Assembly (NCBI RefSeq): GCF_000021565.1
Contig: NC_012440.1
Coordinates: forward strand, 124,001 to 188,000
DNA from: Persephonella marina EX-H1
GTDB taxonomy: Bacteria; Aquificota; Aquificia; Aquificales; Hydrogenothermaceae
Direction of reading: 5' to 3'
Length of the DNA stretch: 64,000 bases
Within the stretch, counting starts at the first letter, position 1. Each line of letters begins with the position of its first letter. A model generated the notes under the pieces. That model was not told the DNA's origin. It saw only the letters and a program-made list of their open reading frames with translations, and did not search any database. The position numbers were made by a program, and so were the translations under genes. Below, piece after piece: positions 1 to 64,000 of the stretch.

Positions 1-1001
1 TTTATTACGTTGTATATAGCAACTGTTAACTCTTTTGATTTTTCTATAGCTTTCTCAAAAGATTCTGTAAATCCGTACTTAACAATAGTGGTATCCATTT
101 TAGGTGATATCCCTAATACATACTTGTTAAGTTCTTTATTGAATTCAGGTGTTACCTTTACAGGAAAAACCTTACCATCTCTTCTAACGAGGAGTGTTAT
201 CTCCTTTTTTTCCTTTATCGTTGATAGAGTATCAACAAGTTCAAACCAGCTTCTTACAGGTTTTCCGTTAAATGCTATGATCTCATCCCCTTTCTGGAGA
301 CCTGCTTTTTCTGCAGGTGATCCTTTCATCACCTGACCTATCTTTGCAGGTATGACAGGGGATATACCGAGAGGTTCTTTTGTGATATCGTGTGGAACCT
401 GAATATTCAGGACTATCTTTTCACCATTCCTGTCTATCTCTATTACAGCACTTTTTGCAGCTTTCATACCTATGGCTATTGTAAACTCTTTCCAGTTTTT
501 AATGGGCTTTCCATCAACAGCAACAATTCTGTCATAAGGTTTTATACCTACTTTTTCTGCTACGGACCCTGGATGGACGTAACCGACAACAACAGGTTCT
601 TTAAGATACTTAGGCTCATGTATTCCTATCATATATGCTGAGGCAAAGAGGATAACCGCAAGAACAATATTAAAAAGAGGTCCTGCAAATGCTATAAGTA
701 TCTTCTGCCATCTTGGTTTTGCGTAGAAGGAGCGAGGATCCTCAAAGGCTGCCTTATCAACCTCTCCCTGAACAGGCTCTGTCATACTGTCTTCACCGTA
801 CATCTTTACATATCCACCTAAAGGGATGACAGCTATCTGGTAAAGAGTTTCTTTACCTTTCCATTTTATTAAAGGTGGTCCAAATCCTATTGAGAAGACC
901 TCAACTTTAACGCCAAAAAGCCTGGCAAAAAGGAAATGTCCAAACTCATGTATGGTTATAAGAATACCTATCATTATCAGAAATGCTATAACACTTATCA
1001 A
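1..1001 (-). CDS. rseP: RseP-type site-2 zinc metalloprotease (3' end outside window)
   Basis: Intramembrane protease of the site-2 family, which in other bacteria cleaves membrane-bound anti-sigma factors and leftover signal peptides. The N-terminal membrane segment carries the zinc motif HEFGH at residues 18-22. It is followed by a typical GFGPPL...PLGGYVKM stretch, a second membrane segment near residue 110 and two PDZ-like regions containing GLQKGDEII-like sequence. I chose the TTG at 1001-999 because GGAGG (1008-1012) lies six bases upstream. That site overlaps the dxr stop, so dxr and rseP are probably one operon. About 333 codons are visible and the frame is open to base 1; the C-terminal LDG-type active-site helix must lie outside the window. 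Confidence 0.93.
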   Translation of the reverse strand, partial: MISVIAFLIMIGILITIHEFGHFLFARLFGVKVEVFSIGFGPPLIKWKGKETLYQIAVIPLGGYVKMYGEDSMTEPVQGEVDKAAFEDPRSFYAKPRWQKILIAFAGPLFNIVLAVILFASAYMIGIHEPKYLKEPVVVGYVHPGSVAEKVGIKPYDRIVAVDGKPIKNWKEFTIAIGMKAAKSAVIEIDRNGEKIVLNIQVPHDITKEPLGISPVIPAKIGQVMKGSPAEKAGLQKGDEIIAFNGKPVRSWFELVDTLSTIKEKKEITLLVRRDGKVFPVKVTPEFNKELNKYVLGISPKMDTTIVKYGFTESFEKAIEKSKELTVAIYNVI

Positions 1002-1012
1002 AATATTCCTCC

Positions 1013-2134
1013 TTAATTAACGTTCTGTAATTTTAATATATTCCAGAATATTTTTTCTGTTTCTTTTATGATAAAGATAATATCTTCAAATGTTTCCGGT
1101 TTGCTGAAATCAGCCTGATCAAGAACCTGTTGGATATAAACAGGTATCATATCAAATGTTATCTTACCTTCAAGGAACAGATTTACCGCTATTTCGTCTG
1201 CTGTTGTCAGGACTGTGGGACAGGCTCCACCTTTCTCACCACACTCCTTAGCTATATTTAGCAGAGGAAATCTATCGTAGTCAGGTTCTAAAAATGTTAA
1301 GTTTTTTACCTGTGCAAGGTTTAATCTCCTTACATCTATCTCCCATCTTTCAGGGTAAGATATTGCGTAACAGATAGGTATTCTCATATCAGGTGGTGAG
1401 AGATGTGATATAACGGAACCATCAATGAACTGGACAAGACCGTGGACGATGCTTTCTGGATGTATAACAACATCTATCTTGCTGTAAGGGATGTTAAAAA
1501 GATAATGGGCTTCTATTATCTCAAAACCTTTATTCATCAGTGTAGCACTGTCTATAGAAACCTTTTTACCCATCTTCCATCTGGGATGGTTTAAAGCCTG
1601 ATCTGGAGTTATGTACCTGAACTCTTCCTTAGGAAGATTTAAAAAAGGTCCTCCTGAAGCTGTGAGTATGATCTTCTCAACCTCTTCTTTTCTTCCTGAA
1701 AGAAGACACTGGAATATAGCTGAATGCTCACTGTCTATAGGGAATATGTCTGAGTATTTATCACCGTAAATCTCACCAAGACAGATAATAGCCTCTTTAT
1801 TCGCTGTGGCGAGCTTTTTGTTGTTTTCTAAGAGCAGATATGTTGGCAGTATTCCGTTTATTCCCGAAATACCGTTTATAAAAAGATCAATATCAAGCTG
1901 GGCAAGCTTATAAAGTCCATCCTCACCTATCAGAGTTTTAACACCTTTTATCTTTTCCCCTTCAGCTATATAAACATACTCGGGTTTAAACTCATCTATC
2001 TGATCTAAAAGCTTTTCTGAGACTCTGGAAGCTGCCAGTAAAGATACCTCAAGCCTATCCCTGTACTTTCTGACTATGTCAAGTGTCTGTGTTCCAATGG
2101 ATCCTGTAGATCCAAGGACTGCTAATCTTTTCAA
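1013..2134 (-). CDS. dxr: 1-deoxy-D-xylulose 5-phosphate reductoisomerase
   Basis: Converts 1-deoxy-D-xylulose 5-phosphate to 2-C-methyl-D-erythritol 4-phosphate, the committed step of the MEP isoprenoid pathway, using NADPH and a divalent metal. The nucleotide-binding motif GSTGSIG is at residues 8-14, NKE at 112-114 and the metal-binding DSEH at 134-137. The TASGGPF and SATLMNKGFE substrate-loop sequences follow. The length (373 aa) is normal for the family. The start is TTG with a GAGGGG Shine-Dalgarno site; the nearby upstream ATG stops after two codons. It is immediately followed by rseP, a neighbour pair common in many bacteria. Confidence 0.97.
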   Translation of the reverse strand: MKRLAVLGSTGSIGTQTLDIVRKYRDRLEVSLLAASRVSEKLLDQIDEFKPEYVYIAEGEKIKGVKTLIGEDGLYKLAQLDIDLFINGISGINGILPTYLLLENNKKLATANKEAIICLGEIYGDKYSDIFPIDSEHSAIFQCLLSGRKEEVEKIILTASGGPFLNLPKEEFRYITPDQALNHPRWKMGKKVSIDSATLMNKGFEIIEAHYLFNIPYSKIDVVIHPESIVHGLVQFIDGSVISHLSPPDMRIPICYAISYPERWEIDVRRLNLAQVKNLTFLEPDYDRFPLLNIAKECGEKGGACPTVLTTADEIAVNLFLEGKITFDMIPVYIQQVLDQADFSKPETFEDIIFIIKETEKIFWNILKLQNVN

Positions 2135-2144
2135 AACATCCCCT

Positions 2145-2750
2145 CTAACTTATTGAAGCAAATATACTGCCTAAAAGCTGATTTTCATCTTTAAGACCTA
2201 TCTGCTCAACTTTATCATTTATCACTATCTTTGGTACTGTTGCAACATTGTATTTTACAGCAAGATCACTGAATATGTAACAGTCTATAGCTGTCGCTGT
2301 TATATACTCATTTACCATCGCAAAGCTGTATGATTTTAAAACAGCTGGTGGACACCATCCACAGGTGTTAGTTATAAAAACTTTTATTTCAACAGGTCTG
2401 TCTATCTGTTCTATCAGTTCAACAGTTCTTTCTGAAAGATCATACTCATTTCTTGAGACCATAACTATAGTATCTATAAATGTTTTAAACTCTCCTCCAT
2501 CAGGCTTACCCATGAATCTTATTCCGAAATCCTTTTCAGTAGTTTGAATGGAGATACAGGGCGCATCTATACAGCTCAGGCTTTCATTAATCTCAATTGA
2601 GATCTTTTCAGAGAAGGTTGATATACTTTCTAAAACCTTTTCTATATCTCTGTCTATATCCTTACCGCTTTTTCTGAGGATTAACTTAACAGGATCTATA
2701 AGCTCATTAAAGCGTTTTTTCAAAAATGTATCTGCCCCTTCAGGAAACAT
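2145..2750 (-). CDS. thioredoxin-fold protein resembling protein disulfide oxidoreductase, N-terminal CxxC lost
   Basis: A 201-residue protein resembling the two-domain protein disulfide oxidoreductases (PDO) of thermophiles. The C-terminal domain has an intact CGWC at residues 130-133 followed by PP, and a cis-proline motif TVPKIVIN around residue 173. The N-terminal half keeps PDO-like sequence (GIRFMGKPDG at about 77-86) but has only two isolated cysteines, C60 and C65, so only one active site is left. It lies 10 bp upstream of dxr and is probably cotranscribed with it. A role in cytoplasmic disulfide exchange is inferred; the real partner is unknown. Confidence 0.8.
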   Translation of the reverse strand: MFPEGADTFLKKRFNELIDPVKLILRKSGKDIDRDIEKVLESISTFSEKISIEINESLSCIDAPCISIQTTEKDFGIRFMGKPDGGEFKTFIDTIVMVSRNEYDLSERTVELIEQIDRPVEIKVFITNTCGWCPPAVLKSYSFAMVNEYITATAIDCYIFSDLAVKYNVATVPKIVINDKVEQIGLKDENQLLGSIFASIS

Positions 2751-2811
2751 ATCAAAACCTCATAATTTATAAACAAAAGAATTTTAACAGATTTGGTGAT
2801 TTTATACACGG

Positions 2812-2834
2812 AAAGGGAGAAAGAATCTCCCTTT
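2812..2834 (-). terminator. hairpin at the end of nuoI
   Basis: A perfect 9-bp inverted repeat (2812-2820 with 2826-2834, loop of five bases) starts in the stop codon of nuoI on the minus strand. The 3' arm ends in TTT but no long T tract follows, so it may be a weak terminator or an mRNA 3'-end stabilising hairpin separating nuoCD-nuoI from the downstream thioredoxin-dxr-rseP genes. Confidence 0.55.
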
Positions 2835-3535
2835 TACTGTTGATCTGCGTAGTTAGGACCTAATTTTGGTGGATTATTGTCCCATGCCTTTGCTCTGGCC
2901 TTGTCGTATTCAGGGAATATTTTCTGAGTGTCAGGCCAGAAGGAATGTTCATCAAACTTCTCTTCCCTTCTTCTTGATACAAAATCATCAGCTATCTTTG
3001 AAAGCTTTTCCTTATCAAGTACCCATCCCCTTCTTGTATAGGATGATAGATCGTAAATATCTGTATGTATTATGCAGGCTGTTGGGCATGCAAGTGTACA
3101 CAGACCGCAGAACATACACTTTCCAAGGTCCATATCAAACTGTGATACAACCTTAAGTCCGTGATGTGGATGATCCTCAGGGACATCCAGCTTTTCAGTT
3201 TTTATTGTGAATATCTCCGGAACAGGACATGCTGCCTGACAGAACTTACATCCGATACATCTTGTTTCGCCCATCTCAGGGGGTTTTATCTTTAGCTTTT
3301 TAACCCATGCATCAAAATCCGGAAGCTCTGTTCCATCAACATTTCTGAGGCCGTGAACACCTCTAAACCTTGGTGCAGGAACAACAACCTCATATGGAAA
3401 ATCAACAGTTATAACCTTTCTGAAGAGATGTTTTATTGTTGTAGCAAGCCCTTTAGCAAAATCAAGGAAAAATATCTTCTCAACTATTGATTGTGGTTGA
3501 ACGTTTACGTTCATTCCTACCTTTTTAATACCCAT
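2834..3535 (-). CDS. nuoI: NADH-quinone oxidoreductase subunit I
   Basis: Peripheral-arm subunit of respiratory complex I carrying two [4Fe-4S] clusters. The two ferredoxin motifs are C93/C96/C99 + C103P (CIGCKFCQAACP) and C140/C143/C146 + C150P (CMFCGLCTLACP). The first has PVPEIF where PAEAI-like residues are usual. A 90-residue N-terminal part precedes the clusters and a hydrophilic tail of about 70 residues follows. It is 15 bp downstream of nuoCD, and no other nuo gene is nearby, so the rest of complex I must be encoded elsewhere. Confidence 0.93.
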   Translation of the reverse strand: MGIKKVGMNVNVQPQSIVEKIFFLDFAKGLATTIKHLFRKVITVDFPYEVVVPAPRFRGVHGLRNVDGTELPDFDAWVKKLKIKPPEMGETRCIGCKFCQAACPVPEIFTIKTEKLDVPEDHPHHGLKVVSQFDMDLGKCMFCGLCTLACPTACIIHTDIYDLSSYTRRGWVLDKEKLSKIADDFVSRRREEKFDEHSFWPDTQKIFPEYDKARAKAWDNNPPKLGPNYADQQ

Positions 3536-3550
3536 TATAGGCCTCCTTAA

Positions 3551-5284
3551 TTATCTGTCTGTCTCACCAACAACAGGGTCTATTGTGGATAAAAGTGTTA
3601 TGGCATCTGCGATAGGTCTTCCTATTATAGCTTTTGTAAATATCTGGAGATTGTAAAAAGCACCTGATCTGAGTCTGAATCTGTGAGGTTTTATACCATC
3701 CTTAGGCATATATATGTATACTCCAAGTTCACCTCTTGGGTTGTCCGTTCCTGCGTAAACCTCACCTTTTTTCAGCTTTGTTCCTCTACCGTCTATAGTT
3801 ATCTTCATCTTTTTGTCTTCAGGTTCGTAGAAGAAAGGATCGTTCTTGGACATCTTCCTGAGTTTTTCAATACACTGATTTATTATTCTTACAGACTGTC
3901 TTATCTCCTCAATCCTTACAAGGTACCTGTCGTAAGAGTCTCCCTTCTCACCTACAGGAACATCAAAATCAACCTCGCCGTAGGCATCATACTTGTCTAT
4001 CTTTCTCAGGTCGTAAGGTACACCTGAAGCTCTCGCCACAGCACCTGTTAGACCGTAATCGTAAACATCCTCTTCTGTGATTATACATACATCAACATTT
4101 CTCTTAAGCCATATTCTATTTCTTGTTAAAAGTCTCTCGTAATCTGCAAGTCTTGTTGGGAAATCTTTTAAGAAATGTTCTATAGCATCAAGGGCTCCGT
4201 ATGGAAGATCTGCGTAAACACCTCCAACCCTGAAGTAGTTTATAGTAAATCTTGCACCGGATATACCCTCAAATATATCCATTATTTTTTCTCTTTCTCT
4301 GAATGTGTAAAGGAACATTGTTAAAGCACCAAGGTCAAGGGCGTATGTTCCAAGCCAGAGTAAGTGAGAGTTTATTCTTGAAAGCTCGGCCATCATAGTT
4401 CTGATATACTTTGCCTTCTCAGGTATCTTCTCGTGTATCCCGAGAAGTTTTTCAGCTGCAACACATACAGAGTGATTCTCATTTATAGATGCTATATAAT
4501 CCATCCTGTCTGTGTATGGTATTATCTGCTGAACGTTAAGGTTTTCTGCAAGCTTTTCTATACCTCTGTGAAGCTGTCCTATGATGATATCACACTTTTT
4601 AACATACTCACCTTCCATATCAAATAGGAACCATATAGTTCCGTGTGTTCCTGGATGGAGAGGACCCCAGTTAAGAACAACCTGTGAGCTTTTCTCAGGC
4701 ATTCTTATCTTCTGAGTTCTTTCTAAATCTTCAAGTGTTGGAAGAGCTGTATGCATTCTTGAGTAGTTCATCATACCTTCAAGCTGATCCATTCTCTCTG
4801 TTTCGTTGAGAGATGGAAGCTCTACCTCTTCAATTCCTCTAACCGGAAAGTCTTTTCTGAGTGGATGGTAAGGATAACCTTCCCATAAAAACATCCTTAC
4901 AAGATGATCATGTCCTTCAAACTTTATTCCAAACATATCCCATGCTTCTCTCTCAGCCCATTTAGCACCGGACCAGAGTGTTGTGAGTGTTGGGAGTGTT
5001 TCGTCTGTAGCCCATGTTTTGACAATAATTCTTTCTTTGTATTCAGGAGAAAAGAGAATAACCACACCCTGAAATCTTGGATCTGCTTTCTTGCCGTGAT
5101 CAATAATTGTCCAGTCAATGAACATCTTGAAAAGATAATCAGGATCTTCCTTCAGAAATTTTAAAAACTGTATGAGATTTTCTTTTGGAACTTCAAGAAC
5201 CGTTGCCTGCTCATTTTCTAATACTTTGACAAAATCAAATTTTTCTTCTAATCTCTTGGCTTTATCAAGTGTTATCCAGGACAT
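3551..5284 (-). CDS. nuoCD: NADH-quinone oxidoreductase subunit C/D fusion
   Basis: Fused 30-kDa (NuoC) and 49-kDa (NuoD) subunits of complex I. The NuoC part ends with the WEGYPYHPLRKDFP sequence near residues 140-155. The NuoD part starts near residue 200 with LNWGPLHPGTHG and continues through HRGIEKLAE and the YTDRMDY quinone-site region. I chose ATG at 5284, with GGAG just upstream, giving 577 aa; a TTG nine codons upstream (5311) has no ribosome site. The fusion is known in enterobacteria and some Aquificota. The gene is transcribed divergently from pgpA and followed directly by nuoI. Confidence 0.95.
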   Translation of the reverse strand: MSWITLDKAKRLEEKFDFVKVLENEQATVLEVPKENLIQFLKFLKEDPDYLFKMFIDWTIIDHGKKADPRFQGVVILFSPEYKERIIVKTWATDETLPTLTTLWSGAKWAEREAWDMFGIKFEGHDHLVRMFLWEGYPYHPLRKDFPVRGIEEVELPSLNETERMDQLEGMMNYSRMHTALPTLEDLERTQKIRMPEKSSQVVLNWGPLHPGTHGTIWFLFDMEGEYVKKCDIIIGQLHRGIEKLAENLNVQQIIPYTDRMDYIASINENHSVCVAAEKLLGIHEKIPEKAKYIRTMMAELSRINSHLLWLGTYALDLGALTMFLYTFREREKIMDIFEGISGARFTINYFRVGGVYADLPYGALDAIEHFLKDFPTRLADYERLLTRNRIWLKRNVDVCIITEEDVYDYGLTGAVARASGVPYDLRKIDKYDAYGEVDFDVPVGEKGDSYDRYLVRIEEIRQSVRIINQCIEKLRKMSKNDPFFYEPEDKKMKITIDGRGTKLKKGEVYAGTDNPRGELGVYIYMPKDGIKPHRFRLRSGAFYNLQIFTKAIIGRPIADAITLLSTIDPVVGETDR

Positions 5285-5323
5285 AATCCACTCCGTATGC
5301 AGATTTTTCAAACAGTGTTATAA

Positions 5324-5352
5324 ATTTTAAAACTTAAATCAAATTTTATCAA
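5324..5352 (-). promoter_or_regulatory. probable sigma-70 promoter for nuoCD-nuoI
   Basis: On the minus strand, TTGATA (5347-5352) and TAAAAT (5324-5329) are separated by 17 bases and lie about 40 bases upstream of the nuoCD start. Read on the plus strand, the same intergenic region has TATAAT at 5362-5367, 35 bases before pgpA but without a good -35 box. Prediction by eye only. Confidence 0.45.
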
Positions 5353-5402
5353 CATTTTTAGTATAATTTTTAAGTTTTAAATTACACTTATGAGGTCCTA
5401 AA

Positions 5403-5915
5403 TTGAAAGAAAAGGATATAGTTACAGAGGAGAATATGCCTGAGGAAAGTTTTAAGGTTATGGTGGCCTATATGCTCTCAACAGGACTTTATGCAGGAAA
5501 GATCCCTGTTGCCCCGGGAACTATAGGAACTGTTGTGGGACTTATCCCTATACTGATCTACTGGACGAAAGGTGGATCATATATGCTTATAAATCAGATA
5601 TTTATCACACTCGCTGTGTTTTTTGTGGGAATATGGGCTTCTACAGTCGTTGTTGAGACATTCAAAGAGAAAGATCCGGATTATGTTGTTATAGATGAGA
5701 TTGCAGGATATATGGTGGCTATGATCGGTATAGAACCTACATGGCAGAATCTTCTGATAGCTTTTATTCTTTTTAGATTTTTTGATATTTTGAAACCACC
5801 TCCTATCAGATTTTTTGAGAGACTTCCTTCAGGGCTTGGTGTTATGGCTGATGATATTATAGCTGGACTTTATGTCCTTGGGATAATGCATCTGCTCACA
5901 AGGTTTGTTCTCTAA
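5403..5915 (+). CDS. pgpA: phosphatidylglycerophosphatase A
   Basis: Dephosphorylates phosphatidylglycerophosphate to phosphatidylglycerol at the inner membrane. The family signature KIPVAPGTIGT is at about residues 36-46. The metal-binding acidic region is DYVVIDEIAGYMVA, and the FDILKPPPIRFFERLPSG and GLGVMADDIIAG motifs follow. There are three to four hydrophobic segments, and 170 aa is normal. The start is TTG with GAGGT at 5392-5396. Its 3' end overlaps the convergent 5912-6223 gene by 4 bp. Confidence 0.95.
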   Translation: MKEKDIVTEENMPEESFKVMVAYMLSTGLYAGKIPVAPGTIGTVVGLIPILIYWTKGGSYMLINQIFITLAVFFVGIWASTVVVETFKEKDPDYVVIDEIAGYMVAMIGIEPTWQNLLIAFILFRFFDILKPPPIRFFERLPSGLGVMADDIIAGLYVLGIMHLLTRFVL

Positions 5916-6223
5916 AACTGTAAATACATACCTGTTAAGAGTATGTATATAAATACATAAAGAAATGATGATACTGAGAGGGCTTTTATAAAAGATAAAA
6001 AGATTCCCTCTTTAAAAACCCATTTAAAGTAAATGGAAAGGCTGAAGGTCTGGAGAAAAAGAGCTGTCAATATTTTTAATGTTATATCATAACCACCTTC
6101 AACTGTATAAAAAGATATATTTTTTATACTGAAGAGGGTAAATATCAGATCAACAACAGCATAAACTATACCCCATATAAAAAAAGCCGGGAGGAATGAT
6201 ACCTTTTTTACCATCAGGATCAA
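5912..6223 (-). CDS. small hypothetical integral membrane protein
   Basis: Not recognised. The frame encodes about 103 residues (100 if the ATG at 6214 is used instead of the TTG at 6223), with three probable membrane helices and few charged residues apart from lysines near the ends. No convincing Shine-Dalgarno site was seen before either start. It is convergent with pgpA, sharing 4 bp at the stop codons. The uninterrupted hydrophobic periodicity supports a real gene, but the expression signals are weak. Confidence 0.55.
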   Translation of the reverse strand: MILMVKKVSFLPAFFIWGIVYAVVDLIFTLFSIKNISFYTVEGGYDITLKILTALFLQTFSLSIYFKWVFKEGIFLSFIKALSVSSFLYVFIYILLTGMYLQF

Positions 6224-6309
6224 TAATATATTATGGAGAGTATATTTTAAAGATGCATCAGTACAGATTTTTTCGTAAAATATTCAGACTTTATCTGAGG
6301 AGGTTTTGA

Positions 6310-7323
6310 TTGGAAAGATTCAGAATGCCTGCAGAATGGGAAAAACACAAAGGAACGATAACAACGTACCCACAGGCTTACGAGACATTTTTTGACAGAC
6401 TTGATCAGGCTAGGGATCAGTTTGTCCAGATGGTAAAGTACATATCTGAAGGTGAGACTGTTTATATAAATGTTAACGGTGAAGAGGAGAAAAAGGATCT
6501 TTTAAAAAGGCTTGAAAGGTTTAATGTTAATGGGGATGTAAGGATACTCATAAATAAAACGGATGATGCCTGGTGCAGAGATTACTGTCCTATTTTCGTT
6601 AAGGATAGTGAAGGGAACACAGTCGCTTTAAAGTTCAGATTTAACAGCTGGGGTGGTAAGTACCCATACGAGAACGACGAGAAAACAGGAAATAAGATAC
6701 CTGAGATTCTCGGTTATAAAAAGATAAATATTGATATGGTTTTAGAGGGTGGATCAGTTGAGGTAAATGGAAATGGTGTTCTTCTGACTACAGAAAGCTG
6801 TCTTTTGAATCCAAACAGAAATCCCGATCTTTCAAAGGAGGAGATAGAGGAGAAGCTAAGATTTTATCTTGGCGTTAACAGAATATTCTGGCTTGGTGAA
6901 GGGATCATTGGTGATGACACAGATGGACATATTGATGATATAACAAGGTTTGTCTCGAAAGATACAGTAGTAACAGCCTTTGAGGATAACAGGAATGATC
7001 CGAATTACTACCCTCTCATTGAGAACTATAAAAGACTTAAAAGTCTTAAAGAGTTTAATATTGTGAAAATTCCTATGCCTGATCCTGTTTACTACAAATA
7101 TCCCGGTGATGATAAACCTTACAGACTCCCTGCAAGTTACGTAAACTTTTATATATCAAATAAGGCTGTTGTTGTTCCTGTTTTTAACTGTGATAAGGAT
7201 GAGATAGCTTTAGAAACACTGAGAAAACTTTTTCCGGATAGAGAGGTTATCGGGATTTACGCTTACGATATTGTTATTGGTCTTGGGGCTTTTCACTGTC
7301 TGACACAGCAGATTCCTGAGTAG
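6310..7323 (+). CDS. aguA: agmatine deiminase (peptidyl-arginine deiminase family)
   Basis: Hydrolyses agmatine to N-carbamoylputrescine plus ammonia, a step in making putrescine from arginine. Sequence hallmarks are MPAEWEKHKGT at the N-terminus, DDAWCRDYCPIF (85-96) and the catalytic GDDTDGHIDD with H207. The nucleophilic cysteine C330 lies in GLGAFHCLTQQIPE at the C-terminus. The length of 337 aa fits bacterial members. The start is TTG, preceded by a strong GAGGAGG. The last 50 bp overlap the convergent SH3-domain gene. No carbamoylputrescine amidase gene is adjacent. Confidence 0.93.
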   Translation: MERFRMPAEWEKHKGTITTYPQAYETFFDRLDQARDQFVQMVKYISEGETVYINVNGEEEKKDLLKRLERFNVNGDVRILINKTDDAWCRDYCPIFVKDSEGNTVALKFRFNSWGGKYPYENDEKTGNKIPEILGYKKINIDMVLEGGSVEVNGNGVLLTTESCLLNPNRNPDLSKEEIEEKLRFYLGVNRIFWLGEGIIGDDTDGHIDDITRFVSKDTVVTAFEDNRNDPNYYPLIENYKRLKSLKEFNIVKIPMPDPVYYKYPGDDKPYRLPASYVNFYISNKAVVVPVFNCDKDEIALETLRKLFPDREVIGIYAYDIVIGLGAFHCLTQQIPE

Positions 7324-7888
7324 GTTCCAGTATCCGCAGGTATCTGTCATCAACCCAGCCTGTATACACCTGATCATCTTTTATATATATAACCTTTTTC
7401 CAGTGATTGAACCTCTGATCTATCACAAGAACACTATCGCCTTTGTTTATTACGGTTAAAACCTCCGAATCGAGTCTCGGGTTTTCCCTTAGATTTAACC
7501 ATACTGTAGAGACAGCTTTTAAAGGTTTTATACTCTCTTCAGGTTTTGCTGTATCCTGCAGTGAGATCTGATCCGTCTGATCTTCCATTACAGGTTTTTC
7601 TTTTTTTTCAGATAAGTCCGTTATGTGCATATCGGCAGTATGTGATACTTCCTCTTCAACTGTCTGTGTTATCTCTTTTTTTTCAGATTCTGAGATACTG
7701 TCTATTTTGATCTTCTCTGTTTTTGCTGAAAGCTGTGGTTCAGTTGTTACTGGACCTGTATCTATCCTGTTAGCAGACTGGGGAATTTTTTCTTCCTGTT
7801 TGTGCTGGTACAGAAATTCTTGAATTAGAACTATGTCAAGAGCGATCATAATTATTATTACTAAGGATAAAACAAGGTATTTTATCAT
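7274..7888 (-). CDS. membrane-anchored protein with C-terminal SH3b domain
   Basis: A 204-residue protein with one N-terminal membrane helix (about residues 3-24). A long acidic, low-complexity linker rich in Glu, Lys, Ser and Thr follows (about 35-125). The C-terminal bacterial SH3 domain contains WLNLRENPRLDSEVL and HWKKV...GWVDDRYL. Such domains usually bind peptidoglycan or proteins in the periplasm; the actual ligand here is unknown. The start has GGGAG just upstream and overlaps the tadA stop by 4 bp, so the two are translationally coupled. Confidence 0.8.
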   Translation of the reverse strand: MIKYLVLSLVIIIMIALDIVLIQEFLYQHKQEEKIPQSANRIDTGPVTTEPQLSAKTEKIKIDSISESEKKEITQTVEEEVSHTADMHITDLSEKKEKPVMEDQTDQISLQDTAKPEESIKPLKAVSTVWLNLRENPRLDSEVLTVINKGDSVLVIDQRFNHWKKVIYIKDDQVYTGWVDDRYLRILEPTQESAVSDSEKPQDQ

Positions 7889-8349
7889 CTCTCCCTGGAA
7901 ACCCTCCTTTTATTTAGAAAAAAATCCTTTAATATTATACTTGCCTTTTCGTAATTTATTAGGGAGTAATCAACCTTAAATGGTAGCTTTCCATCATCAA
8001 AAAGTCTGTATTTGCTTACAACAGCTCCACCTTTCTGATCCAGTGCTCCAAAAACAACCTTTTTTATCCTTGACTGCATTATAGCTCCTGCACACATAAC
8101 ACAGGGTTCTACAGTTACATAAAGGGTACAGCCGTCAAGCCTCCAGCTTCCTGTATTTCTGCAGGCTTCCTCAATTGCTACTATCTCTGCGTGGTAAAGG
8201 GCGTTGTTTTTTTCTATCCTCTGGTTGTGTCCTTTCCCGATTATTTCCCCATCTTTTACTATTACAGCACCGATGGGAACTTCATCCTTTTCATAGGCTT
8301 TCAGTGCTTCTTCGTAAGCGATATCAAGGAATTTTATATCTTCAGACAT
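7885..8349 (-). CDS. tadA: tRNA-specific adenosine deaminase
   Basis: Deaminates A34 to inosine in the wobble position of tRNA-Arg(ACG); that tRNA is encoded at 57280-57353 in this window. The zinc-deaminase motif is intact: HAE at residues 53-55 and PCVMC with C83 and C86. The length of 154 aa is normal. No clear Shine-Dalgarno site precedes the ATG. It is cotranscribed with cmk upstream (15-bp gap) and the SH3 gene downstream (4-bp overlap). Confidence 0.95.
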   Translation of the reverse strand: MSEDIKFLDIAYEEALKAYEKDEVPIGAVIVKDGEIIGKGHNQRIEKNNALYHAEIVAIEEACRNTGSWRLDGCTLYVTVEPCVMCAGAIMQSRIKKVVFGALDQKGGAVVSKYRLFDDGKLPFKVDYSLINYEKASIILKDFFLNKRRVSRER

Positions 8350-8364
8350 AAGCTGAAATTTAGG

Positions 8365-9021
8365 TTATTTTCTGACAAGTTCCAGTATTTGATTTATAAC
8401 TTCGTCTATACTTTTGTTCGTTGTATCTATGATGATCGCATCTTTTGCAGGTCTTAAAGGACTGTCTTTTCTTGTCTGATCTAAATGGTCTCTCTCTTTT
8501 ACTTCCTTAAGGATCCGGTTGTAATCTATATCCAACCCTTTGTTTTTTAGCTCTTCCCATCTTCTTCTTGCCCTTACTTCAGGGGATGCTGTCATAAATA
8601 TCTTCAGGTCTGCATCAGGGAATATTACCGTTCCGGTATCCCTACCTTCTATCACGGCATTTTTTGCTTTTTTCCCCATCTCTCTCTGTTTCTGAACAAG
8701 GATCTTTCTCACCTCAGGATGTCTTGCTATCTTTGAGGCTATCTTTCCTATCTCTTCTGTTCTGATTTTTGATGATACGTCCTCTCCATCAAGGAAAACT
8801 TTTACACCGTTATCTGATGGCTCAAGTTTTATATTGATTCTTTTCATAATATTTACTACAGCATCAGGGTTATCAGGGTCTATACCTTCCTCCTTGACTT
8901 TATAGGCTACAGCCCTGTACATAGCTCCTGTATCTATATAGGTGTAGCCAAGTATTCTTGACAGTTTTTTTGCTACAGTGCTTTTTCCTGATCCTGCAGG
9001 TCCATCTATAGCTATTATCAA
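8365..9021 (-). CDS. cmk: cytidylate kinase
   Basis: Phosphorylates CMP and dCMP in pyrimidine nucleotide metabolism. The P-loop GPAGSGKST is at residues 7-15, followed by YIDTGAMYRAVA (substrate site), the conserved EGRDTGTVIFPDA and RARRRWEEL in the lid region. The length of 218 aa is typical. The start codon is TTG, one base after the stop of the upstream GH15 gene. Confidence 0.96.
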   Translation of the reverse strand: MIIAIDGPAGSGKSTVAKKLSRILGYTYIDTGAMYRAVAYKVKEEGIDPDNPDAVVNIMKRINIKLEPSDNGVKVFLDGEDVSSKIRTEEIGKIASKIARHPEVRKILVQKQREMGKKAKNAVIEGRDTGTVIFPDADLKIFMTASPEVRARRRWEELKNKGLDIDYNRILKEVKERDHLDQTRKDSPLRPAKDAIIIDTTNKSIDEVINQILELVRK

Positions 9022-9022
9022 A

Positions 9023-10948
9023 TTAAATCCCCATCTCGTATAATTTTTTGTTTAAATTCTGGACGGTGTAGCAGAAAGCGGCGTGAGACCAGGTTAAAGG
9101 TGTTACGGAGATCGGATCTCCTGTCTCAGGATTGTACTGTTCTGCAAGCAGTCCCGCCTGAGACTTTCTTTTTACAGCCCATCTGAGAAGCTCAACAGCT
9201 TCATCTATCTTTTCAACAGCTATATACCAGTCAGCAAGCCACATTGTAGTAACTATCCATGGATTACCTGGATATTTCTCACTTATCCTGTGATACTCGT
9301 CATTTTCAAATCTTGCAAGGCCTTTTATACCTTCATCTATCCAGAGTTTCTCCCTGATCGCATTTACAGTGTTTATAACCCTGTAGTCATCAGGTGGTAA
9401 AAGTCCTGTGAAAAACACAGCCATAAGGCTTGCATCAACAGTTTTGTCTTTTTTTATCTTTCCAGAGCTGTCCCTGTAAAGCATCCTTATGAATCTGTTC
9501 TCACTTTCATCGTAAAGATACTTCAGAATTCCTTCCCTCACCTCTTCAGCCACATCTTTGAACTTTCTTGCCTCATCAAGATTTCCTGTCAGATGTGCCA
9601 GTTTTGATGCGGATAGCAAACCGGCAAAAACGGTTGCACAGGTGTATGTTCCGACACCTCTTCTTTCTTCCCATGGATCATAGCTTTCCCTTGGAAGTCC
9701 TGTTTCCCTATCTCTGTAATTCATCATAAAGTAGGCTGCAGGTCTGACAAGCTGATTGTAAATCCTGTCTATAAACTCAACATCCTTTGTTTCCTGATAG
9801 TGTGAGAACAGTGCCCATATCACAAGTGCTGTCTCATCTTCCTGTATAGGAAGCTGTGGATTTCCTTTTTCATCTATCCAGGGATGCCATGATGAACCAA
9901 AAGATCCATCTGGTAGGTATTTCTGAAGGAAGTAACCTTTTTTTGTAAGTGTTCTTACACAGAACTCAAAGAATCTCTTTGTTGCGTGTCCATAACCGGC
10001 TCTGTCCAGTGCCATAACTATGAATGAGTTATCTCTCGGCCATGAGTATGCGTAATGATCTTTATTGAACCTCTGAAATATACTTGAGTCTGCAGACGCT
10101 ATTATACTGCCGTCTTTATCCATATGGGCCTTTATTATCAGTAAACTCCTGTCGTAAAGCTCCTTTATCTCATCATCTATAGATCTTTTTATCTCTTTCC
10201 TCTCGTTAAGCCAGGCTTTCCAGTATATCTCTGTCTCTTCAACAAAATGTTCTGTTGTGTCTGCCCTGAGCTTTATAAGTTTTTCTTCTATATCGTCAAA
10301 GCTATGTCCCGCAACTATGTAGTAGTAAAACTCCTTTTCCTCATTTCCATCAAGCTCAATGTTGTATGAGACCGCACTGTCTATATCTCCCCTGGCTATA
10401 GGGTTCATGGATAGCGATCCGTTTTCTATCTCCAGTATTGAGCTTTCCTCTTTCTTCTTTATTGTGTACTCTGAGATCTCAGGACATATAGATATAAATA
10501 GATATGTTGCTTCCCTGTAGTGAACTACTCCCTTCAGATCAGGATGGTAAAGTGCTGTATTACCTACAGTTGTTTCGTTAAGTCTGAAATCATGGTAGAA
10601 AAAGATCTTTACATCTTTTTTATGTGAGGAAAGATTTTTTACTTTTAGCTTCCTTATATAAACAGGCATGTATTTGTGGATCATATCGTTTATATTAAGC
10701 TGAATCCTGAGGTCGTAATTTACAGCCTTTATATCTGTAATTAATGCATCCTTTTTATAACCGAAACTTTTTTCCCATCCTTTATCAAGAAAGCTGATCT
10801 CTCCATTTACACAGACTATAAGATGGTTTTTGTTCCCACTGAGATGGTTGTACTGTCCTACATAGGGAAAATATAGGTCTCTCATTGAAAGGTATTTATC
10901 AAAATTCGCAAACATCTGGCTGTTTGCGACAACGGCTTCCCTGTACAT
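9023..10948 (-). CDS. glycoside hydrolase family 15 (glucoamylase/glucodextranase-like)
   Basis: Probable exo-acting alpha-glucan hydrolase of the bacterial/archaeal GH15 type, 641 aa with no signal peptide, so likely cytoplasmic and acting on storage glucan. An N-terminal beta-sandwich (about 1-260) is followed by an (alpha/alpha)6 barrel with YSWPRDN, the QEDETALVIWAL segment, and DPWEERRGVGTYT carrying the likely general acid Glu. LLAEQYNPETGDP carries the likely general base Glu. The start has GGAGG. It follows moaD by two bases and precedes cmk, a metabolically mixed operon. Other possible substrates include trehalose. Confidence 0.88.
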   Translation of the reverse strand: MYREAVVANSQMFANFDKYLSMRDLYFPYVGQYNHLSGNKNHLIVCVNGEISFLDKGWEKSFGYKKDALITDIKAVNYDLRIQLNINDMIHKYMPVYIRKLKVKNLSSHKKDVKIFFYHDFRLNETTVGNTALYHPDLKGVVHYREATYLFISICPEISEYTIKKKEESSILEIENGSLSMNPIARGDIDSAVSYNIELDGNEEKEFYYYIVAGHSFDDIEEKLIKLRADTTEHFVEETEIYWKAWLNERKEIKRSIDDEIKELYDRSLLIIKAHMDKDGSIIASADSSIFQRFNKDHYAYSWPRDNSFIVMALDRAGYGHATKRFFEFCVRTLTKKGYFLQKYLPDGSFGSSWHPWIDEKGNPQLPIQEDETALVIWALFSHYQETKDVEFIDRIYNQLVRPAAYFMMNYRDRETGLPRESYDPWEERRGVGTYTCATVFAGLLSASKLAHLTGNLDEARKFKDVAEEVREGILKYLYDESENRFIRMLYRDSSGKIKKDKTVDASLMAVFFTGLLPPDDYRVINTVNAIREKLWIDEGIKGLARFENDEYHRISEKYPGNPWIVTTMWLADWYIAVEKIDEAVELLRWAVKRKSQAGLLAEQYNPETGDPISVTPLTWSHAAFCYTVQNLNKKLYEMGI

Positions 10949-10950
10949 AT

Positions 10951-11196
10951 TTATCCTCCACTGACAGGAGGTATAATAGCCACAGTATCTCCTTCTTTAA
11001 GCACCTGATCAGATGATGCGTATTCCTCATTAACGGCGATCATCACATTATCAAAATTCTTTTCCAGTTCTGGATATCTCTCTTTAAGTATCTTTATAAA
11101 CTCACCAACCGTTGTTTTTTCTTTGATATCTATAACTTCCTGGGATTTTTTAATCCTGTCTTTTAAAGATGAAAAATAAAGAACCTTAACCTTCAA
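10951..11196 (-). CDS. moaD: molybdopterin synthase sulfur carrier subunit
   Basis: Ubiquitin-like small subunit that delivers sulfur as a C-terminal thiocarboxylate for molybdopterin synthesis. It has 81 residues and ends in PPVSGG, the required Gly-Gly tail. The start is TTG with GGGAG seven bases upstream. It overlaps the 3' end of the RibD-type reductase gene by 11 bp. Its partner moaE is at 19230, about 8 kb away rather than adjacent. ThiS or other carriers are less likely given the LKEGDTVAIIPPVSGG ending. Confidence 0.9.
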   Translation of the reverse strand: MKVKVLYFSSLKDRIKKSQEVIDIKEKTTVGEFIKILKERYPELEKNFDNVMIAVNEEYASSDQVLKEGDTVAIIPPVSGG

Positions 11197-11851
11197 ACTT
11201 TATCTCCCACTCAGTTATAAGATGAGATCCTCTCATAAAGTGGGCTCTGAGCTTAGTTTTTACGACATCATTTAATGAGTAAAAGCCTTCTCCACCTACA
11301 AGTGTTGGTGTGTCCTCTCCTCCAACAATAAATGGCATATGTATAAGTCTTATTTCGTCAACAAGACCAAACTTTATTAGATTCCAGTTTAATGTTGATC
11401 CACCTTCAACCATAAGTGTTTTTATCCCTTTTCTGTAAAGGGTATCCATCATCTCTATAAGATCAACCTGATCTTTTCCTGAGATAATAACCTCTACTTT
11501 TTCTTTTAATGCTTTTACCTTCTCTTCAGGTGCAGACTCGGATGTTACTATTATTGTTGGTGCATGTTTCTCAAGTATATTTGCATCCAGCGGTATATCC
11601 GCCTTTGATGTTGGAACGATCCTTGTTGGGTTTTTACCTTCAACATACCTTACTGTCAGAAATGGGTTGTCAGTTCTTATAGTTTCAGCTCCGACCATTA
11701 TACCGTCAACCTTTGCCCTGAGCTCATGCAGATACCTGTTAGCCTCATCATCCATAAACTGCATGATCTCTTTTGAAGACCTTCCCCTTCTTAAGGTCAG
11801 TTTCCCGTCCACAGTTACTTCAGATACTATTATTGTGTAAGGGCGTTGCAT
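11186..11851 (-). CDS. free-standing RibD C-terminal-type pyrimidine reductase
   Basis: 221-residue NADPH-dependent reductase of the RibD C-terminal family. It probably reduces the ribosylamino-pyrimidine phosphate intermediate of riboflavin synthesis. Motifs include SEVTVDGKLTL, VDGIMVGAETIRTDNPFLTVR and MVEGGSTLNWNLI. The deaminase half of bacterial RibD is absent, so this resembles the single-domain archaeal/fungal enzyme. The start has GGAGAAGG. The gene leads into moaD with an 11-bp overlap. Whether it serves riboflavin or another reduction step cannot be told from sequence. Confidence 0.85.
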   Translation of the reverse strand: MQRPYTIIVSEVTVDGKLTLRRGRSSKEIMQFMDDEANRYLHELRAKVDGIMVGAETIRTDNPFLTVRYVEGKNPTRIVPTSKADIPLDANILEKHAPTIIVTSESAPEEKVKALKEKVEVIISGKDQVDLIEMMDTLYRKGIKTLMVEGGSTLNWNLIKFGLVDEIRLIHMPFIVGGEDTPTLVGGEGFYSLNDVVKTKLRAHFMRGSHLITEWEIKFEG

Positions 11852-11900
11852 ATCCTTCTCCTTCTGTTTTGTTTATAAAGGATTTTAACATGATTTCTTC

Positions 11901-12524
11901 TCAGTCATAATCCCTGTTGTATTTTATGTAAAGGTATATAATCCTCTGTAAAAGGGATAAGATAGTCAGAACTGTAACAAGAACGAAACCAAACTGTAAA
12001 CCACCAAGTATATGGAAATGTTCAAAGACAGCAAAAAGTATGATAACAAGCATACTCTCAGGTCTTCCGAAAAAACCTATTCCTTCAAGTGGATCGTTAA
12101 TCTTACCCTTTTCCCTGTTTTCAAAGCCTATCTCTGCGTATGCAACAGGTTTTATGAATGTGTGGAGCATACTTGAAACAACTGCGAGTATTGTGACAAC
12201 AGGTGTTGAGTAGGCCATTCCAATTGAGAAGAGAACAATCCCATCAACGAACTTATCTGCAAGCCAGTCGAATACAGCCCCAAATTTTGATGATCTTTCC
12301 GTTTCCCTTGCCACAACCCCGTCCATAAGATCAAAAAAACCGCTCATAAAAAGGAGAATAGCTCCAGTTAACGGCTTATGGTTATAAAAGGCCATAGCGG
12401 CAAATATACCCACTATGACCGATATAACTGTTATAACATTTGGCGTTATATGTGTTTTTGCAAACAAAATCCCTATCGGCTCATAAATCTTTTTCAGGGA
12501 TTTTCTTTTTGATGTTAAGTTCAT
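11901..12524 (-). CDS. CDP-alcohol phosphatidyltransferase
   Basis: Integral membrane enzyme transferring a phosphatidyl group from CDP-diacylglycerol to an alcohol. The full family motif is present as DLMDGVVARETERSSKFGAV followed by DWLADK, at about residues 65-90. About five further hydrophobic segments surround it, in 207 aa. The acceptor (glycerol phosphate, inositol phosphate or serine) is not decided by the motif; a large cytoplasmic loop near KGKINDPLEG resembles archaetidylinositol-phosphate-synthase-like members. It lies 10 bp after ilvC, probably in the same transcript. Confidence 0.88.
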   Translation of the reverse strand: MNLTSKRKSLKKIYEPIGILFAKTHITPNVITVISVIVGIFAAMAFYNHKPLTGAILLFMSGFFDLMDGVVARETERSSKFGAVFDWLADKFVDGIVLFSIGMAYSTPVVTILAVVSSMLHTFIKPVAYAEIGFENREKGKINDPLEGIGFFGRPESMLVIILFAVFEHFHILGGLQFGFVLVTVLTILSLLQRIIYLYIKYNRDYD

Positions 12525-12534
12525 CTATACCCCT

Positions 12535-13533
<999 letters not shown>

Positions 13534-13577
13534 CTAATTCCTCCTTCACAAAATTTTCTCAATCTTATAATATTACA

Positions 13578-14198
13578 CTAATAGATTTTTATAATCAAAA
13601 TGCCTTTAACTTTGTAGTTGTTTAAAAGGTATTCAAGGAGTTTTGCCGCTTCAAAACTCTGGATGTAAGCGGTATCTATATTTATTACAGCGTTTGAAAC
13701 TGTTATAAAATCACCATCAGCTTTTTCAATCAGATTTTTGTAATCTACAAGAATATCCCCTTTTGAAGAGACGATCTTTAACCTGTCTCCCTTTAGATTT
13801 CCTTTTCCTATCAGTTTAATGTATATATACTTTGTTTTCTGGTCTTTTTTCTTCTCAAGAATTCCTGTTGATATGGAAAGTTTTTCTAAATCGTCATGCA
13901 GGTCCTCTGCGGAGAATGAAACGGAGCAGTGAATATCAACAAGTTTACCTTTTTTATAAACATTGAGACAGACGTTGTATGATGTTGCTATCCATGATAC
14001 AACAGGCTGTATAAGGTATGTGTAATCTTTTTCTGTCGGATATTTAACAACATTTTTAAAATGTTCCTCAAAAAATGAGAATATTACAGGTGAGTAACCT
14101 CTCGGCAGATTTTTAACTTCAGGTCTTTTTATAGCTACGGTCTCAGCATTTGCTCCGGTGACCGCTAACAGCAGTATGAGTATAAAAAATTTTTTCAT
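13578..14198 (-). CDS. secreted hypothetical protein inside the ilv operon
   Basis: Not recognised. The product of 206 aa starts with a clear signal peptide (lysines at 2-3, hydrophobic core, cleavage probably after ANA near residue 18). The mature part is mixed alpha/beta with two cysteines (in YNVCLNVY and IHCSVSF). There is no membrane anchor or lipobox. Its start overlaps the ilvN stop by 4 bp and it lies between ilvN and ilvC, so it must be cotranscribed with branched-chain amino acid genes, though nothing in it suggests a metabolic role. Confidence 0.75.
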   Translation of the reverse strand: MKKFFILILLLAVTGANAETVAIKRPEVKNLPRGYSPVIFSFFEEHFKNVVKYPTEKDYTYLIQPVVSWIATSYNVCLNVYKKGKLVDIHCSVSFSAEDLHDDLEKLSISTGILEKKKDQKTKYIYIKLIGKGNLKGDRLKIVSSKGDILVDYKNLIEKADGDFITVSNAVINIDTAYIQSFEAAKLLEYLLNNYKVKGILIIKIY

Positions 14199-14761
14199 TC
14201 TACCATTCTTTCTTCAAGCTTCCTTTTAGCAGATTCCCTTGTTATAGCTAAAAGACCTGTTCTGGCTATATCCTTTATGCCAAAAGGTCTTAAAAGGTCT
14301 ATAAAAGCTTCTATCTTTTCCCTGTCTCCCGTAATCTCAACTGTGTATGTATCTGTATAAACATCAACAACCTTTGCCCTGAAGATAGAGACAAGTCTCA
14401 TTATCTCATCCCTTGCCCTGTCCTCTCCTGCGTGAACCTTTATAAGTGCGAGCTCCCTTTCTATATGGGGAACATTTGTTATATCCCTTACCCTTACAGT
14501 CTCTATAAGTTTTCTCAACTGTTTTATTATCTGCTCTATAATTCTCTCATCACCTTCAACAACTATTGTTATTCTTGCTATATTGGGTTCGTTTGTTTTC
14601 CCGACTGTCAGACTTTCTATATTGTAACCTCTTCCTGCAAAAAGGCTTGTTATCCTTGTTAAGACACCGAAGTTATGTAAAACCCTGACTATAATAACAT
14701 GCTTTCTTATCTCTGTTTTTGTTTCAGGTCTTATCTTTACAGTTGTTAGATTTTCTGACAT
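14195..14761 (-). CDS. ilvN: acetolactate synthase small (regulatory) subunit
   Basis: ACT-domain regulatory subunit that binds valine and controls the large subunit. The family start HVIIVRVLHNFGVLTRITSL is at about residues 17-36, followed by GRGYNIESLTVG. The C-terminal domain has ELALIKVHAGEDRARDEI. The length is 188 aa. GAGGTAGCAGAG precedes the ATG. It is 22 bp downstream of ilvB. Confidence 0.97.
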   Translation of the reverse strand: MSENLTTVKIRPETKTEIRKHVIIVRVLHNFGVLTRITSLFAGRGYNIESLTVGKTNEPNIARITIVVEGDERIIEQIIKQLRKLIETVRVRDITNVPHIERELALIKVHAGEDRARDEIMRLVSIFRAKVVDVYTDTYTVEITGDREKIEAFIDLLRPFGIKDIARTGLLAITRESAKRKLEERMVE

Positions 14762-14782
14762 CTCTGCTACCTCAAATATTTT

Positions 14783-16528
14783 TTAACCAACAAGGTACAT
14801 AGTTTCAGCCTCTCCTTTCTGTTTAGGGCTTACTATCATCTCCCTGTAACTTTTACCTGCAGGTACCATAGGGAGAACATTCTCTTCCCTATCAACGACA
14901 AAATCCATTATCACAGGTCTATCATTTATCTTCATGGCTTTTTCAAGAACAGGTCTTACCTCTTCAGGTTTTGTTGCCCTTAGTCCTACAGCTCCCATTG
15001 ATTCGGCAAGTTTAACAAAATCTGGATGAACAGCAAGACAGACGGATGAGTATCTGCTGTCGTAAAAGAGCTGCTGCCACTGTCTCACCATCCCTAAGAA
15101 CTCGTTGTTTATTATGGCTATCTTTACAGGTATTCTGTACTGGACAGCTGTTATAACATCCTGCATATTCATAACAAATGATCCGTCCCCTTCAATAGCA
15201 AAAACAGTTTTGTCAGGGTTTCCTATCTTTGCCCCAACAGCTGCGGGGAAGCCGTATCCCATAGTTCCAAGGCCACCTGAGTTCAGGAACTGTCTCGGGT
15301 ATCTGTACTTGTAGAACATCGCAGCCCACATCTGGTGCTGGCCAACACCTGCTGTAATGAGAGCTTCACCATCTGTTATCTTATAGATCTCCTCTATAAC
15401 ATACTGTGGTTTTATGATCTTACTTGTTCTGTCGTATGTTAATGGGTGTTTTTCTTTCCATTTCTCTATCTGTTTTAGCCAGCTTTCCCTGGCCTTAACC
15501 CATTCTATTGGTTTTTTCTTCAGTTCTTTTAATAGCTTGCCTAAAACCACCTTAACATCACCAACAATTGGAACATCAACAGTTATATTTTTACTTATTG
15601 ATGCTGGATCTATATCTATATGTATTATCTTTGCTTCAGGTGCAAACTCCTGTATCTTTCCTGTTACCCTGTCGTCAAATCTCGCTCCAACAGCTATAAG
15701 AAGATCACTGTGGTAAACGGCCATATTTGCGTAGTATGTTCCATGCATTCCAAGCATATGAAGTGCTAATGGATGTGTCTCATCAAAAGCACCTTTAGCC
15801 ATATTTGTTGTTGTTACTGGGATTCTTGTTAATTCTGCAAGCTCCCTCAGTTCTTCAGACGCTCCAGATATAACAGTTCCACCGCCTACATAAAGAACAG
15901 GTCTCTTTGCTTTTCTTATAAGCTCCGCTGCCTTCTTTATCTGGAATGGATTTCCCTCGTAGTGTGGCTTGTATCCTGGAAGTGCATCAAGAACATCCTT
16001 CTCAGTAGGCATCTTGTAGTCGTATTCCTGCTGTGTTATATCCTTTGGGATATCAACAAGAACAGGTCCTGGTCTTCCCGTCCTTGCAAGATAAAAAGCT
16101 TCCCTCAGTATAAGTGCAAGATCTTTTATATCTGTAACAAGGAAGTTATGTTTTGTTATAGGTCTTGTTATACCAACAACATCAGCTTCCTGAAATGCAT
16201 CAGTCCCTATATAACTTGTTGGAACCTGTCCGGTTATGGCTACAAGAGGAACAGAGTCCATATATGCTGTTGCTATTCCTGTAACAAGGTTCGTAGCTCC
16301 AGGTCCTGATGTTGCGAGAACAACACCAACCTTCCCTGTAGCTCTCGCATAACCATCAGCCATGTGGGCTGCAGCCTGCTCATGTCTTGCGAGAATATTT
16401 CTTAAAGGGGCGTCAAATAAAGCATCGTAAACTTCCATTATGGCTCCACCTGGAAGCCCAAAAACAGTATCAACTCCTTCCTCAAGGAGAACATCTATTA
16501 CAATATCAGCACCTCTTTTCTTCGGCAT
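14783..16528 (-). CDS. ilvB: acetolactate synthase large (catalytic) subunit
   Basis: Thiamine-diphosphate and FAD enzyme making acetolactate from pyruvate (or acetohydroxybutyrate with 2-oxobutyrate). Conserved points are [14 protein letters not shown] with the [17 protein letters not shown] catalytic-Glu segment, the [13 protein letters not shown] region, and the thiamine-diphosphate site [11 protein letters not shown]...[11 protein letters not shown]. The length of 581 aa is normal. GAGG lies eight bases before the ATG. It is first in the ilvB-ilvN-unknown-ilvC operon; no leader peptide or attenuator was seen. Confidence 0.98.
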
Positions 16529-16566
16529 AGTATTAACCTCAGCAAGAAATATAAATGATTTAAAAT

Positions 16567-16595
16567 ATTATACGCTTAAATTGTTGATTTGTATA
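16567..16595 (-). promoter_or_regulatory. possible promoter of the ilv operon
   Basis: On the minus strand a perfect TATAAT (16567-16572) sits about 40 bases before the ilvB start, with TATACA 17 bases further upstream (16590-16595; four of six matches to the -35 consensus). The 97-bp gap between trmFO and ilvB holds no gene. Confidence 0.4.
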
Positions 16596-16625
16596 ATTAT
16601 TGTCATACTTGGAGATATATCTGGA

Positions 16626-17936
16626 CTAATTTTTCCACTGTGATGCGAATATCTCCATATCCTTTAAAGCCCTTTCAGCCTTCAGAAGCTTTCTTCTCCT
16701 TTTATCTCTCACTTTTTTATCAAGATCTGGGAGAAGTGAGAAGTTTGGGTTCATAGGCTGGAGTTCTTCCTTGGGCTCTGTGATGTATCTTACAAGACCG
16801 CCGAGCATTGTTGTTTCAGGTGGGACTGTAGGTTCTTTACCTTTTAACATCCTTACAACATTTATGCCTGCAAGAATTCCTGTAGCAGCTGATGCTGCGT
16901 AACCTTCAACACCTGTTATCTGTCCTGCAAAAAGTATTCTTGGATCTTTTTTAAGCTGTAGTGTTGGTTTTAAAACCCTGTGTGACTGTATGAATGTGTT
17001 TCTGTGTATAGATCCAAGTCTTACAAATGTTGCGTCTTTTAGTGCAGGTATAAGTCTGAATATCCTTTTTTGCTCAGGATATTTAAGCTTTGTCTGAAAA
17101 CCTACAAGGGAGAGTAATGTTCCTTCCCTGTTCTCCTTTCTTAGCTGGATCACAGCAAAAGGCTGTTTTCCTGTTTTAGGATCTATTAGTCCTACAGGTT
17201 TCATAGGTCCAAAAAGGAGAGTCTGTTTTCCTCTCCTTGCCATCTCCTCAATAGGAAGGCATCCTTCAAAAAATACAGCTTTCTCAAAATCCTTTAACGG
17301 AACCTGCTTTCCATTTATTAGCTCGTTATAGAATATCTCGTACTCTTCCTCATTTAAAACACAGTTAAAGTAATCCCCTTTACCTTTACCATATCTGTCT
17401 CCCCAGAAACCTTTTGAGAAATCAACTGTATCTGCATCAACTGTAGGTGCTATAGCATCGTAAAAGTATAGATACTCTGATCCTGTTAATCTCTGTATAA
17501 CCTTTGAGAAAGCCTCCGATGTTAGAGGTCCTGTTGCAATTATTATAAAATTGTATCCTTCCGGAAGCTGTGTAACCTCTTTCCTTATAACCTTTATATT
17601 TGGATGGTTTTCAAGGATCTCTGTTATTCTTCTTGAAAATTTTACCCTGTCAACGGCGAGAGCACCACCTGCAGGAACACTGAACTCCTCAGCAACACTG
17701 ACTATAAGCGAGCCGAGGAGTCTCATCTCCTCCTTCAACAGTCCTGAGCCTGTTGTTATATCCTTACCGCCAAGAGAGTTTGAGCATACAAGCTCCGCAA
17801 AACCTTCTGTCCTGTGTGCAGGTGTGGTTTTTACAGGTCTCATCTCGTAAAGGTCAACCTTAAAACCTGATGTTGCTATCTTAAAAGCCGCCTCGCTTCC
17901 TGCAAGCCCAGCACCTATAACAGCTACTTTTCCCAT
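16626..17936 (-). CDS. trmFO: methylenetetrahydrofolate-tRNA-(uracil-5-)-methyltransferase
   Basis: FAD- and folate-dependent enzyme forming ribothymidine at tRNA position 54 (formerly Gid). The dinucleotide motif [10 protein letters not shown] is near residues 8-17. [20 protein letters not shown] and the C-terminal [16 protein letters not shown] are characteristic. I chose ATG at 17936 rather than an upstream in-frame start at 17999, because the motif then falls at the N-terminus as in the family, an AGGT site precedes it, and the gene starts 7 bp after the antiporter stop. The length is 436 aa. Confidence 0.95.
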
Positions 17937-17943
17937 TTCAGAT

Positions 17944-19152
17944 CTAACCTTTGTCCTTTTCAAGTTTAAATAGATATTTAAGTACAAAAGGTGGAACAAG
18001 TGTAGTAAGTATAACTATAAATACAAGAACTGAATATATCTCATTTGTGAAAATTTTCACAGATCTTCCAAGCTCGGCAAATATAAGTCCAACCTCACCC
18101 CGTGGTATCATGGATGTTCCAATAATAATCCTTTTAAGGTTATCCATCCTTCTTATAAGGAATGCTCCTCCTAACTTACCTACAACTGCAACAACCATTA
18201 ATACCAGTGTTAAGAGCCAGAAATCAGCTGAAGTAAAATCTATTACCCTTAGATTCATTGATAGACCGACTGTTACAAAGAATATAGGTGTGAAAAGATA
18301 TATCAGTGGTCTCATCTGTGATTCAAGCTTGTCAACAAAGTTAGGATCAGCCTTTAAGGCTATACCAAAAGGAAGGAAGAATCTTCTTGATAGGGCTATA
18401 CCTGCTGCAAAAGCGCCTATTATCTCAGGAGCGCCAAATAGATGTGCAACATAGGCAAAGAAGAGTATCAGGGATACAACTATCGTAGGTATAAATCCTG
18501 GAAGTCTTCTGTATCTGCTGTCATACATATGTATAAACTTGGACATAATAGCTGCAAGAATTGGTGCTGCAGTGAAGAAGAAAGCAACAAGAAGTATTAT
18601 CTTTATAGTATTCTCCATATTAACCTCACCTGTGAGGGCGAAATCAGCCAGTATAACAAGAAGGATCACACCTATCACATCATCAAGAACGGCTGCACCT
18701 ACTACAACCTGAGCTGCTGAGCTCCTTTCCTTTCCTAAATCCTTCAAAACACGTATTGTTATACCTATACTTGTTGCTGTTAATGTCCCACCTATAAAAA
18801 GGGAGACTATTAAAGGAAGATTGAACATGTAGTAACTTACAGCAAATCCACCAACAAAAGGAACTATCGCACCAAAAAGGGCTACTATAACGGATTTGAC
18901 ACCTTCTTTCTGCAGCTTTTTAATATCCGTCTCAAGACCTACCTCAAAAAGAAGGAGAATTATACCTATCTCCGCAATAATTCTTATAATATCATTAACC
19001 TCAACTATCCCGAGCAGACTCGGCCCGAGCAGTATCCCAGCAAAAACCTCACCTAAAACAGGGGGCATCTTCATATATGAAAAAATCTCTGCAAATATCC
19101 TGGCAGAGATCAGTATAAGAAAAAGATCAAGGATAAACTCATGCATTTCCAT
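17944..19152 (-). CDS. cation/proton antiporter, CPA2 family
   Basis: Membrane transporter exchanging Na+ or K+ for protons, of the CPA2 (KefB/NapA/NhaS3-like) family. It has about 12 hydrophobic segments in 402 aa. Hallmarks are [16 protein letters not shown] near the N-terminus, [11 protein letters not shown], and the ion-binding Asp pair in [21 protein letters not shown] and [14 protein letters not shown] come later. No TrkA-N or TrkA-C regulatory domain is attached, which argues against a full Kef system. Ion specificity is not predictable. Confidence 0.9.
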
Positions 19153-19229
19153 AGTATAGTCCTGTCTCCTTTTAAGTATTTTTAATTTTTACAACAGAAA
19201 GGGAAAAAGTGATTTTCAGATATTGAGAT

Positions 19230-19643
19230 CTACTTCCAGCTTTCCTCCCCAGTTCTGAATACCTCTTTCTTCCATATAGGGGCTCTTGCCTTTGTTTCAT
19301 CAACTATGTATCTGCAGGCTTCAAAAGCTTCCTGCCTGTGTCCAGACCAGACAGCAACAAGGAATGATGGAACTGTGACAGGAACAATACCTGTTCTGTG
19401 GTGAACAACGGCATGTTTTATACCAAACTTCTCTTTTGCCTCATCTATTATCTCTTTTATGATCTTTTCTGCCATAGATATGTAAGCCTCATAGTGAAGT
19501 TCAATCACGTCACCGTCTTCCGGTGCAGATCTCGGTATACCGAGGAATATATCTACAGCCCCTGCTGTCTCATCTCTGTAGCTGTTTAATATATCGTTTA
19601 TATCAAACCAGTTTTCTCCTATATAAACCTGTGGTACAGACAT
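19230..19643 (-). CDS. moaE: molybdopterin synthase catalytic subunit
   Basis: Large subunit that inserts two sulfurs, donated by MoaD, into precursor Z to form molybdopterin. Diagnostic sequence includes GAVDIFLGIPR, the HHRTGIVPV loop, and VAVWSGHRQEAFEACRYIVDE followed by KARAPIWKKE with the catalytic lysines. I chose the ATG at 19643 (137 aa) because AGGAG is six bases upstream; at the ATG at 19649 the site would directly abut the start. moaD is at 10951 in a different operon. Confidence 0.94.
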   Translation of the reverse strand: MSVPQVYIGENWFDINDILNSYRDETAGAVDIFLGIPRSAPEDGDVIELHYEAYISMAEKIIKEIIDEAKEKFGIKHAVVHHRTGIVPVTVPSFLVAVWSGHRQEAFEACRYIVDETKARAPIWKKEVFRTGEESWK

Positions 19644-19652
19644 CTTCATCTC

Positions 19653-20174
19653 CTAACAGCTTTTTCCATTTTCAACAAATTTTTCATACTGTACTTTCTG
19701 GTAACAGTTTGATCCAAGGAAGTCTAAAAGTGATATAAAATCCCTTTTTTCAACATAGCCCGGTATTGTGTATATAGGTTTGTAATCTTTCGCCGGATCA
19801 AAAACCACTATTGTTGGATAACCCTGAACCCTGTATGCGAATGTTAGAGCCTGTTCATTCATCTTCTGTTTTGTTTCAGGATCTGTCACTTCTCTCTCTC
19901 CATAGACATTTATTATAGCTATAGCCGTTTTGTTTTTTACAAGTGACTGCTTAAAATCAAGATCGTTAAGAACTTCCTTATGTAGTTTTGTGCAGTATTT
20001 ACAGTCCTCAGACTCAAAAATCAGGATGAGGAACTTTTTTTCCTTCATAGCTTCCTTTATAACAGGTTCAGGGTCTACCTTAAACTTTTCAGAAACTCCA
20101 CCTTCCGTCTTCTGCTGACAGGAAGCTGTGAAGATCCCTATTATTATCAGAAAAGCTGTTAATACTCTAAGCAT
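19653..20174 (-). CDS. thioredoxin-fold lipoprotein (SoxW/DsbE-like)
   Basis: Exported thiol-disulfide protein. An N-terminal lipoprotein signal ends in TASC (lipidated C19), followed by a thioredoxin-like domain with redox motif CKYC and a cis-proline segment GYPTIVVFDP. The C-terminal region has two more cysteines, in SNCYQK and GKSC at the very end. The ATG at 20174 is preferred over a GTG at 20183 because GAGG then has proper spacing. Length 173 aa. Probably a periplasmic, membrane-tethered reductant; targets are unknown. The next gene is moaE. Confidence 0.82.
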   Translation of the reverse strand: MLRVLTAFLIIIGIFTASCQQKTEGGVSEKFKVDPEPVIKEAMKEKKFLILIFESEDCKYCTKLHKEVLNDLDFKQSLVKNKTAIAIINVYGEREVTDPETKQKMNEQALTFAYRVQGYPTIVVFDPAKDYKPIYTIPGYVEKRDFISLLDFLGSNCYQKVQYEKFVENGKSC

Positions 20175-20188
20175 ACTTGCCACCTCAT

Positions 20189-21364
20189 CTATCTTAATTT
20201 TGATAAAGCTTCCTTAATTCTTCTCATACCTTCTTTAAGATTATCCATAGATGTTGCGTATGAAAGTCTAATATAACCTTCCTTACCAAATGCACTTCCT
20301 GGAACAACAGCCACCTTTGCTTCCTCCAAAAGATAAGCTGTAAGCTCTATATCATCCTTAATATCACCAACAATATATGCCTTTACATTTGGAAATGCAT
20401 AGAATGCTCCTTTAGGAACAGGACATGTTATGCCATCTATAGATAAGAACTGTTCTATAACAAAATCCCTTCTTTTCCTGAACTCTTCCTTCATCATGGC
20501 TGGAAATTTTCCACCATCCTCAAGTGCAGCGAGGGCTCCATACATTGCGAAGGATGTTGGGTTTGATATTGTCTGTGACTGTACTACTGTTATCTTTTTT
20601 ATATACTCTTCAGGTGCAGCAACCCATCCTAGACGCCATCCTGTCATAGAGTAAGATTTTGAGAAGGCATTTACTGTAAATGTTATGTCCCTCACCTCTT
20701 TTGAGAGGGAAGCTATACTGACATGCTCCTCATCATAACAGAACTCCTCGTAACATTCATCAGATATGATAAGTATATTATTCTCAAGACATACCTGGGC
20801 TATCCTCTCAAGCTCAGATCTTGGTATAACAGCTCCTGTAGGGTTTGAAGGTGTGTTTAGAACGAGAGCTTTTGTTCTCTCAGTTATTGCCTCTTTCAGC
20901 TTATCAGCTGTGAGAACGAACCCATTTTCCTCAGAAAGCTCAAGTATTACAGGCTCTCCATCACAGAGCTTTATCTGTTCTGTGTAGGAAACCCAGTATG
21001 GAGCAGGAACTATAACCTGATCTCCCGGGTTCAGTATTACTGAGAAAACCTCGTAAAGTCCCATCTTTGCACCGGGTGTTACAATAACCTCAGAAGGTGA
21101 GTACTCTATACCGTTTTTCTCTTTCAGCCTCTTTGCTATTCCTTCCCTCAGTTCTGGTATTCCTGCTGCAGGTGTGTATCTCGTTTTTCCTTCTTTCAGA
21201 GCCTTTATAGCTGCCTCTTTAACAAAATCCGGAGTGTCAAAATCAGGTTCACCTGCCCCAAAACCAATTATATCAATACCTTTCTTCCTTAACTCTGCTG
21301 CCTTTGCTGTTATAACAAGCGTCTGTGATGGCTGAACTCTTAAAACCCTCTGTGAAAACTCCAT
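20189..21364 (-). CDS. aspC: class I pyridoxal-phosphate aminotransferase (aspartate aminotransferase type)
   Basis: Transaminase of the AT-I fold, subgroup Ib as in thermophiles, most likely aspartate/2-oxoglutarate or prephenate specific. Seen are IDIIGFGAGEPDFDTPDFVK, the TPSNPTGAVIPRSELE loop, and the PLP-binding lysine in NAFSKSYSMTGWRLGW. The carboxylate-binding Arg lies in YIRLSYATS. The length of 391 aa is normal. It is the first gene of the minus-strand run toward moaE and trmFO. Confidence 0.92.
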   Translation of the reverse strand: MEFSQRVLRVQPSQTLVITAKAAELRKKGIDIIGFGAGEPDFDTPDFVKEAAIKALKEGKTRYTPAAGIPELREGIAKRLKEKNGIEYSPSEVIVTPGAKMGLYEVFSVILNPGDQVIVPAPYWVSYTEQIKLCDGEPVILELSEENGFVLTADKLKEAITERTKALVLNTPSNPTGAVIPRSELERIAQVCLENNILIISDECYEEFCYDEEHVSIASLSKEVRDITFTVNAFSKSYSMTGWRLGWVAAPEEYIKKITVVQSQTISNPTSFAMYGALAALEDGGKFPAMMKEEFRKRRDFVIEQFLSIDGITCPVPKGAFYAFPNVKAYIVGDIKDDIELTAYLLEEAKVAVVPGSAFGKEGYIRLSYATSMDNLKEGMRRIKEALSKLR

Positions 21365-21448
21365 AATTCCACCTCTGGAAATTCTTTTAACTCATTATAT
21401 GTTAAATAAAGTCTGATTTGAATATTATAAGAATATTAAAATAGTATC

Positions 21449-22267
21449 ATGGCAAAAAAAGAGAGGATTGATAAGCTTCTTGTTGAGAGAGGTCTTGTGG
21501 AGAGCAGGGAAAAAGCACAGCGTCTTATAATGGCTGGATGTGTTTTTGTTAATGATCAGAGGGTGGATAAACCCGGGACAAAAATTCCTGTAGATGCAAA
21601 TATATTCCTGAAGGAGAAGGAGAAGTATGTATCAAGGGGAGGTTATAAACTTGAAAAGGGAATTGAGTATTTTGATTTTAATCCTGAAAATAAGGTCTGT
21701 ATAGATATAGGCTCATCAACAGGTGGGTTTACAGACTGTCTTTTACAGAACGGTGCAAAAAAGGTTTATGCTGTGGATGTTGGAACACACCAGCTTCACG
21801 AAAAGCTGAGAAATGATCCCCGTGTTGTAGTTATGGAGAAAACAAACGCAAGATACCTGAGTGAAAAAGATTTCCCGCAGAAGCTTGAATGTTTCGTGTC
21901 AGATGTATCTTTTATCTCCATTCTTAAGATACTCCCTGAGATCTGCTCTATATTTGAAGATTTTGCTGAAGGGATAATCCTTATAAAACCCCAGTTTGAG
22001 CTTTCAAAAAAAGAGGTTAAAGATGGGGTCGTAAAGGATCCAGAGCTTCACAAAAAGGCTATACTGAATGTTATAAAAGGTCTTGAGAAGAGCTGTTACT
22101 GTGTTAAAGGTATAACATACTCACCTGTTAAAGGGCCTAAGGGTAATATTGAGTTTTTATGTTATCTTTTCAAAAAGCCTGAAGGTTTTAGATGTGAGGA
22201 AAAGATTGATGAAAGTTATATAATGGAAGTTGTGATGGAAGCACACAGGGCGTTAAGGAAGGACTGA
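21449..22267 (+). CDS. tlyA: TlyA-family rRNA 2'-O-methyltransferase (S4 + FtsJ-like)
   Basis: An N-terminal S4 RNA-binding domain (residues 3-65, RIDKLLVERGLVESREKAQ) is followed by an FtsJ-like SAM-dependent methyltransferase domain. The latter has CIDIGSSTGGFTDCLLQNGA and VYAVDVGTHQLHEKLR, then ILIKPQFEL. Family members methylate 16S and/or 23S rRNA ribose; older annotations call it hemolysin. Length 272 aa. No Shine-Dalgarno site is visible before the ATG. The LysR gene follows by two bases. Confidence 0.92.
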   Translation: MAKKERIDKLLVERGLVESREKAQRLIMAGCVFVNDQRVDKPGTKIPVDANIFLKEKEKYVSRGGYKLEKGIEYFDFNPENKVCIDIGSSTGGFTDCLLQNGAKKVYAVDVGTHQLHEKLRNDPRVVVMEKTNARYLSEKDFPQKLECFVSDVSFISILKILPEICSIFEDFAEGIILIKPQFELSKKEVKDGVVKDPELHKKAILNVIKGLEKSCYCVKGITYSPVKGPKGNIEFLCYLFKKPEGFRCEEKIDESYIMEVVMEAHRALRKD

Positions 22268-22269
22268 TT

Positions 22270-23160
22270 ATGGAAGTTTTGGACTACCACAAGCTTAAGA
22301 TATTCAAAACTGTTGCTGATACAGGAAGTTTCTCCAAAGCCGCTCAGCTTTTATTCCTCTCACAGCCTACAGTCACACTCCAGATAAAAAAGATAGAGAA
22401 TTACTTAGGTGTAACACTTTTTAAAAGGGATAAAAAGAGTATTTCACTGACAGAAGAGGGAAAGATCCTGTACTCCTATGCCTCAAAGATCATTGAAGAT
22501 TATCTTCTTATGGAGGAAAATCTTTCACACATTAAGGAAAATATAAGGAAGAATTTAGTCCTTGGAGCAAGTACTACCGTAGGTGAGTTCTTCCTACCTG
22601 AGATAATATCTAACTTTCTAAAAAAGATTCCTGATATAAAGATACATCTTTTTATAGGTAACTCAAAAGAGATAGAGGAAGGAATACTGTCAAAAAGCTT
22701 TTATATAGGCGTTATAGAGGATGAGGTCAGCTCAAATAAGCTTGAGGTGGTAGGTTTTTTCAAAGATGAGATAATACTTATAGGAGCAAATACAGACAAA
22801 ACGCCAGAATCGGTAAAAATTGATGATCTTAAAAACTTTAAGTTTATTTTCAGAGAAAAAGGATCCGGAACGAGAAATGTTGTTGAAAAGGCTTTAAAAA
22901 AATCGGGGATAGAGATAAAACCTTTTATGGAAGTTGGAAGCAGTAAGGCTATATCGAAGATTGTATCAGGATCAGACTGTCTTGCTTTTGTATCAAGACT
23001 TGTTGCTGAAGATGAGATAAGGTATGGAAAACTCAAAGAGATAAAGATAGAAGGTATAAAGATAAACAGGAATTTCTCCTTTATAACACAGAAAAATGTG
23101 AGACTTCCAAAGGTGGAGAGGGACTTTCTCCAGTTTCTTTTAAATAACACCGCTTTTTAA
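22270..23160 (+). CDS. LysR-family transcriptional regulator
   Basis: An N-terminal winged helix-turn-helix (about residues 5-65; FKTVADTGSFSKAAQLLFLS then QPTVTLQIKKIE) joins a periplasmic-binding-protein-like effector domain (about 92-290). Length 296 aa. The effector and targets are unknown; the domain resembles CysL/CbbR-type regulators only in general layout. It sits just after tlyA, which it may not regulate, and its last 21 bp overlap the convergent kdsD gene. Confidence 0.9.
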   Translation: MEVLDYHKLKIFKTVADTGSFSKAAQLLFLSQPTVTLQIKKIENYLGVTLFKRDKKSISLTEEGKILYSYASKIIEDYLLMEENLSHIKENIRKNLVLGASTTVGEFFLPEIISNFLKKIPDIKIHLFIGNSKEIEEGILSKSFYIGVIEDEVSSNKLEVVGFFKDEIILIGANTDKTPESVKIDDLKNFKFIFREKGSGTRNVVEKALKKSGIEIKPFMEVGSSKAISKIVSGSDCLAFVSRLVAEDEIRYGKLKEIKIEGIKINRNFSFITQKNVRLPKVERDFLQFLLNNTAF

Positions 23161-24117
23161 TATATCGTGAAGGTGTACAAGTCCCACAGGTTTTTTATCC
23201 TCAACAACAGGCAGAACTGTAATGTTGTACCTTTCCATTATCTCGAGGGCTTCAACTACTAAGATATCTTTGTTTATATACTTTGGATTTACTGTCATAG
23301 CTTCTTCAGTGAGACTTCTGTCTATACTTCCCCCTTTCTTTATAAACCTTCTAAGATCCCCATCTGTAATAATGCCTGTCAGATCTCCGTCTTTGTTAAT
23401 TATCAATGCAGCACCAAAACCTTTTTCTGACATAACAATAACAGTCTCTTTAAGCTCCGTTTCTGGATGAACAACGGGAAGCTCTTCACCTCTATGCATT
23501 ATTTCTGAGACTCTCATAAGCTTTCTGCCCAATGATCCTCCAGGATGGAATCTTGCAAAATCCTCAGCTGTAAATCCTCTCATCTCTAAAAGGGCAACAG
23601 CAAGGGCATCTCCAAGTGCGAGTGTTGCTGTGGATGATGATGTTGGGGCTAAATTTAGAGGACAAGCCTCCCTTTCTATATTAAGGTACAGATGTATATC
23701 ACTCTCCTTTGCCAGGGTTGAGTTTTTATTGTTTGTTATTGATATAACCTTATTTCCCCATCTTTTAATCGTTGGTATTATAGCCAGAAGTTCAGGTGTC
23801 TCACCGCTGTTTGATATGGCCAGAACGATATCCTCTTTTGAGATCATACCAAGATCACCATGTATAGCCTCAGCAGGATGCAGGAAAAAAGAGGGTGTTC
23901 CTGTTGATGCAAGTGTGGCAGCTATCTTTTTCCCAACAAGACCGGACTTCCCCATTCCTGTAACAACAACCTTACCTTTTGTGTTCAGTATAAGCTCAAC
24001 AGCCTTATCAAAGTTATTATCAAGTGCTGACAGCGTTTTCTGTAAAGCGTTTCTTTCTTCCTCTAAAACCTTCTTCCCTATCTGTGAAGGTGATTTATCC
24101 TTCATCTTTAACTTCAT
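23140..24117 (-). CDS. kdsD: arabinose-5-phosphate isomerase
   Basis: Interconverts ribulose-5-phosphate and arabinose-5-phosphate for KDO and lipopolysaccharide synthesis (KdsD/KpsF family). The SIS domain spans about residues 35-170 (VVVTGMGKSGLVGKKIAAT, SNSGETPELL, the GALAV-like active-site region and HPGGSLGRKL). Two CBS domains follow (about 200-325). It supports a Gram-negative envelope. GAGGG lies five bases before the ATG. The 5' end overlaps ricT by 23 bp, so translation is likely coupled. Confidence 0.94.
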   Translation of the reverse strand: MKLKMKDKSPSQIGKKVLEEERNALQKTLSALDNNFDKAVELILNTKGKVVVTGMGKSGLVGKKIAATLASTGTPSFFLHPAEAIHGDLGMISKEDIVLAISNSGETPELLAIIPTIKRWGNKVISITNNKNSTLAKESDIHLYLNIEREACPLNLAPTSSSTATLALGDALAVALLEMRGFTAEDFARFHPGGSLGRKLMRVSEIMHRGEELPVVHPETELKETVIVMSEKGFGAALIINKDGDLTGIITDGDLRRFIKKGGSIDRSLTEEAMTVNPKYINKDILVVEALEIMERYNITVLPVVEDKKPVGLVHLHDILKSGVI

Positions 24118-25015
24118 CTTCTCCCTCGGTATTATTCATACTGCATCCTGTACAATCAGAACATGCTGACTGGGGAACTGATAAAACTTTTATATTCATA
24201 TTTTCAATCTGGTCAAACCTGACTATGAGAGGTGAACCTTCCATATCTGTAAACTCAACATACTCCCTTATAAAATCAAAGTTTTTAACCCTGTAAACTT
24301 TTCCGTCTATCTCAACCTCTGAATCTATCTCAGGTAGATTTTTCCTGAACTCATAGTTCTCAGTCTCAAATGAAAGACAGCACATAAGTCTTCCACACAC
24401 ACCTGTAAACTTTGCAGGTGTTGGAGGGAGATTCTGCTCTTCAAGCATCTCAACATTTACGGTATCAAACCTGTCCATAAATAAGCTGCAGCAGCACTCA
24501 TTCCCACAGACACCTACAGCCCCAAACATCTGGACTCCATCCCTGACACCTACCTGTCTCATCTCAATTCTCATTTTAAGTCTTTTAGCCAGCTCTCTAA
24601 CAAGCTGTCTGAAATCTACCCTTCCTTCTGAAACATAGTAAAACATTATCTTTGATCTGTTTAAGGGTATGTAAGCTTTCAGCAGGTTCATCTTGAGTCC
24701 TAACTTCTCAGCAAGTTTTTTACAGGTTATTAATGCTCCTTCAGACTCTTTCTCATGTTTATCAAATATCTGTATATCCTTCTTTCCAGCTTTTCTCAGA
24801 AATTTATAAGGTGGTGGGTTTTCCTTATCAGGTATTGCATAACCTACAACAAGGACAAGCTCCTCTCCTTTTTCAGTCTCTATAACTATAAAATCTCCTT
24901 TCTGTACTGTTTCAGGAACCTCATCTACCTCGTGAAATTTATGTGTATCTAAAAATCTTATTCTTACGGTTCTCTTTCTCACTTCTTTACTTTTTTTATC
25001 TATAGTTTTAACCAT
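24095..25015 (-). CDS. ricT: PSP1-domain protein, RicT/YaaT type
   Basis: 306-residue PSP1-domain protein. In Bacillus the RicT homologue acts with RicA and RicF in RNA processing and development. Characteristic sequence is VGVCGNECCCSLF and KFTGVCGRLMCCLSFE, cysteine-rich segments that bind Fe-S in the Bacillus complex. A further C-terminal cluster is SACSDCTGC. GGAGG lies just before the ATG. In this phylum it lies, as often, beside holB and tmk. Confidence 0.88.
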   Translation of the reverse strand: MVKTIDKKSKEVRKRTVRIRFLDTHKFHEVDEVPETVQKGDFIVIETEKGEELVLVVGYAIPDKENPPPYKFLRKAGKKDIQIFDKHEKESEGALITCKKLAEKLGLKMNLLKAYIPLNRSKIMFYYVSEGRVDFRQLVRELAKRLKMRIEMRQVGVRDGVQMFGAVGVCGNECCCSLFMDRFDTVNVEMLEEQNLPPTPAKFTGVCGRLMCCLSFETENYEFRKNLPEIDSEVEIDGKVYRVKNFDFIREYVEFTDMEGSPLIVRFDQIENMNIKVLSVPQSACSDCTGCSMNNTEGEDEVKDEG

Positions 25016-25024
25016 TATTTCCTC

Positions 25025-25954
25025 CTATGTCTTTAGATTAAAGTAAAGTCCTTCAACGGCAAGCTTTTTCTTTACACCTTTTTCGACAGCTTTTTTAAAC
25101 AATGAGTACTCATCTAAAAAGTTCTCATAAAGACCTAAAGGTACCTCTCCCTTTAAAGACTTTTTGTATATTATCTTCTCAAGTATATCAAAGATTATAA
25201 ATATCTCATTTGTTTCCAATCTGTCTAAGATCTCTGCCAGATTTATAATACCTTCAGGGTGAAGGTTCTTCACAGCTAAAAGGTTGTACAGATCCTTTGC
25301 GTATTTAAACAGATTTTCATTGTTCAGTATCATCATTGGAAGGCACATACTGCCTTCAGATAAAGAGGCAAGTATTTTTGCTTTTGACTCATCAACACCT
25401 TTAAGTTTCAGTATACTGAGAATTTCCTCTTTACTTAACGGTCTGAACTTTATCTTCTGGCATCTTGATACTATTGTGGGAAGAAGAGCGTTCTGGTTTG
25501 ATGTTGTCAGAATTATTAATGTGTTTTCAGGTGGTTCCTCAAGTGTTTTTAAAAGTGCGTTTGATGACTCTCTGTTCATCCTTTCGGCTTTTTCTATTAT
25601 TACGACCTTTCCTTCCTTCGTTTTGAGTTTTAGAAAACTTATAACATCTCTTATCTGACCTATCTTTATCTCTTTTCCATCCTCAGGGGATACTATCTTT
25701 ATGTCAGGATGTGGGTTCAGATCTGTTTTATCATATATATTTGAGATTGTGTTTCTTACAAGACGGCAGCTCTCACAGCTGTCACATCCAAAACCGTATC
25801 TTTTTTCACATAAAAAACCTTTAGCTGTTTTAAGTGCTATAAGCTTTTTACCAATACAGTCCTTTCCCTCAAAGAGAAGGGAGTAAGAGCTGTATTTTTT
25901 ATCAAGGTATAATCTTATAATCTCTTTAGTCTCTTCATGTCCTAAAATCTTCAT
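25025..25954 (-). CDS. holB: DNA polymerase III delta-prime subunit
   Basis: Clamp-loader subunit. It has an AAA+ domain with a P-loop-like segment (EGKDCIGKK), a four-cysteine zinc site (in CEKRYGFGCDSCESC), and VVIIEKAERMNRESSNALLK around the Walker B region. The LEEPPENTLIILTTSN motif shared by delta-prime and gamma/tau follows. Length 309 aa. It is in tandem with tmk (5-bp gap) and ricT (10-bp gap), the classic tmk-holB order. Confidence 0.9.
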   Translation of the reverse strand: MKILGHEETKEIIRLYLDKKYSSYSLLFEGKDCIGKKLIALKTAKGFLCEKRYGFGCDSCESCRLVRNTISNIYDKTDLNPHPDIKIVSPEDGKEIKIGQIRDVISFLKLKTKEGKVVIIEKAERMNRESSNALLKTLEEPPENTLIILTTSNQNALLPTIVSRCQKIKFRPLSKEEILSILKLKGVDESKAKILASLSEGSMCLPMMILNNENLFKYAKDLYNLLAVKNLHPEGIINLAEILDRLETNEIFIIFDILEKIIYKKSLKGEVPLGLYENFLDEYSLFKKAVEKGVKKKLAVEGLYFNLKT

Positions 25955-25958
25955 AACG

Positions 25959-26582
25959 TTAAATTATATCTCTTTTTCTTAAAATCTCTAAGATTTCATT
26001 AAATATGATCTCTTTATCTTTTCTTCCATCTAATAAAACCACCCTTTCCCTCTCTTTCTGGGCTATCCTCAGGAAACCTTCTCTTAACCTTTTATGAAAA
26101 TCCACACCCTCCTGTTCTATTCTGTCTTTCTCTCTGTATCTATGTATCCTTTTCATACCTTCCTCAACAGGTATATCAATAATGAATGTGATATCAGGTT
26201 TAATACCTTCAGAGGCTATATCGTTCAGTCTCTCCACAAGCTCTATATCAATCCCTCTTGCATATCCCTGATATGCAAGTGTTGAGTCTGTGAATCTGTC
26301 TGATATCACGTAAAATCCTCTGTTCAGGTACGGTTTTATAATGTTGTGTACATGTATATTCCTGTCAGCCTCATAAAGCATAAGCTCTGCAACAGGAGGA
26401 AATATCTCTTTTGAGGGATTTAAAAGTATCTCCCTTATCTTTTTCCCAAGATCTGTACCACCTGGCTCCCTTGTTAAAACAGCATTCTTTCCGTTTTTAA
26501 TCAGATATTCATAAAGCATCTTTGACTGTGTTGACTTTCCTGCACCTTCTATACCTTCAAATGTTATAAAAAAACCTCTCAT
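25959..26582 (-). CDS. tmk: thymidylate kinase
   Basis: Phosphorylates dTMP to dTDP. The P-loop FEGIEGAGKST is near the N-terminus, followed by the TREPGGT motif and DRFTDSTLAYQGYARG; the lid has a HRYREKDRIEQE segment. I chose the ATG at 26582 (207 aa) rather than in-frame starts up to 26687. GAGG lies five bases upstream, the family's N-terminus begins right at the P-loop strand, and the longer frame would overlap the divergent nfu promoter region. Confidence 0.95.
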   Translation of the reverse strand: MRGFFITFEGIEGAGKSTQSKMLYEYLIKNGKNAVLTREPGGTDLGKKIREILLNPSKEIFPPVAELMLYEADRNIHVHNIIKPYLNRGFYVISDRFTDSTLAYQGYARGIDIELVERLNDIASEGIKPDITFIIDIPVEEGMKRIHRYREKDRIEQEGVDFHKRLREGFLRIAQKERERVVLLDGRKDKEIIFNEILEILRKRDII

Positions 26583-26672
26583 CTCTTCCTCATCCTTGAT
26601 TAAGATCATATATATTTCTGTTAAAGAGTATATAATTGTTATAGATTTTAAAACAAATTCTGGAGGTTTGAT

Positions 26673-26948
26673 ATGTCTCAAGAGCAAGGAAACAAAGTTA
26701 ACATAGATAGGGCAAAGGTTGAAGAGGTACTTGAGCAGATAAGACCTATGCTCAGGTTTGATGGTGGAGATGTTGAACTTGTTGATATAGGTGAGGATGG
26801 AACTGTCTATGTTAGACTTATGGGATCATGCCACGGATGTGCTATGTCTCTTGTCACACTGAAAGGTGGTATTGAGATGAAACTTAAAGAAGCTATACCT
26901 GAGGTTAAAGAGGTTGTTGCTGTAAATCTTGAACAGCCTATGTTCTAA
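26673..26948 (+). CDS. nfu: NifU-like C-terminal-domain (Nfu) iron-sulfur carrier
   Basis: A 91-residue stand-alone Nfu domain that transfers assembled Fe-S clusters to apoproteins. Characteristic are IRPMLRFDGGDVELVDI and MGSCHGCAMSLVTLK with the cluster-binding CHGC. TGGAGG lies upstream of the ATG. It is divergent from tmk; its last 11 bp overlap the convergent glnE gene. It would serve the many Fe-S proteins expected here, including NuoI. Confidence 0.94.
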   Translation: MSQEQGNKVNIDRAKVEEVLEQIRPMLRFDGGDVELVDIGEDGTVYVRLMGSCHGCAMSLVTLKGGIEMKLKEAIPEVKEVVAVNLEQPMF

Positions 26949-29673
26949 ACCTTTCTCTGAGGAGTTTTATCTCTCTCAGGAATATATCCCTTATAATCTT
27001 CTTTGTGTTAAGGATCCTCTCCCATAACTGGTGAGGTTCCATATTAAAGGAATGTGCAATCCTGTACAGGAACGGTGAGTTCCTGTATATCTTTGACATT
27101 CCTACACCTTTTATCATCCTGAGTCTTGCCTCAACCTCCCTTAGAAATATGTACTCATCAGTTATATTTGGAAGGTATCTTTTAACGCCGTTAAGTATAT
27201 TAGTCTCCCTTGATCTGTTAATTATCAGAAATGTCTGTATAAGAAACTCTACATCTGTTATTCCACCTTTTCCAAGTTTTATGTCTATCTCCTCAGGTGT
27301 TTCCCTTACAAGCCCCTCAAGCCTGAACCTCATCTCAAAAATATCTTCTATAAACTTATCATCTATAGGCTTTGAGAAAAGAAAGTTCTGTATAAGCTCC
27401 TCAAATCTCTCTTTTGTCTCTAAATCACCTGTTATAAATCTAGCCTTTGTCCATGCAAGCCTTTCCCACGATCTTGCTTCCTTCTCAAAGTATGTTTTAT
27501 AGAAAGAAAGGGAAGGTGAAAGCTCTCCCCTTTTTCCAAAAGGTCTGAGCCTGAGATCAAGCTGGTATAAAAGCCCTTCCCCTGAGTATGATGTTAATGT
27601 TTTTACGATCTGTGAGGGTATCTTTATAAATCTGTTTTTTGATCTCTCATCTTTGAATACAAATATAAGATCAAGGTCTGATCCTATGTTCATCTCTCTG
27701 CTTCCTAACTTTCCAAGCGCGTATATTGAAAAGCTCTCACCACCAAAGTAATCATAAAGTTTTTCAAGTATATAATCTGCGAGGTTTGATAAGGATATAT
27801 TTATCTCCTTAAGTCTTTTCTCAGCATTTTTATTACCTATCTGGGAAAGGTACTTCAGTGAAACAAGAACCTCAACGATCTTTTTGAGCTTTTTCAGCCT
27901 GTCAGGAAGATCAAGTCTTTTATTTATAACGTTAAGCTCCTTTTCAAAACCTTCCCTTTCCTGAGGAACATCCTCTATCCCGAAAGCCCAGTCAAGAAGC
28001 TCTCTATCCTTGGACATAAGATCGGATATATAATCTGAAAGTTTCGCTATATTCAACATAAATCTGACAAGATTCTCATTCTGCTCAAGTGCAGAGACAA
28101 AAACCCAGAGCATACCCCCCTCAACCATCATCTTGGAGAAGTTCAGAAGAAAGTCCTCTCTGTCTGGAAACTCTTTAAGCTCTTTTTCAAATTCTGGAAG
28201 AAAAGAAAATAATACCTCTTTTGAGTTCTCAGTCAGTTCTACATACATCTTTGAGAAAAATATCTCTTTAAACCTTGATAATGCCCATGAAGGATCTTTA
28301 AAACCAAGACTTTCAAGATAATCTTCCGCCTCTTCTTCGTACTGTTTTGTTATTATAAATCTCTGGAGAGGTGTGAGCTTTATATCTGTTTCAGGTGTTA
28401 TATTCTCAAAGATCCTTTTTATATTTTCTCTAAACTGATCAAGCCTTTCTAAAAAATCCTTTTCATTTTCAAACCCAAGTTTTGATGCGTAATATTTTAT
28501 ATCTTTAAAATCGAGGGACTGTGTCTGTACACAGTTTTTTATCTGTATCAGATGTTCAAGTCTTCTTAAGAATATATATCCATCCTTCAGTATTTTACCG
28601 TCTTCTTCAGGGATATAACCTCTGTCTACAAGCTTTTCCAGAGCTTTCATGGTTCTTCTTTCCCTAAGTTCAGGATCCTTTCCACCGTATAAAAGCTGTA
28701 GGATCTGGACTGTGAACTCCACCTCCCTTATCCCGCCTTCACCTCTTTTTACATCATACTCACCTTTTATCTTCTTTTTAGCTTCAGCCTCAATAAGCTT
28801 TTTCATCTCAAGGATCTCTTCAAATATCTCCTCTCCTGAGTACTTTCTGTAAACGAATGGCTGAACTATGCTCATAAACTCATTTGAAAGATCAGGATCA
28901 CCTGCTGCATGTCTCGCCTTTATAAGCATATGCCTTTCCCAGGTTCTTCCATGACTCCAGTAGTAAAACTCAACAGCGGGAAGTGAGTATGCTATAAAAC
29001 CTTTTTTCCCTTCAGGTCTGAGATCAAGATCAACGATCCATGTAATACCTTCAAAATTCCTTTTTGTCAGGTATCTTGTAACATCCTTGAACATATTTAT
29101 AAAAAACTCTCTGTTTGTTATCCCTTTTGTTGTTTTCCCTTCATTTGAGTATATATACATAACATCAACATCTGAGTAGTAGTTAAGATCAAGTCCACCA
29201 TGTTTTCCGAGGGCTATCACGCTCCCTTTTGCCTCTTCACCTGTACTCTCATCAATAGGTGTTCCATACCTGTTTTTATGCTTTCTGTATGCCCTCTCAA
29301 AAGAAACCTCAAAACAGGCATCTGCGAGATAGGAGTACTCCTCTGTCAGATCTAAAAGTTCGTTCTTACCTTTTATATCCTTTGCAACTATTCTTGAAAA
29401 ATGTTTCATCTTGAAAAAGGTGAGTGATCTTATAAACTCCTCATCATCAGGGATATCAAGCAGATCCATAGCCTCATTAACAAGCTTTTCCCTTCCTTTC
29501 AGAGGTTTTTCAAGTTCTGTGAAAAGATACTCAAGCTGGTCTGTATGTCTGAATATAAAATCTCCTATACAGGATGAGTGGTCAACTAAATCCTTTAATA
29601 GATCATATCTATCTTCAGGAAGGGATAGCAGAAAATCCTTTTTTAATGTCTCAAATTTTGATAAACTTCCCAA
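26938..29673 (-). CDS. glnE: bifunctional glutamine synthetase adenylyltransferase/deadenylase
   Basis: Controls glutamine synthetase by adding or removing AMP in response to PII. It has 911 aa with two nucleotidyltransferase domains. The N-terminal removase domain carries GKHGGLDLNYYSDVDVMYI near residues 150-170. The C-terminal transferase domain carries GKLGSREMNIGSDLDLIFVF near 655-675. Each is followed by an RPxGKxG motif (DLRPEGKKG, LRPFGKRG) and a helical domain. The start is TTG with AGGAG upstream. Confidence 0.95.
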   Translation of the reverse strand: MGSLSKFETLKKDFLLSLPEDRYDLLKDLVDHSSCIGDFIFRHTDQLEYLFTELEKPLKGREKLVNEAMDLLDIPDDEEFIRSLTFFKMKHFSRIVAKDIKGKNELLDLTEEYSYLADACFEVSFERAYRKHKNRYGTPIDESTGEEAKGSVIALGKHGGLDLNYYSDVDVMYIYSNEGKTTKGITNREFFINMFKDVTRYLTKRNFEGITWIVDLDLRPEGKKGFIAYSLPAVEFYYWSHGRTWERHMLIKARHAAGDPDLSNEFMSIVQPFVYRKYSGEEIFEEILEMKKLIEAEAKKKIKGEYDVKRGEGGIREVEFTVQILQLLYGGKDPELRERRTMKALEKLVDRGYIPEEDGKILKDGYIFLRRLEHLIQIKNCVQTQSLDFKDIKYYASKLGFENEKDFLERLDQFRENIKRIFENITPETDIKLTPLQRFIITKQYEEEAEDYLESLGFKDPSWALSRFKEIFFSKMYVELTENSKEVLFSFLPEFEKELKEFPDREDFLLNFSKMMVEGGMLWVFVSALEQNENLVRFMLNIAKLSDYISDLMSKDRELLDWAFGIEDVPQEREGFEKELNVINKRLDLPDRLKKLKKIVEVLVSLKYLSQIGNKNAEKRLKEINISLSNLADYILEKLYDYFGGESFSIYALGKLGSREMNIGSDLDLIFVFKDERSKNRFIKIPSQIVKTLTSYSGEGLLYQLDLRLRPFGKRGELSPSLSFYKTYFEKEARSWERLAWTKARFITGDLETKERFEELIQNFLFSKPIDDKFIEDIFEMRFRLEGLVRETPEEIDIKLGKGGITDVEFLIQTFLIINRSRETNILNGVKRYLPNITDEYIFLREVEARLRMIKGVGMSKIYRNSPFLYRIAHSFNMEPHQLWERILNTKKIIRDIFLREIKLLRERFRT

Positions 29674-29728
29674 CTGTATTCTCCTTTGATGTTATAATTT
29701 AAAAGAAAATCCTACCCTGAGGGTGCGT

Positions 29729-30790
29729 ATGCATCAATTTTATATATTACTGTCATTTATTTCTATATTTTTCTTTCTTTCCTGTGAAAAACCCGAGAAA
29801 AAGGAAGAGAAAGACCCTGTTGCCGTCATACAGGAAAGATTTGCAAAAATTATTCAGGAGACGGCACCTTCTGTAGTGACGATTCTCACCCATACAAAAT
29901 CCGGTAAAACACCTATCATATTCAGATTTTCAGAGGAGCCGTTTCCCTTTGACAGTGAAACACTTGGATCAGGATTTGTTATTAAGAAAGACCAGAAATT
30001 CCTTTACATTGTTACTAACAGCCATGTTGTTGAAAAATCAAAAACCATTACTGTGAAATTTTATGATGGATATGAGACCACAGGTAAGATAGTTGGTCAG
30101 GACAAGCAAACAGATATAGCTGTTGTTAAAGTAAAGATTGATGAAAAAACGAAGGGCATAAAACCTTTAAAGCTTGGTACAACAAAAAATCTAAAAGTTG
30201 GCTATCTTGTTATATCAGGAGGAAGTCCATACAACCTCGGACATACATTTACACTCGGTATAATATCCGCACTTAACCGAAATCTCGGCATCTCACCCTA
30301 CGAGAACTATATACAGACTGATGCTGCTATAAACCCGGGGGATTCAGGTGGTCCTTTACTTGATATTAATGGGAATGTTATAGGTATGAATACAGCGATA
30401 ATTCAGTCAGGTCAGGGACTTGGGTTTGCCATTCCTATAGACACTGTAAAAGAGCTTTCTCAACAGCTTATAAAGTATGGTAAAGTAAAAAGGGGCTGGC
30501 TTGGTGTTCTTGTTCAGGAGATAGATGAAAAGATGAAAAGAAAGTTAAATATAGATCACGGTGTTCTTGTAATAAAGGTTTTCAAGAAAAGTCCCGCTAA
30601 AAAATCAGGTATAAAAACAGGTGATATAATTTTATCTATAAACGGGATCAGGATAAGGGATCTGCAGGATATGAGACAGGTAATATCAAGGCTAAAACCT
30701 GAAGAGAAAACATCAGTTGAGATACTTAGAAACAGGAAAAGGCTCATCATCACCGTCGTAATTGAGGAGAAATTAGACAAAGGAAATTAA
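29729..30790 (+). CDS. HtrA/DegP-like serine protease with one PDZ domain, lipoprotein
   Basis: Envelope quality-control protease. The N-terminal signal ends in a lipobox (FLSC). The chymotrypsin-like domain has the catalytic triad as NSHVV (His), KQTDIAVVKV (Asp) and NPGDSGGPLLD (Ser). One PDZ domain follows (about 270-345). I chose ATG at 29729 with GAGGG five bases upstream; the in-frame GTG at 29723 lies inside that Shine-Dalgarno site. Length about 353 aa. A sigma-factor gene follows after a hairpin-containing 71-bp gap. Confidence 0.93.
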   Translation: MHQFYILLSFISIFFFLSCEKPEKKEEKDPVAVIQERFAKIIQETAPSVVTILTHTKSGKTPIIFRFSEEPFPFDSETLGSGFVIKKDQKFLYIVTNSHVVEKSKTITVKFYDGYETTGKIVGQDKQTDIAVVKVKIDEKTKGIKPLKLGTTKNLKVGYLVISGGSPYNLGHTFTLGIISALNRNLGISPYENYIQTDAAINPGDSGGPLLDINGNVIGMNTAIIQSGQGLGFAIPIDTVKELSQQLIKYGKVKRGWLGVLVQEIDEKMKRKLNIDHGVLVIKVFKKSPAKKSGIKTGDIILSINGIRIRDLQDMRQVISRLKPEEKTSVEILRNRKRLIITVVIEEKLDKGN

Positions 30791-30808
30791 CTATAGTAAA
30801 ATTCACAA

Positions 30809-30840
30809 CCGAATATATACTGTATAAGGTTTATATTCGG
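30809..30840 (+). promoter_or_regulatory. inverted repeat upstream of the sigma-factor gene
   Basis: CCGAATATA (30809-30817) and TATATTCGG (30832-30840) form a perfect 9-bp inverted repeat around a 14-base centre, followed by GGG and, 21 bases later, the sigma-factor ATG. No T tract follows, so it is not a normal terminator. It could be a repressor operator or an RNA hairpin controlling the sigma factor. Confidence 0.5.
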
Positions 30841-30861
30841 GGGACTTAAAGAGAGGTTACA

Positions 30862-31719
30862 ATGAGAAAATTTAAATACGAAGAGGGAATAACTTATTAT
30901 CTGAACTCCATATCAAAGATACCTCTCCTTTCTCCTGAAGAAGAAAAGGAGATCGCAAAAAAAGCCAAAGAAGGTGATAAAGAAGCCCTTGAGAAGCTGA
31001 TAAAATCAAACCTGAGATTCGTAGTAAATGTTGCAAAGAATTACACAGGATATGGAATACCTTTTCAGGAGCTTATCTCTGCGGGGAATATAGGTCTTAT
31101 AGAGGCTGCAAAAAGGTTTGATCCAGAAAGGGGTGTAAGGTTTATCTCTTACGCTATATGGTGGATAAAACAGTCTATACTCCAGACTATCCAGAGTCAG
31201 AAGGATATCATAAAGATACCCCAGAAAACGCAGAACCTGTCTATGAAGATAGATACAGCCTACCTTGAGCTTAAAGAAAGACTGAACAGGGAACCTAAGT
31301 ACAGCGAGATTAAAGAGTATCTAAAGGAACATGAAAATATTGATATAGACGAGGAAACGATTGAAAACTATCTGCTTATAAAGAGACATTCTGTATCATT
31401 GGACACACCTGTAGATATGGATGAGGGAACTTTCTTTATTGATCTTATCTCAAAACACAGCACAAAGGATATTGAGGAGAATATTGTAAGAGAGTCCATA
31501 GAGAAAGAGATAGAGTACATTCTTTCCCATCTCTCAGAAAGGGAGAGGTTTATCATTGTAAACAGGTTTGGACTAAACGGTGAAGAACCAAAAACACTGA
31601 GAGAGATAGGTAAAGAGCTTGGGATATCAAGGGAGAGAGTCAGGCAGATAGAGATAAGGGCATTGAAAAAGATAAGAGCTTTAGCGACAAAAAAACATCT
31701 AAAGGATCTGCTCAGCTAA
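30862..31719 (+). CDS. sigma-70 family RNA polymerase sigma factor (group 2, RpoS/SigA-like)
   Basis: A 285-residue sigma factor with regions 1.2 (YLNSISKIPLLSPEEEKEIA), 2 (VAKNYTGYGIPFQELISAGN then IGLIEAAKRFDPERGVRF and WWIKQSI), 3 and 4. Region 4 contains TLREIGKELGISRERVRQIE. Region 1.1 and the long non-conserved insert of primary sigma factors are missing, so this is an alternative, RpoS-like group 2 factor. The start has GAGAGG upstream. It follows the HtrA-like protease gene. Confidence 0.92.
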   Translation: MRKFKYEEGITYYLNSISKIPLLSPEEEKEIAKKAKEGDKEALEKLIKSNLRFVVNVAKNYTGYGIPFQELISAGNIGLIEAAKRFDPERGVRFISYAIWWIKQSILQTIQSQKDIIKIPQKTQNLSMKIDTAYLELKERLNREPKYSEIKEYLKEHENIDIDEETIENYLLIKRHSVSLDTPVDMDEGTFFIDLISKHSTKDIEENIVRESIEKEIEYILSHLSERERFIIVNRFGLNGEEPKTLREIGKELGISRERVRQIEIRALKKIRALATKKHLKDLLS

Positions 31720-31722
31720 ATT

Positions 31723-31902
31723 TCAGACCTTTTTATCCTTTTCTTCAAAACTCAGACATTCCTTTCCTGAGGCTGATCTTACCTCAAATGAAGGCAGGGA
31801 TCTGCTTTTAAAGTTATAAGCTCTACACCCATAGGGAAAATTTCTGTCCCACGTTATAAAAAAATGCTTACATCTATAGCAGTTTACAGACTTCCCAGCC
31901 AT
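31723..31902 (-). CDS. small four-cysteine protein overlapping dedA
   Basis: A 59-residue ORF (ATG 31902, TGA 31723-31725) starting inside the last codons of dedA (19-bp overlap, different frame), so translation may be coupled. Cysteines at 8, 11, 26 and 50 (NCYRCKHFF, YGCRAYNFKS, KECLSFE) suggest one metal site. The aromatic-rich CxxC...TWDRNFPYGC pattern resembles a small conserved family of unknown function seen in other bacteria (recognised from memory, not searched). There is no signal peptide, so it is probably cytoplasmic. It ends three bases from the convergent sigma-factor gene. Confidence 0.75.
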   Translation of the reverse strand: MAGKSVNCYRCKHFFITWDRNFPYGCRAYNFKSRSLPSFEVRSASGKECLSFEEKDKKV

Positions 31903-32354
31903 TGCCCAAAAAATGCCATAAATAAAAATCTTGGTAATCTTCCGATAAATGCTGCCAGAACAAAACCCCAGAAAGGCATCTCAAATATTCCTGCAAGCCA
32001 GCATATAGCTTTGAAAGGTATAGGTGTGATTGCCGCTATTATAACAGCCCATATTCCATATTTTCTGAACAGGATCTCACCTTTGTCGTAATACTTCTCA
32101 CCTATAAACTTTTTGAAAACAGGCTCACCGAGGAATTTACCTAAGGCATACCCAACCATACCGCCTAATACACTTGCAACTGCAGCTATTAGAGCGGCAT
32201 AAACGGGAGAAAGGCCGAATGCTGTTCCTCCTGTGATAAAAGGATCAGGTGGAACAGGCTGGATTATACTTTCTGTAAAGGATATAAGGAATATACCTAA
32301 GTATCCGTAATCGTTTACAACGGCTTCAGCCCACTCTCTTAGACCTTCAAACAT
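31884..32354 (-). CDS. DedA-family membrane protein
   Basis: 156-residue inner-membrane protein of the DedA/SNARE-associated family; members are linked to lipid-carrier flipping and membrane homeostasis. It has four or five hydrophobic segments. Conserved ESIIQPVPPDPF with its acidic residue, GGMVGYALGKFLG and the R-rich AAFIGRLPRFLFMAF near the end match the YqaA-like subgroup. It lies downstream of tyrS (16-bp gap) and overlaps the small cysteine-protein gene. Confidence 0.85.
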   Translation of the reverse strand: MFEGLREWAEAVVNDYGYLGIFLISFTESIIQPVPPDPFITGGTAFGLSPVYAALIAAVASVLGGMVGYALGKFLGEPVFKKFIGEKYYDKGEILFRKYGIWAVIIAAITPIPFKAICWLAGIFEMPFWGFVLAAFIGRLPRFLFMAFFGQWLGSL

Positions 32355-32370
32355 TAATATGTTCCTTAAG

Positions 32371-33636
32371 CTATCTTTCTATTTTTATATTTTCAGGCTT
32401 TATTCTTGCGAACTTTCTCTTTCCAACCTGCAGGACAAACTCCTTTGTAAGATCAACCTCAAAATAAGGATCTGTGAATTTTTCTCCATCTATCTTTACA
32501 GCACCACCTTTTATAAGTCTTCTCGCCTCAGATTTTGAAGGTGCAAAGCCTGTTTTGAAAACAAGCTCATAAAGAGGTATCTTCCCCTCTGTGGCAACTA
32601 TTATCTCAGGTTCAGGTATCTCTTCAGGTATCTCCCTTTTTGAGTGAACTCTCTCAAAATGCTCCCTTGCCTTTATAGCGGATTCCTCATCATGGAATCT
32701 TGTTACTATATACATAGCAAGCTGTTTTTTTACTTCCATTGGATGTAAAACGCCTTCCTCAACGTCCATTTTCATCTTCTCTATCTCTTCTATACTAAGA
32801 TCTGTCAGAAGCTCCCAGTAATCCCACATAAGATCATCAGGTATGGACATGAGCTTTCCAAACATCTCCTCAGGAGGCTCTGTTATACCTATATAGTTTC
32901 CGTACGATTTACTCATCTTTCTGACACCGTCTGTCCCAACAAGTAGAGGAAGCAGGATAGCAACCTGTGGTTTTTCAATCCCGTACTCTTTCTGTATATC
33001 TCTCCCTATTAAAAGATTGAATCTCTGGTCTGATCCTCCAAGCTCAACATCAGCTTTTATCGCAACAGAGTCGTAAGCCTGCAGTAATGGATATATAAAC
33101 TCATGTATCGCTATAGGCTTGTTTTCCTTAAACCTCTTTTTAAAGTCATCCCTCTCAAGCATCCTTGCTACAGTGTATCTTGCTGTAAGTTTTATAAGAT
33201 CCTGTGCTGTCATATCACCAAGCCACTCACTGTTAAAAACAACAACAGTTTTTTCAGGATCTAAAACCTTAAAAACCTGCTCTTTGTATGTTTTTGCATT
33301 CTCAAGAACCTGCTCTTTTGTGAGAGGAGGTCTTGTTTTATCCCTTCCTGAAGGGTCACCAATCATCGCTGTAAAGTCACCAATTATAAAATAAACGGTA
33401 TGTCCAAGCTGCTGGAAAGTTCTTAATTTCTGTAAAAGAACTGTATGCCCGAGATGTAGGTCTGGAGCTGTGGGATCAAAGCCAGCCTTTACTATTAGAG
33501 GTCTCTCCTCTTTTAGTTTCTCTAGAAGCTCCTCCTCATTTATTATCTCAAGGACACCTTTTTTTATAATTTTTAACTGTTCTTCAGGTGATAGTTTAAG
33601 CAATGTTGCTTCATCCTCCAATTTTTTATTAGGCAT
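32371..33636 (-). CDS. tyrS: tyrosyl-tRNA synthetase
   Basis: Class I aminoacyl-tRNA synthetase. The HIGH-like motif is [10 protein letters not shown] near residue 60 and the KMSKS motif is followed by YGNYIG near 240. A C-terminal S4 domain (about 350-415; [19 protein letters not shown]) binds tRNA. At 421 aa it is the TyrZ-like subgroup. It is the first gene of a tyrS-dedA-small protein unit and is divergent from argD. Confidence 0.97.
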
Positions 33637-33721
33637 ATATTTTATACGAAAAACGGAAGTTCATCATAGTAGATCATTCTGTTAATATATAATATCCATC
33701 AATCAGGAGGATCATTAATAG

Positions 33722-34888
33722 ATGGAAAAATTTATTGAGGAAGGTAAAAGATACCTTATACAGAATTATGCGAGATACCCTGTTTCATTTGTTAAAGGTG
33801 AAGGGGTTTATCTTTATGATACAGAAGGGAAAAGATATATAGATATGCTCGCAGGAATAGCTGTTAACACACTTGGTTATAATCACCCTTTACTTACAGA
33901 AGCTCTCTGTAACCAGATAAAGGATGTTATACATGTGTCAAACCTCTTTTATATACAGCCCCAGATTGATGTGGCAAAGATACTTGTTGAAAACTCATGT
34001 CTTGACAGGGTTTTTTTCTGCAACTCTGGAGCTGAGGCTAATGAGACAGCTATAAAACTTGTCAGAAAGTATTTTTATGATAAGGGAAAACCTGAAAAGT
34101 TTGAGATAGTAACATTTACAGGTGGATTCCACGGAAGAACTATAGGCTCACTTACAGCAACAGCCCAGCCAAAGTATCATGAAGGTTTTAAACCTCTCCT
34201 GCAGGGAATAAGATATGCAGAGTTTAATAACGTTGAAAGCCTGAAGTCAGCTGTTAATGAGAATACAGCAGCTGTTATGTTTGAGTTTATCCAGGGAGAA
34301 GGAGGGATAAACCCTATAGACAGAGATTTTCTATCGGAGATTGTAAAGATAAGCAGAGAGTACGATCTTCTGATTGTTGTTGACGAGGTTCAGACAGGTA
34401 TAGGAAGGACAGGAAAGCTTTTTGCCTACCAGCATTATGATATATGTCCTGATATTGTTACACTTGCAAAGGGTTTAGGTGGAGGCGTTCCTATAGGTGC
34501 TGTACTTGCAAAAGAAGAGGTGGCAGAGGTGTTCACACCTGGAACACACGGCTCAACATTTGGAGGGAACTATATATCAACAACAGCAGCAAAGGTAGTT
34601 CTTAATGAGGTTCTAAAGGATGGATTCCTTGAGGATGTAGAAAAAAAGGGAGAATTTCTTATTGAAGAGCTGAGAAATATAGGATTAAAACCAAGGGGAA
34701 AGGGTCTTATGGTAGGCTGTCCTTTACCTGAGGATATAAAGGCAGGTGATATAGCTAAAAAGGCTCTTGATGAAGGGCTTATAATAGGAACAGCTGGAGG
34801 AAACACACTTAGATTTGTTCCACCATTAATAATACAGAAAGAACAGATACAGGAAGCTGTGAATATACTTAAAAAAGTTGTTGTCTGA
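33722..34888 (+). CDS. argD: acetylornithine aminotransferase
   Basis: PLP-dependent class III transaminase of arginine synthesis. Conserved are DMLAGIAVNTLGYNHP, FFCNSGAEANETAIKL, the VVDEVQTGIGRTGKLFAYQH cofactor region, and the PLP lysine in TLAKGLGGGVPIGA. The C-terminus has LRFVPPLII. Length 388 aa. GGAGG lies 12 bases upstream. It may also act in lysine synthesis as succinyl-diaminopimelate aminotransferase, as in other bacteria. Confidence 0.93.
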   Translation: MEKFIEEGKRYLIQNYARYPVSFVKGEGVYLYDTEGKRYIDMLAGIAVNTLGYNHPLLTEALCNQIKDVIHVSNLFYIQPQIDVAKILVENSCLDRVFFCNSGAEANETAIKLVRKYFYDKGKPEKFEIVTFTGGFHGRTIGSLTATAQPKYHEGFKPLLQGIRYAEFNNVESLKSAVNENTAAVMFEFIQGEGGINPIDRDFLSEIVKISREYDLLIVVDEVQTGIGRTGKLFAYQHYDICPDIVTLAKGLGGGVPIGAVLAKEEVAEVFTPGTHGSTFGGNYISTTAAKVVLNEVLKDGFLEDVEKKGEFLIEELRNIGLKPRGKGLMVGCPLPEDIKAGDIAKKALDEGLIIGTAGGNTLRFVPPLIIQKEQIQEAVNILKKVVV

Positions 34889-34941
34889 TCATTTAAATCT
34901 TAATATTAAAGTGTAACAGTTTTTAATTTGAAGGGGGATAT

Positions 34942-37056
34942 ATGGAAGTTACAGAAAAGGATGTAATAAATTTCTTAAAACATAGAAGAAAACCAACATA
35001 CTTTAAGATGTTTCTTAAGAAACTCGGTATACCGAAGTCCGAGAAGAAAAAACTGAGAAAACTTCTTAAAAAACTGCAGAAAAAGAAGATAATCAGATAT
35101 GAAAAAGGCAAATACCTTCTTACAGAGTGGAAAGAAGAAGGTGATCTTATAGAAGGGAGGGTTGAAGCCCATCCAAGCGGTTACGGATTTCTGATCGTAG
35201 GTGAGGATGTTGAGGATCTTTTTATCCCACCACCACAGATGAGATACCTTTTTGATGGTGATATTGTTCTTGCAAAAGCTGTTAAAAGAAGAAAGAAAGA
35301 TGAAGCAAAAATTGTAAAGATAGTACAGAGAGCTGTAAAAACGGTTGTAGGTATATATAAAAAAGACAGAACAGGTCATTACATACTCCTTGCTGATACA
35401 GTGATACCTCACAGGATATACATATCAAAGAAGGAAGCTAAGAAGAAAAAGTTAGAAGAAGGTATGTATGTTGTTGTTGAGATTACAGAGTATCCTGCAC
35501 CCAAGGTTAGAGGAAGGGGAAAGGTTGTAGAGGTTTTGGGAAAAACAAAAAATACAAGAACCGTTGCGGAGATTGTTGCAAGAAAGTACAGCCTTCCACT
35601 TAAACATTCTGAGGAGGCTGTAAAAGAGGCTGAAAAGCTTTCTCCAGTCGTCAGGATAACAAAGAACAGAAGGGATCTCACAGATCAGATCTGTTTCACA
35701 ATAGATCCAGAATCAGCAAGGGATCATGATGATGCTGTTGCCATAGAAAAGGAGGGAAACCTTTACAGACTTTTTGTCCATATAGCTGATGTTTCTTACT
35801 ATGTAAAGGAAGGTTCTGCAATAGACAGGGAGGCTTTTGAGAGGGGTAACACATACTACCTTCCTGAGATGGCTTTACATATGCTTCCTGAAAGGCTTGC
35901 GGCTGAGCTCTGCAGTCTCAGACCTGATGAGAAAAAGTATGCCTTTACCTGTGAGATGTTGATAAACAGAGCTGGAAAGGTAGTTGATTACGACATATAC
36001 GAGAGTGTGATCATAAGTAAAGCAAAGCTTACATACGATGAGGCTTTAAGGCTTATTGTTGGTGATCCGGCTTTAGAAAAGAAATATCCAGATCTTGTTA
36101 AACCGTTAAGGTATATGGAAGAGCTTGCAAAGATACTTATGAAAGCAAAGGAGAAAAGAGGAAGTATTGATTTTGATATGCCTGAAAGTAAGATACTCTT
36201 TACGGAAACGGGGGATCCTTACGATGTTGTTCCCTATGAGAGACATCTTGCCCACAGAATCATTGAGGAGTTTATGATAATAGCAAATGAGACTGTTGCA
36301 AGATTTATGGAGGAAAAGGGATACCCATTTATATACAGGACGCATGAAGAACCTGATCTTGATAAAGTGATAAAGTTTGTTGATCTTGTTGCAGGTCTTG
36401 GATATGATGTTTCATACCCTGAAAAGATAACACCAAAGTTTATACAGAAGATAATAGAAAAGGCTACAGGAACACCTGAAGAGAATCTTATAAGATTTAT
36501 GGCCTTAAGAACAATGAAGCAGGCTAAATACACCGTTGAAAATATAGGACATTTTGGACTTGCCTCAGATTGTTACACACATTTTACATCTCCTATAAGA
36601 AGGTATGCTGATATAAATGTCCACAGAATGCTCAAAAAGGCAATAAGAAAAAAATTCACAAAGAAAGATATGCAGGAACTTCCTGAAAAGCTGAAAGTTA
36701 TAGCAGATCAGTGTTCAAAGATGGAAAGGGTTGCTGATGATGCAGAGAGAGATGCCCTTGAAATACTTAAGCTCAGAATACTTGCCTCCCACATAGGAGA
36801 GGAGTTTGAAGGGGTGATAACAGGTGTTGTCTCATTTGGACTATTTGTTGAGATAGAAAAGTATCTTGTGGAAGGTCTTATACATATATCAACACTTCCT
36901 GATGATTTCAGGTACGATGAGGAGAATCAGAGACTTATCGGTAAGGAAAGGATCTTCAGACTGGGAGATAAGGTCAAGGTTATAATAGAACGTGTTGATG
37001 AGGATCTGAAAAAGCTTGATCTTCTCCTTTCCGACGACTCCTTAAAAGTAAGTTAA
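34942..37056 (+). CDS. rnr: ribonuclease R
   Basis: Processive 3'-to-5' exoribonuclease that degrades structured RNA. Domain order in 704 aa is an N-terminal winged-helix lysine-rich part (1-75), cold-shock domains (about 75-210) and the RNB catalytic domain with CFTIDPESARDHDDAVAIE. The TSPIRRYADINVHRML segment follows, and an S1 domain (GVITGVVSFGLFVEI) lies near 615-695. GGGGG precedes the ATG. Transcription may continue into the atp operon, though that has its own promoter candidate. Confidence 0.96.
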   Translation: MEVTEKDVINFLKHRRKPTYFKMFLKKLGIPKSEKKKLRKLLKKLQKKKIIRYEKGKYLLTEWKEEGDLIEGRVEAHPSGYGFLIVGEDVEDLFIPPPQMRYLFDGDIVLAKAVKRRKKDEAKIVKIVQRAVKTVVGIYKKDRTGHYILLADTVIPHRIYISKKEAKKKKLEEGMYVVVEITEYPAPKVRGRGKVVEVLGKTKNTRTVAEIVARKYSLPLKHSEEAVKEAEKLSPVVRITKNRRDLTDQICFTIDPESARDHDDAVAIEKEGNLYRLFVHIADVSYYVKEGSAIDREAFERGNTYYLPEMALHMLPERLAAELCSLRPDEKKYAFTCEMLINRAGKVVDYDIYESVIISKAKLTYDEALRLIVGDPALEKKYPDLVKPLRYMEELAKILMKAKEKRGSIDFDMPESKILFTETGDPYDVVPYERHLAHRIIEEFMIIANETVARFMEEKGYPFIYRTHEEPDLDKVIKFVDLVAGLGYDVSYPEKITPKFIQKIIEKATGTPEENLIRFMALRTMKQAKYTVENIGHFGLASDCYTHFTSPIRRYADINVHRMLKKAIRKKFTKKDMQELPEKLKVIADQCSKMERVADDAERDALEILKLRILASHIGEEFEGVITGVVSFGLFVEIEKYLVEGLIHISTLPDDFRYDEENQRLIGKERIFRLGDKVKVIIERVDEDLKKLDLLLSDDSLKVS

Positions 37057-37112
37057 AACATACTTCCGTCTTTTTGAAAAGCTCTTTATAACATCCAAAA
37101 CAAATATAGGTT

Positions 37113-37142
37113 TTGAATTATTTACCTTTGTTATGATATGAT
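37113..37142 (+). promoter_or_regulatory. probable promoter of the atpX-F-H-A-G-D operon
   Basis: TTGAAT (37113-37118) and TATGAT (37137-37142), 18 bases apart, lie 43 bases before the atpX start in the 129-bp gap after rnr. Two overlapping -10-like hexamers occur here. Prediction by eye only. Confidence 0.5.
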
Positions 37143-37185
37143 AATTTAGATTGAAGTTATAAACTAAAATGGAGGATGCTGGAGT

Positions 37186-37626
37186 ATGCATGTTGGCGTT
37201 ATCCCTGATATAACACTGTTCGTTCAGCTTATCATATTTCTGATCTTCATGTTTATTATGAAAAAGATCTATTTTGATCCTTACCTTGAATCTTTTGATG
37301 AAAGGGAGAGAACCGTTGACAGCCTTTTAAAACAGGCTGAGGAAAACAATAAAAAAGCAAATGAGATCCTTGAGCAGGTTGAAGCCATACTGGCTGAGAC
37401 CAAAAAGGAAGCACAGAAAATTCTTGATCAGTATCATTCAGAAACAAATGAGATGGTTGCTAATATCTTGAGAAAAGCCTCAGAGGAAGCAGAAAAAGAG
37501 ATTGAAGAGGCTAAAAAAGATGTTGAGAGGGTTGTTGAGATAGAGAAGAAAACTATGGACAAAGTGATACAGAAGATAGCTGAAGAGATAGCAGAAAAAC
37601 TACTTCTCAAGGAGAAGGCAGCATGA
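37186..37626 (+). CDS. atpX: F-type ATP synthase subunit b-prime
   Basis: Peripheral-stalk subunit of the F1Fo ATP synthase. One N-terminal membrane helix (about 7-26) is followed by a long charged coiled coil, in 146 aa. It heads an operon that continues with a second b-type gene, as in photosynthetic bacteria and Aquificota, where b and b-prime form a heterodimer. The ATG is preceded by GGAGG ten bases and GGAG one base upstream. The 3' end overlaps atpF by 4 bp. Confidence 0.88.
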   Translation: MHVGVIPDITLFVQLIIFLIFMFIMKKIYFDPYLESFDERERTVDSLLKQAEENNKKANEILEQVEAILAETKKEAQKILDQYHSETNEMVANILRKASEEAEKEIEEAKKDVERVVEIEKKTMDKVIQKIAEEIAEKLLLKEKAA

Positions 37627-38159
37627 GAAAAGCTCTTTTATTATCCCTTATAGCGGTCAGCTCTGCTTTTGCAGGTGGTGGTGCAGAACACGGTGGAATG
37701 ATGCTTGTCTGGAAAACTATAAATACGATTATCCTTCTGGGAGCACTTTTTTACATAGTTAAAAGATGGGGTGTCCAGTTCTTTGAGAACAGAAGAAATG
37801 CAATAGTCTCAATGGTTGAAGAGGCAAAAAAGGCTAAAGAGGATAGTGAGAAGGCCTTAAAAGATGCAGAGGCTAAGCTTGAAGAAGCAAAGATGAAGTT
37901 CACAGAGTCTCTTAAGATAGCTGAAGAAACAGCAAAGAAAGAGAGAGAGGTTGCCATTAAGGAGGCTAACGAGATAGCTGAAAGGATAAAAGCCCAGGCG
38001 AAAGATGCTATACAGGTTGAGATTAAAAGAGGTGAGAATGAGCTGAGAAAGTATGCTGTTAAGAAGGCTTTAGAGATATCTGAAAAGATCATAAAAGAAA
38101 AGGTAAATCCTGAGGTTGAGAAGGAGATCATTAAGAAAACATTAAAAGCATTAAGTTAG
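37623..38159 (+). CDS. atpF: F-type ATP synthase subunit b, with signal peptide
   Basis: Second peripheral-stalk subunit (178 aa). Unlike most b subunits, it starts with a classic cleavable signal peptide (lysine at 3, hydrophobic core, SSAFA before the likely cleavage at about residue 17). The membrane helix (about 28-47) and a long coiled coil follow. It overlaps atpX by 4 bp and atpH follows. The signal peptide suggests the N-terminus is exported and processed. Confidence 0.92.
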   Translation: MRKALLLSLIAVSSAFAGGGAEHGGMMLVWKTINTIILLGALFYIVKRWGVQFFENRRNAIVSMVEEAKKAKEDSEKALKDAEAKLEEAKMKFTESLKIAEETAKKEREVAIKEANEIAERIKAQAKDAIQVEIKRGENELRKYAVKKALEISEKIIKEKVNPEVEKEIIKKTLKALS

Positions 38160-38171
38160 TGGAGGCTGAAA

Positions 38172-38720
38172 TTGAAGATAGACAAGAAGAGCTTAAAAAG
38201 GATTGTTAAGGTTCTTTTAAACAAAGTTCCAAAGGAAGAGGCTGCATTAATAAAAGTTTCTGATGATCTTACACTTATTCAGGAGATATACAGAAAAGAT
38301 AAAGATTTCAGGAATTTCATACTTAACCCTTCAGCTCCGTATGAGGATAAAAAGAAGATAATAGATTCTCTTTCCGAAAAGGCGGGACTTGATCCTGTTG
38401 TGAAAGAGGCTCTGGAATACATAGTAAAAACGAACAAAGGAAATCTACTGAAGATTATAGGTGATGAGTTCAGATTTGAGGTTGAGAAGTTCTTTGCAAC
38501 TGTGAAAGGAGAGATAATAACAGCCTATCCTATTGATGAGGAAACAATAAACAGCGTGAAAGAGGTTGTTGAGAAGAAGCTCGGTAAAAAGGTTGAGTTT
38601 GATATAAAGCAAGATCCATCAATCATAGGTGGAATAATTGTTAAAGCTGGAAGTTATATACTTGATTCATCTTTAAAAACTTATCTTCAAAAGTTAGAAC
38701 AGCAGTTAACAGCCTTTTAA
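38172..38720 (+). CDS. atpH: F-type ATP synthase subunit delta
   Basis: Links the peripheral stalk to the top of F1. The 182-residue protein has an N-terminal helical bundle and a C-terminal domain with LGKKVEFDIKQDPSIIGGII near 140-160, typical of the OSCP/delta family. The start is TTG with GTGGAGG upstream. Its gene order, between atpF and atpA, is standard. Confidence 0.94.
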   Translation: MKIDKKSLKRIVKVLLNKVPKEEAALIKVSDDLTLIQEIYRKDKDFRNFILNPSAPYEDKKKIIDSLSEKAGLDPVVKEALEYIVKTNKGNLLKIIGDEFRFEVEKFFATVKGEIITAYPIDEETINSVKEVVEKKLGKKVEFDIKQDPSIIGGIIVKAGSYILDSSLKTYLQKLEQQLTAF

Positions 38721-38757
38721 ATTGTTAAAAATTTAAGAAAGATAAAGGAGGTTTTAG

Positions 38758-40272
38758 ATGTCTGCAATAAGAGCTGAGGAGATATTAGAAGGTTTAAAGA
38801 AACAGCTTGAGGAATTTGAAGCCAAGGCTAACCTTGAAGAAGTTGGTATGGTTCTTCAGGTTGGTGACGGTGTTGCAAGGGTTTTCGGACTTGAGAAAGC
38901 GATGTACGGCGAGATGGTTGAGTTTGAAAACGGAAAGCTCGGTGTTGCTTTTAACCTTGAGGAAGATAACGTTGGTGTAATTCTCCTTGGAGATGAGACA
39001 GGAATAGAAGAGGGAACTATAGTAAAAAGAACAGGAAAGATACTTGAAGTTCCTGTTGGAATGGGACTTGTTGGAAGGGTTGTAGATGGAACAGGAAAGC
39101 CAATAGACGGAAAGGGACCTATAGAGAATATAGCTTACTACTCACCTGTTGAGAAGATCGCTCCAGGTGTTGTTACAAGAAAATCAGTTCACGAGCCTCT
39201 CCAGACAGGTATCAAGGCTATTGATGCTATGATTCCAATAGGAAGAGGGCAGAGGGAGCTTATTATCGGTGACAGGGCTACAGGTAAAACAACAGTTGCT
39301 ATAGATACAATACTTAACCAGAAAGGTGAGGATGTTTACTGTGTTTATGTTGCGATAGGACAGAAAAGGGCTGTTGTAAGACAGATCGTTGAAACACTCC
39401 AGAAACACGGAGCTATGGAATACACAACTGTTGTTGCAGCTACAGCTTCCGATCCTGCAACTATGCAGTATATAGCTCCATTCGTTGGATGTACTATAGC
39501 TGAGTACTTCAGAGATAACGGAATGCACGCTCTTATCATATATGACGACCTTACAAAACACGCTTATGCATACAGACAGCTCTCACTACTCCTTAGAAGA
39601 CCACCTGGTAGGGAAGCTTACCCTGGTGATGTTTTCTACCTCCACTCAAGACTTCTTGAGAGAGCAGCTAAGCTTAATGATGATCTTGGAGCAGGATCTT
39701 TAACAGCACTTCCTATAATTGAAACACAGGCAGGTGACGTTGCTGCTTACATTCCTACAAACGTTATCTCCATTACTGATGGACAGATATTCCTTGAAAC
39801 TGACCTTTTCCACAAAGGTATAAGACCTGCTATTAACGTTGGTCTTTCAGTTTCAAGGGTTGGTGGTGCAGCTCAGATAAAAGCTATGAAACAGGTTGCA
39901 GGTACACTCAGACTTGAGCTTGCACAGTTCAGAGAGCTTGAGGCTTTCGTTCAGTTTGCATCAGAGCTTGATAAAGCTACACAGGCACAGATAGCAAGAG
40001 GTCAGAGACTTGTTGAGCTTCTAAAACAGCCACCAAACAAACCTGTTCCGGTTGAAAAGCAGGTTGCGATAATATACGCAGGTACTAAAGGATACCTTGA
40101 TGATGTACCTGTAAATGCGATCCAGAAGTTTGAACAGGAGTTCTACACATTCCTTGATACTGAGAAGCCTGAAGTACTGGAAATGATAAGAGCTGAGAAG
40201 AAGATAACTGATGAGATAGAGACAAAACTTAAAGAGGCTATTGAAGAATTCAAAAAGAAAGTTGCATTTTAG
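38758..40272 (+). CDS. atpA: F-type ATP synthase subunit alpha
   Basis: Non-catalytic nucleotide-binding F1 subunit. The Walker A motif is GDRATGKTT near residues 170-178, in the expected place. [14 protein letters not shown] precedes it, and [20 protein letters not shown] and [18 protein letters not shown] are canonical. Length 504 aa. GGAGG lies upstream of the ATG. Confidence 0.99.
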
Positions 40273-40286
40273 AGAGGTAGAGAAGA

Positions 40287-41162
40287 ATGGCTAAGCTCTC
40301 ACCAAGGGATATTAAAAGAAAGATACAGGGTATTAAGAATACACAGCGTATAACAAAGGCTATGAAGGCGGTTTCTGCCGCCAAACTTAATAAAGCAAAG
40401 GCAAAGCTGAATGCTACAAGACCATACTCAGAGAGGCTTTACGATCTTATAAACGATCTTGCTATGTTTGTTGACAGGGATATACACCCACTTTTAAAGA
40501 TAAGGGATGAACATAAGGTTGATATAGTTGTTGTAACAGCTGATAGAGGTCTTGCTGGTGCTTTTAACTCCTATGTGATAAAAACAACTCTTGGTAAGGT
40601 AAAGGAGCTTCAGGAAGCTGGGAAGGATGTAAATCTTATCCTTATAGGAAGAAAGGCTGTCCAGTTTTTCAAGAATAAAGGATTTAATATAATAGCTGAG
40701 TATGAAGATATATACAGGGATCATATGAATCTCTCATTCACATCTCAGGTTGGCGGTATTATCGCAGAGAGATACGAGAACGAGAAAACCGATGCCGTTT
40801 ACCTTATAAACAACGAGCTTATAACAACAGCAACATACGAGACAAAGGTAAGAAAGCTATTCCCTATAGAACCTGAGCTTGATTACACTAAGCTTTCCGA
40901 GATAAGCAGGTACAATATAGAGCCTTCTTCTGAAGAGGTTCTAGAACAGTTACTAAAAAGATACATAAACTTCCAGCTTTACAGAGCTCTTGTTGAGTCA
41001 TCAACAGCAGAACATGCTGCAAGAATGATAGCTATGGATAACGCAACAAGAAACGCAGGTGAAGCCATTAAAAGATGGACGATCATATTTAATAAAGCAA
41101 GACAGGAAGCTATTACCACAGAGCTTATTGATATTATTAATGCTTCTAATGCTATTGAATAA
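40287..41162 (+). CDS. atpG: F-type ATP synthase subunit gamma
   Basis: Central rotor shaft. An N-terminal coil begins IKRKIQGIKNTQRITKAMKA, and VTADRGLAGAFN follows near residues 80-92. The C-terminal segment contains ESSTAEHAARMIAMDNATRN. Length 291 aa. It lies between atpA (14-bp gap) and atpD (24-bp gap). Confidence 0.98.
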   Translation: MAKLSPRDIKRKIQGIKNTQRITKAMKAVSAAKLNKAKAKLNATRPYSERLYDLINDLAMFVDRDIHPLLKIRDEHKVDIVVVTADRGLAGAFNSYVIKTTLGKVKELQEAGKDVNLILIGRKAVQFFKNKGFNIIAEYEDIYRDHMNLSFTSQVGGIIAERYENEKTDAVYLINNELITTATYETKVRKLFPIEPELDYTKLSEISRYNIEPSSEEVLEQLLKRYINFQLYRALVESSTAEHAARMIAMDNATRNAGEAIKRWTIIFNKARQEAITTELIDIINASNAIE

Positions 41163-41183
41163 AAGAAAGTCAGGAGGATATAA

Positions 41184-42620
<1,437 letters not shown>

Positions 42621-42628
42621 TATAAATG

Positions 42629-42655
42629 GGCGGGGTTTGTCCCGCCTTTTTATTG
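42629..42655 (+). terminator. rho-independent terminator of the atp operon
   Basis: A GC-only 6-bp stem (GGCGGG 42629-42634, CCCGCC 42641-42646) with a six-base loop is followed by TTTTTATT. It lies nine bases after the atpD stop. Its loop contains the probable TTG start of the following lipoprotein gene. Confidence 0.9.
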
Positions 42656-42969
42656 TATCTTTTCTTGTAACAGTCCAATTCTTTATCCTCTCCTGTTCAA
42701 AGAAAGATTCAGAACTTTCCAAAGAAGATAAATGTAAACTGGTATACAAGGTTTACTCTGACTGCTACTACGGCTCTTACTTTATTGAGGATCCATCAAA
42801 CTGTACAGGACTGAGTAACGGTTTTTACAAGGTTTTAAAAAAGGAAGGATACGGGACAGACATACTGGAAAAGGCTAAATCTGTCTGTTATACAGGATGT
42901 AATCAGTCTGTAAATAAAAGAAAGATAGATCCCTACAAAGAGTTTAAGAAGAAACACTGCTTTTTCTGA
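42637..42969 (+). CDS. small cysteine-rich lipoprotein
   Basis: Not recognised by function. If read from TTG 42637, the 110-residue product begins with an ideal lipoprotein signal peptide (Arg at 3, hydrophobic core, FILSC with lipid-carrying C20). A charged mature part follows with six more cysteines (KCKL, SDCYY, SNCTG, SVCYTGC, KHCFF), suggesting disulfides. The longer in-frame ATG at 42514 lies inside atpD and would hide the signal peptide. No clear Shine-Dalgarno site exists; the start lies in the atp terminator loop, so expression would need readthrough or a special mechanism. The 3' end overlaps the convergent tsaD by 26 bp. Confidence 0.62.
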   Translation: MSRLFIVSFLVTVQFFILSCSKKDSELSKEDKCKLVYKVYSDCYYGSYFIEDPSNCTGLSNGFYKVLKKEGYGTDILEKAKSVCYTGCNQSVNKRKIDPYKEFKKKHCFF

Positions 42970-43978
42970 TGATCTCTACAAACTTATCCATTCTTAATCT
43001 TGCCTTTCCCTCAAAGCTATAATCTACAGTTGTTCCACTCTCTTTAAACCTTTTGTATCCTGTGAATGCAACCATTGCTCCGTTATCTGTACAGAGGTAT
43101 AAAGGTGGGAAGTACGCCTTTATTCCGTGATTCTCTTCAGCTTCTTTGAACTTTTCCCTCAGTCTTGAGTTTGCAGACACACCACCAGCTATGACCACAT
43201 TTTTTATATTAAACTCTTTCATTGCATCTATCGTTTTAGCCAGAAGAACGTCAGTTGCAGCTTCCTGGAATGATCTTGCTATATCTTCCTTCCTGTAAAC
43301 TCCTTTCTGTATCTCTCTAAGAACAGCTGTTTTCAGACCGCTGAATGAGAAGTTAAACCTGTTTTTACCTCTATCATTGATAAGTGGTCTTGGTAGTTTT
43401 ACTGTATCTTCTCCTTCCTTTGAAAGCCTGTCTATAACCGGTCCACCAGGGTATCCAAGCCCAAGCATTCTTGCCACTTTGTCATAAGCCTCTCCAACAG
43501 CATCATCAAGTGTTCCGCCTAAATACCTGTAATCCTCAAAACCTTTTATCAGGTAAAGCTCTGTATGACCACCTGAAACAACAAGGGCTATAAAAGGGTA
43601 ATCTATCTTCTCTGTGATAAAAGATGCAAAAATATGAGCTTCTATGTGGTGGACAGGGATGAGAGGTTTTCTGTATATCCAGCTTAACGTTTTTGCAACG
43701 GATATTCCTATAACGAGGGATACTATCAGACCTGGTGCCACAGTTACGGCTATTCCATCAATATCCTTTATATTTACAGACGCTTCTTTTAAAGCCCTGT
43801 CAAGAACAGGTATTATATTCTTTGTGTGTTCCCTTGCAGCTAAATCAGGGTAAACGCCTCCCCATTCCTCATGCATCTTTATCTGGGAGGAGACAACATT
43901 TGATAGAAGACCTTCCTCACTGTCATATACTGATACAGCTGTATCATCACAGGAAGTCTCTATACCCAGTATCTTCAT
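42944..43978 (-). CDS. tsaD: tRNA N6-adenosine threonylcarbamoyltransferase
   Basis: Catalytic subunit for the t6A37 modification of ANN-reading tRNAs. ASKHA fold in 344 aa, with GIETSCDDTAVSVYD at the N-terminus, the metal-binding HHIEAH, VVSGGHTELYL and GGTLDDAVGEAYDKVARMLG. GGVSANSRLREKF comes near the end. Its ATG overlaps the ctpA stop by 4 bp. TsaB, TsaC and TsaE are not in the window. Confidence 0.97.
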   Translation of the reverse strand: MKILGIETSCDDTAVSVYDSEEGLLSNVVSSQIKMHEEWGGVYPDLAAREHTKNIIPVLDRALKEASVNIKDIDGIAVTVAPGLIVSLVIGISVAKTLSWIYRKPLIPVHHIEAHIFASFITEKIDYPFIALVVSGGHTELYLIKGFEDYRYLGGTLDDAVGEAYDKVARMLGLGYPGGPVIDRLSKEGEDTVKLPRPLINDRGKNRFNFSFSGLKTAVLREIQKGVYRKEDIARSFQEAATDVLLAKTIDAMKEFNIKNVVIAGGVSANSRLREKFKEAEENHGIKAYFPPLYLCTDNGAMVAFTGYKRFKESGTTVDYSFEGKARLRMDKFVEIIRKSSVSS

Positions 43979-45207
43979 TTAGCTTCTTTACGGGCGAAGT
44001 TAAGTATTTTTATGGCGTTTATCGCTGTATCAAGCTGTGGATCAACTATCTTTACCTTTTCTTCACCTTTTATTTTAGCTTCCCTTTCAGCTTTTATCCT
44101 TTCCATCTCTTCCTCTTCAGTCATATGGACAACGATATCAGGTGTTATACCTTTGTTCATTATGAGCTTTCCGCTTGGTGTATAGTAATGTGCTGTCGTA
44201 ATCTTAAGTCCTGCACCATCAGGTAAAGGTATCAATGTCTGGACCGATGCTTTACCAAATGTCTGATCACCTACCGCTAAAGCTCTATTGTTGTCCCTTA
44301 AAGCTCCTGTTAGAATCTCCGAAGCACTTGCAGAACCTTTATTCACAATAACAACTATAGGGATATCATCCGGGATAATAGGTGAAGATGTTGAGTAGTA
44401 CTCCTCATTTGCCCTTGGGTCCCTTCCTTTTGTGTAAACAATTAGCTTTCCTTTATCAAGGAGCATATCTGCTATCTCAACAGCTGTTGATAGAAGACCA
44501 CCAGGATTGTTCCTTAGATCTATAATTATTCCATCTTTATCTTTGAATTTTTTAAGTGCCTTTTCAAACTCCTCTGCTGAGTTTTCCTGGAACTGTGTAA
44601 GTCTTATATATCCTATCTTTCCGTCTTCAAGCTCTTTTGTTTTGACACTCTTTATCTTTATTATTGCTCTTGTTATTGTGACCTTAAAAGGCTTCTCTAC
44701 ACCTTTCCTCCATATTGTAAGTGTAATCTTTGTTCCAGGCTTACCTCTCATCTTTTTGACAGCCTGCATAAGAGTCATCTTGTCTGTAGGTTCTCCATCT
44801 ATCTCTATAATAATATCTCCTGCCTTTAATCCAGCTTTCCATGCAGGTGTATCTTCAATAGGAGCTACTATTATCAGCTTGTGGTTTTCCATAGTTATCT
44901 CTATTCCAAGACCACCAAACTCACCATGTGTTTCTGTTGTAAAATCTTTGAACTCATCAGGTGTAAAGAATGTTGAGTATGGATCAAGTGAATGTAACAT
45001 ACCCCTTAAAGAGCCGTATATAAGTTTTTTACTGTCTACAGGCTCAACATAGTAATCCTTTACGATCTTGAATACTTCTGTATATAAACCTATCAGCTTT
45101 AGATCTTTTTCAATATCCTTTGTATCGGTCTTTGCGCTAAGTCCAAAGTTTACACCAGCTATAAATACAAGAATTACACCAACGAACAGGGAAAGTCTGC
45201 TTTTCAT
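43975..45207 (-). CDS. ctpA: carboxyl-terminal processing protease (S41 family)
   Basis: Periplasmic or envelope serine protease with a Ser-Lys dyad. An N-terminal signal or anchor helix (about 4-25) precedes the PDZ domain (about 90-175; GLGIEITMENHKLIIVAPIE, AGLKAGDIIIEIDG). The protease domain has the nucleophile in GSASASEILTGAL and the lysine in QTFGKASVQT. Length 410 aa. GGAG lies before the ATG. It is upstream of and overlaps tsaD. Confidence 0.94.
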   Translation of the reverse strand: MKSRLSLFVGVILVFIAGVNFGLSAKTDTKDIEKDLKLIGLYTEVFKIVKDYYVEPVDSKKLIYGSLRGMLHSLDPYSTFFTPDEFKDFTTETHGEFGGLGIEITMENHKLIIVAPIEDTPAWKAGLKAGDIIIEIDGEPTDKMTLMQAVKKMRGKPGTKITLTIWRKGVEKPFKVTITRAIIKIKSVKTKELEDGKIGYIRLTQFQENSAEEFEKALKKFKDKDGIIIDLRNNPGGLLSTAVEIADMLLDKGKLIVYTKGRDPRANEEYYSTSSPIIPDDIPIVVIVNKGSASASEILTGALRDNNRALAVGDQTFGKASVQTLIPLPDGAGLKITTAHYYTPSGKLIMNKGITPDIVVHMTEEEEMERIKAEREAKIKGEEKVKIVDPQLDTAINAIKILNFARKEAK

Positions 45208-45262
45208 TATCAGGTCTCCTAATTTTGTCTTTTAATCATTATCTCAAAGAATAAAATGGATT

Positions 45263-47314
45263 TCAAAGAAATTTTGATTCCGGATAACCAAGGTGAAAAC
45301 CCTGACCGTAATCTATACCTATATTCTTTAGAATTTTTAAAATATCTTCATTTTCTATTGATTCTGCAACCGTTTTTATGTTCAGTCTTTTACATAGCAG
45401 ATCCATACTCTCAACAAAGGCTATACTTTTAGGATCGGAGGGTTTAAGCTCTCTTATAAACTCCCCATCTATCTTTACATAATCTATGGGAAAATACTTT
45501 AAATAATAAAATGATGAGTAACCGCTTCCAAAATCATCAATCGCAAAACCAAAACCTTTGTCCTTGAGTTTTACTATTAATGCCTGAACTTCAGCTGTTT
45601 CCTTTACAGCCTCCCTTTCTGTAAGCTCGAAAACGATCTCCTCAGGATCTATATTCAGATCATTTACTACTGAGAATATGTACTGCCAGAAAGAATCGTC
45701 TGATATATCTTTTGCTGAAAGATTCAAAAACAGTTTTTCTTTAAGATCATTTTCTTTCTTTTCAGTAAGAGCTTTTTTAATTATTGTTTTGTCTATATCT
45801 TTAATCTTTCCAAGCTTTTCTGCGAGGGATATAAACCTGTAAGCTGATATAACCTCTCCTTTTTCATCCTTTAGTCTGGCAAGAACCTCATAGGCATGAA
45901 CGTTATCATTTTTCAGATCGTATATCGGCTGAAAATAAGGTACGAAAAGTTCCTTGTCTATAGCTTCCTGCAGGATTGAAAACTCCTTTCTTTTCTCTTT
46001 TATAGTTTTTTCTATCTCCTCATGTGTTGGAACGTAAACTTTGTTTTTTCCAAGATCCTTTGCTCTGTAAAGGGCATTATCAACAACCATCATAAGTTCT
46101 TCTTTGGTTGTTCCATGTGTTGGGAATTCAACAACTCCCAGAGAGGCGCTTACAGATATTACTGCTCCCTCAAATATACAGAGTTTGTTGTTCTCAAGAT
46201 TTTTTCTTATTCTTTCAGCAACGATCAGGGCTTTTTCAAGCTCTGTTTCACTTAGAAGAATAACGAACTCATCTCCTCCTATCCTTGCAACCAGATCACC
46301 ATCTCTTATTGATGCCTCAAGTATGTCAGCAACAGATTTTAGAACTATATCCCCTATGTGATGACCGTATGTATCGTTAATATACTTAAAGTTATCAAGA
46401 TCAATGAGTATTAATGAAAATTTATAATTTTTTCTTTTAGCTCTACTTACCTCGTATTTTAAAAGATCCTCAAATATTCTCCTGTTATAAAGATCAGTTA
46501 ATGGATCATGGCCTGCAAAATATTCAAGTTCTGTTATAGCTTTGGATAAAGCTCTTGATGAACCTGTTACAAGTGTCATTATTGAAAGGATTGAGTTTAA
46601 TATATTTATATCTTTTCTTGATAGCCTTTCTTCAGGTAGAACTATAAGTCCAAGAGTACCTCCTATTCCAGGAGAATCTGGCAAAAACTGGTGGGTTTCA
46701 ATATGTATCTTTTTAATTTCCTTTCTTCGGGATTTATTTGATATGTATATCTCTTCAAAATCCAGATTCCTGTAAGGATTTTTCTTAAAGTTTTTAACCA
46801 CATTCTCAGTGAGGTATACTTTAATCTCCTCTTTGAGATCATCAGGGGGTATATAGCTGTAGAATATATAAAATTTTATTGTGTTATCTTCCTCAAACAT
46901 AAAGAAAAACAGATCGTAAGGGTATATAGCCCTTAACTTTCTTAATATCTCCTTTGCATACCCCTTCCAGTCCATAATATTTTCCCTGGAAAGGACTATC
47001 TCCTTCAGTATCTTTGTTTCTTCCTGAAGAAGTTTTTTATCAACAACCTCTTTTTCAAGGAGAAGAATAAGATCTATAGCCCTTATACTTCCGTCTTTAA
47101 CAAGCTGTATGTTGTAATTCAGATTTTTCTCAAACTCCTCAAGTATAAGATCGCAGGACTGCTCTTTAAACTCTTGGGGTTCTGAAAGACTTTTTATCTC
47201 CCTCCTGAGACCTTTTATCAGGGAGTTATATTTAAGTAAATTTTCTATTACAGTTCCACTTTTTAATGCGAGCTCTTTTCTTAAGTTCTCAAAATTAAGA
47301 TTTTTCCTGCTCAA
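45263..47314 (-). CDS. GGDEF-EAL cyclic di-GMP enzyme
   Basis: Bifunctional-looking c-di-GMP protein of 683 aa without membrane segments, so cytoplasmic. An N-terminal helical region (1-115) and a GAF-like sensor (about 115-255) precede the diguanylate cyclase domain. The latter has GGDEF intact at 346-350 and an inhibitory RxxD (RDGD, 337-340) exactly five residues before it. The EAL domain follows (about 445-683), in which EAL reads EVL (476-478), while N531, E563, D593/D594, K614 and E651 are present. Both activities are plausible. The TTG start overlaps the stop of the upstream metallo-beta-lactamase-fold gene by 4 bp. Confidence 0.93.
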   Translation of the reverse strand: MSRKNLNFENLRKELALKSGTVIENLLKYNSLIKGLRREIKSLSEPQEFKEQSCDLILEEFEKNLNYNIQLVKDGSIRAIDLILLLEKEVVDKKLLQEETKILKEIVLSRENIMDWKGYAKEILRKLRAIYPYDLFFFMFEEDNTIKFYIFYSYIPPDDLKEEIKVYLTENVVKNFKKNPYRNLDFEEIYISNKSRRKEIKKIHIETHQFLPDSPGIGGTLGLIVLPEERLSRKDINILNSILSIMTLVTGSSRALSKAITELEYFAGHDPLTDLYNRRIFEDLLKYEVSRAKRKNYKFSLILIDLDNFKYINDTYGHHIGDIVLKSVADILEASIRDGDLVARIGGDEFVILLSETELEKALIVAERIRKNLENNKLCIFEGAVISVSASLGVVEFPTHGTTKEELMMVVDNALYRAKDLGKNKVYVPTHEEIEKTIKEKRKEFSILQEAIDKELFVPYFQPIYDLKNDNVHAYEVLARLKDEKGEVISAYRFISLAEKLGKIKDIDKTIIKKALTEKKENDLKEKLFLNLSAKDISDDSFWQYIFSVVNDLNIDPEEIVFELTEREAVKETAEVQALIVKLKDKGFGFAIDDFGSGYSSFYYLKYFPIDYVKIDGEFIRELKPSDPKSIAFVESMDLLCKRLNIKTVAESIENEDILKILKNIGIDYGQGFHLGYPESKFL

Positions 47315-48048
47315 AATAGATCAACTCCACATTTTAGATCGTAAAGGTACTTTAGAAGTTTATCCACATTCTCCCCCTTAAACAGATAACCATGCTGTGG
47401 AGCTATTATATCTACATCTAACTTTTCTACCCTCTTTACCCATTTTCTTAAGGCCTCGTTTGAGGCCATATACCTTTTATGAAAACTATCTATACACTTA
47501 ACATACTCCTCAAAATCCTCAACAAAAAGTTTGTTTTCTGAACATGGGAGAAGACCTGCTCCAATATCCCCTGTGAAAAGTATCTTTGATACAGGATCGT
47601 AAACATTAACATGACCTGGTGAGTGTAAAAAATGGGCGGGAATTATTTTAAGCTTCAGCCTCTCATCCACCTCTAAATCCATCCCTTCATCTGGTATTCC
47701 GTATATCTGGTCTGTCCTTTTAATATCGTAATGGGGGATGAACCTCAGCCATAATTTTGATATATAGGCTTTCGCATTTGTCATCTCAAGCCAAATATTC
47801 AGACCCCCGCAGATATCCGGATCCTGATGTGAAAGAATTATAGCTTTTATATTGTTAAGTTTTGTGTATTTCAGTATTCTTGAGAGGAGTATCGGGAACA
47901 GACCAAACCCTCCCGGATCCAGTATTATACCTTTATTATTGTGAACAATAAGATACTGGTTTGATGGTATTCCTAGCTCTTCCTTGCTCTCTGCGAAACC
48001 CAGTAAAATAAATTTGTGGTTCTTTGAGTCAAAAAGGATCTTATCCAT
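47311..48048 (-). CDS. metallo-beta-lactamase-fold di-iron (ODP-like) protein
   Basis: A 245-residue stand-alone metallo-beta-lactamase domain resembling the oxygen-binding di-iron domain of flavodiiron proteins. It has no flavodoxin domain. Metal ligands are seen in SHQDPD (H74, D76, D78), HSPGH (H146), FTGDIGAG (D161) and APQHG near 220. It precedes and overlaps the GGDEF-EAL gene by 4 bp, so the two are made together. An O2 or NO sensing role feeding c-di-GMP output is inferred from context only; hydrolase activity is possible. Confidence 0.85.
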   Translation of the reverse strand: MDKILFDSKNHKFILLGFAESKEELGIPSNQYLIVHNNKGIILDPGGFGLFPILLSRILKYTKLNNIKAIILSHQDPDICGGLNIWLEMTNAKAYISKLWLRFIPHYDIKRTDQIYGIPDEGMDLEVDERLKLKIIPAHFLHSPGHVNVYDPVSKILFTGDIGAGLLPCSENKLFVEDFEEYVKCIDSFHKRYMASNEALRKWVKRVEKLDVDIIAPQHGYLFKGENVDKLLKYLYDLKCGVDLF

Positions 48049-48154
48049 AAGATTACCTTGTAAAATTATTAAGTGTTACTAAGAATTTTCGGAAGTAAGC
48101 TGAATCTATTTAATATATAATAGGGAAAGTTTAAAAAACTGCTGAAGGAGTAAG

Positions 48155-49330
48155 ATGGGCACACTCAGATTTTTAAATGCTGGAGAGTCACATGGACCTG
48201 CCCTGACCGCAATTATTGAGGGGCTTCCTTCAAATCTCAGGATATCATCTGAGTTTATAAACAGGGAGCTTTCAAGAAGACAGTCCGGATACGGTCGTGG
48301 CGGAAGGATGAAGATAGAAAAGGACAGAGTTGAGATACTCTCAGGTGTCAGATTTGGGTATACACTTGGGTCTCCTGTAACACTTATGGTAAGAAATAAA
48401 GACTGGGAGAACTGGACTGATATTATGGCTGTGGAAGGACAACCTACAGAAAAGAAGGAGATCACAAATCCCCGTCCAGGTCATGCTGATCTTCCAGGGG
48501 GGATAAAGTACGGATTTCACGATCTTAGAAATGTTCTTGAGAGGGCAAGTGCAAGGGAAACCACGACAAGGGTTGCTGTTGGTGCTGTATGTAAACAGCT
48601 TCTTGAGGATATAGGTATAAGAATAGGAAGCTATGTTGTTTCAATAGGTGAGATTTCACTGAGGGATAGGATAAAGGATATTCCCCTTGAGGAAAGATTT
48701 GAAAAGGCAGAAAGTTCTGAGGTTAGAACACCTTTACCTGAGCTTGATCAAGAATTTAAAGAACTGATAGATAGGGCAAGGGAGGAAGGTGAAAGTCTTG
48801 GAGGTGTGTTTGAGGTTTTTGCTGTTGGTGTTCCTGTCGGTCTAGGGAGTCATGTTCACTGGGATAGAAGGCTTGATGGAAGAATAGCACAGGCAATGAT
48901 GAGTATCCAGGCAATGAAAGGTGTTGAGATAGGTGAAGGATTCAGCCTTGCAGAGATGTATGGTTCTCAGGCCCATGACGAGATTTTCTGGGATAAGGAA
49001 AGAGGTTTTTACCACAGAACAAACAGGGCAGGTGGGATTGAAGGAGGAATAACAAACGGAGAACCAATATTAGTCAGGGTAGGTATGAAGCCTATACCTA
49101 CACTTATGAGAAGAAAATCACTCAGATCTGTAAATATAAAAACGAAACAGCCATTTGATGCAGCAAAGGAGAGATCTGATGTGACAGCTGTACCGGCAGC
49201 AGCAGTTGTTGGTGAGGCGATGCTTGCAATAGTTCTTGCTCAGGCTGTTCTTGAGAAGTTTGGTAATGACAACTGGATAGATATAAAGAGAAGGATTGAA
49301 GAATACAGAGCATACACAAGGGAGTTTTAG
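48155..49330 (+). CDS. aroC: chorismate synthase
   Basis: Final shikimate-pathway step, making chorismate from EPSP with reduced FMN. Family motifs are GESHGPALTAIIEGLPS at the N-terminus, the RRQSGYGRGGRMKIE loop, GHADLPGGIKYGFHDLRN and RASARETTTRVAVGAV. The C-terminal part has the RSDVTAVPAAAVVGEAM segment. Length 391 aa. A TATAAT (48116-48121) lies 34 bases before the ATG. The atpB promoter begins at its stop codon. Confidence 0.97.
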   Translation: MGTLRFLNAGESHGPALTAIIEGLPSNLRISSEFINRELSRRQSGYGRGGRMKIEKDRVEILSGVRFGYTLGSPVTLMVRNKDWENWTDIMAVEGQPTEKKEITNPRPGHADLPGGIKYGFHDLRNVLERASARETTTRVAVGAVCKQLLEDIGIRIGSYVVSIGEISLRDRIKDIPLEERFEKAESSEVRTPLPELDQEFKELIDRAREEGESLGGVFEVFAVGVPVGLGSHVHWDRRLDGRIAQAMMSIQAMKGVEIGEGFSLAEMYGSQAHDEIFWDKERGFYHRTNRAGGIEGGITNGEPILVRVGMKPIPTLMRRKSLRSVNIKTKQPFDAAKERSDVTAVPAAAVVGEAMLAIVLAQAVLEKFGNDNWIDIKRRIEEYRAYTREF

Positions 49331-49360
49331 TTTACACGGACTAACTTTTTCTGCTATAAT
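49331..49360 (+). promoter_or_regulatory. probable promoter of atpB-usp-atpE
   Basis: TTTACA (49331-49336) and TATAAT (49355-49360), 18 bases apart, start directly after the aroC stop and lie 47 bases before the atpB start. This is the best promoter match in the window. Confidence 0.6.
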
Positions 49361-49407
49361 AATTGAAGTTTGTGTCATATCGGTAATAACGAATGGAGGC
49401 CTAAGCT

Positions 49408-50043
49408 TTGGAAGGTTTATACATTAATCATGTTCTGTTTGCTGTAGTTGCCCTTGTTGTTGTTCCTGTTATATTTTCAACATTTGCAAAGAAGCCTTCT
49501 TTAGTTCCAACACCTTTACAGAACCTTTTTGAGATGTATATAGAGTTTGTTGATAATATGATAAAAGAGAATATGGGAGAAAAGGGAAGAAAATACTTTC
49601 CCCTTGTTGCAGGTATCGGTCTCTTCGTATTTTTTGGAAACCTTATGGGAATGATCCCGGGGCTTGAGTCCTACACTGCAAATATAAACACAACACTTGC
49701 ACTGGCTTTACTTGTTTTCGTTATATACAACGTTGAAGGTTTCAGAAAGCACGGTATAGGGTACCTCAAACATTTTATGGGACCTATTCCTGTTGCTGCA
49801 CCAATCTTCTTCATAATAGAGATCATATCACATATAAGCAGACCTATAACACTTGCATTACGTCTTTTTGCAAATATGACAGGTGGTGAGCTTATAACTA
49901 TAGTTTTAATCATGCTTGTTCCACTTTTAATTCCTCTTCCAATAATGGTTGTTCACCTGATTGCTGTATTCCTTCAGACATACGTATTTATGATACTTAC
50001 TACAGTTTATATAGCTGGTGCTATCACTGAAGAAGCACACTAA
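49408..50043 (+). CDS. atpB: F-type ATP synthase subunit a
   Basis: Proton-channel subunit of Fo, 211 aa with five hydrophobic segments. The essential arginine is in SRPITLALRLFANMTGGE, typical of the family, and the last helix has HLIAVFLQTYVFMILTTVYI. It is somewhat shorter than the E. coli protein because of a short N-terminus. The start is TTG with GGAGG eight bases upstream. It heads a separate Fo cluster about 7 kb from the F1 genes. Confidence 0.95.
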   Translation: MEGLYINHVLFAVVALVVVPVIFSTFAKKPSLVPTPLQNLFEMYIEFVDNMIKENMGEKGRKYFPLVAGIGLFVFFGNLMGMIPGLESYTANINTTLALALLVFVIYNVEGFRKHGIGYLKHFMGPIPVAAPIFFIIEIISHISRPITLALRLFANMTGGELITIVLIMLVPLLIPLPIMVVHLIAVFLQTYVFMILTTVYIAGAITEEAH

Positions 50044-50054
50044 GGAGTAATTCT

Positions 50055-50453
50055 ATGGTGAATGTGAATAAAGTTCTGGTTTGTGTAGACCTAACACCGG
50101 TTTCGTTAAAGGCTTTAGAGTGGGCTAAAGATATAGCCAGAAGATACGGAAGTGAGCTTGTTGTATACCATGAGATGGAAGATGTTTACACGATGCTAAA
50201 GGTCAGCTCATCTTTCGGGATACCATCTGCACCAGATCTTAAAGAGAATGCAGAAAAAAATGTGAAGGATAGACTGAAACCTCTGCTTAAGGATTTTGAA
50301 GGTTCATACAGGCTTGTTATAGATGCTAAAGGAAAGGTGGTTGACAGGCTCCCTGAGATCGTTGAGGATGAAAAGCCCGATCTTACTGTTATAACCCACG
50401 ATTATGAAAGAGATATACCAAGATTAAACTCGCAAATACTGGTAATAAAATAA
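50055..50453 (+). CDS. universal stress protein family, inserted between Fo genes
   Basis: UspA-fold protein of 132 aa. The N-terminal strand and helix ([20 protein letters not shown]) are typical. The C-terminal ATP-binding signature (GxxGx9GS) is absent, the region reading [19 protein letters not shown], so it is probably of the non-ATP-binding class. It lies 11 bp after atpB and 23 bp before atpE, hence it is cotranscribed with the Fo subunits. A link to membrane energisation is inferred from position only. Confidence 0.85.
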
Positions 50454-50476
50454 AAAGTAAGGAGGTTTTTACAGTA

Positions 50477-50833
50477 ATGAAGAAATACTCTACCGCATTC
50501 ATAATGTTAATGATGGTAGCAGGTGCTGTCTCAGCTGCTTTTGCTGGTGAGGGTGCTACAGCTGATGCTATGGCAAGAGCTATCTTCTACGGAGGCGTTG
50601 CTATAGGTGCTGGAGTTGCTATAGGTGCTGCTGCTGGAGGTGGTGCTGCTGGACTTGGTAATGCTATTAGAGGTGTTCTTGAAGGTATGGCAAGAAACCC
50701 AAATATGGGTGGAAAGCTTTTAACAACAATGTTTATTGGTATGGCGCTTATAGAAACATTTGTTCTTTACGGACTTTTAATAGCAATCATATTCCTCTTT
50801 ACAGGAATATTTGACGGAAAAGCTGGATTCTAA
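50477..50833 (+). CDS. atpE: F-type ATP synthase subunit c, with signal peptide
   Basis: Rotor-ring proteolipid with an N-terminal extension that is a complete signal peptide (MKK start, hydrophobic core, AAFA before GEG, about 23 residues). Two membrane hairpin helices follow, with a Gly/Ala-rich helix 1 ([12 protein letters not shown]), the ARNPNMGG loop and the carboxylate in [10 protein letters not shown]. The Gln of Na+-coupled c subunits in helix 1 is replaced by Leu by my alignment, so proton coupling is more likely. GGAGG precedes the ATG. Length 118 aa. Confidence 0.95.
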
Positions 50834-50875
50834 AGTTAAAACAGATAGTGTTAAATAGGTAGACTTATAGATCTG

Positions 50876-50910
50876 GAGCGTGCATCTAGTATGTGCGCTC
50901 TTTTTATTTT
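50876..50910 (+). terminator. terminator after atpE
   Basis: A hairpin of ten pairs including two G-U wobbles (GAGCGTGCAT 50876-50885 with ATGTGCGCTC 50891-50900, five-base loop) is followed by TTTTTATTTT. It separates the Fo cluster from rpmH. Confidence 0.85.
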
Positions 50911-50930
50911 ATAAATTCAGGAGGAGTAAG

Positions 50931-51074
50931 ATGCCAGAAAAGGTAAAGGATCATCTTTCAAATAAGAAAAGAAAGAGAACTTCAGGTTTCCTTGCAAGGA
51001 AAAGAACAAAATCTGGAAGAAAGATCCTTGCAAGAAGAAGGAGAAAGGGAAGAAAGAGAATCGCCATCAGCTAA
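50931..51074 (+). CDS. rpmH: ribosomal protein bL34
   Basis: A 47-residue, very basic protein with KRKRTSGFLARKRTKSGRKI and RRRRKGRKRI typical of bL34. The ATG at 50931 is preceded by GAGGAG; a longer in-frame reading from 50880 runs through the terminator and is not used. The N-terminal MPEKVKDHLSN extension is longer than in E. coli. It heads the classic rpmH-rnpA-yidD-yidC-mnmE block. Confidence 0.95.
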   Translation: MPEKVKDHLSNKKRKRTSGFLARKRTKSGRKILARRRRKGRKRIAIS

Positions 51075-51089
51075 AGATGGCGTCCCGTT

Positions 51090-51443
51090 ATGATTACGCT
51101 GAAAGACCGTGAGATAAAAAGTATTCTCTCAAAAGGAAGATCTTTACATACAGAGAACTTTATAGTTATCTACAGAAATAATGATCTTGGATATCCGAGA
51201 TTTGCTTTTATTCTATCCAGAAAATTTTCAAAGAAAGCGGTAGTTAGAAACAGGGCAAAAAGGATTATTAAAGAAGCACTAAGGGCATATTACGGAAGTC
51301 TTAAGAATCTTAGTTATGATATCATTTTTATTGCTAAAAAAAATATCATAGGAAAAAAAACTCAAGACTTATACCGGGATATGGAAAAATTAATTTCTAT
51401 CCTTAGAGAAGGAAATGGACAGATTTCTGATAAAACTTATTAA
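51090..51443 (+). CDS. rnpA: ribonuclease P protein component
   Basis: Protein subunit of RNase P, which trims tRNA 5' ends. The basic 117-residue protein has the conserved [20 protein letters not shown] helix near residues 46-65. There is no strong ribosome site, only 15 bp separate it from rpmH, and the last 29 bp overlap yidD. Its presence matters because Aquifex aeolicus has no recognisable bacterial RNase P; the RNA subunit gene is not in the window. Confidence 0.93.
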
Positions 51444-51621
51444 GATTTACAAAAAATTTGTATCGCCTGCATTACCAAACAGCTGTAGATATTATCCTAC
51501 ATGTTCAAGTTATGCTATACAGTCTATAGAAAAGTACGGAGCTTTAAAGGGAAGCTTAAAAGCTGTGTGGAGAATTTTAAGATGCAACCCTTTCTCTAAG
51601 GGTGGTGTAGATTATCCATAA
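51415..51621 (+). CDS. yidD: membrane protein insertion efficiency factor YidD
   Basis: Short (68 aa) conserved factor with the cysteine pattern [12 protein letters not shown] and [20 protein letters not shown], which recurs almost unchanged in bacteria. It is thought to help YidC-mediated insertion. It overlaps rnpA by 29 bp in another frame and precedes yidC by 20 bp. Confidence 0.95.
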
Positions 51622-51641
51622 AAAATTTAGAGAGGTAGCAG

Positions 51642-53255
51642 ATGAACAATAACGATCAGGAAATGCAGAAACGGATGTTTATCTTTTTTATAGCAGTAGC
51701 TGTTCTGCTTATAGCTTACTCCATTATAAGCAGTTATCTCTATCCAACTGAACCTTCACCTGAGAAAAACCAGAAAACTCAGGAAGTGGTTGAGGTTAAA
51801 GAGGAAATAAAAGAGCAAAGAAAGGTACCTGAGCCAGAAGAAAGGATAACCTATAAACAGACAGGAGATTATGACTTACTTTTAGATAAAAGAAGAATAA
51901 ATGCTGATAATCTTAAAGACACAGTCAGGATAAATACAGATTTTGGATATATCGAGATCTCAAAGATAGGGGCAAGAATTGTTTCAATCTACGTTGAAAA
52001 GTTCAAAACAGATATGATAAGTGATTTCTCAAAAACAAACAGACTATTTCCTACAGAGATAATAACAACAAGTCCAGAGCTTACAGCCCTGATAAATTTC
52101 AGCCCTTATTCATTTAGACAGGAAGGGGACAGACTTATTTTTGAACTTAAACAGGGGGATATATCTGTAAGAAAGATATTTGAGGTGAATAAAGATTCTA
52201 CACTATCTTTAAAAATAGATACAGAAGGCCTTGAAAAGTACGGTCTATCTGTTATTAACGGTATATCCTTAAAAGCTGAAAGCAGGGCATTTGGTCATTC
52301 AGGGGCTATAATCAAAACAGACAAGGAGCTTATAAAGCTTGATGCTGATATAGATAAGAAGCAGACAATAAGAGGACATATTTTATGGGCAGGTGAGGAA
52401 AATAAGTATTTTCTCCAGATGCTTGCTGTAAAGGGTGGTTTTTCTGCAACACATGTGGTTCCTATAGCTGAAGAGAAAACCGTTGTTTTCTCGGAGATCC
52501 CAACATCTGTTGAGGGATTCTTCTTTGGCGGACCTAAGCTTTACTCACTTTTAGGTGATATTACTGAAAAATACAAAAAGGAGTGGAACATAGATCTTTC
52601 ACTCAGAGAGAGTATAGATTTTGGTTTCTTCGGTATACTTGGAAAGCCTTTATTCCTTATTATGCACTTTATCTACGACTACATACATAACTGGGGGCTT
52701 ACAATAATAATCCTTACAGTCCTTTTAAGGATAGTTCTCTTCCCTCTGAACCATAAAAGTCTAAAAGCTATGAAAAAGATGGCTGATCTTGCTCCTGAGA
52801 TAAAAAAGTTACAGAAGAAATACCAGAAGGATCCACAGAAGTTACAGGAAGAGATGATGAAGCTTTATGCTGAACATGGAACAAACCCTATGAGCGGATG
52901 CCTTCCGATAGTTGCACAGATCCCTATATTCATAGCACTTTATAACGTTCTTATGGTAACCGTTGAGCTTAAGATGGTTCCATTCCTCTGGGTTCAGGAT
53001 CTTGCAGATAAAGATCCTTACTATATTCTCCCTATTCTTATGGGTGTTTCAATGATAGCCCAGCAGTGGATAACACCTTCATCTGATAAAAACCAGAAGA
53101 TAATAATGTATATAATGGCCTTTGTTTTCACATTCCTTTTTATGAACTTTCCGGCAGGACTTGTTTTATACTGGCTTACGAATAATATATTAGGGATAGG
53201 TCAGAGTTTTATAGTAAACAAACAGATGGGACTTTACAAACCCAAAAACAAATGA
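51642..53255 (+). CDS. yidC: membrane protein insertase YidC
   Basis: Inserts membrane proteins such as subunit c and assists the Sec translocon. Gram-negative type, 537 aa. It has an N-terminal helix (about 11-30), a linker, and a large periplasmic domain (about 60-330). The Oxa1-like domain (about 345-530) has WGLTIIILTVLLRIVLFPLN, PEIKKLQKKYQKDPQKLQEE and MSGCLPIVAQIPIFIALYN. It overlaps mnmE by 4 bp. Confidence 0.97.
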   Translation: MNNNDQEMQKRMFIFFIAVAVLLIAYSIISSYLYPTEPSPEKNQKTQEVVEVKEEIKEQRKVPEPEERITYKQTGDYDLLLDKRRINADNLKDTVRINTDFGYIEISKIGARIVSIYVEKFKTDMISDFSKTNRLFPTEIITTSPELTALINFSPYSFRQEGDRLIFELKQGDISVRKIFEVNKDSTLSLKIDTEGLEKYGLSVINGISLKAESRAFGHSGAIIKTDKELIKLDADIDKKQTIRGHILWAGEENKYFLQMLAVKGGFSATHVVPIAEEKTVVFSEIPTSVEGFFFGGPKLYSLLGDITEKYKKEWNIDLSLRESIDFGFFGILGKPLFLIMHFIYDYIHNWGLTIIILTVLLRIVLFPLNHKSLKAMKKMADLAPEIKKLQKKYQKDPQKLQEEMMKLYAEHGTNPMSGCLPIVAQIPIFIALYNVLMVTVELKMVPFLWVQDLADKDPYYILPILMGVSMIAQQWITPSSDKNQKIIMYIMAFVFTFLFMNFPAGLVLYWLTNNILGIGQSFIVNKQMGLYKPKNK

Positions 53256-54610
53256 TCAAAGATACAATCGTAGCAAATGCAACACCGCTTATCCCTTCAG
53301 CTGTTTCGATTATAAGGATAAGCGGTGATAGGGCTTTAGAAATAGGGAGAAAACTGTTCAGGCTCCCTGAGTCTATCAGGGAGAGAAGAGTATATTTTGG
53401 AAAGATAACAGACAGTAAAGGAAGTGTTATAGATGAGGGGCTCTTTATTTTCTTTAAAGGTCCAAGAAGCTTTACAGGTGAGGATGTTGTTGAGATATAC
53501 CCTCATGGGAGTGTTCCAGTTGTAAAGAAAATTATTGAAGAAGCTGTAAATCTTGGAGCGAGATTTGCACAACCAGGTGAGTTCACAAAGAGAGCATTTA
53601 TAAACGGAAAGATAGATCTTACACAGGCTGAGGCTATAGCCGATCTGATAGAGGCAAGATCTGAAAAAGCTTCCCGTGTAGCTGTAAACATACTTGAAGG
53701 TAAGCTCTCTGAAAAGGTAAAAGAACTTAGAAACAGTCTTTTGTATCTTGTATCACTTATTGAGGCTGAGATTAACTTCCCGGAAGATGTTGAGGAGATA
53801 GATCCAGATCAGATAAAAAAAGGACTGGAACATGTTATTAAAGGGATAGATGATCTTCTAAGAACGTACAGGAAAGGAGAGATCATAAGGGAAGGTATAA
53901 AGCTTGCTATAGTTGGAAGACCAAATGTTGGAAAATCATCTCTCTTTAATGCTCTCGTAGGATATGAAAGGGCTATAGTTTCCGAGTATAGAGGAACAAC
54001 AAGGGATTTTATTGAGGAGACTGTATCAATTAAAGGAATACCTGTTAAACTCCTTGATACAGCTGGATTAAGGGAAACTGAAGACAAAATAGAGCTGATA
54101 GGTATTAAAAAAGCAAAAGAGAAGATAGAGGAAGCTGATGTTGTTATATTTGTTTTTGATCTTTCTGAAGGCTTGACTGATGAGGATCTGAGAATCTACG
54201 AACAGATAAAGTATAAAGATCCTATAGTTGTAGGTAACAAATCCGATCTTGTAAATGAAAAAGAGCTTGATATTTTTAGAAAAAAGTATTATTTTAAGAA
54301 TGTACTATTTGTCAGTACTAAACTTCAGAAAAACTTAGATCATTTAGAAGAAGAGATCTTCCACAAACTTGGAATAATTGAGGATAGCGATTCAGAAATA
54401 TATATAAATCTTAGACATTACAAAGCATTAGAAAAAGCAAAAAATATTCTTAAGAAAACAGTTCAGAATATTGATGAACTGATTGATTTTAAAGAGATTC
54501 TAATGCTTGAGATAAGTGAGGCAGAAAAATATCTCGAGGAAATCACAGGTGAGATAACCACAGAGGATGTTCTTGAAAATATATTCAGTAGATTTTGTAT
54601 AGGAAAATAA
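53252..54610 (+). CDS. mnmE: tRNA modification GTPase MnmE
   Basis: With MnmG it forms 5-carboxymethylaminomethyl-uridine-type modifications at tRNA wobble U34. It has an N-terminal folate-binding domain (1-115, PSAVSIIRISGDRA), a helical domain, and a G domain inserted near 215-375. The G domain has GRPNVGKSS, the DTAGLRETED switch and NKSD motifs. The C-terminus is the conserved CIGK. Length 452 aa. It overlaps yidC by 4 bp. Confidence 0.97.
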   Translation: MIKDTIVANATPLIPSAVSIIRISGDRALEIGRKLFRLPESIRERRVYFGKITDSKGSVIDEGLFIFFKGPRSFTGEDVVEIYPHGSVPVVKKIIEEAVNLGARFAQPGEFTKRAFINGKIDLTQAEAIADLIEARSEKASRVAVNILEGKLSEKVKELRNSLLYLVSLIEAEINFPEDVEEIDPDQIKKGLEHVIKGIDDLLRTYRKGEIIREGIKLAIVGRPNVGKSSLFNALVGYERAIVSEYRGTTRDFIEETVSIKGIPVKLLDTAGLRETEDKIELIGIKKAKEKIEEADVVIFVFDLSEGLTDEDLRIYEQIKYKDPIVVGNKSDLVNEKELDIFRKKYYFKNVLFVSTKLQKNLDHLEEEIFHKLGIIEDSDSEIYINLRHYKALEKAKNILKKTVQNIDELIDFKEILMLEISEAEKYLEEITGEITTEDVLENIFSRFCIGK

Positions 54611-54649
54611 CTGATTCAAAAACAAATCAAAAGGAGGCTAAAAAACGTC

Positions 54650-55915
54650 ATGGTTGAAACAATCACACTGGAAGAACTGAAAAGGATGACTCTTCAGGAA
54701 CTTCAAAAACTTGGTAAAGAGATAGGACTCCAGAGAACAACAGGTTTAAAAAAATCTGAACTTATAGCTAAGATACTTGAGAAAAAGGCTAAAGATGAAG
54801 GCCTGAATTTTATAAAAGGTGTTCTTGAAGTACTTCCAGAAGGTTATGGTTTTATAAGATCAATAGAGAATAACTATGCTCCCCACTCAACAGATATCTA
54901 TGTATCACCTTCACAGATAAAGAAGTTTGGTCTTAGAACAGGTGATTACATTATAGGAATTGCAAGACTTCCAAAGGACAATGAAAAGTACAGAGCACTT
55001 ATAAAGATTGAGGCTGTAAATACTGTAGAACCGGAGAATATAAAGAGAAGACCTATCTTTGATAGGCTTGTACCATTCCATCCAACAGAGAGGTTCAATC
55101 TTGAGTATGATCCATCAGACCTCTCAACAAGGGTCGTTAGCCTGATATCACCTATAGGAAAAGGACAGAGGGGTCTTATAGTCGCTCCACCTAAAGCGGG
55201 AAAAACAGTTCTTATACAGAGACTTGCAAAAGCTCTGATAAAAAATCATCCAGAGGTACATCTTATAATTCTTCTTATAGATGAGAGACCTGAAGAAGTT
55301 ACAGAGATGAGAAGAATTGTTGGTGAAGGTGCTGAGGTTGTTGCATCAACATTTGATGAGCCACCAGAAAGACATATGCATGTTGCAGAGCTTATAGTTG
55401 AAAGGGCTAAAAGGCTCGTTGAGAACGGTCAGGATGTTGTTATACTTCTTGACTCTATAACAAGATTATCAAGAGCTTCTAACGCGATAACACCACCAAC
55501 AGGAAGGGTTCTTTCAGGTGGTCTTGAGGCTACAGCTCTCCAGAGACCTAAAAAGTTCTTTGGAGCTGCAAGGAATATAGAGGATGGAGGAAGTCTGACA
55601 ATACTTGCTACAGCACTTGTAGAGACAGGCTCTAAGATGGATGATGTTATATTTGAGGAGTTTAAAGGAACAGGTAATATGGAACTTTATCTTGATAGAA
55701 GACTTATGGAAAGAAGGGTATTCCCTGCTATTAATATTCCAAAATCAGGAACAAGAAAGGAAGAGCTCTTACTTGAAGACTGGGAGCTTCAAAGGGTATG
55801 GATACTCAGGAAGTTCCTCTCCACAATGGATGAGGTTGAGGCTATGGAGTTCTTACTTGACAAACTTGCAAAATTCAAATCAAATGAAGAGTTCCTCAAA
55901 TCTATGAATGCTTGA
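54650..55915 (+). CDS. rho: transcription termination factor Rho
   Basis: Hexameric RNA helicase ending transcription. The order in 421 aa is an N-terminal helical region ([20 protein letters not shown]), a cold-shock-like RNA-binding domain ([15 protein letters not shown]), and the ATPase core. The core has [16 protein letters not shown] (Walker A), [16 protein letters not shown] and the Q- and R-loops near [25 protein letters not shown] lies before the ATG. It is followed by rpmE and prfA, a frequent neighbour set. Confidence 0.98.
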
Positions 55916-55990
55916 TCAACCTGCTTATAAAAGTTAAAATATTAGTTTGCTTGACTTTTAAAAATCTGGAATATATTTGGAGGTAGAAAA

Positions 55991-56188
55991 TTGAAAAAAG
56001 GAATACACCCTGAGCTTAAGGTGACACATTTTGTGTGTGGTTGCGGAAATGAGTTTGATCTACTCTCAACAAAAGGTGGTGTTGTTCACCTTGAGGTTTG
56101 CAACCAGTGTCATCCATTTTACACAGGAAAACTTAAGATAAAACCTCAATTTTTAGAGATAAAAGGGGTGACAGCTGAAAGTAAGTAA
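55991..56188 (+). CDS. rpmE: ribosomal protein bL31, zinc-binding form
   Basis: A 65-residue protein of the cysteine-containing (C+) type: CGCG with C16 and C18, and CNQC with C37 and C40. HPFYTGKLK follows. The start is TTG with GGAGG about seven bases upstream. The stop TAA and the prfA ATG share one base, so translation is tightly coupled. Confidence 0.96.
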
Positions 56189-57273
56189 TGTTAAATAAGT
56201 ATCTGCTTCAAAAGCTTGAGAATATTGATGAAAAATTAAAGAAGCTTGAAGCAGCTTTATCTGACCCTGAAGTACTTAAAGACCAGAAAAAGTTGCAGCA
56301 GGTTGCAAAAGAGCATAAAGAGACTGAAAAACTGTCAAAACTCTACAAAGAGTACAAAAAGGTTCTCAAAGATATAGAGGAAACAAAATCTCTCCTTAAT
56401 AATCCAGATGAGGAGATGAGGCTTTTAGCTGAAGAAGAGCTCAAGAATCTGAATCAGAGGAAGGAAGAGTTAGAGAAAGAGATACAGATAGAGCTTCTTC
56501 CAAAAGATCCAAATGATGAGAAAAACGTTATCCTTGAGATAAGACAGGGTGCTGGTGGTGAAGAGGCTGCTTTATTTGCCGGTGAGCTTTTCAGAATGTA
56601 CCAGAGGTATGCTGAGAGAAAAGGATGGAAGGTTGAAGTTTTAAGTATGCACCCAACAGATAGAGGCGGAATAAAGGAAGTTATAGCTTTAATAAAAGGA
56701 CAGGGAGCCTATTCAAGACTTAAGTTTGAAAGCGGTGTCCACAGAGTTCAGAGGGTACCAGAAACTGAAAGCTCAGGAAGAATACATACATCAACAGCAA
56801 CAGTAGCTGTATTACCTGAAGCTGAAGAGGTTGATATTGAGATAAAACCTGAAGAGCTTAAGATAGAGACTATGAGAGCTTCAGGTGCTGGTGGACAGCA
56901 TGTTAACACGACTGACTCGGCTGTAAGAATAACACATATACCTACAGGTATTGTTGTGAGCTGTCAGGATGAGAGATCACAGCTCCAAAACAGAGCAAAA
57001 GCTATGCAGATTCTGAGGGCAAGACTGAAAGATTACTACGACAGGCTTGAAAGGGAAAAGATAGAAAAAGAAAGAAGAATGCAGGTTGGAACAGGAGACA
57101 GATCAGAGAAGATAAGAACTTACAACTTCCCTCAGAACAGGGTTACAGATCACAGAATCAATTACACATCACATAGACTTCACGACATACTTGACGGCGA
57201 TCTTGATGAGATAATAGATCAGCTTATAGCTAAGGAGCAGGAACAGAAGCTCCTTGCTATATCAGAGGAGTAA
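56188..57273 (+). CDS. prfA: peptide chain release factor 1
   Basis: Recognises UAA and UAG and releases the nascent peptide. The GGQ motif is in [20 protein letters not shown]; the [20 protein letters not shown] segment is typical of RF1, and domain 1 is a long coiled coil (1-100). Length 361 aa. The gene has no independent Shine-Dalgarno site and is coupled to rpmE. tRNA-Arg follows 7 bp after it. Confidence 0.97.
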
Positions 57274-57279
57274 AATCAA

Positions 57280-57353
57280 GCGCCCGTAGCTCAACTGGAT
57301 AGAGCACGTGACTACGGATCACGAGGTTGGGGGTTCGAGTCCCTCCGGGCGCA
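57280..57353 (+). tRNA. tRNA-Arg(ACG)
   Basis: All four stems form: acceptor GCGCCCG with CGGGCGC, D stem GCTC/GAGC, anticodon stem CGTGA/TCACG with loop CTACGGA, and T stem GGGGG/CCCTC (one G-U) with loop TTCGAGT. The anticodon is ACG (57314-57316), whose A34 would be changed to inosine by TadA (7885-8349). CCA is not encoded. An AT-rich, gene-poor segment begins at its 3' end. Confidence 0.97.
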
Positions 57354-57494
57354 TTAGGTAAAAATCCTATTTAATTCAGAATTTTCAATATTTGTATCAA
57401 AATTTTCTAATTGTAAGTGTCTGGAATTATCTATAATTTTTTGAAATTTTTGCACCCAATTTTGCACCCAGTTTTTATACAGGAAGAACAATAC
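57354..57494 (-). pseudogene. 46-codon open tail abutting tRNA-Arg, possible integrase remnant
   Basis: On the minus strand an uninterrupted 47-codon frame has its stop (57354-57356) directly next to the tRNA-Arg 3' end, with an in-frame stop upstream at 57495-57497. It has no start codon of its own in a good context. The tail has the tandem motif KNWVQNWVQKFQ and then a polar segment. Short W-rich repeats of this kind are seen at the C-termini of some phage-type tyrosine recombinases, and tRNA 3' ends are their usual targets, so a decayed integrase is possible. No catalytic motif survives. Confidence 0.35.
57448..57470. repeat. short tandem repeat TTTTGCACCCA
   Basis: Two identical 11-mers at 57448-57458 and 57460-57470, period 12. 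On the minus strand they encode the WVQ doublet of the adjacent frame. Confidence 0.8.
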
Positions 57495-57666
57495 TTAAGA
57501 TATAAAATTTGACATAGAAAAATTCAATTTTTAAGTTTAAAGCTATAGCGTTCAATCTTTTGTATAGGAAAATGAAAAAGATGATTTTATTGTTTGTTGG
57601 AGATCTTTTACTTTAGTTATTTAAGAGTTGTGAAAATGAAAAGGTTACTGGTGGAGAAGTGTAAAA
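57495..57666. other. intergenic AT-rich segment
   Basis: No RNA gene or coding frame could be supported in these 172 bases. The sequence is very AT-rich with scattered stops in all frames; it may carry a promoter for the small membrane genes at 57667 onward, but no clear -35/-10 pair was seen. Confidence 0.6.
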
Positions 57667-57867
57667 GTGAATATAAAGAAAGCGGTTGAAGAAACGGGAA
57701 AACACTTCTTAAATGTAGCAGTAGCATTAATTATATTTGCTATCTTACAGCCGATTATAAAAGGAGAGTTCAATCTGAAAACAGGTATAATTTTTGTAAC
57801 TGCATATATTGTTATATTGTTAATTGGTAACTTGCTTATAGCATTTGGAGGAAAAGATGATGGATAA
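57667..57867 (+). CDS. small hypothetical membrane protein
   Basis: Not recognised. GTG start, with GGAG ten bases upstream (57653-57656); 66 residues. A short amphipathic N-terminus (KKAVEETGKH) is followed by two membrane helices (about 15-31 and 38-59) with a lysine turn between and a GGKDDG tail. The size and hairpin layout resemble holins or small stress membrane proteins, but nothing specific identifies it. Its last codons overlap the next small gene. Confidence 0.55.
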   Translation: MNIKKAVEETGKHFLNVAVALIIFAILQPIIKGEFNLKTGIIFVTAYIVILLIGNLLIAFGGKDDG

Positions 57868-57973
57868 AGAGATTCTTTATTACATAATAATATTTTCAGG
57901 TATTATTTTAGGTGGATTAATTAGTGTAGGTGTTTTAATGATCTTTAATAAAATATTAGGAACCAATAAATGA
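57857..57973 (+). CDS. 38-residue single-helix membrane protein
   Basis: Not recognised. ATG ATG start (57857 or 57860) with GGAGG a few bases upstream, embedded in the final codons of the preceding gene (11-bp overlap, different frame), so the two are probably translated as a pair. Nearly the whole protein is one hydrophobic helix containing GIILGGLISVGV, a glycine-spaced face suited to helix packing, and it ends in NKILGTNK. No cytochrome or toxin family signature was recognised. Confidence 0.5.
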   Translation: MMDKEILYYIIIFSGIILGGLISVGVLMIFNKILGTNK

Positions 57974-58158
57974 GTGTTAGCAATTTAAACACAAAGTCTG
58001 GCAATGTTTTATGTTGCAATCCTAACTTAATTTATAACTCTATGTGGAAGATAACTTTCAAACATTTCAAATGCTGGTCTAAACCCTCACAAATATCATA
58101 AATTCTTAAGTTTTTAATTCGGATAATAATTTAGAATAGCAGTTGAAAGGAGAAAATT

Positions 58159-58374
58159 ATGAGATTAATTTTATCGATTGTTTTTACTCTATTTTTTACT
58201 GAAATAAAGGCTGAAGAAGATAAAAATAAAAACTGTGTAGAAATAGAAGTCTGTGCCTGTAAGGATAAAAAATGAATGATCTTTCCAACAACCTGTTTTC
58301 CCGAAGGCTGGAAATATAAGGATTATGAAAAATGTGAAGATAAAGAAAGTAAAGTTAAAATACCAATGCATTAG
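58159..58374 (+). pseudogene. small secreted cysteine protein interrupted by an in-frame TGA
   Basis: ATG at 58159 after AAAGGAG starts a 38-codon ORF with a signal peptide (about 18 residues, cut near IKA). The acidic mature part holds NCVEIEVCAC and ends at TGA 58273-58275. The same frame continues directly, with ATG right after the TGA, for 32 more codons (TTCFPEGWKY, DYEKCEDKES) to TAG 58372-58374. Both parts look like one secreted, cysteine-containing protein with a nonsense codon. A TTTCCA/TGGAAA hairpin follows the TGA. Options are a pseudogene, two coupled ORFs, or recoding. Confidence 0.5.
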
Positions 58375-58386
58375 GTTAATTGGTTT

Positions 58387-58671
58387 TCAGAGTAATCTGT
58401 TTACTACAGTAGTGTGAAATATAAGGGTTAAAAGTATTAAAACGTTGTATATGAGATAGAAAAATTTTTTATCTTTTAAACTGAACTTTCTATGAATTAC
58501 ATAGGCTGTAAAAATTATTGGGAGAATATTTATCAAAAATAAACACAACCTGAATGATAAGTAACCTAAAAAAGATTGTGAAGTTAAAAGAGCTGAGGAT
58601 AGATAAAGTATTGGTATAACAGCTGTTAAAATTACCAAGTTTTTTAAAGATGGTTTTACAATGTATCTCAT
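58387..58671 (-). CDS. small hypothetical membrane protein
   Basis: Not recognised. 94 residues with three hydrophobic segments (about 11-28, 35-57 and 70-88) separated by short basic loops such as HRKFSLKDKK. ATG start with a poor ribosome site (AAAGATTAAA). It is convergent with the interrupted secreted ORF, 12 bp apart, and lies upstream of nothing on its strand. AT-rich codon use matches the surrounding segment rather than the housekeeping genes. Confidence 0.5.
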   Translation of the reverse strand: MRYIVKPSLKNLVILTAVIPILYLSSALLTSQSFLGYLSFRLCLFLINILPIIFTAYVIHRKFSLKDKKFFYLIYNVLILLTLIFHTTVVNRLL

Positions 58672-58702
58672 TTTTAATCTTTATAAATTTTTTTAGCATA
58701 TC

Positions 58703-58733
58703 TTAGCATTGTTATATCTTAAACTGGTATAAT
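58703..58733 (+). promoter_or_regulatory. probable promoter of tRNA-Ala
   Basis: A perfect TATAAT (58728-58733) lies 11 bases before the mature tRNA 5' end, with TTAGCA (58703-58708) 19 bases upstream as a weak -35 box. Confidence 0.5.
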
Positions 58734-58744
58734 ATATATTATAT

Positions 58745-58817
58745 GGGGTCGTAGCTCAGCTGGGAGAGCGTTGCCTCGGCATGGCAAAGGTCGCGGGTTC
58801 GAATCCCGCCGACTCCA
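58745..58817 (+). tRNA. tRNA-Ala(GGC)
   Basis: Cloverleaf with acceptor GGGGTCG/CGACTCC including the G3-U70 alanine identity pair, D stem GCTC/GAGC, anticodon stem TTGCC/GGCAA with loop TCGGCAT (anticodon GGC), and T stem GCGGG/CCCGC with loop TTCGAAT. CCA is not encoded. Confidence 0.97.
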
Positions 58818-58922
58818 TCTCTTAATTCAGCTGTCACAGCTTTCAAAAGTATCTATCACTTGGATAATCTCCTCGGAAAAAGATAAAATAGAATTAACAA
58901 AAATAATACAGGAGTGTAATAG

Positions 58923-60614
58923 ATGAGAGCATCCCAGTACTTTATACCCACTTTGAAGGAAGCACCTGCAGAAGCAGAGGTTCCAAGTCATATCTATCTT
59001 ATAAGAGCAGGCTTTATCAGACAGCTTGCAGCTGGACTTTATGAATATCTCCCACTTGGATTCAGGGTTTTAAAAAAGATAGAAGGAATAATCAGAAAAT
59101 ATATGGATGATGCAGGAGCTTTAGAGGTTTTACTCCCAATTCTCGCCCCTGCAGAGCTCTGGCAGGAAACGGGAAGATGGGATGTTTATGGAAAAGAGCT
59201 TTTCAGGGTTGAGGACAGAAAGGGAAGATTTTTTGCCCTTGGACCTACACATGAGGAAACAATAACAGATCTTGTCAGAAAAAATATAAGATCTTACAAA
59301 GATCTTCCAAAGAACTTCTACCAGATACAGACAAAGTTCAGGGATGAGGCAAGACCGAGATACGGTCTTATAAGGGGAAGGGAGTTTATTATGAAAGATG
59401 CTTACTCATTTGATATATCTGAGGAGATGGCTGTAAAATCTTACGAGATTATGAAAGAGGCTTACAAAAAGATATTTGATGAGCTTGGTCTTGATTACCT
59501 TATGGTTGAGGCAGATGTTGGAGCTATAGGTGGAAAGTACTCCCATGAGTTTGTTGTAAAAGTTCCAAATGGAGAGGCTCATATTGTTTTCTGTGATAAC
59601 TGTGGTTATGCTGCAAATGTTGAGGCTGCAAAGTATGAGTTTGAGCTTGACAAACTACCACCAGAAGATGAAAAACCCTTAGAGAAGGTTCATACTCCGG
59701 GAGTTTCGTCTGTTGAGGATGTATCAAGATTTTTAGACATTAATCAGAAGAAGATAGTAAAAACACTTGTTTACATACTTGATGATGGCACAGCTGTTGC
59801 TGTTTTAATAAGGGGGGACAGAGAGCTAAATGAGACAAAGCTTATAAATTACTTTAAAGCCCTTGACTGCCACCTTGCTTCATCTGAGGAACTTAAAGAT
59901 TTAGGTATAGTTGAGGGTTTTGTTGGACCTATGGGCCTTGATATACCAGTTTATGCTGATATCTCTGTCAAAGATCTCCATAACTTTGTTGTAGGAGCAA
60001 ACGAAGAGGATTACCACTACATAAATGTAAACATACCGAGGGATTTTAAACCTGTTGATTTTGTTGATTTTTCAACAGCAAGGGAAGGGGATCCTTGTCC
60101 TGTCTGTAAAAAACCTTTAAACGAGACCACAGGTCTTGAAGTTGGTCATATCTTCCTTCTTGGAACAAAGTATTCTGAAGCGTTAAAGGCTTACTTTGTT
60201 GATAAGGACGGAAGAGAAAAACCTATAGTGATGGGATGTTATGGAATAGGTGTAAGCAGACTTATGGCGGCAGCTGTTGAACAGAGCCATGACGAAAACG
60301 GGATAATCTGGCCTGAGAACATAGCACCATTCAAGCTTCACATACTTGCACTTAATATAAAAGATGATCAGATTAAAACTGTAGCTGAGGATATATACAC
60401 CAAGGCAAAAGAAAAAGGAATAGAGGTTCTTTTTGACGACAGGGATATCTCTCCAGGAGCTAAATTTAAGGATGCTGATCTTATAGGAATACCTTACAGA
60501 ATAGTTGTTGGTAGAGGTGTAAAAAATGGTAAAGTTGAGATCCAGACAAGGAAGGATGGAAAGAAAGAAGAGATAGATATTAATGAGATAGATAATTTTT
60601 TAGACAGGTTATAA
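58923..60614 (+). CDS. proS: prolyl-tRNA synthetase
   Basis: Class II bacterial-type enzyme of 563 aa with the editing (INS) domain. The N-terminus has SHIYLIRAGFIRQLAAGLYE and motif 2 FRDEARPRYGLIRGREFIMK. The insertion domain (about 225-390) has DINQKKIVKTLVYI and VEGFVGPMGL. Motif 3 contains GCYGIGVSRLMAAAVEQSHD, and a C-terminal anticodon-binding domain follows. AGGAG precedes the ATG. Confidence 0.97.
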   Translation: MRASQYFIPTLKEAPAEAEVPSHIYLIRAGFIRQLAAGLYEYLPLGFRVLKKIEGIIRKYMDDAGALEVLLPILAPAELWQETGRWDVYGKELFRVEDRKGRFFALGPTHEETITDLVRKNIRSYKDLPKNFYQIQTKFRDEARPRYGLIRGREFIMKDAYSFDISEEMAVKSYEIMKEAYKKIFDELGLDYLMVEADVGAIGGKYSHEFVVKVPNGEAHIVFCDNCGYAANVEAAKYEFELDKLPPEDEKPLEKVHTPGVSSVEDVSRFLDINQKKIVKTLVYILDDGTAVAVLIRGDRELNETKLINYFKALDCHLASSEELKDLGIVEGFVGPMGLDIPVYADISVKDLHNFVVGANEEDYHYINVNIPRDFKPVDFVDFSTAREGDPCPVCKKPLNETTGLEVGHIFLLGTKYSEALKAYFVDKDGREKPIVMGCYGIGVSRLMAAAVEQSHDENGIIWPENIAPFKLHILALNIKDDQIKTVAEDIYTKAKEKGIEVLFDDRDISPGAKFKDADLIGIPYRIVVGRGVKNGKVEIQTRKDGKKEEIDINEIDNFLDRL

Positions 60615-60615
60615 G

Positions 60616-61473
60616 ATGAGCTATGAAGATTTTATATACAATCTTACAAAAACAATACTCCAGGATTTTGATATAAAAACTCTTTTTATAAATGTTACAG
60701 ATCAGATAAGGAAGTTCATAGGTGCTGAGAGATCCTCACTATTCTTTTATGACAGGGAGAAAAACCTTCTCAGATCTGTTGTTATATCTGTAGATCAGAA
60801 TGTTGATAAGATAGAGATACCTGTAGATAAAGAGAGTATAGCAGGATACACAGCTTTAGAGAAAAGGATACTGAACATAAAAGATATACACGACAAAAAA
60901 GAGCTTTCATCCATTGACCCAGATCTTAAGTACCATAATCCATGGCTTAGTATCAAAGGAGTTGAAACAAGATCAATGCTTTCTGTACCTGTGATAAAAG
61001 ATGGTGAAGTTTTAGGCGTATTTCAGGCTATAAATAAGGATCCGTACTTTACAGAAAAGGATGAGGAGATATTAGGAAAGATAACACCTCTTATCGCTAT
61101 AGCCCTTGATAACGTTATTAAATACTCAAAGATGAGAATTGCCCAGAATATAGAAAAGGTTATACTTGAAAATATATCTGAGGCTGTTGTTCTCTTAGAT
61201 AATGAGAACAGAATAATAACCTTTAATTCACAGTTTGGTGAGATGACAGGTTACAGATTTTCCCGGAATGAGGCGAAAAATAAAAAGATTGAAGAGATAC
61301 TCCCGATAATAAAAGCACATCTTGATAAGATAGATTTTGTGAGAAAGTATATGATACCTGAAGAGATAACACTTGATCTTATAAGGATAAGGATGGTGCC
61401 TATAATATGGGAATGTGTACTTGAGGGAAGATTTGAGTATGTAGGATTAATATTTCATTTTCCACGTGGTTAG
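60616..61473 (+). CDS. GAF-PAS signalling protein without output domain
   Basis: 285-residue cytoplasmic sensor. A GAF domain (about 15-170; VTDQIRKFIGAERSSLFFYD, VKDGEVLGVFQAIN-like ending) is followed by a PAS domain (about 178-285; LENISEAVVLLDNENRIITF, EMTGYRFSRNEA). No kinase, GGDEF, EAL or DNA-binding part is present. It lies one base after proS and two bases before the PilB/GspE ATPase gene. A role in adjusting pilus or secretion function is inferred from position only. Confidence 0.85.
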   Translation: MSYEDFIYNLTKTILQDFDIKTLFINVTDQIRKFIGAERSSLFFYDREKNLLRSVVISVDQNVDKIEIPVDKESIAGYTALEKRILNIKDIHDKKELSSIDPDLKYHNPWLSIKGVETRSMLSVPVIKDGEVLGVFQAINKDPYFTEKDEEILGKITPLIAIALDNVIKYSKMRIAQNIEKVILENISEAVVLLDNENRIITFNSQFGEMTGYRFSRNEAKNKKIEEILPIIKAHLDKIDFVRKYMIPEEITLDLIRIRMVPIIWECVLEGRFEYVGLIFHFPRG

Positions 61474-61475
61474 AT

Positions 61476-63203
61476 ATGAGTATAACAATTAAAAGAAAGA
61501 TTCCTGATAAGAGTTTTATTGATCTTATAGTAGAGAGGCTTGGTCTTCAGCTTGAAGACATCAAGAAATATCAGAGTATCGCAAAAAAGGAAAACAAAAA
61601 TCTCCTTCAGGTTCTTATTGAACACGGTTACTCAGAGGAAGATATAGCAAAGATAAAGGCTGAGTATTTTGGTTACAAGTATGACAGGCTTACAAACTAT
61701 GTTCCACCCGAAGAGATAACGGAGATATTCAGCAAAAAATTTCTTATGGAAAGGTATGTTCTTCCTCTTAAGTTTGATCAGAATGTTCTTATTCTTGCGA
61801 TGGTAGAGCCTACAGATGTTATAACAATCAATGAGGTTATAGAGATACTCAAACAGCACGGCTATGATATAAAGGAAGTGAACATAATAATAACAACTAA
61901 AAAGCAGATCCTTGAAAAGATAGAACTCTTATATGAGGAAAAGAGGAAGTTAGAAGAGATACTGAAGATATTACAGGTTGAAGAGAAGGAAGAGTTTAAG
62001 TTTGAGCATGAAGAGGATATAACAGAGAAAAGCTCTCCTATAATCATGCTCGCCCACAGAATAATTGAGGATGCATACAAGAAAAACGCATCTGATATAC
62101 ATATACAGCCTACAGAGGCAAATACAAGGATAAGAATGAGAATAGATGGAGATCTTGTTGATTATCTGAATCTGCCGAAGTTTGCCCACGAGCCATTAAT
62201 AACAAGATACAAGATTATGGCTAATATGAAGATTGATGAGAAAAGGGTTCCACAGGATGCGAGGATAAATTTCGCAAGATTTAATCCGGCTATTGATATT
62301 GACCTTAGGGTTTCAACAGTTCCAACAGTTTATGGTGAGGATCTTGTTATGAGACTTTTAGATAAAAGCAGTGTTATACTTGACCTTGATAAACTTGGCT
62401 TTTCAGAGAACCATCTGAAGCTTTACAGGGAAACAATCAGGAAACCTTACGGGATAATACTCCATGTTGGACCAACAGGTTCAGGTAAAACAACAACACT
62501 TTACTCAGCATTAAAGGAGATAGACACACCTGAGAAAAAGATAATAACAGTTGAAGATCCTGTTGAGTACACACTTGGTGGATCAATCGTCCAGACTAAC
62601 ATAAATCCTGCCGCAGGTTACACATTTGCAAAGGCTATTAAATCATTTTTAAGACACGATCCTGATGTTATGCTTGTTGGTGAGATAAGGGATATTGAGA
62701 CTGCAAAGATAGCTGTTGAGGCATCACTTACAGGACATCTTGTTTTCTCAACACTCCATACAAATGATGCTGTAAGCACAATAACAAGACTTGAGGAGAT
62801 GGGAATAGAGAGTTATCTTCTTGCAGATTCACTGCTTTTAATCTGTGCCCAGAGACTTGTAAAAAAGATATGTAACAGCTGTAAAACAGCCTACATACCA
62901 TCTAAAAAAGAAGAGATAGTTATAAAAAATGCAGGTTTTGAGATAAATGATGATTTAAGGCTTTATAAGGGAAGTGGATGTAAGGTGTGCAACTTCACAG
63001 GATACAAAGGAAGAACAGGTATCCACGAGCTTTTAAAGGTAGACTCAGATATTAAGAATATGCTGATAGAGAGAGAATCAACAGAGAAGATAAAAGCTGT
63101 TGCCCTTGAAAAAGGGATGAAAACCCTCCGACAGGATGCGGTAGAAAAAGCCTTAAGGGGAATAACAACAATTGATGAGGTTATAAGAGTTACCTTAGAG
63201 TAG
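61476..63203 (+). CDS. type IV pilus/type II secretion assembly ATPase (PilB/GspE)
   Basis: Hexameric secretion ATPase of 575 aa. It has an N-terminal MshEN-like domain (1-150; LEDIKKYQSIA, KAEYFGYKY) and a core ATPase with Walker A in GPTGSGKTTT (332-341). VEDPVEYTLGGSIVQTNI is the Asp box, VMLVGEIRDIETAKIAVEA the Walker B and STLHTNDA the His box. A tetracysteine zinc site follows (CNSC then CKVC). PilB and GspE cannot be separated by sequence alone; no pilin or PilC gene is adjacent. The sensor gene upstream is only two bases away. Confidence 0.93.
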   Translation: MSITIKRKIPDKSFIDLIVERLGLQLEDIKKYQSIAKKENKNLLQVLIEHGYSEEDIAKIKAEYFGYKYDRLTNYVPPEEITEIFSKKFLMERYVLPLKFDQNVLILAMVEPTDVITINEVIEILKQHGYDIKEVNIIITTKKQILEKIELLYEEKRKLEEILKILQVEEKEEFKFEHEEDITEKSSPIIMLAHRIIEDAYKKNASDIHIQPTEANTRIRMRIDGDLVDYLNLPKFAHEPLITRYKIMANMKIDEKRVPQDARINFARFNPAIDIDLRVSTVPTVYGEDLVMRLLDKSSVILDLDKLGFSENHLKLYRETIRKPYGIILHVGPTGSGKTTTLYSALKEIDTPEKKIITVEDPVEYTLGGSIVQTNINPAAGYTFAKAIKSFLRHDPDVMLVGEIRDIETAKIAVEASLTGHLVFSTLHTNDAVSTITRLEEMGIESYLLADSLLLICAQRLVKKICNSCKTAYIPSKKEEIVIKNAGFEINDDLRLYKGSGCKVCNFTGYKGRTGIHELLKVDSDIKNMLIERESTEKIKAVALEKGMKTLRQDAVEKALRGITTIDEVIRVTLE

Positions 63204-63205
63204 GT

Positions 63206-64000
63206 TTATTTGTCTTCCACTTTTTCTAATATATCAAAAAGAGAAGGATTTTTTTGTTGAGTTTTTTTTCTGTATTTCCCTACAAATTCTCCTTTTTCTT
63301 TTCTTTCTTTGAATGTTTTTTTAACTACATGTTTAGATATTTCTTCTTGAGCTTTAGGAATCTCAAACTGATAATTTTCCAATCTTTTTAAAGCATAATC
63401 TGTATATTCTTGAGATATATCTATTCCTAAATAATGATGTCCTAATATTTTAGCTGCTACTAAAGTTGTCCCACTACCACAGTATGGATCTATAACTAAT
63501 TTCCCACGCTCTTCATCAAATATGGAATATATTATTCTTACAGGTAGTGCTATAGGAAACGGTGCAGGGTGAGGATTATTATTTTCAGGCAATAACCTCC
63601 AAATTGATGTTAACAAAGCATGTCTGGATTTAAGTTCTTTACCTATTTTATTATTCCCTATTGGTTTATATAACCAGTAAATTCTCTCTTCTACTTGCCA
63701 AAATCTCCATCCCCTTAAATTAGCTGCTATCATCCTATCCCATATAATTTCCTGTCTTATAATCCATTTTGTTTTTCTTAACCAGTCCATAGGATGAAAC
63801 ATTATGCCTTTTTCCCATCTTATTTTATGATTGTAAAAAAAAGAACCACCCGGTTTTATAATTCTATAAAGCTCGTTTAATACTTTTATTTGAGTTTCTT
63901 GATATACTTCTTCAGGTAGGTTGTCTGTAGCTCCTTTATATGTTATTTTGTCTACTAACCAACCTTTTTTATCTTCTCTCTTATTGTAAGGAGGTGAAGT
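63206..64000 (-). CDS. DNA (N4-cytosine or N6-adenine) methyltransferase, 5' part outside window
   Basis: SAM-dependent DNA methyltransferase of the beta order. The catalytic TSPPY motif is at the window edge, followed by LYRIIKPGGSFFY. The SAM-binding DPYCGSGTTLVAAK and GIDISQEYTDYALKRL lie toward the C-terminus. The frame is open from 64000 to the stop at 63206 (264 codons) and continues beyond the window, so the ATG at 63802 is an internal methionine, not the start. The TSPPY form is common in N4-cytosine enzymes. A restriction partner, if any, lies outside. It is convergent with the PilB gene, 2 bp apart. Confidence 0.9.
   Translation of the reverse strand, partial: TSPPYNKREDKKGWLVDKITYKGATDNLPEEVYQETQIKVLNELYRIIKPGGSFFYNHKIRWEKGIMFHPMDWLRKTKWIIRQEIIWDRMIAANLRGWRFWQVEERIYWLYKPIGNNKIGKELKSRHALLTSIWRLLPENNNPHPAPFPIALPVRIIYSIFDEERGKLVIDPYCGSGTTLVAAKILGHHYLGIDISQEYTDYALKRLENYQFEIPKAQEEISKHVVKKTFKERKEKGEFVGKYRKKTQQKNPSLFDILEKVEDK

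Follow-up and report, generated by a model that had tools for sequence, protein, structure and literature searches.

The window analysed here, a 64,000-nucleotide stretch of the Persephonella marina EX-H1 genome (NC_012440.1, positions 124,001 to 188,000), carries on its reverse strand an ODP-family gene followed by a gene for a GGDEF-EAL enzyme, and the stop codon of the first shares bases with the start codon of the second (Table 1). Both reading frames and their overlap had been proposed in the initial annotation and are confirmed, and production of the two proteins in a near-fixed ratio from the overlapping genes is plausible. No FNR-like sites were found in the gap at 48049-48154, and the window as a whole holds 62 such sites against 73 expected from shuffling.

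Table 1. Features of the ODP and GGDEF-EAL gene pair, with positions in the window
Feature	Position	Strand	Evidence
ODP-family protein, stand-alone, 245 aa, ATG start	47311..48048	(-)	Pfam PF19583, E 1e-77
ODP codons 74-79, H-Q-D-P-D-I: three metal-ligand positions and Ile at the flavodiiron His position	47812..47829	(-)	H74, D76, D78 invariant in 105/105 ODPs
ODP codons 218-219, Q-H of PQHG: Gln and last His ligand	47392..47397	(-)	Both invariant in 105/105 ODPs
4-bp gene overlap TTGA (ODP stop TGA, enzyme start TTG)	47311..47314		
GGDEF-EAL enzyme, 683 aa, TTG start	45263..47314	(-)	Pfam EAL 5.1e-65, GGDEF 6.5e-51
Helical N-terminal element, enzyme residues 1-110, candidate ODP-docking part	46985..47314	(-)	Helices 8-42, 48-89, 93-108 in AlphaFold model
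Alpha/beta domain and start of signalling helix, residues 113-258	46541..46978	(-)	AlphaFold model; no Pfam family; GAF-like at most by element order
GGDEF domain with I-site RxxD, residues 268-425	46040..46513	(-)	Pfam; R337, D340, GGDEF 346-350 invariant in 49/49
EAL domain, full catalytic set, residues 448-676	45287..45973	(-)	Pfam; E476, N531, E563, D593, D594, K614, E651, Q671 invariant in 49/49

Family and metal ligands of the ODP

The 245-residue protein belongs by the Pfam criterion to the ODP family, which has known iron-based oxygen sensors among its members, scoring 260.9 bits against a curated cut-off of 27.2 over positions 2-194 of the 194-position profile. The solved structures nearest to it are 6qrq (1e-76) and 6qnm (5.6e-71), both titled oxygen-binding di-iron protein; both are counted here with the T. 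denticola and T. maritima ODPs compared below. Pfam Lactamase_B also matches the frame (1.7e-26), and the fold is that of the metallo-beta-lactamases (MBL). Pfam matched no flavodoxin domain within the frame, in agreement with the earlier description of a stand-alone domain lacking a flavodoxin partner, which holds for the frame itself.

Flavodiiron proteins carry an HxExDH motif and zinc metallo-beta-lactamases and hydrolases the zinc motif HxHxDH, and the HQDPDI of the ODP is neither. Membership of the flavodiiron proteins is ruled out by this motif, by the length of the protein and by the lack of a flavodoxin match in the frame, and membership of the zinc metallo-beta-lactamases and hydrolases by the motif and by the curated NCBIfam lactamase models, which score far below cut-off. 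The protein has instead the ODP arrangement of HxDxD, H, D and QH, with Gln for the flavodiiron His: H74, D76, D78, H142, D161, Q218 and H219 are all present, and the seven are invariant in the 105 ODPs counted (108 in the tree, less L068, L074 and L077). The metal ligands had been described as complete, and this is correct by the ODP standard and incorrect by that of flavodiiron proteins or zinc hydrolases, since I79 occupies the position of a further flavodiiron His. Q218 probably stands in for the missing His ligand; in the T. maritima ODP the Gln of motif 5 is a metal ligand (PMC7785958). The site would probably hold two irons and bind O2 reversibly.

Domains of the GGDEF-EAL enzyme

A hydropathy scan predicted no strong transmembrane segment in the 683-residue enzyme. 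The comparison set consisted of 49 ODP-linked enzymes and seven paralogues carrying CxxCH, and the enzyme alignment took 61 of 76 sequences, five broken or short ones and ten failing a motif filter having been dropped. All 49 linked enzymes have the GGDEF motif and RxxD I-site of diguanylate cyclases and the Glu, Asn, Asp-Asp, Lys, Glu and Gln of EAL phosphodiesterases, whose activity is predicted from these residues. We take R337 and D340 to be the I-site and residues 346-350 to have the roles of the GGDEF motif, and the eight EAL residues of Table 1 are presumably the catalytic set.

The GAF-like sensor that the initial annotation ascribed to the enzyme was not confirmed. Pfam GAF gave no match in the enzyme at E values up to 0.1 and none in 38/38 homologues, and hhalign of the enzyme N-terminus with a tiny template of three GAFs gave a probability of 0.2; the AlphaFold model is compatible with a GAF domain only in how its elements are ordered. 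Foldseek and VIA-align lists for the 683-residue model were filled by GGDEF-EAL chains, of which only the DosP chains align from about residue 92, and we therefore draw no conclusion about how residues 1-258 are folded.

A profile built on residues 1-90 scored 14.8-21.8 bits for five partners from Nitrospirota and no more than 3.7 bits for the seven CxxCH paralogues. The linked enzyme of G011 scored 13.5 bits, the unlinked L203 and L204 scored 9.2 and 7.7 and the control L120 scored 9.3; by this sequence measure linked and unlinked enzymes do not separate cleanly. Against PDB sequences the profile found no plausible relative, the best match (E 0.061) being an interferon. The helical N-terminus, passed over in the initial annotation, looks more telling than the alpha/beta domain, which could itself be the sensor of another cue.

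Conservation of the gene pair

The initial annotation had staked its reading on the two genes being neighbours in relatives, and this arrangement is kept. The enzyme type of about 680 residues occurs in six of 61 genomes (our own and others of the same family and order), one partial match at a contig edge being set aside, and an ODP gene adjoins it in all six; four other genomes have the identical 4-bp overlap. Further afield, a homologous GGDEF-EAL gene lies directly downstream of the ODP gene in 75 of the 80 closest ODP loci in GTDB genomes, in the same order and on the same strand, at a spacing of -11 to +18 bp in 74 of the 75. These 80 loci represent 77 accession prefixes, as three of the assemblies contribute two loci each. 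The pair is found in Aquificota, Nitrospirota and Pseudomonadota, Omnitrophota has a broken remnant of it, and hosts of the ODP loci include methanotrophs, Gallionellaceae, magnetotactic Nitrospirota and Persephonella. Among 200 sampled genomes, the four strongest ODPs occur in exactly those four that have a full-length match to the partner, and lie next to it; tblastn of 1.5-kb ODP flanks recovered the partner at four of four loci (L159-L162). By the same method, no GGDEF or EAL was detected in the 1.5-kb flanks of 26 more distant ODP loci from an unselected genome sample. GGDEF matches number only 26 in the 1.98 Mb of the P. marina genome, and the retention of the pair at 75/80 loci, with no GGDEF or EAL match beside any of the 26 distant ODPs, places the adjacency beyond chance.

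In a tree of 108 ODPs, which included 52 of the 80 loci (88% identity cut, with two loci, L079 and L138, left out), the paired ODPs fall within one group and the ODPs of the PDB lie outside it. ODP and enzyme have diverged together (r 0.96 over 48 pairs), and such co-inheritance is no proof of contact. At L077 and L078 the ODP gene is unlinked and the enzyme is encoded elsewhere in the genome, and for L068, which falls inside the paired group, neither a GGDEF-EAL gene in its 12-kb locus nor a partner match in its genome was found. Fusion proteins that join an ODP to a GGDEF, kinase or class III cyclase domain occur among the more distant members of the family.

Discussion

We consider it likely that the two proteins form a c-di-GMP module in which the ODP is a trans-acting sensor subunit for O2 and Fe(II), or for NO, that sets the balance of synthesis and hydrolysis in its partner. 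The putative di-iron site of the ODP would take up Fe(II) and bind O2 reversibly, and could also bind NO; the state of the ODP would then alter its contact with the soluble enzyme encoded by the overlapping gene, most likely through the helical N-terminus of the enzyme, and the altered contact would shift the enzyme, in one direction or the other, between making and breaking c-di-GMP. There is precedent for such action in T. denticola, in which an ODP works in trans on a sensorless receptor (PMC7666581, PMC6978683). An AlphaFold model of the ODP tethered to the enzyme had good domains, with a pTM of 0.37, an unstructured link and no usable interface. The gas-sensing c-di-GMP module envisaged in the initial annotation is partly supported, in that the ODP-GGDEF fusions and the invariant ODP ligands fit it; that the protein holds iron, binds a gas and affects c-di-GMP is inferred.

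Other functions of the ODP are improbable to differing degrees. Its site may serve to sense another cue, whether peroxide, free Fe(II) or redox state, and O2 would then be no more than a disturbance; the T. denticola ODP is termed an Fe(II) and oxygen sensor in the title of Muok 2019 (cited in PMC7666581), and the hosts include iron oxidiser families such as the Gallionellaceae. Our data do not separate this from O2 sensing, of which it is a variant, and as a distinct explanation we regard it as unlikely. There is a similarly small chance that the ODP is a small oxidase or reductase that consumes O2 or NO for protection and is co-expressed because a given O2 level calls for both proteins: its distant kinship with flavodiiron O2/NO reductases would suit this role, but it has no flavodoxin domain, keeps to a single enzyme type as its partner across phyla and occurs fused to signalling outputs. 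Many MBL proteins are hydrolases, and both the MBL fold and the Lactamase_B match would accord with an enzymatic role in that pathway, the ODP being produced alongside its GGDEF-EAL partner and hydrolysing c-di-GMP, pGpG or a related molecule. We think this quite unlikely, as the ODP ligand set has Asp and Gln where hydrolases have His (PMC7785958). Fusions of ODP domains to kinases and to class III cyclases also occur, and in such proteins the hydrolysis of c-di-GMP would make little sense. Adjacency by chance or merely for shared transcription has nothing in its favour beyond the gene overlap itself, such overlaps being common in compact genomes, and is rejected as exceedingly improbable because the order is fixed in 75/80 loci against 0/26 of the more distant ones, the adjacency is confined to one ODP group and natural ODP-GGDEF fusions exist.

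The proposed sensor module resembles the systems of Muok et al. 2019, T. denticola TDE2498/TDE2496 and the T. maritima ODP, in which an ODP is associated with a sensorless chemoreceptor (PMC7666581, PMC6978683, PMC7785958, PMC7319448): in each case a stand-alone ODP with the same ligand set is encoded with a signalling protein that has no recognised sensor of its own. Unlike these, the P. marina ODP has a GGDEF-EAL enzyme as its neighbour rather than a methyl-accepting chemotaxis protein, which places it outside the chemoreceptor-coupled subgroup. Muok et al. 2019 had already grouped ODP fusions and those ODPs whose operons contain other signal-transduction genes (PMC7319448), in line with recruitment of ODPs to other pathways; GGDEF-EAL partners may be among them. 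Among the matches listed in the literature searched, mostly without subscription papers, there was no study of an ODP acting on c-di-GMP, and the supplement of Muok 2019 may contain such an operon.

Di-iron control of c-di-GMP metabolism is shared with hemerythrin-GGDEF of V. cholerae and hemerythrin-HD-GYP of Ferrovum, which differ in fold and in being fused in cis, and O2 control of GGDEF/EAL enzymes is shared with DosP/PdeO (PAS) and DosC/DgcO (protoglobin), which differ in their heme and their cis fusion (PMC8846402). That source, a 2022 census of c-di-GMP network inputs, gives heme PAS, protoglobin and hemerythrin as O2 sensors, and a text search of it found neither ODP nor lactamase. If our reading is correct, a separate non-heme iron protein controlling a c-di-GMP enzyme in trans would be a new kind of O2 or iron input, present in organisms of oxic-anoxic boundaries, and the gene pair conserved at 75 loci would gain a function open to experiment; with sensor and enzyme made as two proteins, mixing them would allow the transfer of the signal to be measured. 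The occurrence of the pair across several phyla points to a putative route by which O2 or iron levels would govern whether cells swim or settle.

In 11 of 12 frames read from paralogues of the enzyme, CxxCH precedes the same output core, a layout resembling that of the sCache_heme (DUF3365/Tll0287) sensors, for which NO binding has been reported (PMC12889525). At least two TM-like segments were found in 6/6 paralogues scanned, and a Pfam Tll0287-like match, below cut-off, in 2/7; such an input would be membrane-bound, heme-type and in cis, unlike the separate ODP. More tentatively, a single c-di-GMP output core of linker, alpha/beta domain, GGDEF and EAL might accept interchangeable metal-based front ends. 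One would be a heme-type CxxCH sensor, in cis and anchored in the membrane; the other would be the di-iron ODP, a separate protein of the cytosol that works in trans by docking on a short helical element. In Nitrospirota the core that bears ODP and docking element seems to derive from the heme lineage, and the two together would then be a portable trans gas-sensor cassette. In G011, a protoglobin-PAS-GAF-GGDEF-EAL gene and a PilZ gene are followed by the ODP/enzyme pair without gaps.

The gene pair in Persephonella marina and its relatives

In the window's genome (2 contigs, 1,983,966 bases), the gene of the stand-alone oxygen-binding di-iron protein (ODP) and that of its GGDEF-EAL partner, an enzyme making or breaking c-di-GMP, have the bases TTGA in common, confirming the 4-bp overlap described in the initial annotation. 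The nearest solved structures to this ODP are 6qrq (1e-76) and 6qnm (5.6e-71), each entered as an oxygen-binding di-iron protein, with flavodiiron-type structures far behind (3.3e-5 and weaker). A second ODP of this genome (G000:C2:635129-635704; locus L032 5510-6292) adjoins no GGDEF-EAL gene; by sequence reading, an rsmH-like gene lies 2 bp away and ftsL/ftsI-like genes are near.

The ODP/GGDEF-EAL pair and its flanking genes (window coordinates)
Feature	Position	Strand or orientation	Length	Basis
ODP	47311..48048	(-)	245 aa	PF19583, E 1e-77
GGDEF-EAL enzyme	45263..47314	(-)	683 aa	GGDEF and EAL matches (Pfam)
Carboxy-terminal-protease-like gene	43975..45207	(-), downstream of pair		name from sequence reading
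tsaD-like gene	42944..43978	(-), downstream of pair		name from sequence reading
Chorismate-synthase-like gene	48155..49330	diverges, upstream of ODP		name from sequence reading

An ODP profile was searched against 61 genomes (the window's own, the same family and the same order), giving some match in all 61 and one above cut-off in 55; many matches were other ODPs or remote fold members, and 40 regions around matches were examined. The pair is present in the window's genome (G000) and in G020, G027, G034 and G036, always with the ODP first and a 4-bp overlap, and at loci L033, L035, L037, L039 and L071 its neighbours are, as in the window, the protease-like and tsaD-like genes. The enzyme type of approximately 680 aa occurs in 6 of the 61 genomes, plus a partial match at a contig edge in G023. 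It adjoins an ODP in 6 of the 6 genomes having it, and the neighbourhood in relatives that the initial annotation had proposed as a check was thus found. In the sixth genome, G011 (Hydrogenothermaceae), the enzyme stands beside an ODP split between two contigs, and the ends of these contigs are identical over 251 bp. Here the genes form a gap-free row of protoglobin-PAS-GAF-GGDEF-EAL, PilZ, ODP and GGDEF-EAL (L079 590-4962 with L220), which joins two O2-type inputs and one c-di-GMP receptor.

The pairing belongs to one ODP subgroup

A scan of GTDB genome contigs confirmed at least 540 ODP relatives, the best 80 of which, from Aquificota, Nitrospirota, Omnitrophota and Pseudomonadota, were analysed. 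A homologous partner is directly next on the same strand in 75 of these 80 best loci, with a gap of -11 to +18 bp in 74 (43 of these abut or overlap) and of 232 bp, for the start chosen, in L136; the reading frame of the partner gene is broken in L113, L115 and L148, and the L144 partner is short in its EAL part. The other five loci do not show this arrangement: L079 and L138 stop at a contig edge, L079 being a contig of G011, whose partner is on its other contig; L074, from Omnitrophus magneticus, retains only the beginning of a partner; and the ODPs of L077 and L078 are unlinked, with enzyme homologues of 685 and 687 aa elsewhere in their genomes. These last two genomes are also the exceptions among 16 searched with a profile of the enzyme N-terminus, the best match being the ODP-adjacent gene in the other 14. 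Two methanotroph genomes have a second, more distant ODP besides the paired one (L104 9644-10375; L207 3161-3889), with 40% identity to the window ODP.

Among 200 unselected control genomes from the phylum of genome G073, 76 had an ODP-alignment match at E 1e-15 or better and seven matched the enzyme N-terminal profile. The four top-scoring ODPs (E 1.5e-91 or better) and the four full-length N-terminal matches come from exactly the same genomes, where they adjoin directly; the other three N-terminal matches are partial and lie in CxxCH enzymes, longer GGDEF-EAL paralogues of the partner, with no ODP in their loci (approximately 3.6 kb). Because tblastn places GGDEF beside 4 of 4 strong control ODPs but beside none of 26 more distant ODPs (L163-L188; flanks of 1.5 kb where the contig allows), pairing is a trait of a single subgroup of ODPs. 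In a tree of 108 ODPs, made by a quick method and with long branches flagged, the 57 paired ODPs form, together with L077 (unlinked), L074 (broken) and L068, a single group of 60 rows (SH-aLRT 99); for L068, neither a GGDEF-EAL gene within 12 kb nor a partner match in its genome, G057, was found. Outside this group lie both PDB ODPs, the unpaired ODP of G000 (L032) and the fused ODPs. Distances among ODPs and among partners correlate with r 0.96 over 48 pairs (2000 permutations peak at 0.385), which shows joint inheritance and not contact. Nine of the distant control ODPs (L163, L166, L168-L173, L176) have a 121-aa ORF downstream and often one of approximately 130 aa upstream, suggesting that ODPs have a further conserved neighbourhood.

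Metal ligands and enzyme architecture

The window ODP has ligand positions H74, D76, D78, H142, D161 and H219, and I79 at the position that a further His occupies in flavodiiron proteins. The initial annotation's complete ligand set therefore holds by the ODP standard, with seven positions kept, but not by the flavodiiron standard. None of the seven positions varies among the 105 ODPs counted (57 paired, 39 other and 9 fused; the 108 tree rows with L068, L074 and L077 left out), and all 80 loci of the GTDB scan (the best 80 of at least 540 relatives) carry HQDPD. In the Thermotoga maritima ODP, a Gln of motif 5 is reported to stand in for the third His of motif 2 (PMC7785958); judged by position, Q218 of PQHG may be its counterpart in the window ODP.

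In the enzyme, the GGDEF motif, I-site RxxD and EAL catalytic residues are unchanged in all 49 homologues compared, and because of this both cyclase and phosphodiesterase activities are probably kept. Pfam recognises only GGDEF and EAL in the 683 aa and no sensor domain; the part before GGDEF matches no Pfam family in the window enzyme and, in 38 homologues, three families once each, at chance level, and the GAF kinship proposed for it in the initial annotation is unproven. In an AlphaFold model (mean pLDDT 83.4, pTM 0.49), three helices occupy the chain as far as residue 108; an alpha/beta domain follows, then a long helix (233-269) and finally GGDEF and EAL. Across 61 aligned N-termini, one His column is 87% conserved, with Arg 110 there in the window enzyme, and His 269, which adjoins GGDEF, does not vary; no Cys/His set hinting at a cofactor of the enzyme's own was seen among them.

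The CxxCH sisters (844-880 aa, with one open frame of 965) share with the partner the later linker part, alpha/beta domain, GGDEF and EAL. CxxCH lies near residue 140-180 in 11 of 12 sister frames read (at 256 in L218; the remaining frame, L219, is a fragment of 147 aa) and in 0 of 75 ODP-linked enzymes, and TM-like segments precede and follow it in 6 of 6 sisters scanned for hydropathy. One sister is encoded in the window's own genome, outside the window (L222 884-3427, or G000:C2:947883-950426; 847 aa), with TM-like segments and CxxCH ahead of the output core that it shares with the ODP partner. The motif is reminiscent of sCache_heme, a sensor reported to bind NO and to provide the input of kinases, chemoreceptors and c-di-GMP enzymes (PMC12889525); Pfam Tll0287-like matches were below cut-off only, in 2 of 7 sisters scanned (L205, L206). 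In a tree of the C-terminal 430 residues, made by a quick method and with long branches flagged, ODP-linked and CxxCH enzymes group together against five other GGDEF-EAL proteins (100), and the Nitrospirota ODP-linked enzymes L084, L091 and L096 nest inside the CxxCH kind (99). Against a profile built from residues 1-90 of the other ODP-linked enzymes, five Nitrospirota ODP-linked N-termini score 14.8-21.8 bits versus at most 3.7 bits for seven CxxCH enzymes; the linked G011 enzyme scores 13.5, the unlinked L203 and L204 9.2 and 7.7, and the unrelated control L120 9.3. The Nitrospirota scores suggest that the ODP and the helical N-terminal element travel together, but the values of G011, L203, L204 and L120 make this a lead rather than proof.

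A putative sensor and effector

The Treponema denticola ODP is reported to bind iron and oxygen, to be genetically coupled to a receptor without a sensing module and to affect the kinase array (PMC7666581, PMC6978683), whereas the partner of the window ODP is a c-di-GMP enzyme. By analogy, the ODP would act on the GGDEF-EAL enzyme as its T. denticola counterpart does on the receptor, probably via the helical N-terminus. Because the window's genome has 26 GGDEF and 5 PilZ matches and P. marina an HD-GYP phosphodiesterase of known structure (PMC4159591), it has a c-di-GMP network able to receive the pair's signal.

The sensor family and the output type are known; on the widely conserved ODP/GGDEF-EAL coupling, our literature search found no experiment. 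Muok et al. (2019) are reported to have sorted ODPs into those in chemoreceptor operons, those in other signal-transduction operons and those fused to signalling domains (PMC7319448). No word beginning ODP or lactamase was found by text search in a 2022 census of c-di-GMP inputs (PMC8846402), nor in a 2026 aerotaxis review (PMC13401364).

A sensor-effector relation leads one to expect ODP-effector fusions, and these are found. The ODP is N-terminal to GGDEF in one protein of G030 (L041), a relative from the window organism's own family, and in L196 and L202 (Pfam), as well as in L197, L199 and L201 (BLAST); by Pfam it is also N-terminal in two kinase-type proteins (L198, L200) and a class III cyclase protein (L195). 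In this last protein (L195 970-3423), the ODP is joined to a class III adenylate/guanylate cyclase domain, possibly forming an iron- or gas-controlled cAMP or cGMP enzyme.
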